Source: Bacteroidota bacterium
GTDB taxonomy: Bacteria > Bacteroidota > Bacteroidia > NS11-12g > UBA955
DNA length: 33,257 nt
Assembly: GCA_016868785.1 (NCBI GenBank)
Contig: VGFS01000024.1
Location: 1 to 33,257, forward strand
Reading direction: 5' to 3'
Numbering within the stretch: position 1 is the first letter of the stretch; every line of letters starts with the position of its first letter. This document shows positions 1 through 33,257 of the stretch, one piece after another. The notes beneath the pieces were generated by a model that worked only from the letters and a program-made list of their open reading frames with translations, made no database searches and was not told where the DNA came from. The position numbers were made by a program, and so were the translations under genes.

Positions 1-13
1 AAACGAAACAGGG

Positions 14-43
14 TTTGATGAACCCGATGCTTTCTTAACTTTG
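14..43 (+). promoter_or_regulatory. sppA promoter (TTTG / TAnnTTTG)
   Basis: TTTG at 14-17 is followed 18 nt later by TAACTTTG at 36-43, a full match to the Bacteroidota sigma-A promoter form. The box ends only 10 nt before the ATG at 54, so the transcript should carry a leader of a few bases at most. No Shine-Dalgarno is present. The start point itself is inferred. Confidence 0.7.
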
Positions 44-53
44 TACACTGCCC

Positions 54-1823
54 ATGAAAACATTTGCCAAATATTTCATAACACTTCTTGGAGGATTTGC
101 CTTAGGAATTATCGCCATCGGATTGTTCGTTTCATCTTTGTTTTCCGGTTTTGAAACGAATTTCGGCGAGAAAAAGGCCCCAGAACTTACGGAAGCTGGA
201 TTGCTATACCTCAAAATTGAAGGGGATATTGCCGAGCGCAGCAGCAGCGATCCATTGAGCGATATCCTACAAGCCAGCGAAGAATCTGATCCAACTTTGG
301 GATTAAATCAGATCATGAACGGTTTGAAAAAGGCAGAAAAAGACCCCAACGTAAAGGGCATTTTGTTGGATTGCGGTGGCTACATGGGCGGAATGGCTAC
401 GGCAGAAGAGATTCGACAAGCATTGATTCAGTTTCAGAAAAGTGGCAAACCCATCGTTTCCTACAGCGGCCTCTACACCGAGTTGGGCTACTACATTGCC
501 TCAGCTGCCAAAACAGTGAGTTGCAATCCCAAAGGCATGTTGGAATTTGATGGTATTTCTTCCAAAATTGTCATGTACAAAGGCCTGTTCGATAAACTCG
601 GCGTTGATTTCCAAGTGTTCAAGATAGGCAAATACAAGAGTGCCGTTGAGCCTTTCATCCAAACGAGCATGTCCGATGAAAATCGACAGCAAATCACCCA
701 ATACATCGAATCCTTGTACCGATATCAGCTGTCGGAAATCGCTACTTCCCGAAAAATCCCCTTGGACACCCTGTGGAACATCGCCATGCATGCCCAAGCC
801 CAACTGCCAAAAAATGCATTGCAAATGCAGTTGTTTGATAAATTACTTTACGAAACCGAAGCGAAAGAGACCCTTGTTTCTGCCGCCAAACTCACGGGAA
901 GTAAAACGCCTTGGCACTCCTTCTATGAGTATGCCAAAGACGCCGACCCCTATGCGTTCAACGAAAATAAAATTGCGGTTATTTATGCCGTGGGCGATAT
1001 CCTTCCGGGCAAACAAAACCCCGACGACCAAATTGGCAGTGCAACGTTCATCAAAAACTTGAAATTGGCACAAAATGATGCCGATGTAAAAGCCATAGTC
1101 ATTCGTATCAACTCTCCAGGTGGAAGTGCTTTTGCCTCAGATGAAATTGCCCATGAAATTGTAAACTGTAAAAAAATCAAGCCGGTCATCGTCTCATTTG
1201 GTGATGTTTCAGCCAGCGGCGGTTACTACATGGGCTGTGTGGGCGACAGTATTTTTGCTTTACCCAACACCATTACTGGGTCGATTGGTGTTTTTGCCCT
1301 GCTCCCCAACACACAAGAATTGTTTGGCGACAAATTGGGCTTGAAATATGAAACAGTAGAGTTGGGCGATATCTCAGCGGGCTGGCGCCCTGATCGCGCG
1401 TTGAACGAAAAAGAACAGGCCATGATGCAAGACATGATCAACAGCATTTATGATGATTTTATTGGCACTGTGGCGATGGGCCGTAAAATGAGTCGCGAAC
1501 AGGTAGCCGCGTTGGCAGAAGGACGAGTTTATTCAGCAATAGATGCCAAAAAGCTCGGACTTATCGACGGATTCGGCGGTTTGGACAGGGCCATTTTATC
1601 TGCCTCGAGAAAATCAAAAACCACTGCTTATCGGGTGGTTTATTACCCTGAAGAAAAAGATTGGATAACCTCTTTGTTCAACAAAGAAGAGATGACACAA
1701 AGTCAATGGAATTCCGCTTCCAAAGCCAGCGGACTGCCAGTAAACACAATTCGCGAGGCCCAAAAAATTCAGCATTTAACCGGCCCTCAGTACCTACTCC
1801 CTTGGTCGGTGAAATTGCATTGA
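54..1823 (+). CDS. sppA: Signal peptide peptidase SppA, 67K type
   Basis: A 589-residue inner-membrane serine protease of the SppA/S49 family, which degrades signal peptides left after protein export. An N-terminal membrane segment spans about residues 7-30. Two S49 domains follow, as in the long E. coli-type enzyme rather than the short SohB or Bacillus type. The predicted catalytic dyad is Lys195 in the motif GKYKSAVEPF of the first domain and Ser388 in SASGGYY of the second, matching Lys209 and Ser409 of E. coli SppA. TITGSIGVF at about 406-414 is the conserved stretch after the serine. The length is normal for the family and both catalytic residues are present, so the enzyme should be active. 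It has its own promoter and no terminator before the tetR promoter. Confidence 0.93.
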   Translation: MKTFAKYFITLLGGFALGIIAIGLFVSSLFSGFETNFGEKKAPELTEAGLLYLKIEGDIAERSSSDPLSDILQASEESDPTLGLNQIMNGLKKAEKDPNVKGILLDCGGYMGGMATAEEIRQALIQFQKSGKPIVSYSGLYTELGYYIASAAKTVSCNPKGMLEFDGISSKIVMYKGLFDKLGVDFQVFKIGKYKSAVEPFIQTSMSDENRQQITQYIESLYRYQLSEIATSRKIPLDTLWNIAMHAQAQLPKNALQMQLFDKLLYETEAKETLVSAAKLTGSKTPWHSFYEYAKDADPYAFNENKIAVIYAVGDILPGKQNPDDQIGSATFIKNLKLAQNDADVKAIVIRINSPGGSAFASDEIAHEIVNCKKIKPVIVSFGDVSASGGYYMGCVGDSIFALPNTITGSIGVFALLPNTQELFGDKLGLKYETVELGDISAGWRPDRALNEKEQAMMQDMINSIYDDFIGTVAMGRKMSREQVAALAEGRVYSAIDAKKLGLIDGFGGLDRAILSASRKSKTTAYRVVYYPEEKDWITSLFNKEEMTQSQWNSASKASGLPVNTIREAQKIQHLTGPQYLLPWSVKLH

Positions 1824-1855
1824 TCGTCGAATCGAACCAAGCACGGAAACTTTTA

Positions 1856-1877
1856 ACACAGAAATAGTTTCCTGTGT
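1856..1877. promoter_or_regulatory. Candidate TetR operator, 22-bp imperfect palindrome
   Basis: The outer half-sites ACACAG (1856-1861) and CTGTGT (1872-1877) are perfect inverted repeats, and 8 of 11 positions pair across the full 22 bp. A second inverted repeat, GGAAACT at 1845-1851 and AGTTTCC at 1866-1872, overlaps it. The element covers the expected -33 region (TTTC at 1868-1871) of the promoter driving tetR and the pump genes. Autoregulation by the TetR protein is inferred from position and symmetry. Confidence 0.5.
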
Positions 1878-1890
1878 GAATTTCGCGTTG

Positions 1891-1898
1891 TACTTTTG
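1891..1898 (+). promoter_or_regulatory. -7 box of the tetR-pump operon
   Basis: TACTTTTG matches TAnnTTTG exactly and lies 9 nt before the ATG at 1908. TTTC at 1868-1871 is a near match to the -33 element with a 19-nt spacer. The box overlaps an in-frame upstream TTG (1896), which argues that the ATG at 1908 is the real start. Confidence 0.6.
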
Positions 1899-1907
1899 CG
1901 GCAATTT

Positions 1908-2522
1908 ATGGAATTAGTGAGCCGTGTACAATCGACAGCCCAGCGCTTATTCAGCCGTTTTGGTGTGAAAAGCGTGACGATGGATGACGTAGCCAAGGAG
2001 ATTTCAATTTCGAAAAAAACGCTGTACAAGTGTTTCCGCGACAAAGAAAGTTTGGTTCTTTCAACGGTTGAGTCGCACCTGCGCGAGAATGAAGCGGCCA
2101 TTGAGAAAATCATCAACACCGAGCCAAACGCCATTGAACAATTTCACTTGATCACGATGTACTTGATGAGCAACCAGCGGAAGATGAGTCCATCGATGCT
2201 GTACGACCTCAAAAAGTACCATCCCAAGAGTTTTGAATTGCTTGAAAAGCATCGCAGTAAAAACATCGTAAGACATTTGTTGTTTAACATGGAGTTGGGA
2301 CAGAAATCGGGATTATACCACCACGATTTTCACCCTGAAATCATCGCTCGATCCTTTTCTATGTTGTCGTTCCAGGTATTCGACAACGAGGAATTGAACA
2401 GTTTGAATGCCTCTCAAGACGACATACTCATTGAAATAATCAAATATCATCTTCGATCGATCAGCACACCGAAAGGAATCGACACAATCAATGCCATCAA
2501 CTGGAAAATTAATTCTTTGTAA
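1908..2522 (+). CDS. TetR/AcrR family transcriptional regulator
   Basis: A 204-residue protein with an N-terminal TetR-type helix-turn-helix at about residues 10-55: an AQRLFSRFGVKSVTMDDVA-type helix pair, then the recognition helix ISISKKTLYKCFRDKESLV. The rest should form the all-helical ligand-binding and dimer domain. An upstream TTG at 1896 is in frame, but it lies inside the -7 box, so I chose ATG 1908. The gene stops 7 nt before the tolC-like start and heads an operon with the three parts of an RND efflux pump. The usual role for such a protein is to repress the operon until a ligand binds. A palindrome at 1856-1877 over the promoter is the likely operator. The ligand is unknown. Confidence 0.9.
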   Translation: MELVSRVQSTAQRLFSRFGVKSVTMDDVAKEISISKKTLYKCFRDKESLVLSTVESHLRENEAAIEKIINTEPNAIEQFHLITMYLMSNQRKMSPSMLYDLKKYHPKSFELLEKHRSKNIVRHLLFNMELGQKSGLYHHDFHPEIIARSFSMLSFQVFDNEELNSLNASQDDILIEIIKYHLRSISTPKGIDTINAINWKINSL

Positions 2523-2529
2523 CACCACA

Positions 2530-3885
2530 ATGAAACGCATCATCATAATCGCCATCTGTTTTGGATCTTTGGTCGCCAAGGCCCAAGACACCAAAAAATT
2601 CAGTTTTAGTGAGGCCATCACTTTTGCTGAACAGAACAACACCACCTACAAAAACGCCCAATTGGACGTTAATATCGCCAAGGAAACGGTGAAGCAAACA
2701 ACATCTTACGGTTTGCCACAGGTCAGCGCATCGGCTGGCTACCAGCAGTACTTGACCATTCCTGGAAACTGGGTAAACAACTTTACCAAGACGCCTGGCT
2801 CAACCGCACCAGATTTCATCTTTTTGCGTTTTCAACAGGAATTTGCCAGCAGTGCCAGTTTAAGCGTCAGCCAATTGTTGTTTGATGGCACTTATTTCGT
2901 GGGATTGGAAGCTACGAAGGCATTCATGGGCATGGGTGAATTGCTGAAAGCCAAATCGCTGAAAGACCTTCAGTTGAATGTTGCCAAGGCCTACGTTACG
3001 GCGGTTTCTACCCAAAAGAACCTCGATGTGATTGAAGCCAATATTCAATTGCTAGAAAAAAGTGCTTTTGAGGTAAAAGAGTTGAACAAAGAAGGATTTG
3101 TTGAGTCTTTGGATGTTGACCGATTAAACTACACCTTGAGCAATTTGTATTTGCAGCGTGAAAAATTGCAAAACGCCATCATCATCACCAAAAACGCCTT
3201 GAAAATTCACTTGGCGTTACCCATGACCACCGAGTTGGAATTAACCGATAACCTCGAGCAATTGGAAACCTATTTGAATGTGAGTGGCTTGGATGTGAAT
3301 GGTTTCGCACCTGCGCAGCGAATTGAGCACCGTATTTTGGATCAGAGTATTACGTTGGGTCAGCTCGACAACAAACGCTACAAGGCTTCTGCCATGCCCT
3401 CTTTAGTGGGATTTTATCAGGTTCAACGAAGCACTTTGCGCAGCGAGTTTAACTTCTTCCAAAGCAACCTACCGGATAACAACGAGTGGGTGCCCTCTTC
3501 CATGTACGGTTTGAATTTGCGCGTTCCCATTTTCGCAGGTGGTTTGACGCGTTCAAAGTTGTCGGAAACCAACATCAAAATCGAAAAAGCCAAGAACGAC
3601 ATGGCCAACTTCGATCGTTATGCTGAATTCGAGTTCAACAACGCCAAAAACAGTTACACGGTGAACATGAAGCAAGCCGAAAATCAAAAAGCCAACTTGG
3701 CTTTGGCACAGCGTATTTATGACAAAGCGTCTTTAAAATACAAAGAAGGTGTTGGAAGCGCCCTTGAAATGATTCAAGCGGAAACGGAATTGCGCACCGC
3801 TAACAACAACTACATGAATGCCGTTTACGATTTAGTTATCTCTAAAATAGAACTTCAACACGCCACTGGCACCCCCATTAAATAA
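2530..3885 (+). CDS. TolC-family outer membrane efflux protein
   Basis: A 451-residue outer-membrane channel subunit of the TolC/OEP family. From the ATG at 2530 there is a clear signal peptide (hydrophobic stretch IIIIAICFGSLVAKAQ), cleaved near residue 18. The same frame is open further upstream into tetR, but only this start gives an N-terminal signal peptide. Two OEP repeats follow, with long heptad-rich helices typical of the periplasmic tunnel (for example about residues 120-220 and 345-450). It would join the adaptor and RND permease encoded next to make a channel across both membranes. The substrate cannot be read from the sequence. Confidence 0.9.
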   Translation: MKRIIIIAICFGSLVAKAQDTKKFSFSEAITFAEQNNTTYKNAQLDVNIAKETVKQTTSYGLPQVSASAGYQQYLTIPGNWVNNFTKTPGSTAPDFIFLRFQQEFASSASLSVSQLLFDGTYFVGLEATKAFMGMGELLKAKSLKDLQLNVAKAYVTAVSTQKNLDVIEANIQLLEKSAFEVKELNKEGFVESLDVDRLNYTLSNLYLQREKLQNAIIITKNALKIHLALPMTTELELTDNLEQLETYLNVSGLDVNGFAPAQRIEHRILDQSITLGQLDNKRYKASAMPSLVGFYQVQRSTLRSEFNFFQSNLPDNNEWVPSSMYGLNLRVPIFAGGLTRSKLSETNIKIEKAKNDMANFDRYAEFEFNNAKNSYTVNMKQAENQKANLALAQRIYDKASLKYKEGVGSALEMIQAETELRTANNNYMNAVYDLVISKIELQHATGTPIK

Positions 3886-3892
3886 TCCATCC

Positions 3893-5047
3893 ATGAAACG
3901 TTATATAGTATCGATGAGTTTAGTTGCAGCCATCTTGATGTCGGCCTGCGGTGAAAAAACCAACACTCCTGAAGCCAAAAAGGCCAAATTGGAGTCGCTG
4001 AAAAAAGAAATCGCTCAGTTGCAATCTGAAGCGAACAAATTAGAAAAAGAATTGAATGCCGGTGCTGCAGCAGACATGGGTAAAACCGTGGAAGTGGCCA
4101 CTGTGAAAAAAGGCTTGTTCCAAAGCTTCATCGCCATCGAAGGTGTGGCCGATGCCAACGAAAGTACCATTGCTACTCCAAAAGTTCCAGGCACAGTGAT
4201 TCGTGTGATGGTTCAGCCAGGAGCCCAAGTTACTGCAGGACAAGTGCTTGCTCAGTTAGATAACACGGCCATTTCACAAGGCAAAAATGAATTGAATCAG
4301 CAATTGGCGTTTGTTACCACGTTGTTTGAAAAGCAAAAACGTTTGTGGGAAAAAGGCGTGGGCACAGAAGTTCAGTACCTATCAGCCAAAAACCAAAAGG
4401 AAGCCTTGGAGAAAAGCCTTCGCACGTTGGACGTCCAAATCGACATGTACAACATCAAAGCGCCCATTTCAGGTACTTTGGAAAGTGCTGATGCGAAGGT
4501 AGGTCAAGCCGTTGCCCCTGGCATGCCTCTGTTCCGTGTAGTAAACATGGCCAACATCAAAGTGAAAGCGGATGCGGCTGAATCGCACTCCAAGAAAATC
4601 AAAGCCGGCGATCAAATTAGAATTTATTTCCCCGATTTGAAGTCGGAAATCGATAGCCGCATCTCGTTTGCTGCAAAATACATCGACCCATTGAACCGCA
4701 CTTTCCGCGTTGAGACCAAATTGCCAAAGGTGGAAAACTTGAAGCCCAACATGATCGCCAAATTGAAAATCGTGGACTACGAGAACAAATCGGCCATCGC
4801 GGTGAACTCAAACAGCGTTCAAACGACAGAATCTGGCAGTTACGTCATTGTAGCCAAATCTGTAGCCGGCAAAAACGGCAGCAATAACTTTGTGGCTGAG
4901 CGCAGAAAAGTAACCGTGGGTAAATCAAGCGAAGGTTTGACAGAAATTTTGACCGGTTTGAATGAAGGCGACCTTGTAATCACTGCGGGTTACCAAGAAT
5001 TGAACGAGGGTCAAGCCATTTCTGGCGAATGGATGAAAGGCAATTAA
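3893..5047 (+). CDS. RND efflux periplasmic adaptor (membrane fusion protein), lipoprotein
   Basis: A 384-residue HlyD/AcrA-type adaptor. The signal sequence ends in a lipobox (LMSAC, Cys19), so the protein should be lipid-anchored. A charged coiled coil at about residues 28-56 comes before the core; E. coli AcrA has no such segment. The two halves of the lipoyl domain lie at about 94-124 and 186-217, joined by an alpha-hairpin at 126-184. Beta-barrel and membrane-proximal domains follow, the latter containing a VTVGKSSEGLTEILTGLNEGDLV-type stretch. It starts 7 nt after the tolC-like stop and ends 9 nt before the permease start, so the genes are co-transcribed. It bridges the permease and the outer-membrane channel. 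Confidence 0.9.
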   Translation: MKRYIVSMSLVAAILMSACGEKTNTPEAKKAKLESLKKEIAQLQSEANKLEKELNAGAAADMGKTVEVATVKKGLFQSFIAIEGVADANESTIATPKVPGTVIRVMVQPGAQVTAGQVLAQLDNTAISQGKNELNQQLAFVTTLFEKQKRLWEKGVGTEVQYLSAKNQKEALEKSLRTLDVQIDMYNIKAPISGTLESADAKVGQAVAPGMPLFRVVNMANIKVKADAAESHSKKIKAGDQIRIYFPDLKSEIDSRISFAAKYIDPLNRTFRVETKLPKVENLKPNMIAKLKIVDYENKSAIAVNSNSVQTTESGSYVIVAKSVAGKNGSNNFVAERRKVTVGKSSEGLTEILTGLNEGDLVITAGYQELNEGQAISGEWMKGN

Positions 5048-5056
5048 TTTTCAACC

Positions 5057-8000
5057 ATGAGCAAATTCAATTTTAAAGAATTCGGTCCCACCAGTTGGAG
5101 TATCGACAACAAAACAAGCATATATATCCTGTCGATCTTCATCAGTATCGCCGGTATATTCTCATACAATGCGCTGCCGAAGGAGCAATTCCCCGACATC
5201 GTAATCCCTACGATCATCGTACAAACGGTGTATCCGGGTTCATCGCCAAAAGACATTGAAAACTTGATCACAAAACCCTTGGAGAAGAAGATCAAGTCAG
5301 TGAGTGGCGTAAAAAAACTCAAAAGCAATTCCATTCAAGATTTCAGCATCATCACGGTGGAATTCGACACGGATGTAAAAGTGGACCAGGCCAAGCAGAA
5401 GGTGAAGGATCAGGTCGATAAGGCGAAGAGTGATCTTCCCAGCGATTTGAAAACCGACCCCATTGTTCAGGAGATCAATTTCTCCGACATGCCGGTTTTG
5501 TACATCAATATCAGTGGCGACATCGATTTGCCCTCATTGAAGAGATATGCGGAGGTGGCCAAGGATAAGATTGAGAGTTTGCCCAGCATTACCCGCGTTG
5601 ACATTGTGGGTGCGTTGGATCGCGAGTTGCAAGTAAACTTGGATTTGACTGCCATGGCTACATCTGGCCTCACCATAGACGATGTTACCCGTGCCATTGA
5701 GTACGAGAACATGCGTATTTCTGGTGGCAACATTGACGTAGACAAAATGCAGCGCTCGTTGAGTGTGAGTGGTGAATTCCGCAGCAAAGAGGAAATTGAA
5801 AACGTGGTAATTCGTTCAGGAACGGGTGCTACGTTGTATCTGCGCGATGTTGCTGAGGTGGTAGATGGATACAAAGAAAAAGAGAGCTATGCCAGATTGG
5901 AAGGCAAAAACGTAATCACTTTGAACGTGGTAAAACGCGCCGGTGAAAACTTGATTGAAGCCAGCGATAAATGCCATGCAATTGTGAAGGAATTGCAAGA
6001 CAATGGCAGCTACCCCAAAGAAATGGAGGTTGTTTTCACGGGCGACCAATCGGTAAAAACGCGCACCACGGTGCATGATTTGATCAATACCATCATCATT
6101 GGATTCATTTTGGTTACCGTGATTTTGATGTTCTTCATGGGCGCCACGAATGCCATTTTCGTGGGATTGTCGGTTCCCCTGAGTTGCTTTATCGCCTTCT
6201 TGGTGATGCCTACCATCGGATTCAGTTTGAACATGATTGTATTGTTCGCATTCTTGTTGGCATTGGGTATTGTGGTAGACGACGCGATTGTGGTTATTGA
6301 AAACACACACCGCATTTTCCACAAGGAGCGTTTACCCATCAAAGAGGCTGCTAAAAAGGCCGCCGGTGAGGTATTTATGCCCGTATTGTCTGGTACCATG
6401 ACTACCTTGGCGCCATTCATTCCTTTGGCGTTCTGGAAAGGCATCGTGGGTAAATTCATGTTCTTCTTGCCCTTAACTTTGATCATCACTTTGTTGGCTT
6501 CTTTGTTGGTTGCCTACATCATCAACCCCGTTTTTGCGGTAGACTTTATGGAGGATGAGCATGCAGAGGAAGACCACGCAAAAACTGCTCGTTCGGTAAA
6601 GCGCACCACCCTTGTATTGGGCATCGTTGCCATCTTGGGATACTTGTTGGGTGGATTTGGAACCGGAAACTTTGTTTTAACCTTGTTGGGTGTTTACTTG
6701 TTACACCACTATTGGTTGCGTCATGTGATTGTGGTTTTCCAAACCAAAACTTGGCCCGGAGTGCAAAATGCCTACGAGCGGGTTGTGCGATATTTGTTGG
6801 AAGGCAGCAGACCTCGCAAAACCATTTTTGCCACCATTGCCTTGTTGATCCTCTCGTTTGTGGTTACAGCCATTCGCAAACCCGGTGTGGTATTTTTCCC
6901 TCAGGCCGATCCAAACTTCACCTATGTGTATTTGACCCTGCCAACCGGAACCAATGCGAAACATACCGACAGTATCCTTAAAATTGCGGAAAAGCGGGTA
7001 TTTAAGGCCATCAGACAGAACAATCCGTTGGTAGAAAGTGTGATTTCAAACGTGGCTGTGGGGGCTACAGATCCCAACAGTGGCGACAGAACTACCGCGA
7101 GCAACAAAGGTAAAATCACCGTGGCTTATGTAGAGTTTGAAAAACGCGAAGGCGGCAGCACGATGGCATTGTTGAAGAAAATCCGCGAGAGTATCGGCAC
7201 CATTGCCGGTGCGGAAATCGTGGTGGAACAGGAAAGAAACGGTCCGCCAGTAGGTAAAGCCGTGAACATTGAAATCCGTGGCGATGAATTTGAATCGCTC
7301 GTGAGCACAGCAACCAAGTTGAAAATCTTTTTGGACAACAAGAAAATTGCCGGCGTTGAGGAGTTGAAAACGGATTTCATCAGTTCCAAACCCGAGATCA
7401 TCATCAAAATCGACCGTGAACGCGCCAACCGTTTTGGCATCAGCACGGCACAGATTGGAATGGCTTTGCGCGGCAGTATTTATGGTACAGAAGCCAGCAA
7501 ATTTAAGGATGACAACGACGACTACCCCATCATGGTTCGTGTGAAGAAAGTAGACGCAAACAATTTGGATGCTTTGTTAAACATGAGAATCACCTACCGT
7601 GACATGGTTGCGGGTGGCATGATCCGTCAGGTACCGTTGAGTTCGGTAGCATCTGCTGAATACTCGAACACCTATGGCGGCATCAACCGAATGAACCAAA
7701 AGCGGGTGATTACTTTGGCAAGTAACGTATTGGCCGGATATCAACCCAACGAGGTGGTGTCGCAGGTGAATGCTGCCATTGAATCGTTCGACAAACCTTC
7801 GGACATTCAGGTAATCATGACCGGTGAGCAAGAGCAGCAAGCTGAAACCGGCGCCTTCTTGGGTAACGCGATGTTGGTTTCCTTGGCCTTGATTCTGATC
7901 ATTTTGGTGACGCAGTTCAACTCAATCAGTAAACCCTTGTTGATTTTAAGTGAAATTTTCTTGTCGCTCATCGGCGTACTCCTCGGTTTCGCCATTTTCA

Positions 8001-8467
8001 ACAAAGATTTCTCGGTGGTAATGACCGGCATCGGGATTGTTGCACTGGTGGGTATCGTGGTTCGAAACGGTATATTGTTGGTGGAATTCACTGATTTGTT
8101 GCGCGAACAAGGGGCAACGTTAAAATCCGCGATCATTGAAGCCGGCAGAACCCGTATGACGCCTGTGTTGCTGACTGCATCGGCCACCATTTTGGGACTT
8201 GTGCCTTTGGCTGTAGGTTTGAACATGGACTTTGCTACCCTATTCTCTGAGTTAAACCCACACATTTACTTCGGGGGCGACAACGTGGCTTTCTGGGGTC
8301 CTTTGAGCTGGACGATGATTTATGGTTTGGGCTTTGCGACATTCTTGACTTTGATTTTGGTTCCATGCATGTACTACTTGAATGAAAAATTCAAAGCCCG
8401 TGTATACGGATGGATGGGCCGGCATTACGATCCCGACACCATGATGCGTCCGGAAGCCAAGAAGTAA
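5057..8467 (+). CDS. RND efflux permease, AcrB/HAE-like
   Basis: An inner-membrane proton-driven efflux pump of 1136 residues, longer than AcrB (1049). TM1 is near residues 20-40 and the TM2-TM6 block at about 340-495. TM4 carries the proton-relay pair Asp408-Asp409 in LALGIVVDDAIVVIEN. The second block contains GIVVRNGILLVEF, where Arg1003 takes the place of the lysine equivalent to AcrB Lys940. Two extra hydrophobic segments at about 517-534 and 537-553 lie between TM6 and the TM7 region (about 590-606), after an acidic, His-containing stretch near 499-509. These account for much of the extra length. The pore domains lie at about 45-335 and 615-930. It is the last gene of the operon, followed by a hairpin terminator. 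The substrate is unknown; drugs or lipophilic compounds are likely. Confidence 0.93.
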   Translation: MSKFNFKEFGPTSWSIDNKTSIYILSIFISIAGIFSYNALPKEQFPDIVIPTIIVQTVYPGSSPKDIENLITKPLEKKIKSVSGVKKLKSNSIQDFSIITVEFDTDVKVDQAKQKVKDQVDKAKSDLPSDLKTDPIVQEINFSDMPVLYINISGDIDLPSLKRYAEVAKDKIESLPSITRVDIVGALDRELQVNLDLTAMATSGLTIDDVTRAIEYENMRISGGNIDVDKMQRSLSVSGEFRSKEEIENVVIRSGTGATLYLRDVAEVVDGYKEKESYARLEGKNVITLNVVKRAGENLIEASDKCHAIVKELQDNGSYPKEMEVVFTGDQSVKTRTTVHDLINTIIIGFILVTVILMFFMGATNAIFVGLSVPLSCFIAFLVMPTIGFSLNMIVLFAFLLALGIVVDDAIVVIENTHRIFHKERLPIKEAAKKAAGEVFMPVLSGTMTTLAPFIPLAFWKGIVGKFMFFLPLTLIITLLASLLVAYIINPVFAVDFMEDEHAEEDHAKTARSVKRTTLVLGIVAILGYLLGGFGTGNFVLTLLGVYLLHHYWLRHVIVVFQTKTWPGVQNAYERVVRYLLEGSRPRKTIFATIALLILSFVVTAIRKPGVVFFPQADPNFTYVYLTLPTGTNAKHTDSILKIAEKRVFKAIRQNNPLVESVISNVAVGATDPNSGDRTTASNKGKITVAYVEFEKREGGSTMALLKKIRESIGTIAGAEIVVEQERNGPPVGKAVNIEIRGDEFESLVSTATKLKIFLDNKKIAGVEELKTDFISSKPEIIIKIDRERANRFGISTAQIGMALRGSIYGTEASKFKDDNDDYPIMVRVKKVDANNLDALLNMRITYRDMVAGGMIRQVPLSSVASAEYSNTYGGINRMNQKRVITLASNVLAGYQPNEVVSQVNAAIESFDKPSDIQVIMTGEQEQQAETGAFLGNAMLVSLALILIILVTQFNSISKPLLILSEIFLSLIGVLLGFAIFNKDFSVVMTGIGIVALVGIVVRNGILLVEFTDLLREQGATLKSAIIEAGRTRMTPVLLTASATILGLVPLAVGLNMDFATLFSELNPHIYFGGDNVAFWGPLSWTMIYGLGFATFLTLILVPCMYYLNEKFKARVYGWMGRHYDPDTMMRPEAKK

Positions 8468-8490
8468 CACCTATAATTTTTGATTTGAAC

Positions 8491-8518
8491 ACAAGGGGAC
8501 GGGCGACCGTCCCCTTGT
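8491..8518 (+). terminator. Terminator of the RND pump operon
   Basis: A perfect 12-bp stem (ACAAGGGGACGG at 8491-8502 pairing with 8507-8518) closes on a GCGA tetraloop. A weak T-rich tail (TGTTTAT) follows. It lies 24 bp after the permease stop codon. Confidence 0.75.
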
Positions 8519-8595
8519 TGTTTATAGACCTGAATGAAAGGATTGCTGACCATTGAGGGATTGTAGGCGTTGATTATTGGGGAAGCGTTTGGAGC

Positions 8596-8626
8596 AAAAA
8601 AAAAGGCGCCCTGCGGGCGCCTTTTT
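8596..8626 (-). terminator. Strong terminator of the lon-linked block, possibly bidirectional
   Basis: A 7-bp GC stem (GGCGCCC at 8605-8611 with GGGCGCC at 8615-8621) and a TGC loop are flanked by nine A (8596-8604) and five T. Read on the minus strand it gives a stem followed by nine T, 20 bp past the stop of the coiled-coil gene. It may also catch read-through from the pump operon. I see no gene between the two terminators (8519-8595). Confidence 0.85.
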
Positions 8627-8646
8627 CAACGGTCTATTTCAATTCC

Positions 8647-9645
8647 TTATTCTAAGGTGAAGTTGTTTTTCTGACGCATCAATCCGCGTGTCCACAACTC
8701 TGCAGTGTATTTTCCTTTCATCAATTTGCCGGTCAGCAAACCTTTTTCAGGGAAGCTCCACTTCACCTTCTGCAACGCACCATCAAACTGAATGGTGTTT
8801 TTCAAGCTGGTTACTTTGCTCTTATCGGTCAATTTGGTGTTGGTAGTTGACAAAACCCCACCGTTAGGATCGATGATGCGAATGATCACTTCTTCCTCCA
8901 ATGGCTCAATAACCATCGGATTTTCCAATACATCAAAGGTTACACGAATTTTCTCAACGCTCTTGGCTTTCATGGTCTCAGAAATGATACCTTTCTTGTC
9001 GTATAACCCTGCAACCAACAAAGCACCAAATTGAGGGCGTGCACCTTTATCCAAACGATCTTTCAATTCTACATTTTCTGATTCCAAAGTAGCAGAACGA
9101 TCTTTTTCAGCATTCAATTGAGTCATATAGTCGTTTTTCTCTTTGGTTAAAGACTCTATCAACGCCATCAACTCAGCCACTTTGGCTTTGGCTTCTTCCA
9201 ATTGCTTTCTCAAATCTTCCACATTCGCATCGCTGCCTTTACCTGTTTTACCAGATTTAGCCGCTTTGCGCGATTCCTTGGTCGATGTTTTACCACCGGC
9301 AGAAGCGGTTGAAGTACCTTCACCTGAGATTCCACTGGCAATTTCGCGACGCAAGCGATAGATCTCTTGCATAGCAGCAATCACCCTTGGATTTTTATCA
9401 CCCTCCAATTCTTCCACTTTCAATACCAAAGTTTGGTTTTCGTTTTGGAAAGTTTGAATCACGTTGTTCAGTGAATCTTCCATTTTGTTTAACACATCTT
9501 GCAAAGAATCTTTTGACTTCATTACAGCCATTTTGTTTTGCAATTCTTTGTCGCTCTCCATTTTGTTAATATACAAAAAAGTATTGCTTCCCAATGAAGC
9601 CAACAACAAAATCACGAGCACTGCGGTTAATGCGGTTCTGTTCAT
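8647..9645 (-). CDS. Membrane-anchored coiled-coil protein, function unknown
   Basis: I do not recognise a named family for this 332-residue protein. Residues 5-25 form one hydrophobic segment without a clear cleavage site, so it is probably an inner-membrane anchor with the rest in the periplasm. A first coiled coil spans about 28-105. A low-complexity Gly/Ser/Thr/Lys linker spans about 107-140, and a second coiled coil about 141-200. A compact beta-rich C-terminal domain follows at about 205-332, containing a run of alternating hydrophobics (EEVIIRIIDP) and the ending KGKYTAELWTRG. The shape suggests a structural or scaffolding envelope protein. It has its own -7 box 7 nt upstream and lies after the thioredoxin-like gene on the same strand. 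A strong terminator follows. That it is a real gene is nearly certain; any function is not. Confidence 0.85.
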   Translation of the reverse strand: MNRTALTAVLVILLLASLGSNTFLYINKMESDKELQNKMAVMKSKDSLQDVLNKMEDSLNNVIQTFQNENQTLVLKVEELEGDKNPRVIAAMQEIYRLRREIASGISGEGTSTASAGGKTSTKESRKAAKSGKTGKGSDANVEDLRKQLEEAKAKVAELMALIESLTKEKNDYMTQLNAEKDRSATLESENVELKDRLDKGARPQFGALLVAGLYDKKGIISETMKAKSVEKIRVTFDVLENPMVIEPLEEEVIIRIIDPNGGVLSTTNTKLTDKSKVTSLKNTIQFDGALQKVKWSFPEKGLLTGKLMKGKYTAELWTRGLMRQKNNFTLE

Positions 9646-9652
9646 ACAACAA

Positions 9653-9660
9653 CAAAGGTA
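9653..9660 (-). promoter_or_regulatory. -7 box of the coiled-coil protein gene
   Basis: TACCTTTG on the minus strand matches TAnnTTTG and ends 7 nt before the ATG at 9645. I see no well-spaced -33 element. A TTG lies only 10 nt upstream. Confidence 0.55.
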
Positions 9661-9700
9661 AAAAATTATTCAATAATCCACACCTTTTCAACGACTCGCT

Positions 9701-11191
9701 TTATCGCAAAGTCCCGTTTACAAACTTTTGCAATTCAAAAGGTGACATATTTATATCAATCAATCGCTGCTTTGGATCCAACAAAAACAACTGAGGCATT
9801 GTTTGAAGTTTCAGTATTTCAGCCACTTGCGGTGAACAAAAGCCATGAATCATGTTGGTTTCGTATCTACGGTTATATCCAAACACATACCTACCACTAC
9901 CACCGTGATTCAACATAATAATTTGCATCGAATCGGGTAATTGTCGCGAAATCTGGTGATACAGAGCTGAATCTTTATGAAAAACTGAGTCATCGGCGTT
10001 CCATACCACAACCGCAGTATACTTCCCTTTAAACTTACGAATGCTTCTTCTGTGCACCGGATTTTCCTTCAATTTCCCCGCTTTATAAGCACCTTCAATC
10101 ACGCAGAATTTAAATTTGGGAAAGCGATTTCCGAGCAACAAACTGCGTGAATTCTTTACTTTTTTACCAGGAATTGGCGATGCATAAACACACCAATGTG
10201 GCTGAGCTAAATCAGCGGATTTATACCCTAAACGAATTTCCCATCCTTGGCCCAACCAATCCAGCACTGTCTTACCCTTGCCCAATTTCCAAGCATTGGC
10301 CGAATTAAAAACGCCGGACTCGTTACTCACCATGACCATATCAACGGCCTCATCGTTGTATTTCCCGTTAAGATTTACATCTTTAAGCGCCCAGTAAAAG
10401 GTATCGTTGTTGTACACAGAACTACCCCACACCACCGACAAACGACGTTGGCGAAAACTATTCGAAACCCCAATAAATTTGCGATCCCCTTTCACCAAAT
10501 CAACGGCATCCGCATACAATTTTTGGTAAGATTTCAACTCGCCACCCCCGAAAAATCCCAATTGCAATGATACCCCCCAAGGTTGCCCATCGAGTTGAAT
10601 AACACTGCCCAATTCCGGAATCACGGGCGATGAAAAGGGCACCGACGAAGGGATATAATACTGTTCTGGATCGTCGGTCAAGTCTAAGTTGTGATTCAAA
10701 TCTACCCAGACACGGGCTTTGCGGTATTTCAGTACTTGCGGACGTTCAACCACCAACAACGTGTGATTCGGCAGCAAACCTAAACCGTGATTGTGTTGGG
10801 CAAACCCATACACCAAGTTGGATTTCAAATGCACTGAAACCCCTTGCCCACTTGAATCCCTCAGGTAAAGTTGTTTGGGCAATTTTACCTGATATTGCGA
10901 TAATTTCATGCCAGGGTAATCGGCCGACATATCAATGGGTTGATGGCATTTCACCGAAACCGAACCATCAGCGAGGACACTCAATTCAGTATTTGATAAC
11001 TCAAACAACGGCAACACATCTAAAAGATGCATCATTTCATCGTCGATTCCTCGACTCAAGAAATTGACTTGCAACGGATTGTTTTGAACCAACGGCTTGG
11101 CCGATGCTTGTCCATCAATAGTCTGCGCCCCCAAACCAATAGGCAGCCACGAGGCCAACATCGCCAAGCTGCCCAAGAAAATGCCCCTCAT
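9701..11191 (-). CDS. Secreted protein with degenerate thioredoxin-like C-terminal domain
   Basis: A 496-residue protein with a signal peptide cleaved near residue 22 (LPIGLGAQ). The central part is beta-rich and holds two Asp/Asn loops resembling EF-hand or dockerin calcium sites: residues 164-174 (DLNHNLDLTDD) and 271-284 (DVNLNGKYNDEAVD). Residues about 386-496 look like a TlpA/thioredoxin domain: a hydrophobic strand ending in Trp397, where WNADDS replaces the usual WxxWCxxC, and TMPQLFLLD near 464-472 at the cis-proline position. No CxxC motif remains, so disulfide exchange is unlikely and a binding role is more plausible. The start lies 9 nt after the small protein gene, which follows lon, so the three genes may be co-transcribed. 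I know no specific function. Confidence 0.8.
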   Translation of the reverse strand: MRGIFLGSLAMLASWLPIGLGAQTIDGQASAKPLVQNNPLQVNFLSRGIDDEMMHLLDVLPLFELSNTELSVLADGSVSVKCHQPIDMSADYPGMKLSQYQVKLPKQLYLRDSSGQGVSVHLKSNLVYGFAQHNHGLGLLPNHTLLVVERPQVLKYRKARVWVDLNHNLDLTDDPEQYYIPSSVPFSSPVIPELGSVIQLDGQPWGVSLQLGFFGGGELKSYQKLYADAVDLVKGDRKFIGVSNSFRQRRLSVVWGSSVYNNDTFYWALKDVNLNGKYNDEAVDMVMVSNESGVFNSANAWKLGKGKTVLDWLGQGWEIRLGYKSADLAQPHWCVYASPIPGKKVKNSRSLLLGNRFPKFKFCVIEGAYKAGKLKENPVHRRSIRKFKGKYTAVVVWNADDSVFHKDSALYHQISRQLPDSMQIIMLNHGGSGRYVFGYNRRYETNMIHGFCSPQVAEILKLQTMPQLFLLDPKQRLIDINMSPFELQKFVNGTLR

Positions 11192-11200
11192 GGGTTTGGT

Positions 11201-11359
11201 TTACTTGAACACGAAGCGAACCAAAATCACGCACAAGGCAACGGCAAACATCAAAATGGAAATGCGGTTCATGCCGTGCATCATTCTCAAGTTCAAATTC
11301 GACGAACTACCTTCTTGCTTGCGAAAGGTTAAATAGGATAAGATTTTCTTGAAGATCAT
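11201..11359 (-). CDS. Small single-pass membrane protein, 52 aa
   Basis: A 52-codon gene on the minus strand between lon and the thioredoxin-like gene. It starts at ATG 11359, 28 nt after the lon stop, and ends 9 nt before the next start. The N-terminus is basic (MIFKKILSYLTFRKQEG), residues 16-32 are polar and Met/Asn-rich (LRMMHGMNRIS), and residues 33-51 form one hydrophobic helix. This is the shape of short Bacteroidota proteins I remember as the DUF6728 type; I could not check that. Tight spacing within the operon and the clean basic-then-hydrophobic pattern favour a real gene. The role is unknown. Confidence 0.65.
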   Translation of the reverse strand: MIFKKILSYLTFRKQEGSSSNLNLRMMHGMNRISILMFAVALCVILVRFVFK

Positions 11360-11387
11360 GATAAACAAACTTAGTTAAAAACCTGCA

Positions 11388-13877
11388 CTATTGAGATTTA
11401 TCCTTCTCTTTTTCTTGCAACACTACATGAATGCCGATGGGATGGGTCACTGCTTTGTTGGTTAACGCCAAATCCAATACTTGCAACATGTTGGTGACGT
11501 ACGAAAACTTCAAACCCTCCAAGTATTTCGCGGGGATATCCAGAACATCTTTTTGGTTTTGCTCACACAAAATCACTTCCTTGATGCCGGCGCGTTTGGC
11601 AGCCAACAATTTTTCTTTGATCCCTCCCACTGGAAGCACTTTGCCCCTCAGCGTAATTTCACCTGTCATCGCCAAATGGCTTTTCACCTTGTTTTGGGTA
11701 AACAAAGAGGCCAAACTGGTCAAGATCGCAATCCCCGCACTTGGCCCGTCTTTGGGTATCGCCCCAGCAGGAAAGTGTACATGAATATCCCAGTGGTTGA
11801 ACACCCGGGAATCAACATTCAAATATTCGGCGTGCGCCTTTAAGTAGGATTTGGCCAGCATCACGCTTTCTTTCATCACATCACCGAGTTGTCCAGTAAT
11901 CAACAATTGGCCTTTACCCCGCGACAGTTTGCTCTCCACAAACAATACAGAACCGCCCATCGGACTCCATGCCAATCCAGAAACCACACCGGCCGTTTCA
12001 TTGTTTTCGTACATTTCGGGCTCCAGTTTTTCGGCACCAAGAATGACCTCTACCTCAGACACCCCGATTTGTTTTTTCAATGGTTCATCCAGGGCGATGG
12101 ATTTCGCCAAAGACCGCGCCAAAGCTGCCACTCGCTTATCCAGCGATCGCACCCCACTCTCCCGCGTGTATTGCTCAATGATGACCTCCAAAGCTTTGTC
12201 TGCAACCTTAAACTGCGTCGATTTCAACCCATGGGCTTTGCGCTGTTTGGGAATCAAATATTTCTTCGCGATTTCAATTTTCTCTTCGAGGCTGTATCCA
12301 TGAATTTCAATGATTTCCATGCGATCCAACAAAGCGGGTTGAATGGTATCCAAATTGTTGGCGGTGGCCACAAACAGCACTTTGCTTAAATCGTAATCCA
12401 ACTCTAGGTAGTTGTCGTAAAACGTGCTGTTTTGTTCTGGATCCAACACCTCAAGCATGGCAGAAGATGGATCTCCACGAAAATCCCTGCCCAATTTATC
12501 TATCTCATCCAAGACAAACACCGGATTTGAGGTGCCTGACTTCTTCAAATTCTGCAATATGCGGCCGGGCATCGCCCCGATGTAAGTTTTACGGTGTCCA
12601 CGAACTTCCGATTCATCGTGCAATCCACCCAAACTCATACGCACATATTTCCGTCCCAAAGCACGGGCAATACTCTTACCCAGCGAGGTTTTTCCCACAC
12701 CTGGAGGGCCATACAAACAAATGATGGGAGAACGCATATCGCCTTTGAGCTTCAAAACGGCCAGGTATTCCAAAATCCGTTTCTTCACTTTCTCCAAACC
12801 AAAATGGTCCTCTTCAAATACCTTTTGCGCATGATGGATGTCGAAATTGTCACTGGTAAGGGTATCCCAAGGCAAATCCAACATCAACTGAACGTAATTG
12901 AGTCCCACAGAATAGTCGGGAGAAGCCGGATTTACACGCATCAAACGATCCAACTCTTTGTTGAAATGCTCACGGGTTTCCTTGCTCCACAGCTTGGTAT
13001 TCCCTTTTTCGCGCAGATTTTGGATTTCTTTATCGGGAGAGTCTCCACCCAACTCTTCTTGGATGGCACGAATCTGCTGCTGCAAGAAATACTCCTTTTG
13101 CTGCTTGTCCATGTCGGTCCGAACCTTACTCTGAATCTGGTCTTTCAGTTCTAGCAGTTGCAATTCCTGGGTAACATGTGTCAGCACCATGGTGGCTCGC
13201 TGCGCTGGATCGAGGGTTTCGAGCAGCGTTTGTTTCTCGTTTTGCGAGATGTTCAAGTTGCTGCTCACAAAGTGAATCAGAAACGTTTTTGAGTCGATGT
13301 TCCTCAAAGCCACACTGGCCTCTGACGGGATTTGGGGCGACAAATTGATGATTTTGTGCGAAATGTCGCGTATCGAGTCGATGGTGGCCTTATATTCTTT
13401 GGTTTCTTTTCCGTCAACATCGGGCAAGGAACTCACTTTGGCTTTGAAATAGGGCTCTGTTTGGGTATACTCGTCGATGTTGATTCGTCGTTTACCCTGC
13501 AGAATCACGGTTGAACTGCCATCGGGCATGCGCATCATGCGAATAATTTGGGCCAGGGTACCAACCGTGTATAGGTCATCGATGCTAGGATCCTCTACAT
13601 TGGGGTTTTTCTGGGCCACCACGGCGATAATCTTCCCGCGTTTATTGGCGTCTTTGATGAGGCGGATGCTTTTATCTCGTCCAACGGTGATTGGAAAAAT
13701 CACCCCGGGGTAAAGCACGGTGTTGCGCATGGTGAGCACAGACAGCTCCGCGGGCACTTCTATTTTATTACTTTCATCCTCTTCTTGTTTGGAGAACAAT
13801 GGCAAAAATTCTGGCGCATCGTCAAAAGAATCGGAGTCGGAATCGTTGGCAAAAAACACTTCTTTGTTGTTAAACAT
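11388..13877 (-). CDS. lon: ATP-dependent protease Lon
   Basis: An 829-residue cytoplasmic AAA+ protease that degrades misfolded and regulatory proteins. The N-terminal substrate-binding LON domain spans about residues 42-245, after a 40-residue acidic Ser/Asp-rich extension. A coiled-coil helical region follows. The AAA+ module has Walker A GPPGVGKT at 390-397 and Walker B VFVLDEID at 453-460. The C-terminal peptidase has the Ser713/Lys756 dyad (PKDGPSAGIA; GGIKEKLLAAKRAG), spaced 43 residues apart as in E. coli Ser679/Lys722. All key residues are present. It is the first gene of a minus-strand block whose next members are a small membrane protein and a secreted protein. The start has a TAnnTTTG box only 7 nt upstream and a sigma-54-like element beside it. 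Confidence 0.97.
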   Translation of the reverse strand: MFNNKEVFFANDSDSDSFDDAPEFLPLFSKQEEDESNKIEVPAELSVLTMRNTVLYPGVIFPITVGRDKSIRLIKDANKRGKIIAVVAQKNPNVEDPSIDDLYTVGTLAQIIRMMRMPDGSSTVILQGKRRINIDEYTQTEPYFKAKVSSLPDVDGKETKEYKATIDSIRDISHKIINLSPQIPSEASVALRNIDSKTFLIHFVSSNLNISQNEKQTLLETLDPAQRATMVLTHVTQELQLLELKDQIQSKVRTDMDKQQKEYFLQQQIRAIQEELGGDSPDKEIQNLREKGNTKLWSKETREHFNKELDRLMRVNPASPDYSVGLNYVQLMLDLPWDTLTSDNFDIHHAQKVFEEDHFGLEKVKKRILEYLAVLKLKGDMRSPIICLYGPPGVGKTSLGKSIARALGRKYVRMSLGGLHDESEVRGHRKTYIGAMPGRILQNLKKSGTSNPVFVLDEIDKLGRDFRGDPSSAMLEVLDPEQNSTFYDNYLELDYDLSKVLFVATANNLDTIQPALLDRMEIIEIHGYSLEEKIEIAKKYLIPKQRKAHGLKSTQFKVADKALEVIIEQYTRESGVRSLDKRVAALARSLAKSIALDEPLKKQIGVSEVEVILGAEKLEPEMYENNETAGVVSGLAWSPMGGSVLFVESKLSRGKGQLLITGQLGDVMKESVMLAKSYLKAHAEYLNVDSRVFNHWDIHVHFPAGAIPKDGPSAGIAILTSLASLFTQNKVKSHLAMTGEITLRGKVLPVGGIKEKLLAAKRAGIKEVILCEQNQKDVLDIPAKYLEGLKFSYVTNMLQVLDLALTNKAVTHPIGIHVVLQEKEKDKSQ

Positions 13878-13884
13878 CGGACTG

Positions 13885-13908
13885 CAAAAATATCAATGCT
13901 TGTGCCAA
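13885..13908 (-). promoter_or_regulatory. lon promoter region: -7 box plus sigma-54-like element
   Basis: On the minus strand, TATTTTTG (13885-13892) matches TAnnTTTG and lies 7 nt before the lon ATG. Directly upstream, 13893-13908 reads TTGGCAC, five bases, then TTGA. This matches the sigma-54 consensus TTGGCAC-N5-TTGC except for the last base. The two elements abut, so either could be used. The sigma-A reading is safer because it recurs at other genes here. Confidence 0.5.
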
Positions 13909-13987
13909 AGGTGGTAATGCGACAAAAATGGAAAGTAAAACTATCGTTATGACAAATTGTCGCTTAACGAAAATACCTGCGTGAAGA

Positions 13988-14018
13988 TTTGGAAAACTGC
14001 GATTTTTCTTGAAATTTG
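13988..14018 (+). promoter_or_regulatory. Possible promoter of the lipoprotein gene
   Basis: TTTG at 13988-13991 lies 19 nt before GAAATTTG at 14011-14018, one mismatch from TAnnTTTG. It would give a leader of about 12 nt before the ATG at 14037. Confidence 0.35.
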
Positions 14019-14036
14019 CGATATAAACAACTAAAT

Positions 14037-14888
14037 ATGAAACTTAAACATCTACTTCTCGCGTTGACTTTGCCCGTGGCTGCCTTTTTAGGCTCATGCG
14101 GTGGCGATAGCAACGACCCTAAGCCCACCATTTCATTGACTGCTGGTGCAAAATTCGTAAGCAGCGACATCAGTGTAATGAGTGATTCATTGCTTTCGTT
14201 TTCAATTTCTGCTACTTCGGGTTCAGGCGCTTTGAGCGGCATTACTGCCAACTACAGCATCAACGGAAAAGCGGCCGTTTTGGTAAAAGATACTTCAGTT
14301 AGCGGAAATACTGTGAGTTTTGTTATCAAACACCGTTTGGCAGGCAGCTTAGACGATGTAGTCACTTACACTTTCACTGCGAAGGATGCCAACGGTCAGA
14401 CTGCAGCAACCACAGTGAAAATTACGGTTATTCCTCCAACAGCTCCTTTGTTGGGCCTTGCATCTCAGTTGGTTTACAACACAAGAAACGCGGGTTTTGA
14501 AAACGCTTACGACTTGAACAAAGGGGTTGGCTTATTGACCAATGCCAGCGCTACTTTGAAAGATTTGATGGACAAAACCACCCCTAGCATGGATCAATTC
14601 TCTAAAATTTGGAGTTCTGACAACAATAGTAAATTCGTAAAAGTGACTTCAAACGATTTCACCAATGCCTCTACCACTACCTACATATACAACGTGTGGA
14701 AAGCCAACAGCGCGCAAGCCACCGCTCAAACCGCTGTATTGGCTGTGGGTGATGTTTACGTGGTAAAATCTGGTCAAGATTTGCCTTTCGACTTGTACAT
14801 CGTGAAAGTAACCAAAATCCAAGATTTGCCAGCCATTGGCAACCACAACGATTACGTGGAATTCAGCTACAAGAAGATCGATGACTAA
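14037..14888 (+). CDS. Putative lipoprotein, function unknown
   Basis: A 283-residue protein with a lipoprotein signal: basic MKLKH, a hydrophobic core, then AAFLGSC with the lipidated cysteine at residue 21, followed by GGDSNDP, a flexible tether typical of Bacteroidota surface lipoproteins. Residues about 30-127 are Ser/Thr-rich with alternating hydrophobics and resemble an Ig-like or cadherin-like beta-sandwich. The rest is a separate domain with many aromatic and Asp/Asn residues, ending in YVEFSYKKIDD. I do not recognise a named family. A frame-open TTG lies at 14016, but the lipobox spacing supports ATG 14037. The gene stands alone between divergent lon and a strong terminator, so it is probably monocistronic. 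Confidence 0.8.
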   Translation: MKLKHLLLALTLPVAAFLGSCGGDSNDPKPTISLTAGAKFVSSDISVMSDSLLSFSISATSGSGALSGITANYSINGKAAVLVKDTSVSGNTVSFVIKHRLAGSLDDVVTYTFTAKDANGQTAATTVKITVIPPTAPLLGLASQLVYNTRNAGFENAYDLNKGVGLLTNASATLKDLMDKTTPSMDQFSKIWSSDNNSKFVKVTSNDFTNASTTTYIYNVWKANSAQATAQTAVLAVGDVYVVKSGQDLPFDLYIVKVTKIQDLPAIGNHNDYVEFSYKKIDD

Positions 14889-14913
14889 TCTTCTTTAAAC
14901 CTTAAACATTTGC

Positions 14914-14940
14914 AAAAACCCCGCATTCGCGGGGTTTTTT
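14914..14940 (+). terminator. Terminator after the lipoprotein gene
   Basis: The core stem CCCCGC (14919-14924) pairs with GCGGGG (14929-14934) around an ATTC loop, flanked by five A and six T. It is a textbook intrinsic terminator 25 bp after the stop, and its flanking A/T runs make it likely to work in both directions. Confidence 0.9.
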
Positions 14941-14967
14941 GTTAATAATCGCAACGAAATTTTGTCG

Positions 14968-14974
14968 TATTTTG
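14968..14974 (+). promoter_or_regulatory. Possible -7 box of pfkA
   Basis: TATTTTG is one base short of TAnnTTTG and lies 6 nt before the GTG at 14981. Its position just after a terminator supports a promoter here. Confidence 0.4.
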
Positions 14975-14980
14975 TACTCC

Positions 14981-15949
14981 GTGAAAAAAATCGCAGTATT
15001 AACCTCAGGGGGAGACGCACCAGGCATGAATGCCTGCATTCGTGCCGTGATTCGTGCCTGTGCCCATTATTATCTCGAAGTATATGGCATTCAACGCGGC
15101 TACCAAGGGCTCATAGAAAACGAAATTCAGCCCATGACCCCAAGCAGCGTGGCCAACATCATCCAACTGGGTGGTACCATCCTAAAAACGGCGAGAAGCA
15201 AAGACTTCACGACCGCAGAAGGACGTAAAAAAGCCCACGACAACCTCAAGGCCTTGGGCATTGAAGGGTTGGTTTGTATCGGCGGAAATGGTACTTACAC
15301 CGGTGCCATGATCTTTGAAAAAGAATTTGGATTGCCCAGCATCGGATGTCCCGGTACCATAGACAACGACCTTTGGGGCACGGATGCCACCATTGGGTAT
15401 GATACCGCCATCAACACAGCCATGGAAGCCATCGACAAAATTCGCGATACTGCAGATGCGCACAATCGCGTGTTTTTCATCGAAGTAATGGGAAGGCACT
15501 CAGGTCATATCGCCCTGCATGCGGGAATCGCTGGTGGCGCAGAAGGAATTTTCATCCCCGAAAGAGGTAATGAATTTGAAGACATCGTAAAACTTTACGA
15601 ATCCAAAGCCCGGAAAAAGGAATTCAGCATATTTGTTGTGGCCGAAGGTGAGGAAGAAGGTCACGCCTACGACATTGCCAAAAGATTCCAAATCATTTAC
15701 CCTGAAACCGATTGCAAAGTCACCGTATTGGGCCACATACAGCGCGGAGGACGTCCTACCGCCAACGACCGAATCTTGGCCTCGCGCTTGGGTGCCCACG
15801 CGGTAAAAGCACTGATTGAAGGACAGCGAAATCAAGCCGTGGGTGTGGTAAACAATCTCATTCAGTTTACCCCCTTCAAAGAAGCCATTGAACACAAAAA
15901 AGACATCCAAGACAACCTTTGGACCTTGAACACCATCATCACCCGTTAA
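14981..15949 (+). CDS. pfkA: 6-phosphofructokinase, ATP-type PfkA
   Basis: A 322-residue glycolytic enzyme that phosphorylates fructose 6-phosphate. The frame is open from 14939, but the GTG at 14981 gives the family N-terminus (KKIAVLTSGGDAPGMNA) and sits after the promoter-like box. The nucleotide loop reads GGNGT at 101-105, with Gly104 and Gly125 as in ATP-dependent enzymes; pyrophosphate-dependent ones have Asp and Lys there. The catalytic motif TIDND (Asp128) is intact, as are MGRHSG (170-175) and the substrate motif GHIQRGG (251-257). The odd point is Asn103, where E. coli PfkA has the Mg-ATP ligand Asp103. recN starts 9 nt downstream, so the two are probably co-transcribed. Confidence 0.93.
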   Translation: MKKIAVLTSGGDAPGMNACIRAVIRACAHYYLEVYGIQRGYQGLIENEIQPMTPSSVANIIQLGGTILKTARSKDFTTAEGRKKAHDNLKALGIEGLVCIGGNGTYTGAMIFEKEFGLPSIGCPGTIDNDLWGTDATIGYDTAINTAMEAIDKIRDTADAHNRVFFIEVMGRHSGHIALHAGIAGGAEGIFIPERGNEFEDIVKLYESKARKKEFSIFVVAEGEEEGHAYDIAKRFQIIYPETDCKVTVLGHIQRGGRPTANDRILASRLGAHAVKALIEGQRNQAVGVVNNLIQFTPFKEAIEHKKDIQDNLWTLNTIITR

Positions 15950-15958
15950 TACAAGCAG

Positions 15959-17623
15959 ATGCTTACCCACCTGAAAATTCAAAACTACGCGCTTATCAAG
16001 GCCCTGGACATTGATTTTCAGTCGGGCTACACCAGCATCACCGGTGAAACAGGCGCGGGAAAAAGCATTTTGCTGGGTGCCATTGGATTGGTTATGGGGG
16101 ATCGGGGCGATAGTTCTGCCATTTTAAACCCTTCGCAAAAATGTGTGATAGAGGCAGAATTCAGCATCGAAAAGATGCAGTTATCCCAAGCCTTTGAAGC
16201 CAGAGACCTCGATTATTCCAATCACTGCACAGTAAGGCGTGAGTGGCATCCCAACGGAAAAACCCGTTCGTTCATCAACGACACCCCCGTAATGGTTGCG
16301 GAACTCAAATGGTTGGGCAACCAACTCTTAGAAATCCACTCCCAGCATACTGGGCTATTGGTTACCCAAGCCGAAGAACAGCTGAAACTGCTCGATGCTT
16401 TTGCCGGCACCGAGATTCTGCTGTCTACCTACAAATTGGCACTGTCTGATGTGCAACAGTTGAAAGCCTTGTTGAGAGAAAAACGAGCCCTCCTTGCGCA
16501 AATTCAACGCGATTCTGACTACCACCAATACTTGTTGAACGAATTGCAAGATTTCAACCCTGTAAGTGGCGAAGAAATCGACATCGAACAGGAAATCAAC
16601 CTCCTGAGTCAGTCCGAACAACTCTCCTATGCCCTTTCCAAATCGTCTGCACTGCTCAACGGTGACGATGGCAGTTTGCTGGACCTAACTTCAAAAATCA
16701 AATCCGAACTCAAAGGATTTGTGGGTCTGGGCAAAGATTTATCGGAATTTTACGAGCGAATCAATCAAGTATCCATCGAAGCCAAAGAGCTGTCACGCGA
16801 TATCGAAGGTGCCATTCACAACCATGAAAGCAATCCGCAACGTTTAGACATATTGAACCAGCGATTTTCGGCATTGCAACAACTATTGAAAAAACATGGC
16901 TGCACCGAAGCGGCAGAATTGATACAAAAACGAACATCATTGGAGGCTACCCATGCCGGGGAAAACACTTTGGAAGAAGAAATTGAGTCGTTGTCGAAAA
17001 GTCTAGACGCCGCCAACGCCAAAATGGTCCAACTTGCCGATGAATTGCATGAGCAGCGTTCCCAACAAAAAGATGCCCTGTCGCAGCAAGTCATTGCCCA
17101 TTTGCATCAACTGGAAATGCCCTTCGCCCAAATGGCGATTCAATTGGAGCAACAAGAGGCTTATACAGAAACGGGAAACAGCAAAATCACCCTGTTGTTT
17201 AGTGCAAACAAAGGACAAACGCCCATGCCCATTGAAAAAGTTGCATCGGGTGGTGAAATTTCTCGGTTGAACTTCTGCCTAAGAACCATCATCGCCGACC
17301 TGAAACAATTGGCAACGTTGATTTACGATGAAGCAGATACTGGCGTGAGTGGAGAAGTAGCGAGCCGATTGGGTTATTTGATGCGCAAACAAGGTCAGCG
17401 CCAGCAAATTTTGGCCATCACCCACCTACCCCAAGTCGCAGCCTCGGGCAATCAACAGTTGTTCGTTTTCAAAAACAACGAAGCCGACATCAGCGAAACA
17501 CAAATTCGTACATTGGATCATCCAGGTAGAATTCAAGCCCTTGCGGAAATGTTATCAGGGCGCAACCCCAGTGAGGCGGCGAAGCTCAACGCCCAACATT
17601 TGTTAGAGGTCCAATCCGCCTGA
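15959..17623 (+). CDS. recN: DNA repair protein RecN
   Basis: A 554-residue SMC-like ATPase that acts early in double-strand break repair. The N-terminal Walker A motif is GETGAGKS at 29-36, within the typical RecN opening (LTHLKIQNYALI). The middle, about residues 150-380, is the long-helix coiled-coil arm. The C-terminal half holds the signature region VASGGEISRLNFCLR and the Walker B motif LIYDEADTGVSGEVA, followed by the ILAITHLPQVA switch segment. Length and motifs are normal. It follows pfkA by 9 nt. Its last 21 bp overlap the end of rnhA on the other strand, and no terminator is visible at that junction. Confidence 0.95.
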   Translation: MLTHLKIQNYALIKALDIDFQSGYTSITGETGAGKSILLGAIGLVMGDRGDSSAILNPSQKCVIEAEFSIEKMQLSQAFEARDLDYSNHCTVRREWHPNGKTRSFINDTPVMVAELKWLGNQLLEIHSQHTGLLVTQAEEQLKLLDAFAGTEILLSTYKLALSDVQQLKALLREKRALLAQIQRDSDYHQYLLNELQDFNPVSGEEIDIEQEINLLSQSEQLSYALSKSSALLNGDDGSLLDLTSKIKSELKGFVGLGKDLSEFYERINQVSIEAKELSRDIEGAIHNHESNPQRLDILNQRFSALQQLLKKHGCTEAAELIQKRTSLEATHAGENTLEEEIESLSKSLDAANAKMVQLADELHEQRSQQKDALSQQVIAHLHQLEMPFAQMAIQLEQQEAYTETGNSKITLLFSANKGQTPMPIEKVASGGEISRLNFCLRTIIADLKQLATLIYDEADTGVSGEVASRLGYLMRKQGQRQQILAITHLPQVAASGNQQLFVFKNNEADISETQIRTLDHPGRIQALAEMLSGRNPSEAAKLNAQHLLEVQSA

Positions 17624-18097
17624 CGATTTTTCTTCGAGTTCGTAGCGTTCGTAATTCACATCAATTTCGGTAGGCTTTGACTGAGCCGCCATTGTCGCCA
17701 GCACATCACAACGCTCGTTTTCTATGATGCCCGCATGTCCTTTCACCCAGTAAAACTTTGGCTTGTGAATTTCGTAGAGTCCCAAAAATGCCTGCCACAA
17801 ATCTACATTCTTCACCTTTTTCCACCCTTTGGCCTTCCATCCAAACAACCAGCGTTTTTCAATGGCATCGCAGACATATTTGCTGTCGGTGTAGACTTGA
17901 ATGGGCAAACCAGGCGACTTAATATGTTTCAGCGCCATGATCACCGCCAACAACTCCATGCGGTTGTTGGTGGTTCGTCGAAAACCACCCGATAGTTCTT
18001 TGCGATGTTCAGCATGCATCAAAACAGCGCCATAGCCGCCTGGGCCGGGATTGCCGAGGGCTGCTCCGTCTGTGTAGATGATAATTGGCAAAGACAT
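17603..18097 (-). CDS. rnhA: Ribonuclease HI
   Basis: A 164-residue enzyme that cuts the RNA strand of RNA-DNA hybrids, such as Okazaki primers and R-loops. The four metal-binding acids are present: Asp10 (IYTDGA), Glu48 (NNRMELLA), Asp71 (YTDSKYV) and Asp131 (NERCDVLA), along with His121 (VKGHAG). The basic handle region KRWLFGWKAKGWKKVKN at 81-97 marks the bacterial type. A 20-25 residue acidic tail follows the catalytic core, making it slightly longer than the 155-residue E. coli enzyme. The end overlaps recN by 21 bp in convergent orientation. The promoter box is only 4 nt from the start codon and diverges from cinA. Confidence 0.96.
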   Translation of the reverse strand: MSLPIIIYTDGAALGNPGPGGYGAVLMHAEHRKELSGGFRRTTNNRMELLAVIMALKHIKSPGLPIQVYTDSKYVCDAIEKRWLFGWKAKGWKKVKNVDLWQAFLGLYEIHKPKFYWVKGHAGIIENERCDVLATMAAQSKPTEIDVNYERYELEEKSSGGLDL

Positions 18098-18101
18098 GCA
18101 G

Positions 18102-18109
18102 CAAAGTTA
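18102..18109 (-). promoter_or_regulatory. rnhA -7 box, 4 nt from the start codon
   Basis: TAACTTTG on the minus strand matches TAnnTTTG. Only CTGC separates it from the ATG at 18097, so the predicted transcript starts at or inside the start codon. No -33 element sits at the usual distance; TTG copies lie 15 and 25 nt upstream. Confidence 0.6.
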
Positions 18110-18119
18110 ACGGTTTGTG

Positions 18120-18152
18120 TTGGTCAAGTTCTTGCAACGGGGCGTATTTTTG
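18120..18152 (+). promoter_or_regulatory. cinA promoter, -7 box 4 nt from the start codon
   Basis: TTG (18120-18122), a 22-nt spacer, then TATTTTTG (18145-18152), which matches TAnnTTTG. Only TGTC separates the box from the ATG at 18157. The frame is open upstream to 18085, but that stretch contains this promoter and the rnhA start, so ATG 18157 is chosen. Confidence 0.65.
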
Positions 18153-18156
18153 TGTC

Positions 18157-19410
18157 ATGGAAGCGGAAATCATTACCATAGGCGATGAATTGTTGATTGG
18201 TCAAACCATCGACACCAACAGTGCTTATTTTGGACAACAATTGGGCAGTATTGGCATTTCCATTTCACGGAGAACGGCGGTGAGCGATAAAGAATTGGCC
18301 ATTTTATCGGCATTGTCGGAGGCATTTTCCCGGGTAAACCTTGTCATCATGACCGGCGGATTGGGCCCTACCAAAGACGACATCACCAAAAAAACCCTCT
18401 GCCAATATTATCAATGTGGCTACAGACGCGACGTTGCGGTGTTGTCGCACCTTGAATCGTTGTTTGCCTCCCGCGGGCGACTTATCTTAGAAACCAACAA
18501 AGTTCAAGCCGACGTGCCCGAGTCTTGCGAAACCCTCCATAACGCCGTGGGAACGGCACCCGGCATGTGGTTCGATCATCAAGAAAAGGTACTCATTTCA
18601 TTGCCCGGTGTACCCGGAGAAGTGTATCACCTGACGGAAGAACGGGTTATCCCACGCTTAAAATCCAAGTTTCCATTACCAACGGTAGAGCATCGCACCC
18701 TCATTACGTTGCAGAAAGCCGAAAGTCTGTTATCACGACAGCTAGAAACTTTTGAGGCATCATTGCCACCACATTTGTCCTTGGCCTATTTACCAAGTTT
18801 CAACATGGTAAAATTGCGCCTATCTCAGGTCTCAAATTCAGGGGAAACGAACGGTGATATCGACGAGTACTTTTCAAAGCTGCAGACAGCTATTCCCGAG
18901 GATGTGTTTTGTTTGGGCGATATCGATCCTGCCTTGTACTTGTCTAATTACCTCATTAAAAACAACATAAGATTCACCACCGCCGAAAGTTGCACGGGTG
19001 GTTGGGTGGCCCATCGGCTGATGCAGGCCCCGGGCATATCTGCCGTTTATCCGGGTTCGTTGGTGGCTTATGCGAATGATGTGAAACAGGGTGAATTGGG
19101 CGTAGACCCAACCGTTATTGAAGCGCATGGTGCTGTAAGTGAACCTTGCGCATTGGCCATGGCAAAAGGGGCGTTAAAAAAGTTTCAAGTGGATCTGGCC
19201 ATAGCAACCACAGGCATTGCAGGTCCTGGTGGGGGAACCAAAGAGAAACCCGTAGGATTGGTTTACATCGCGGTGGCAACAAATGATGAGCATTTTTGTA
19301 AGCCATTTCGGTTGTTTGGCAATCGCGAACAGATCATTCAACGCAGCAGCAATGCCGCCCTTTGGATGGTAAAACAACTGTTGAAATTGCCTTCGGATAC
19401 CGCCCTGTAA
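18157..19410 (+). CDS. cinA: CinA: nucleotide pyrophosphatase / NMN amidohydrolase family protein
   Basis: A 417-residue two-domain protein. The N-terminal half (about 1-170) is the MoaB/MoeA-like COG1058 domain, with [13 protein letters not shown] at 4-16 and [10 protein letters not shown] at 66-75, linked in other bacteria to ADP-ribose pyrophosphatase activity. The C-terminal PncC domain (about 258-410) deamidates nicotinamide mononucleotide in NAD recycling. Its motifs are AESCTGG at 276-282 and [10 protein letters not shown] at 352-361. Both halves look intact and the length is standard. It is probably monocistronic: it has its own promoter, and guaA downstream has another. The name refers to competence induction in Gram-positive bacteria, which need not apply here. 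Confidence 0.95.
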
Positions 19411-19447
19411 TTGGACTTGGGAATGGCAATACTCTACGGAATTTCAG

Positions 19448-19455
19448 TACCTTTG
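19448..19455 (+). promoter_or_regulatory. guaA -7 box
   Basis: TACCTTTG matches TAnnTTTG and ends 10 nt before the ATG at 19466. I see no well-placed TTG about 20 nt further upstream, so the promoter may need help or be weak. Confidence 0.5.
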
Positions 19456-19465
19456 CCGTACATTC

Positions 19466-20998
19466 ATGACCGAAAAAATTCTCATCCTCGACTTTGGTTC
19501 ACAGTACACGCAATTAATTGCCCGTCGGTTACGCGAACTTTTCGTGTATTGCGAAATCCATCCGTTTAATCACATCCCTGAGTTAACGCCCGACATCAAA
19601 GGAATTATCCTGTCTGGCAGCCCCTGTTCTGTTAACGAAACAGACGCGCCGATGGTCGATTTGGATCGTTTAATGTCGCACGGTCCCCTACTCGGCGTTT
19701 GCTATGGCGCACAGCTGTTGGCCAAAGTAAAAGGCGGTGTTGTGTCGCGCAGCGACCACAGAGAATACGGCAGAGCCATGATGATCCGCTCGCAAGAGGG
19801 CAATGCTTTGCTACAAGGATTGAGCGCAGAATCCCAAGTTTGGATGAGCCATGGCGATACCATCACCGCTTTGCCCAATCATGCAACCATCATCGCAAAA
19901 ACAGAATCCATTCCCGTGGCGGCCTTCAGCATGGAAAGCCAAAACCCTGTTTATGGTATACAATTTCACCCCGAGGTGTATCACAGCACCGAAGGATTGG
20001 CCCTGTTGAAAAATTTCGCCTACGGCATTTGTGGCTGTGCGGGAGATTGGACCCCCGGGCATTTTATTTATGAAACAGTGGCCCAGATTCGGGCTACGGT
20101 TGGACAAGATCAAGTCATTTTGGGATTATCGGGCGGCGTTGACAGTTCGGTGGCGGCGTTGTTGTTGCACAAAGCCATCGGCAAGCAACTACATTGCATT
20201 TTCATCGATAACGGTTTGTTGCGCAAGAACGAGTTTGCCCTGGTTCAAGAGGCCTACAAACAACTGGACTTAAACGTGATTGGCGTTGATGCTTCCCAAC
20301 AGTTTTATGATGCTTTGGCTAGTTTGACCGATCCTGAAGCCAAGCGCAAAGCCATTGGACGCGTGTTCGTGGAAGTCTTCCAAGACGAAAGTGCAAAAAT
20401 CAAGGACGCCAAGTGGCTAGCACAAGGCACCATCTACCCCGATGTGATTGAAAGCGTGAGCGTTAAAGGTCCGAGCGCCACCATCAAAAGTCACCACAAC
20501 GTGGGAGGATTGCCAGAAAAAATGAGTTTAAAAATCATCGAGCCATTGCGCAGTTTGTTCAAAGACGAAGTGCGAAGGGTTGGCGATACGATGGGTTTAC
20601 CGCACGACATCCTTCACAGACATCCTTTTCCAGGTCCTGGATTGGGGATCCGCATTTTGGGCGATATCACTGAGGCCAAAGTCAAATTGTTGCAAGAAGC
20701 CGATTGGGTTTACATGGAAAAGTTGCGTGAGCATGGATGGTATAACAAAATTTGGCAAGCTGGCGCCATATTGCTGCCTATCCAAAGTGTAGGAGTCATG
20801 GGCGATGAAAGAACGTACGAGCAAGTGGTTGCGTTGCGCGCTGTTACTAGCACCGATGGAATGACCGCCGACTGGGTACATTTACCCTACGAAATCTTGG
20901 CCGATATTAGCAACAGCATCATCAACCGCGTGAGGGGTATCAACCGCGTGGTTTACGATATTAGTTCTAAGCCACCCGCAACCATAGAATGGGAATAA
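19466..20998 (+). CDS. guaA: GMP synthase (glutamine-hydrolysing)
   Basis: A 510-residue enzyme that aminates XMP to GMP, the last step of guanine nucleotide synthesis. The N-terminal class I glutamine amidotransferase has Cys79 (GVCYGAQ) and His168/Glu170 (GIQFHPEV). The ATP-pyrophosphatase domain has the P-loop SGGVDSS at 222-228. The C-terminal dimerisation domain ends with the conserved [18 protein letters not shown]-type tail. All catalytic residues are present and the length is usual. The next gene starts 4 nt downstream, so it heads an operon with the periplasmic-binding-like gene and the rsmB-like gene. Confidence 0.97.
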
Positions 20999-21002
20999 GA
21001 CA

Positions 21003-22199
21003 ATGAAACCAGGCATCCGTGGGCATAAAATCGTGGGCAGCACTTACCTCAAAGGTTTGTGTGTTGTGGCGTTATGTTTATGGACGGGTGTAGTTGTTGC
21101 ACAGGAGCTCGTAGGTCCGAAAGCCGATACCCATGTAGGTCCATTGCGCATTGGCATTGCTTTGCCGTTTCATGCGAAGAGTAAAAAAGCCAATCCATTA
21201 ACCGATGCCATGTTGGATTATTATTTGGGGATAAAGCTTGGATTTTCAGAATTGGAAGCCGAGGGGTTTCAGGCCAATGTGAGTGTTTGGGATACGGAGC
21301 CTACAGACAGTCTGCCGTTGAATAAGTTGGCTTTGGCGGCGATTGTAAAAAGCGACAATTTCAAGGACCAGCAAATACTCATTGGTCCGGTTTACGAGGA
21401 AAATTTCAAATCCATCGCCCAGCACAGTGAGTTGGTTTGGAAGACAACCCCCAGCGCTTGGATTTCGCCGATGTCCTATGTCAAGCCCGGCATGAGCAAG
21501 GACAAAGGTCCATACCCCAACATGAACTTTTTCATCAACGATACATTGCGATACAAGAGCGTGGCCAAGAACATCGTTGGGATGTTCCCAAAGCACCGGA
21601 TCTGTATTGTGATTGATGCCGATAAAAACAGCAAAGTCAAGGGCGGCATGTATAAGTTGGTCATGCAGAAGCTTACCACCAAATTGGTAACCATTCACGT
21701 GTTAAAGAACGGGGTTTTAACGCCGGCCTTGCCGAAGCGAGATAGCCTTGTGATGGCTTCGTGCATTCCGGATGCCACGGTTCGTGTGGCATTAGAAAAA
21801 CTGTTAGAGAAGCGACAGCAGAGTTGGCTTGTGGCTGATTTGGGATGGTTTGAGGATAAGCGATATTATTCAGGGCTCAACGATCCTTTGTGTATTTATC
21901 CCACCGTGAATTTTACAGATTTTCACGACCAGGCCACCTTGGATTTTTCACGCAAGTTTTTCAGTACTTACGGATTCGAACCAAGTCGGTTTGGGTTCAT
22001 TGGATACGACCAGGGCAAGTTTTTGGGTTATAGCAGCATGGCATTTGGACCCGGATTTTTGTCGGCCTTACCCGATGCCACTTACGAAGGGTTGATCAAC
22101 TCGATACATTTCAAAACGGGGGGTACGGCGCCTTTTAACGACGGAATTCGATTTATTATCATTTACGAAGACACCCCGCATTTGTTTACCGCTGAGTGA
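21003..22199 (+). CDS. Periplasmic-binding-protein-like protein downstream of guaA
   Basis: A 398-residue exported protein with a signal peptide ending near residue 34 (LCLWTGVVVAQ). After it, GPLRIGIALPFHAKSKK at about 46-62, followed by a helix (LDYYLGIKLGFSELEAEG), resembles the opening of type 1 periplasmic ligand-binding domains, as in branched-chain amino acid receptors. Strands such as QQILIGPVYEEN and RICIVIDADKN fit the same fold. From memory, many Bacteroidota carry a LysM protein with such a domain beside guaA; here no LysM repeat is present. No transporter genes are nearby, so a sensor or cell-wall role is as likely as uptake. It overlaps the rsmB-like start in a TGATG. Confidence 0.75.
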   Translation: MKPGIRGHKIVGSTYLKGLCVVALCLWTGVVVAQELVGPKADTHVGPLRIGIALPFHAKSKKANPLTDAMLDYYLGIKLGFSELEAEGFQANVSVWDTEPTDSLPLNKLALAAIVKSDNFKDQQILIGPVYEENFKSIAQHSELVWKTTPSAWISPMSYVKPGMSKDKGPYPNMNFFINDTLRYKSVAKNIVGMFPKHRICIVIDADKNSKVKGGMYKLVMQKLTTKLVTIHVLKNGVLTPALPKRDSLVMASCIPDATVRVALEKLLEKRQQSWLVADLGWFEDKRYYSGLNDPLCIYPTVNFTDFHDQATLDFSRKFFSTYGFEPSRFGFIGYDQGKFLGYSSMAFGPGFLSALPDATYEGLINSIHFKTGGTAPFNDGIRFIIIYEDTPHLFTAE

Positions 22200-23317
22200 T
22201 GGGTGATGGGGTGAAGTTGGGTGGTTTACCCTATTTATTTTACAAGAATGCGTCGGAGTTGATCCACGGATACGATGGATCGATTCCGTTTCATTTGTAT
22301 TTGAAGGAGAAATACCGGGAGAACAAGAATTGGGGCAGTATGGATCGCAAGCGCTATCGCGCTTGCTGTTATCACTTCTGGCGAAACGCCTACGGCGTTT
22401 CGCGCGACAACGCCGCAGATATCCTCACCTACCTGCAAACCCACTTTCCCGCAGAAAACCAAATAGCCAAGCAACATCAGGATATACTACCCTACCAAGC
22501 GTTTGAAAACCTATTAAGCCAAGATCTATCCCCTCAAACGCTCCAATCTTGGTTTCAAACAGAACCTGTCGTATGGATTCGCGCCATTCAAGGCAAAGAG
22601 TCCCAAGTGCTGAAAGCACTATCCCTGCAGCAGATAGAACCCCTGGCACATGATGGCCCTACCATGGCCGTTTCTGCGCAAGCCGATCTGCAAACCATAA
22701 CCACAACAGGCATCGCCTACATTCAAGACATCGGGTCTCAGAGGGCCATGGATTGGAGAAACTTGGCACTTTCAGCGCTATGCACGTCAGACCATAAAAT
22801 CCTGGACTGCTGCGCAGGCTCTGGTGGAAAAAGCATCACACTGCTTCAAAATCACCCCAAAGCCCAAATTCATTGCACGGATGTGAGAAGGAATATTTTG
22901 GAAAACCTTCAAAAACGATTTCAATCGTTGCAATTGTTGGCCCCCAAAACCCAAGTGTTAAACTTGGCCGAGGAAACACCCAGTCAGCCGTTTCACATCG
23001 TGGTGGCCGATGTGCCATGCTCGGGCAGTGGGACATGGCGACGTAATCCAGAGAATTTACACTTTTTCACCCAACCCGAAATTTCGCTTTACGCCCAAAA
23101 GCAACAAAAAATTCTGGATAACTTGGTCAATGCCGTTGTAGCCGGTGGCTATTTGGTATACCTAACTTGTTCGGTGTTTCGGGCAGAAAATGAAGACAAG
23201 GTGGCCCAGTTCTTAGAACGGCATCCGCAGTATCAGTGCATCGAACAGCAATTCTGCGGCGGAAAAGAGCACAACGGCGATTATATCTATCGCGCTATAT
23301 TACAAAAAGTTGGGTAA
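22199..23317 (+). CDS. RsmB-like RNA cytosine-C5 methyltransferase
   Basis: A 372-residue S-adenosylmethionine-dependent enzyme of the NOL1/NOP2/Sun family, which makes 5-methylcytosine in rRNA (16S C967 for E. coli RsmB). The N-terminal NusB-like helical region carries NKNWGSMDRKRYRA near residue 43-55. The SAM-binding motif ILDCCAGSGGKS lies at about 201-212. The two family cysteines are Cys274 in DVPCSGSGTW and Cys324 in YLTCSVFRAENE. Both are needed for catalysis and release, so the enzyme should be active. I chose the ATG overlapping the upstream stop (TGATG); a GTG 3 nt earlier is also open. Two perfect hairpins and a sudden change in strand composition lie within the first 70 codons. 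The exact target base is not certain. Confidence 0.87.
   Translation: MGDGVKLGGLPYLFYKNASELIHGYDGSIPFHLYLKEKYRENKNWGSMDRKRYRACCYHFWRNAYGVSRDNAADILTYLQTHFPAENQIAKQHQDILPYQAFENLLSQDLSPQTLQSWFQTEPVVWIRAIQGKESQVLKALSLQQIEPLAHDGPTMAVSAQADLQTITTTGIAYIQDIGSQRAMDWRNLALSALCTSDHKILDCCAGSGGKSITLLQNHPKAQIHCTDVRRNILENLQKRFQSLQLLAPKTQVLNLAEETPSQPFHIVVADVPCSGSGTWRRNPENLHFFTQPEISLYAQKQQKILDNLVNAVVAGGYLVYLTCSVFRAENEDKVAQFLERHPQYQCIEQQFCGGKEHNGDYIYRAILQKVG
22347..22366. repeat. Perfect hairpin inside rsmB (first of two)
   Basis: GCAAGCGC (22347-22354) and GCGCTTGC (22359-22366) pair perfectly around TATC. It falls within codons for the conserved N-terminal region. Confidence 0.8.
22381..22403. repeat. Perfect hairpin inside rsmB (second of two)
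   Basis: GCGAAACGCC (22381-22390) and GGCGTTTCGC (22394-22403) pair over 10 bp around TAC, 14 bp after the first hairpin. No T run follows, so it is not a standard terminator. Confidence 0.8.
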
Positions 23318-23322
23318 TGTAA

Positions 23323-24324
23323 TTAAGCTTCGGTGTCGTAAGCCCACTTGAGGTAAACACTGCCCCAAGTAAAACCACCGCCAAAGCTGCTAAGGATGAT
23401 GTTATCGCCTTTTTTCAACTGACTTTCCCATTCCCACAGGCACAATGGCAAGGTTCCAGAAGTGGTATTACCATACTTTTGGATGTTGATCATCACTTTG
23501 TTTTTATCAAGGCCCATACGATCTGCTGTTGCATCGATGATGCGCAAATTGGCTTGGTGAGGCACCAACCAGGCGATATCATCGGCCTTGAGTTGATTAC
23601 GCTCCATGATTTCATAACTTACGTCGGCCATGCGGGTAACAGCGAATTTAAACACCGTTTTTCCTTCTTGATAGGCGTAATGCAATCGTTGATCTACAGT
23701 TTCGTGACTAGGCGGCAACATTGATCCACCCGCTTTTTGAATCAAAAACTCGCGACCGCTACCATCTACGCGGGTGATGGTATCTTGAATTCCCAAGCCA
23801 TCAGTAGAGGGTTCTAGCAGTACGCAACCTGCACCATCACCAAACAACACGCAGGTATTACGATCCGTGTAATCCGTAATTGTGCTCATTTTATCCGCAC
23901 CAACGACCAAAACTTTTTTGTGTGCACCAGATTCAATGAAGCGAGATCCAGTCACCAAGGCGAATAAAAATCCACTACAAGCGGCTCCAAGATCGTATCC
24001 CCAAGCATTCACTGCACCGATTTTGTCGGCGATGATGTTGGCCGTAGCGGGAAACACGTAATCACCGGTAACGGTACCGCAGATGATCAAGTCGATTTCC
24101 GCAGGATCCACACCTTTCTTTTTCAACATGGGAAGAATCGCACCCACCGCCAAATCTGAAGTCGCTTTACCGGGCTCGTCGAGGATGTGTCGTTCAACAA
24201 TACCTGTACGAGTGCGGATCCACTCATCGGTGGTATCGACCATTTTTTCCAAATCTGCATTGGAAAGAATCTTCGGTGGAACGTATCCACCCACGGCGGT
24301 AATGGCTGCGGTTATCTTCATCAT
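23323..24324 (-). CDS. fabH: Beta-ketoacyl-ACP synthase III (FabH)
   Basis: A 333-residue condensing enzyme that starts fatty acid chains by joining an acyl-CoA primer to malonyl-ACP. The catalytic triad is complete: Cys116 ([12 protein letters not shown]), His256 ([11 protein letters not shown]) and Asn286 (KYGNTTSG). The motif WIRTRTGI at 35-42 is typical. The start ATG overlaps the plsX stop in an ATGA, so translation is probably coupled. It is the last gene of the yceD-rpmF-plsX-fabH operon and ends only 5 bp from the stop of the convergent rsmB-like gene, with no terminator between. Branched or straight primer choice cannot be read from the sequence. Confidence 0.96.
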
Positions 24325-25292
24325 TGTGTGGCAGTTTCTGCTTGCGACGCGATGAAACGACTCATCGCCTTTTGAATTTTATTGGTCAGTTGAGATTGAA
24401 CGGTTTCTTGTGCCAGTTCGATCATCTTCACGAAGGTTTCTGCTTTGGTTATACCATGGCCAACAATCACTGGCGCATTTACGCCCAATACCATAGAACC
24501 TCCATAGTGTTTGAAGTTGAATTGATCCAGGTAATCGTCTTGTACGCCACGCTTCACCAGTCGATAATAAATACCTTCGCACAATTTGATGATCATGTTT
24601 CCGCTAAAACCATCACAAACAACTACGTCGGCATGATCGCCGAAGATGTCTCTACCCTCCACGTTGCCCACGAATTGAATGCCTTGGGTTTGTGAAAGTA
24701 ACTGATGGGTGGCTTTGGTCAACAAATTGCCCTTTTCACTCTCTTCACCGATGTTCAACAATCCAATCTTGGGAGATTCCACTTTGTACATCATGGAATA
24801 CATGAGATTGCCCAACAAGGCAAATTTTTCGAGGTGCTCAGGTTTGCAGTCGGCATTGGCCCCAACATCAAGTAGCAATCCCGGACGGTTATCCGGCCTT
24901 GGAATGGCAGCGGTGAGGCAGGGTCGGTCACATCCATCAACCAGTTTCAAGTACTGAATGGATCCCACAAGCATAGCACCTGTGTTTCCCGCACTCAAAA
25001 ATGCATCAATTTTGTGTTGCGCCAAATGCAAAAATCCTTGAGCGATACTTGAATTGGGCTTTGACACCAACGCTTTCACGGGGTGTTCAGCCATTTCAAT
25101 CACATCAGGGGTGTCAACAATTTCAAATTGTGTGCTATCAATGCCTTCAGCAGCACATACATCTTCTATGGCAGTTTTTGAACCAAACAATACGAGTTCA
25201 ACACCTGCCAAAGCAGAAGCAGCCTGTGAGGCACCTTTGACGGCCTCTAATGGGGCGTAATCCCCACCCATGGCGTCAACACCAATTCTCAT
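24321..25292 (-). CDS. plsX: Phosphate acyltransferase PlsX
   Basis: A 323-residue enzyme that makes acyl-phosphate from acyl-ACP for the PlsX/PlsY route to phosphatidic acid; it is a peripheral inner-membrane protein. The N-terminus [14 protein letters not shown] is the family signature. Other conserved stretches are [29 protein letters not shown] and [14 protein letters not shown]. The length is standard. It sits 2 bp after rpmF and overlaps fabH, the order seen in many bacteria, and links phospholipid and fatty acid synthesis to a ribosomal protein. Confidence 0.96.
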
Positions 25293-25294
25293 TG

Positions 25295-25480
25295 TTAACT
25301 ATCGTTGCGACCCTTCATTACCTTCTGGCCGCGGTACATTCCAGTTTCCAAGTTTACACGGTGGTACAATGATACATCGCCAGTTACGGGATCAGCAATC
25401 ATTGGACGCACATCAATTTTGTCATGTGTACGACGTTTGTCGCGACGGGTTTTCGATATTTTTCGTTTAGGATGTGCCAT
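25295..25480 (-). CDS. rpmF: 50S ribosomal protein L32
   Basis: A 61-residue basic protein of the large ribosomal subunit, opening with the L32 signature [19 protein letters not shown]. The mid part [13 protein letters not shown] and the YRG near the end fit the family. The cysteine pairs of the zinc-binding version are absent, so this is a cysteine-free L32. The tail [10 protein letters not shown] extends a little past the usual end. It lies 7 nt after the yceD stop and 2 nt before the plsX start. AAGGAA is directly beside the start codon, too close to be a proper Shine-Dalgarno. Confidence 0.95.
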
Positions 25481-25487
25481 TTCCTTA

Positions 25488-26033
25488 TTATAGGTTTTTT
25501 AGTTGTTTCAATTTTTCCCAACGTGCATCTACCTCGGTTTCTTCGTTAGAATCACTGTTGAGCGTTTCTAGTTTTTGTATCATCCCCTGATCACAGGGCT
25601 TGAAGTCCAAATCATCACAATTCCGAATCATTGGCAACGCCAACAAACTGGTCTCATAAACGGTTTGGGCAATACTCAAAGTAAACTCATGCGGACGAAG
25701 ATAGATCAACTCTACCCCTTCATCTTCATGGTCTTTGTCAGATTCGTCCTGACTGTCAAGCTTCACAATCAATAAATATTTCGTATTGATTTGCATCGGC
25801 AATGCCACCAAACAACGGTGACAATCAACGGTCATGTTTCCAAACATCCGCAAATGTACATGCATCCAATTCGAGGTTTTATCGACCTCAGCAGTCACAT
25901 TTACATCCGCAGCGTGTATTTCTTTACTCCCCAATGATTCAAAGAACGGCCCGTCAACCCGGAAGTCTAAGTTGTGTTTGCCATCTTTCAATTTGACAAA
26001 CTCTATGCACAGATCTTCCGCTTTGTCGAACAT
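25488..26033 (-). CDS. YceD/DUF177 family protein
   Basis: A 181-residue member of the DUF177 family, encoded next to rpmF in most bacteria and connected with 23S rRNA and ribosome assembly in other species. Cysteine pairs lie at 71/74 ([10 protein letters not shown]) and 139/147, and the C-terminal [13 protein letters not shown] matches the family ending. The frame is open up to 26081, but a full promoter (TTTG, 19 nt, TATTTTTG) lies inside that extension, so ATG 26033 is the likely start. It heads the yceD-rpmF-plsX-fabH operon. Confidence 0.88.
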
Positions 26034-26051
26034 CGCTACTAAAACGAACGG

Positions 26052-26082
26052 CAAAAATACGCTTTTTGGGGGTAAATTCAAA
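26052..26082 (-). promoter_or_regulatory. Promoter of the yceD-rpmF-plsX-fabH operon
   Basis: On the minus strand, TTTG (26079-26082), a 19-nt spacer, then TATTTTTG (26052-26059): a full consensus match. The box ends 18 nt before the ATG at 26033, implying a leader of about 12 nt. Confidence 0.75.
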
Positions 26083-26124
26083 GGAAAAACGGAATTTATC
26101 CGAATCCCTTCCTACTCATGTAAC

Positions 26125-26156
26125 AAAAAACCCCGACCTGTAGGTCGGGGTTTTTT
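26125..26156 (-). terminator. Terminator of the gld operon (symmetrical)
   Basis: An 8-bp stem (CCCCGACC at 26131-26138 with GGTCGGGG at 26143-26150) closes on TGTA, flanked by six A and six T. It lies 35 bp past the gldN stop on the minus strand and separates it from the yceD promoter. The symmetry would let it work both ways. Confidence 0.9.
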
Positions 26157-26191
26157 GAATTGTTCTTGTTAATAATTGTGAATCAGTGCGA

Positions 26192-27160
26192 TTAATACTC
26201 CCACAAATCGTGTTCAAAAATGAACAAATCGTTTTTGATTTCCTCAGCACGCAACAACGAAGCCAATCCATCTTGCTTGAACTCAGCTTTTTGGTTGATG
26301 TAGCGATCATCCCACTCCGAAGTTTTCACGATATAGCTATCGAACAAACGGTGTTGGTTGATGAGCTGATCCCAGTTCAAACGCATTGCATCGTTGTAAC
26401 GGTTGAATACTTCTGATTTCGCCAAAGTAGGACGGCAATCATCCATTTTCAACCAGAAAGGTTTCACATCGTAGGTTTGACCCATGATATTCTTTGGCTG
26501 AATCGGGGCGATTCCAATGATGATGGGTTTGAATTCACCATGCTTGTAATCGAATACCCAATCCTCCATGATTTCAATCTTCTGGATCAAATCCCAGGAA
26601 AAATACTCTGGAAAAGAAGTATCAACCAAATCTGTAGGATCATCTGAACCCGGACGCTGTTTGGAAGTGGTAATAATTTCAGCAGTTGCGCGAATTATGT
26701 CCTCCGGTGTAATGATTCGATTAAATGAATCAGTCGAATAGGCCCGTATCAATCCTTTTGTACCCATCTCCCAAAATACCTGAGAAATTGGGTTTTTAGG
26801 CCAAGTCCAGGCGCGATTCATTTTCTGACGCAAATCAATCACTCTCCATACACGCTTACGGAATTTCACATCTGCATTACGCAAGTAAGGACGCTGCATA
26901 ACAATACCTTGCAAGTTACGAATGTTCGTGTCTTGGTTTACATATTCTGGCTCGTAGTGAGGCACAGCAGGGTCATCATAATGTGTACCAATGGTTGGTA
27001 TCACAATTTCAGCCTCCTTTTTTGGTGCTTCAGCTGCTGGCTCAGAAGAACCAGAACCTTTTTTCGCGGGGGCTGGGTCTGAACCCCATCCACCACCCCA
27101 ATCTTGGGCTTGCAAACCTGCAGCGGCTACAAATGTAAGTGTGATTAATATGCGTTTCAT
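26192..27160 (-). CDS. gldN: Type IX secretion / gliding protein GldN (PorN)
   Basis: A 322-residue periplasmic component of the type IX secretion system that binds GldK to form the ring under the outer membrane. The signal peptide ends at about residue 19 (AAAGLQAQ). A Gly/Ser/Pro/Ala-rich low-complexity segment follows to about residue 45. The conserved GldN core begins with VNQDTNIRNLQGIVMQRPYLRNADV and includes KFRKRVWRVIDLRQKMN, the hallmark of the family. It starts 11 nt after the gldM stop, with only an A-rich leader and no Shine-Dalgarno. It is the last gene of the operon, before a strong terminator. Confidence 0.95.
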   Translation of the reverse strand: MKRILITLTFVAAAGLQAQDWGGGWGSDPAPAKKGSGSSEPAAEAPKKEAEIVIPTIGTHYDDPAVPHYEPEYVNQDTNIRNLQGIVMQRPYLRNADVKFRKRVWRVIDLRQKMNRAWTWPKNPISQVFWEMGTKGLIRAYSTDSFNRIITPEDIIRATAEIITTSKQRPGSDDPTDLVDTSFPEYFSWDLIQKIEIMEDWVFDYKHGEFKPIIIGIAPIQPKNIMGQTYDVKPFWLKMDDCRPTLAKSEVFNRYNDAMRLNWDQLINQHRLFDSYIVKTSEWDDRYINQKAEFKQDGLASLLRAEEIKNDLFIFEHDLWEY

Positions 27161-27171
27161 CGATTTGTTTT

Positions 27172-28833
27172 TTAGTTTACTGATCCCCCAACGTTGTCGA
27201 GGAATTTAGGGGTTTTGTCAGGACCGATAACTTTGATCTGATCGAATTGAATCAAATCACCAGGGCCCAACATTTTCAAATAGGCAGCAATCGGTTCCAA
27301 ACTTGATCCGTTCACCACTTGAATTTTTGGACCGTTGGTACGACGTCCGATGCAAGTAAAGCGGTACGACAATACATCATACTTTACACCATCGTATACG
27401 AAGTTATCCAAGGCAGCTACTGCATTCGCCTGAACTTTCATCGCCGCCAATGAGATAGGACCGCTAAATCCTACGCTACCGGCTTTGAATACTGGACGGG
27501 GAACGTTACGTACTTTGAATTTCTTAGAACCCATAGATACTGTACGACCGTCGGGCAACTTCGCAGTTACGTTGATCATACATTCGTTACCAACACGGGT
27601 TGGGATGATTGCATTGTATAAACCTGATTTGCTCGGACGCAAGCTAACACCACCACCGGTTACTGTTACATTCACGTTCTTAGGATCTACACCACCCACA
27701 GATACTGAAATGGGGTTTGGAAGACCTACGTACACTACGTTCAACTCATCGGCTGAAATCGCGGCTTGGGGTGCGAAAACACTGTACTCAGCTTCGGTTT
27801 CGTAGCTGTCAGAACCACCACCATTAGGCTTAGGCACCTGAATACCTACTTTGAATTTTTGTGTTCCAGGAGAAGCAGAAGTCACTTTGTATTTACCCAC
27901 ACCATCAACCACTTCAATGGGGCGACCGTTTACAGTCACAGTCATTTGGGCCTTTGAGTTATAGGCAGCCAACAAGATGTTCGCTTCATACGTTTGGTTT
28001 GTCAAAACTGCACTGGTCGCAGCTGAAACAACTGGAATCAATTTATCGAACTTGTAGTCGGCAGCATTCACAGACTCAGCCAAGGCTTGCATCGCTTCTG
28101 CTTCCATAGAACGTGCATCGTTCTCTACCTTGCTCAACATCGCAAATACACCAGCTAATGGAGAATGTTCCAAATACATGGATACCCATGATTGAACAGT
28201 CCCACTGGAGTTTACACCATCTTCGGCGTACAAAGAAGTCTTCATTTCGATTGACTTCATACGATCCAATAACATCTTCTTTGTTTCGGGAGAGGCCGAC
28301 AACACCGCATCATTCGATGCTTTTTGCAATACAGCCAACATATCCTTACGGGCTTTATTTATGGCATCTTGCAAATCTGTGCCATTCTTACCCTCGTTTT
28401 CAACCATGAAGTAGTTACCGTGAATTTCCATGTTGTCACCTTGTGCCAATTCAGGAACACCTCCTTTAACCAACAATGCCTCAGGCTCTTGCTTCCGACC
28501 CATTTTGGGATCTTTTTGGTCTCCAGAAAGCAACAACAATTCGTTTTTTATGCCGTTTAAACGGACAATCAACGATTTGCTAATACCTTGAACCTGATTA
28601 CAATAGGAAACTGCAGCAGCAGCAGCCTTGTTTTCAGCAGCAGTTTTCACCAAACCACCCAAAACAGCAGTATTCTTCTGTACGATGCTCTTTGTTGAGT
28701 TATCCAAAGAGTTTTCAATCAAGTTAAATGCCTTTATTATCTCTTTCGATACGTTCAATGCCAAAAGGGCCGTCAACACGAGATACATCATGTTGATCAT
28801 CTTTTGACGTGGGGATAATTTACCACCTGCCAT
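27172..28833 (-). CDS. gldM: Type IX secretion / gliding motor protein GldM (PorM)
   Basis: A 553-residue inner-membrane protein that pairs with GldL as the proton-driven motor of the type IX system. The N-terminus GGKLSPRQKMINMMYLVLTALLALNVS has the single membrane helix at about 12-28. The rest is a long periplasmic arm of four domains reaching GldK/GldN. The first is helical (30-220) and the later ones are Gly/Val-rich beta domains, for example around PNPISVSVGGVDPKNVNVTV. The length is close to known GldM proteins. It is the only gene here with a strong Shine-Dalgarno, perhaps to set its ratio to GldL. Confidence 0.96.
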   Translation of the reverse strand: MAGGKLSPRQKMINMMYLVLTALLALNVSKEIIKAFNLIENSLDNSTKSIVQKNTAVLGGLVKTAAENKAAAAAVSYCNQVQGISKSLIVRLNGIKNELLLLSGDQKDPKMGRKQEPEALLVKGGVPELAQGDNMEIHGNYFMVENEGKNGTDLQDAINKARKDMLAVLQKASNDAVLSASPETKKMLLDRMKSIEMKTSLYAEDGVNSSGTVQSWVSMYLEHSPLAGVFAMLSKVENDARSMEAEAMQALAESVNAADYKFDKLIPVVSAATSAVLTNQTYEANILLAAYNSKAQMTVTVNGRPIEVVDGVGKYKVTSASPGTQKFKVGIQVPKPNGGGSDSYETEAEYSVFAPQAAISADELNVVYVGLPNPISVSVGGVDPKNVNVTVTGGGVSLRPSKSGLYNAIIPTRVGNECMINVTAKLPDGRTVSMGSKKFKVRNVPRPVFKAGSVGFSGPISLAAMKVQANAVAALDNFVYDGVKYDVLSYRFTCIGRRTNGPKIQVVNGSSLEPIAAYLKMLGPGDLIQFDQIKVIGPDKTPKFLDNVGGSVN

Positions 28834-28841
28834 TTTCTATT

Positions 28842-28847
28842 CTCCTT
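28842..28847 (-). promoter_or_regulatory. Strong Shine-Dalgarno of gldM
   Basis: AAGGAG on the minus strand, 8 nt before the gldM ATG at 28833, in ideal position. None of its neighbours in the operon (gldK, gldL, gldN) shows one, which makes this site unusual in the window. Confidence 0.65.
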
Positions 28848-28873
28848 TTTAGTTTAGTGGGAATAAATAAAGG

Positions 28874-29527
28874 TTAGGCTTTGTTTGCACCCATGGCGCT
28901 CAACATGTTACCGTAAATTGAGTTCAAGTTGCTCAAGTTGCGGTTCAATTTGTTCAATTCGCTTGAAAATTCAGCAGTAGCTGTTTCAGTTGCATTGATA
29001 TTGGTCAATGCACCTTGCAAACCAGCAGAGAAGTTATCCATTGATTCAGAAACCATGGCAGTGCTATCAGCGATAGTGCCCATGTTTTTGGCAGCTTTTG
29101 AAGCGCTTTCAGCGTAATCGTTGGTAGCTACAGCCGCATTTGACAAATTGGCCATCTCTTTTACGTTGCTGCTCAAAGAAGTCAAACCGGTACCCAAACT
29201 CTCGATCAATTCTGGACCAATTTTGGCTTGTGCCAACATAGAATCCAACTGCTGAGAAACGCTGCCAGATTTTTTCTTATCATTAGGATCGCCACCGGCC
29301 AATTCTGGATAAACCAAAGACCAATCTGGATCCATGTGCACAGGTTCGAAAGCAGAGATCGCGAAAATCCCGGCCTCAGTCAAAAGACCTACTGACAACA
29401 TGATGTCGGCACCTTTCAAGTGCAAAATCTTAAACAACGCCCCCACGATTACAACCGAAGCACCCATACCATAAACGAAGTTCATGGTAGTTTTAAACTT
29501 TTTTGATTCAAAGAAACTTTTGCTCAT
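28874..29527 (-). CDS. gldL: Type IX secretion / gliding motor protein GldL (PorL)
   Basis: A 217-residue inner-membrane motor subunit. Two membrane helices lie at about residues 15-35 and 40-60. The second carries Glu51 in GLLTEAGIFAISAFEP, which by position matches the essential TM2 glutamate reported for Flavobacterium GldL (Glu49). Lys33 near the end of TM1 is also typical. The cytoplasmic tail (62-217) is helical and Ser/Ala/Asn-rich. In known structures five copies surround a GldM dimer. It starts 65 nt after gldK and ends 40 nt before gldM. Confidence 0.95.
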   Translation of the reverse strand: MSKSFFESKKFKTTMNFVYGMGASVVIVGALFKILHLKGADIMLSVGLLTEAGIFAISAFEPVHMDPDWSLVYPELAGGDPNDKKKSGSVSQQLDSMLAQAKIGPELIESLGTGLTSLSSNVKEMANLSNAAVATNDYAESASKAAKNMGTIADSTAMVSESMDNFSAGLQGALTNINATETATAEFSSELNKLNRNLSNLNSIYGNMLSAMGANKA

Positions 29528-29592
29528 AATTTTTATTTAGTTATAGTTAGTTGAATAGTTAACGAATTATCCTTGGGTTTATTCTGTCAGAA

Positions 29593-30963
29593 TTACTTTC
29601 TATCCGTGTTAGAACGACCGATGTAAGTCTGTACGCAACGGAATCCTACGTAGGATTTGCTTGTATCTTGGTATTCATAAGTTCTAGCACCGTTTTCGAT
29701 GAAGTAAGCCACGTCTTTCCAAGATCCACCGCGAATTACTTTGCGCTTTTCGTTGATTGGAATGTCTTTTACCTGACGCTTGCCCTCTTTACCACGCTCT
29801 TTGATGAATACAGAAGATTCACCATTCAAATCGTGGGCAAATGAGTTATTCGCTTCATCCCATGCAGTGTTTGTCCACTCAGAAACGTTACCCGCCATGT
29901 TGTACAAACCAAAATCATTTGGGAAATAGCTATCAACGCGCACTGGGTAAACACCACCATCTACACCGTAGTTACCACGCAATGGTTTGAAGTTCGCCAA
30001 CATACAACCCTTACTGTTGCGGGCGTATGGACCTCCCCATGGGTATTTGTTACCGATGCGACCTCCACGAGCAGCATATTCCCACTCATATTCAGAAGGC
30101 AAACGGAAGTCATGGGTATTTGGCAAGTAACCATTCATTTCCCAATAAGCAGTTTTGCGATCCGTTCTCCAACGGCAGAAAGCAAACGCTTGGTGCCAAG
30201 AAACCCCTACCACTGGATATTCATCGTATTTAGGATGGTGGAAATACACCTGAGCCATCGGCTCGTTGTATGAGTAAGTGAAATCACGTACCCAGCTCAA
30301 TGTATCTGGATAAACCAACACATCCTCGGTGCGCATGAACTGAGCGCGATCCATCGGCGCATATTTGTCGCGATCCAATGCAGCAGCCGCTTTGTAATCT
30401 GTCCACATAAAATGATATATCAACTTACGTGTGTCGATTTGGTGCTTGCCCTGGAAACGCTCGTCGCCCTGGTACAACATATCCGCCAATTCCTCTTTGT
30501 GCTTCACCCAATCAACCATACGGTATGGATTGATCAAACGATTGCCTTCCTCATCTTCTGGGAAATAGTACTCATCATCGTCACACATTATGCGCGCCAA
30601 AGAATCCACTACGTAGTTCACAAACTGACGATATTCGTTATTGGTAATTTCGGTCTCATCCATCCAAAAACCAGTGATTGTCATCTGCTTATTTGGCTCC
30701 AAGTAGGAGTTGAATACATCCTGACCACCTTGTCCGGTATGGAAAGTACCCGATTTCACGTACACCATGCCCGGAGGCTGTGGGTGAAACCATGGTCGTC
30801 TTCCCAACACACCTGTCAGGTCGCCTGTGTCGGCAGGTCCGCATGCATAGACCATTACAGAAGCCACTACCGCAGCCCTGCGAAGGGTTCGATTGCCCAA
30901 GAAACTCAATGTTTTCTTGGCGAACTCGTTGTTTGTGAAGAAATTCATCACTGTATTTTTCAT
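29593..30963 (-). CDS. gldK: Type IX secretion / gliding lipoprotein GldK (PorK)
   Basis: A 456-residue outer-membrane-anchored lipoprotein that forms a periplasmic ring with GldN. The N-terminal hydrophobic segment ends in VYAC, so Cys41 is the likely lipid site. From about residue 65 it has the formylglycine-generating-enzyme (SUMF1-like) fold, with GTFHTGQ, FWMDETEITNNEYRQF, SEYEWEYAARGG, NMAGNVSEWT and VIRGGSWKD. The catalytic cysteines of true sulfatase-modifying enzymes are not evident, as expected for GldK. An in-frame ATG at codon 6 is an alternative start. Its own promoter lies upstream, separating it partly from porP. Confidence 0.95.
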   Translation of the reverse strand: MKNTVMNFFTNNEFAKKTLSFLGNRTLRRAAVVASVMVYACGPADTGDLTGVLGRRPWFHPQPPGMVYVKSGTFHTGQGGQDVFNSYLEPNKQMTITGFWMDETEITNNEYRQFVNYVVDSLARIMCDDDEYYFPEDEEGNRLINPYRMVDWVKHKEELADMLYQGDERFQGKHQIDTRKLIYHFMWTDYKAAAALDRDKYAPMDRAQFMRTEDVLVYPDTLSWVRDFTYSYNEPMAQVYFHHPKYDEYPVVGVSWHQAFAFCRWRTDRKTAYWEMNGYLPNTHDFRLPSEYEWEYAARGGRIGNKYPWGGPYARNSKGCMLANFKPLRGNYGVDGGVYPVRVDSYFPNDFGLYNMAGNVSEWTNTAWDEANNSFAHDLNGESSVFIKERGKEGKRQVKDIPINEKRKVIRGGSWKDVAYFIENGARTYEYQDTSKSYVGFRCVQTYIGRSNTDRK

Positions 30964-31000
30964 TATGCAGTTTTGATATTGCGTATTTAGTATAAAGTTG

Positions 31001-31030
31001 CAAAAATAAAGTTTCGATTGAATAAATCAA
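31001..31030 (-). promoter_or_regulatory. gldK promoter
   Basis: On the minus strand, TTG (31028-31030), a 19-nt spacer, then TATTTTTG (31001-31008). The box ends 37 nt before the ATG at 30963, implying a leader of about 30 nt, among the longest in this window. The surrounding 144 bp are very A/T-rich. Confidence 0.7.
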
Positions 31031-31107
31031 CACTATTTTTATTTCGTGTAGGTTTAAAACGCAATTATCGGATGTTTATTTTGTGTGGATAAATATTTTT
31101 TTTTCAA

Positions 31108-32223
31108 TTAATCGAACTCAGATGAACGCTCCATGTAGCGTGGGTGTCTGTATACTTTCACCGGACGTTCGGGCAAAGTGAATGTAAAACAATAGTTTAC
31201 CTGGATTTCGTGGGTTCCGGTCTGACTTCTGATCAAACGGTTCATGGGGATGTCGTAAGAGTAACCCACGCGAAAGCGCTGGTTTGCACCGGCAGCATTT
31301 CCCAACAAAGGAGGATAGTAACCGAACATCAATGAGAATGATTCTAAACCCGCACCATAAACACGCAAGTTGGCACCACCGGCGAACAAATCGTTCCATG
31401 TTACCATACCTTGCATGTCCAACTGGGGCTTAATGAACCCTGCATTTGCCGCTGCCTTCACCAAAACGGCTGGTTCCAACACCAAAGAAGGATTGCCCAA
31501 GAAGCTCTCCTGCTTGTAACCCGCTACCAAATAATAGTGGCGTTTGGTCTCCGCAGTAATGGTACCCGATCCACCGTATGCAAAAGTCTGTGGGGTCATG
31601 TTGGTAGCCGACAAACCAATGTAAGCACCATCCATGATATTTGGTGTAGTGTAATATGCACCAACACCCAAGGTAGTACGACTGTCCGATACTTGTCCGT
31701 TAGGAATCATCGGATCATTGGGATCGTGAGCACGAAGACCTTGTCCGTTCAATGATTTGGTTATGTTGGCGAAATCAACCCCCACACGAATGTTAGAACC
31801 GTCCAACATCGGGTAAGCCAAGGCCAATCCACCTTTCATGTACAAACTGCTCTCATATCCAATTTTGTCGCTCACATACGAAAATGAAGCACCGCCATAA
31901 TTTTTATCCTTGTAAATGGCTGGCGCTGAAAATCCCAAACCCATGGTCTGAGGTGCGATGTTGGTTCGCATTTTGTCCAAATCCATTTCTACCGGTGTAC
32001 CGCTTTGCGTTCTCAAGTAAGGAGATTCATCATCAAAACCCAACCACTGTTGGTGGGTAATGGCATTCAAGCAATATTGTCCGGAAGCCCCTGCATACGC
32101 AGGGTTGTAGAACAATTTGTTGTACGTAAAATGCGTGAACATTGGATCTTGTTGCGCCTCAACCATCCAAGGGGCCAACAACCCCGCAACGGCCAATATT
32201 CTTCCCAGTATTTGTTTGTTCAT
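31108..32223 (-). CDS. Type IX secretion outer membrane protein, PorP/SprF family
   Basis: A 371-residue outer-membrane beta-barrel. The signal peptide ends near residue 23 (PWMVEAQ). The next segment, DPMFTHFTYNKLFYNPAYAGASG, is the PorP/SprF hallmark. The rest shows repeated Gly/aromatic beta strands and ends with RFRVGYSYDIPMNRL and IQVNYCFTF-type terminal strands, plus a short charged tail. In the type IX system such proteins help place secreted proteins at the surface and associate with the GldK/GldN ring or with SprE-type partners. The porP-gldKLMN order is the classical one. Which effector it serves cannot be said. Confidence 0.92.
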   Translation of the reverse strand: MNKQILGRILAVAGLLAPWMVEAQQDPMFTHFTYNKLFYNPAYAGASGQYCLNAITHQQWLGFDDESPYLRTQSGTPVEMDLDKMRTNIAPQTMGLGFSAPAIYKDKNYGGASFSYVSDKIGYESSLYMKGGLALAYPMLDGSNIRVGVDFANITKSLNGQGLRAHDPNDPMIPNGQVSDSRTTLGVGAYYTTPNIMDGAYIGLSATNMTPQTFAYGGSGTITAETKRHYYLVAGYKQESFLGNPSLVLEPAVLVKAAANAGFIKPQLDMQGMVTWNDLFAGGANLRVYGAGLESFSLMFGYYPPLLGNAAGANQRFRVGYSYDIPMNRLIRSQTGTHEIQVNYCFTFTLPERPVKVYRHPRYMERSSEFD

Positions 32224-32248
32224 ACTTTAAATGGAGTATCTCTTAAAA

Positions 32249-32280
32249 CAAAAATGAATCAAAATCGCCACATTGCCAAA
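32249..32280 (-). promoter_or_regulatory. Candidate porP/sprF promoter
   Basis: On the minus strand, TTTG (32277-32280), a 20-nt spacer, then CATTTTTG (32249-32256), one mismatch from TAnnTTTG. The predicted leader is about 20 nt. Confidence 0.5.
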
Positions 32281-32577
32281 CATTTTTCACAAAGGCGATG
32301 CACATCCGCCCAAATTCTGAGCGGATTTTAAGTCACTTCTACCCCATTTCGATCCCCACAAACCAATGTATTTTCAAACCCAATTCTTCGAACAACGAAC
32401 ACGTACACCTAAACACAAAGCATTATATTTCATGTATTTACAAGAAAAAAAACAAATACATAAACTACACAATCACTGATTATTTGAATGTCCCGTGTGA
32501 CCAATAAATGACTCACCAAAAACACTCATCGAAAAGTTAAAAAAATAATCGGGAATAACTGGTGGAAAAGTTAGACA

Positions 32578-32606
32578 TTGCGTGTCCTCCCGCAGCCGTA
32601 TCATTG
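32578..32606 (+). promoter_or_regulatory. Candidate promoter of the response regulator gene
   Basis: TTG (32578-32580), an 18-nt spacer, then TATCATTG (32599-32606), one mismatch from TAnnTTTG. It would start transcription about 17 nt before the ATG at 32629. Confidence 0.45.
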
Positions 32607-32628
32607 TATTCTAATATATACACAAAAC

Positions 32629-33257
32629 ATGGCTGAAATATTGGTCATCGACGACGAAGCGCCGATCCGCGAAACCCTCAAGGAAATCCTTGAATACGAG
32701 AATTACTCAGTAACTACGGCCGATGACGGCAACAAAGGACTTCAACTCATCCAGAAAAATGAATTTGACGTGGTTTTGTGCGACGTTAAAATGCCGGGCA
32801 TCGACGGTATGGAATTGTTAGACCGAGCCCAAGCGTTACGTCCCGATTTGCCTTTCATCATGATTTCGGGTCATGGTAACGTAGAAATGGCCATCGACGC
32901 AACCAAAAAAGGCGCCTACGATTTCATTACCAAACCACCCGATCTCAATCGCCTGCTGATTACCATTCGCAATGCCATCGACCGAAACAATTTGGTGAGT
33001 GAAACCAAAGTTTTGAAGCGGAAAGTGGCCAAAACGTTCGACATCATCGGCGAGACCCCGGCCATCGGAAAAATCAAGGAAACCATTGAAAAAGTGGCCC
33101 CCACCGAAGCCCGCGTGCTTATCACCGGAGAAAATGGCACTGGAAAAGAACTGGTGGCCCGCTGGCTCCATGAAAAAAGCAACCGTGCCTCCTACCCCCT
33201 TGTTGAAGTAAACTGTGCTTCCATACCTACAGAACTCATAGAAAGTGAATTGTTTGG
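32629..33257 (+). CDS. NtrC-family sigma-54 response regulator, 3' end cut by window
   Basis: The first 209 codons of a two-component response regulator; the frame is open to the window edge. The receiver domain (3-115) has Asp8/Asp9, phospho-acceptor Asp52 (LCDVKMPG), Ser80 and Lys102 (FITKPP). The AAA+ sigma-54 interaction domain begins at about 137, with Walker A GENGTGKE at 167-174. It breaks off at ELF, just before the expected GAFTGA loop. A C-terminal Fis-type DNA-binding domain would follow outside the window. Such proteins open promoters used by sigma-54 RNA polymerase, so the organism should have rpoN. No histidine kinase is visible; it may lie downstream. The ATG gives the standard start MAEILVIDDE. 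Confidence 0.92.
   Translation, partial: MAEILVIDDEAPIRETLKEILEYENYSVTTADDGNKGLQLIQKNEFDVVLCDVKMPGIDGMELLDRAQALRPDLPFIMISGHGNVEMAIDATKKGAYDFITKPPDLNRLLITIRNAIDRNNLVSETKVLKRKVAKTFDIIGETPAIGKIKETIEKVAPTEARVLITGENGTGKELVARWLHEKSNRASYPLVEVNCASIPTELIESELF

Follow-up and report, generated by a model that had tools for sequence, protein, structure and literature searches.

Promoter boxes four nucleotides from the start codons of divergent rnhA and cinA genes in a Bacteroidota lineage: probable leaderless mRNAs as part of a wider design

The divergent rnhA-cinA region

The window (the whole stretch of DNA that was analysed, 33,257 nucleotides) contains divergently oriented rnhA and cinA genes with closely spaced start sites (Table 1). 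The rnhA product matches the ribonuclease HI model NF001236 above its cut-off (E 5.5e-53) and also PF00075, and the cinA product is identified as CinA by TIGR00200, again above cut-off (E 3.4e-87), with the domains PF02464 and PF00994. A recN-like gene, for which RecN model scores are slightly below the cut-offs, is located on the far side of rnhA, and guaA lies downstream of cinA. The genes at 26–31 kb resemble, and are presumably, gldK-N of the type IX secretion system.

Both rnhA and cinA are preceded by an exact match to TAnnTTTG (TAHHTTTG), TAACTTTG and TATTTTTG respectively, and the coordinates agree exactly with the first-pass annotation, which described two opposed boxes that each leave four bases before an ATG. 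The primary-sigma promoter of the Bacteroidota is composed of −33/−7 elements with the sequences TTTG / TAnnTTTG (PMC6847099), and the two boxes described here are exact TAHHTTTG matches that likewise precede first genes. The segment 18095–18159 is, as part of the explanation that we think best, likely to be a compact divergent promoter region.

Table 1. Coordinates of features in the rnhA-cinA region of the window.
Feature	Position	Strand	Comment
rnhA, ribonuclease HI, 164 aa	17603..18097	minus	ATG at 18097-18095; NF001236 equivalog above cut-off, PF00075
rnhA box-to-start gap, 4 nt	18098..18101	minus	Length constant, letters variable in 14/14 genus loci
rnhA −7 promoter box TAACTTTG (putative)	18102..18109	minus	TAACTTTG or TAAATTTG in 14/14 genus loci
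Inter-box spacer, 35 bp	18110..18144	no strand	35 bp in 7/14 genus loci, 11 bp in the other 7
cinA −7 promoter box TATTTTTG (putative)	18145..18152	plus	Same letters in 14/14 genus loci
cinA box-to-start gap TGTC, 4 nt	18153..18156	plus	ATG next, at 18157-18159
cinA (competence/damage-inducible protein A, NMN deamidase-related), 417 aa from ATG	18157..19410	plus	TIGR00200 and TIGR00199 above cut-off

Elsewhere in the window there is a box at gap 10 before a frame at 54 (36-54), one at gap 7 before a minus-strand frame starting at 9645 (9645-9660), and one at gap 7 before a minus-strand frame starting at 13877 (13877-13892), which we take to be Lon-like.

A −33 element for the rnhA/cinA pair was looked for and none was convincing. 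Among the promoters of this genome with gaps of 4–7 nt (sampled as described below) there is no clear TTG peak either, apart from a minor one at 28 nt upstream of the box (9/74), and the −33 element is weak in Flavobacterium johnsoniae too (PMC6847099). The AT-rich profile upstream of the box is alike in short-gap and long-gap promoters.

Searching 58 genomes (the window's own and relatives) with CinA gave a match in 54, of which the best 30 loci could be read; 15 of the genomes searched belong to the genus, and 14 of these have a match. All 14 genus loci (our own and 13 relatives) have a divergent rnhA and both gaps of exactly 4, so that the alignment across relatives proposed with the first-pass annotation finds both 4-nt gaps conserved. 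The relatives' CinA proteins are 62–86% identical to that of the window, and there are 11 distinct intergenic sequences among the 14 loci. Seven loci have 59 bp between the two genes and the other seven have 35 bp, four of the latter being identical to each other; the inter-box spacer thus varies freely while the boxes and the 4-nt lengths are constant. The locus of Bacteroidetes bacterium UBA955 also has a 59 bp intergenic region with both gaps 4, but its sequence is the same as that of L154 and it is hence not independent. The more compact arrangement is found in L156, L157, L159-L161, L163 and L164, in which the rnhA and cinA starts are 35 bp apart and the boxes 11 bp apart, such that any −33 region must overlap the other promoter's box or gene.

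Outside the genus, the best 30 of 54 include 16 family loci. Only two of these carry the cinA box at gap 4, and eight (including those two) carry it at gap 4–10; the box is farther away in three, and five have none within 60 nt.

Box placement across the genome

Our sample of the 2,065-kb genome consisted of 40 stretches totalling 772 kb, to which the window was added. We analysed it by predicting genes with a hexamer model in a home-made caller that picks start codons blind to the box, and leaving out starts less than 80 nt from a stretch end. Among the 638 predicted starts of the later of two gene-calling versions, 27 have a box at a gap of exactly 4, compared with a mean of 0.34 and a maximum of 2 in 100 dinucleotide shuffles. 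Only two have a box at gaps 0–3 (shuffle mean 1.59), whereas there are 74 at gaps 4–7 (1.76), 20 at gaps 8–11 (1.90), 35 at gaps 12–23 (5.08), and 35 at gaps 24–45 (9.28). The earlier version, with 624 starts, yields similar numbers (2 at gaps 0–3, 29 at gap 4, 76 at gaps 4–7). Controls with permuted motifs (n=29) average 2.0 at gaps 3–7, far below the true box; the highest, ATHHTTGT, reaches 19 and is able to overlap with the true box. A gap of 4 is therefore both the genome-wide mode and the floor of the box-to-start distance, and this is the key result. The near-absence of gaps below 4 is expected if the start codon must stay whole. Boxes within 45 nt were found for 166 of the 638 starts, and these gap classes thus cover a minority of genes; more than half of the boxes are at gaps above 7, indicating that leadered genes are common as well.

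The box count in the window is ordinary (28 matches to TAnnTTTG with 26.0 expected, i.e. no enrichment), which fits a chance placement of two common octamers at equal distances; it is their position relative to starts that is non-random. The genome-wide excess at gap 4 and the retention of both gaps throughout the genus contradict such a coincidence, and we consider it extremely improbable.

Boxes at gaps 4–7 are associated with the first genes of transcription units, occurring at 55 of 400 first-like genes but only 4 of 184 operon-internal genes (P 2.7e-6), the latter defined as genes following a same-strand neighbor at 20 nt or less; as a divergent pair, rnhA and cinA fit the same pattern of a −7 box ahead of first genes. 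This bias towards first genes indicates that the boxes act as promoters and not as ribosome sites. Upstream of starts an AT-rich bias has been described in Bacteroidetes as well as in other phyla, and it might mark sites for ribosomal protein S1 (PMC5397173), raising the alternative that the TTTG-rich motif is a translation element, a U-rich ribosome site, with the true promoters farther upstream. We find this very unlikely; besides the scarcity at operon-internal genes, the motif is in excess at larger gaps also, and in the 35-bp loci an alternative promoter would have to sit inside the opposite gene.

Comparison of orthologs suggests that the spacing is under selection. A total of 56 genus ortholog pairs were found in randomly placed stretches, and pairs were dropped if they lacked an ATG or GTG within 5 codons, had less than 45% identity, matched only after residue 6, or aligned over less than 60% of the query. 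For genes with gaps of 4–7, the exact gap is kept in all nine box-bearing orthologs (one more has no box), with gaps 4, 5 and 6 each exactly retained, whereas for genes with gaps of 12–45 it is kept in two of five (three more have no box; Fisher P 0.027).

A further possibility is that the two genes are near-leaderless, with translation starting slightly later (e.g. at rnhA codon 3), leaders of about 1–6 nt, and the short gap reflecting a loose preference. A TTG or GTG is present at rnhA codon 3 in all 14 genus loci and would give a 6-nt leader, and gaps of 5, 6 and 7 are frequent in this genome too (13, 14 and 15 boxes). However, the rnhA codon at gap 4 is itself ATG or GTG in 14/14 loci (GTG in seven), the orthologs that have a box retain their short gaps exactly, and cinA has no start codon within the next 5 codons in any of the 14 loci. 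A start farther downstream, which the first-pass annotation had named as fatal to its reading, is therefore excluded in practice for cinA, while for rnhA the codon 3 candidate may be such a start. We regard near-leaderless genes as unlikely, if clearly less so than the preceding two alternatives. There is also an in-frame start codon 5–8 codons upstream of the cinA ATG in 3 of the 14 loci.

The first-pass annotation had further argued that identical paired spacing speaks against chance. This is mostly no evidence in itself, as a genome-wide mode and minimum of 4 accounts for most of the equal spacing of the pair. Our sample includes 82 divergent pairs less than 400 bp apart, and three of these, including rnhA/cinA, are 4/4, whereas permuting the gaps over all 164 starts gives 0.64 such pairs (P 0.014, counting the pair that prompted the question). 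The corresponding permutations yield P 0.08 for equal gaps of any size, and P 0.27 for pairs with both gaps at 4–7, of which there are five. Two equal gaps in one divergent pair are thus mildly unusual at best, and we dropped this as main evidence. The two additional 4/4 pairs are at L031:18320-18382, with 61 bp between starts, and L038:3371-3549, with 177 bp between starts.

Taxonomic reach of the short gap

Short gaps can also be counted in whole genomes, using matches to TAHHTTTG-N-ATG and the ratio of those at gap 4–7 to those at gap 0–3. This ratio exceeds 1.5 in 8/8 genus genomes (median 2.72), 10/14 other family genomes (1.86), 5/13 sister-family genomes (1.26), 6/20 class genomes (1.09), and 3/11 phylum genomes (1.00), although these 66 genomes were hand-picked, with those outside the order chosen for variety and some for a strong signal, and the shares are not survey estimates. 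The control ratio of gap 20–23 to gap 0–3 has medians of 1.02, 1.02, 1.03, 1.18 and 0.79, from genus to phylum. The highest ratio is in a genome of the same family, G269, with 240 TAHHTTTG boxes at gap 4–7 and 36 at 0–3.

When genes are taken into account, the share of boxes (gaps 0–45) that lie at gap 4–7 is 63/144 in our own genome, 24/55 in the genus, 17/70 in the family, 13/51 in the sister family, and 0/15 in one f5-family genome, as sums over the listed genomes excluding the fragments L243 (1.0 kb) and L259 (4.9 kb). Counted with TANNTTTG, 74/166 boxes in our own genome are at gap 4–7 compared with 17/152 across 79 named loci from other Bacteroidota after exclusion of guaA (P 1.9e-11), with the pooled gene model used for the named loci being cruder. 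The short-gap excess is strong in the genus, patchy in the family, and absent from many other groups. Initiator bases were considered as a mark of the RNA start within the genome. In our own leadered promoters a pyrimidine-purine step is commonest at bases 4–5 past the box (0.45 of 74), excluding bases 1–2, but none of the sets for the genus, the family, the order and the named loci has its commonest step there.

Of the named relatives, Bacteroidetes bacterium UBA955 is the nearest, with a GuaA that is 94% identical, and in a GuaA tree the window groups with support only with UBA955 (100/99). The taxonomy entry of UBA955 ends at unclassified Bacteroidota.

The gene guaA itself presents a separate case. 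Of the 78 named Bacteroidota loci for which the start could be resolved (from the set L072-L150, e.g. L072:10001, L103:10001 and L141:10001, with 2/80 starts left out), 31 have an exact TAnnTTTG box 3–5 nt before the ATG, at gap 3 in 14 (Sphingobacteriaceae and Cyclobacteriaceae among others), gap 4 in 15 (Crocinitomicaceae, Hymenobacter and others), and gap 5 in two; in 23 of the 78 there is no box within 60 nt. It is a leaderless-looking gene conserved in genomes that are otherwise mostly leadered, and we found no paper joining leaderless, guaA and Bacteroidota in the literature searched. The guaA gene of the window was considered as a leaderless candidate and rejected, as its box is at gap 10 (19448-19466); that of UBA955 is likewise at gap 10.

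The leaderless reading and its significance

In F. johnsoniae many RNAs start 4 or 5 nt after the box, the box being numbered T-12 A-11 T-8 T-7 T-6 G-5 (PMC6847099), and a gap of 4 would by this measure place +1 on the A of the ATG. At both rnhA and cinA the box position predicts a +1 at the start codon or immediately beside it. We propose that two primary-sigma −7 boxes face away from each other and that each sets the RNA start four bases on, at the initial nucleotide of the start codon, such that rnhA and cinA would be produced as leaderless mRNAs beginning 5′-AUG (or, for the rnhA of seven of the 14 genus loci, 5′-GUG). The ribosome, together with initiator tRNA, would then load directly on the start codon at the 5′ end, with neither a leader nor Shine-Dalgarno pairing. 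With boxes 35 bp apart, or 11 bp in other species, two polymerases should not fit simultaneously, and we infer that they would not bind together.

The first-pass annotation considered both genes leaderless, and the genome-wide box placement, the conservation of the gaps in 14/14 loci, and the F. johnsoniae distance support this, on sequence grounds, as probably correct. Transcription of leaderless rnhA and cinA from back-to-back promoters, as one case of a genus-wide design, is in our judgment a likely explanation. In this design the box and the start codon would be held at a fixed short distance, of which 4 nt is both the commonest and the smallest, and the rnhA/cinA pair is one instance of an arrangement common to much of the genome and genus.

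Leaderless genes are already known in the phylum. Bacteroidetes have been placed among clades with many 'atypical' signals (PMC3160421) and are reported to have many leaderless mRNAs (PMC5397173), and their ribosomes ignore Shine-Dalgarno sequences because the anti-Shine-Dalgarno is masked by bS21, bS18 and bS6 (PMC9976891). The first-pass annotation appealed to the rarity of Shine-Dalgarno sites in the phylum, but this is insufficient as an explanation, as mapped species with the same type of promoter are seldom leaderless: 5.5% of mapped mRNAs are leaderless in F. psychrophilum (PMC9723704) and ~3.7% of 5′ UTRs are shorter than 10 nt in Bacteroides thetaiotaomicron (PMC7366714). The transcript maps for two Flavobacterium species and B. 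thetaiotaomicron suggest that leaderless mRNAs do not fill the Shine-Dalgarno gap. In F. johnsoniae, leaders exceed 10 nt in 87% of predicted transcripts (PMC6847099), in contrast to the lineage described here, where the commonest gap of 4 predicts no leader. The rarity of leaderless mRNAs in mapped members of the phylum suggests that the pattern belongs to the lineage described here. The arrangement is also similar to the TANNNT −10-type box, with the first T 12 bp before the start codon and a preference for short spacing, but in place of TANNNT the box here is the TAnnTTTG of the Bacteroidota. The literature searched gave no report, for Bacteroidota, of a leaderless design that spans a lineage and has gap 4 as its commonest.

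Loss of the anti-Shine-Dalgarno in this lineage was considered because a 14-base 16S end motif had zero exact matches, and was ruled out; the motif is present with a single mismatch and precedes the CCTCC core at the 16S 3′ end in 12/12 genomes searched, including our own (C28:25646-25659). Our own 16S rRNA gene is complete (C28:24142-25659) and its end carries the CCTCC core. As read from the rRNA genes, the anti-Shine-Dalgarno is kept in this lineage as elsewhere in the phylum.

On balance we lean towards the view that leaderless mRNAs have become the commonest promoter design of this lineage (the genus and, to varying degree, the family), in which box and start codon form a single element with a gap of no less than 4 nt and the anti-Shine-Dalgarno core is kept, and that in some species two such units are packed into 35 bp, making rnhA and cinA transcription mutually exclusive. 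If so, nearly half of the recognizable promoters would lie 4–7 nt from the start and would conserve that spacing exactly. The lineage would then offer a natural setting in which to test how start codons are chosen by a ribosome whose anti-Shine-Dalgarno is masked, and why some Bacteroidota lineages turn leaderless and others do not. It would also carry a warning, since such starts may be shifted by gene callers whose training came from leadered species.
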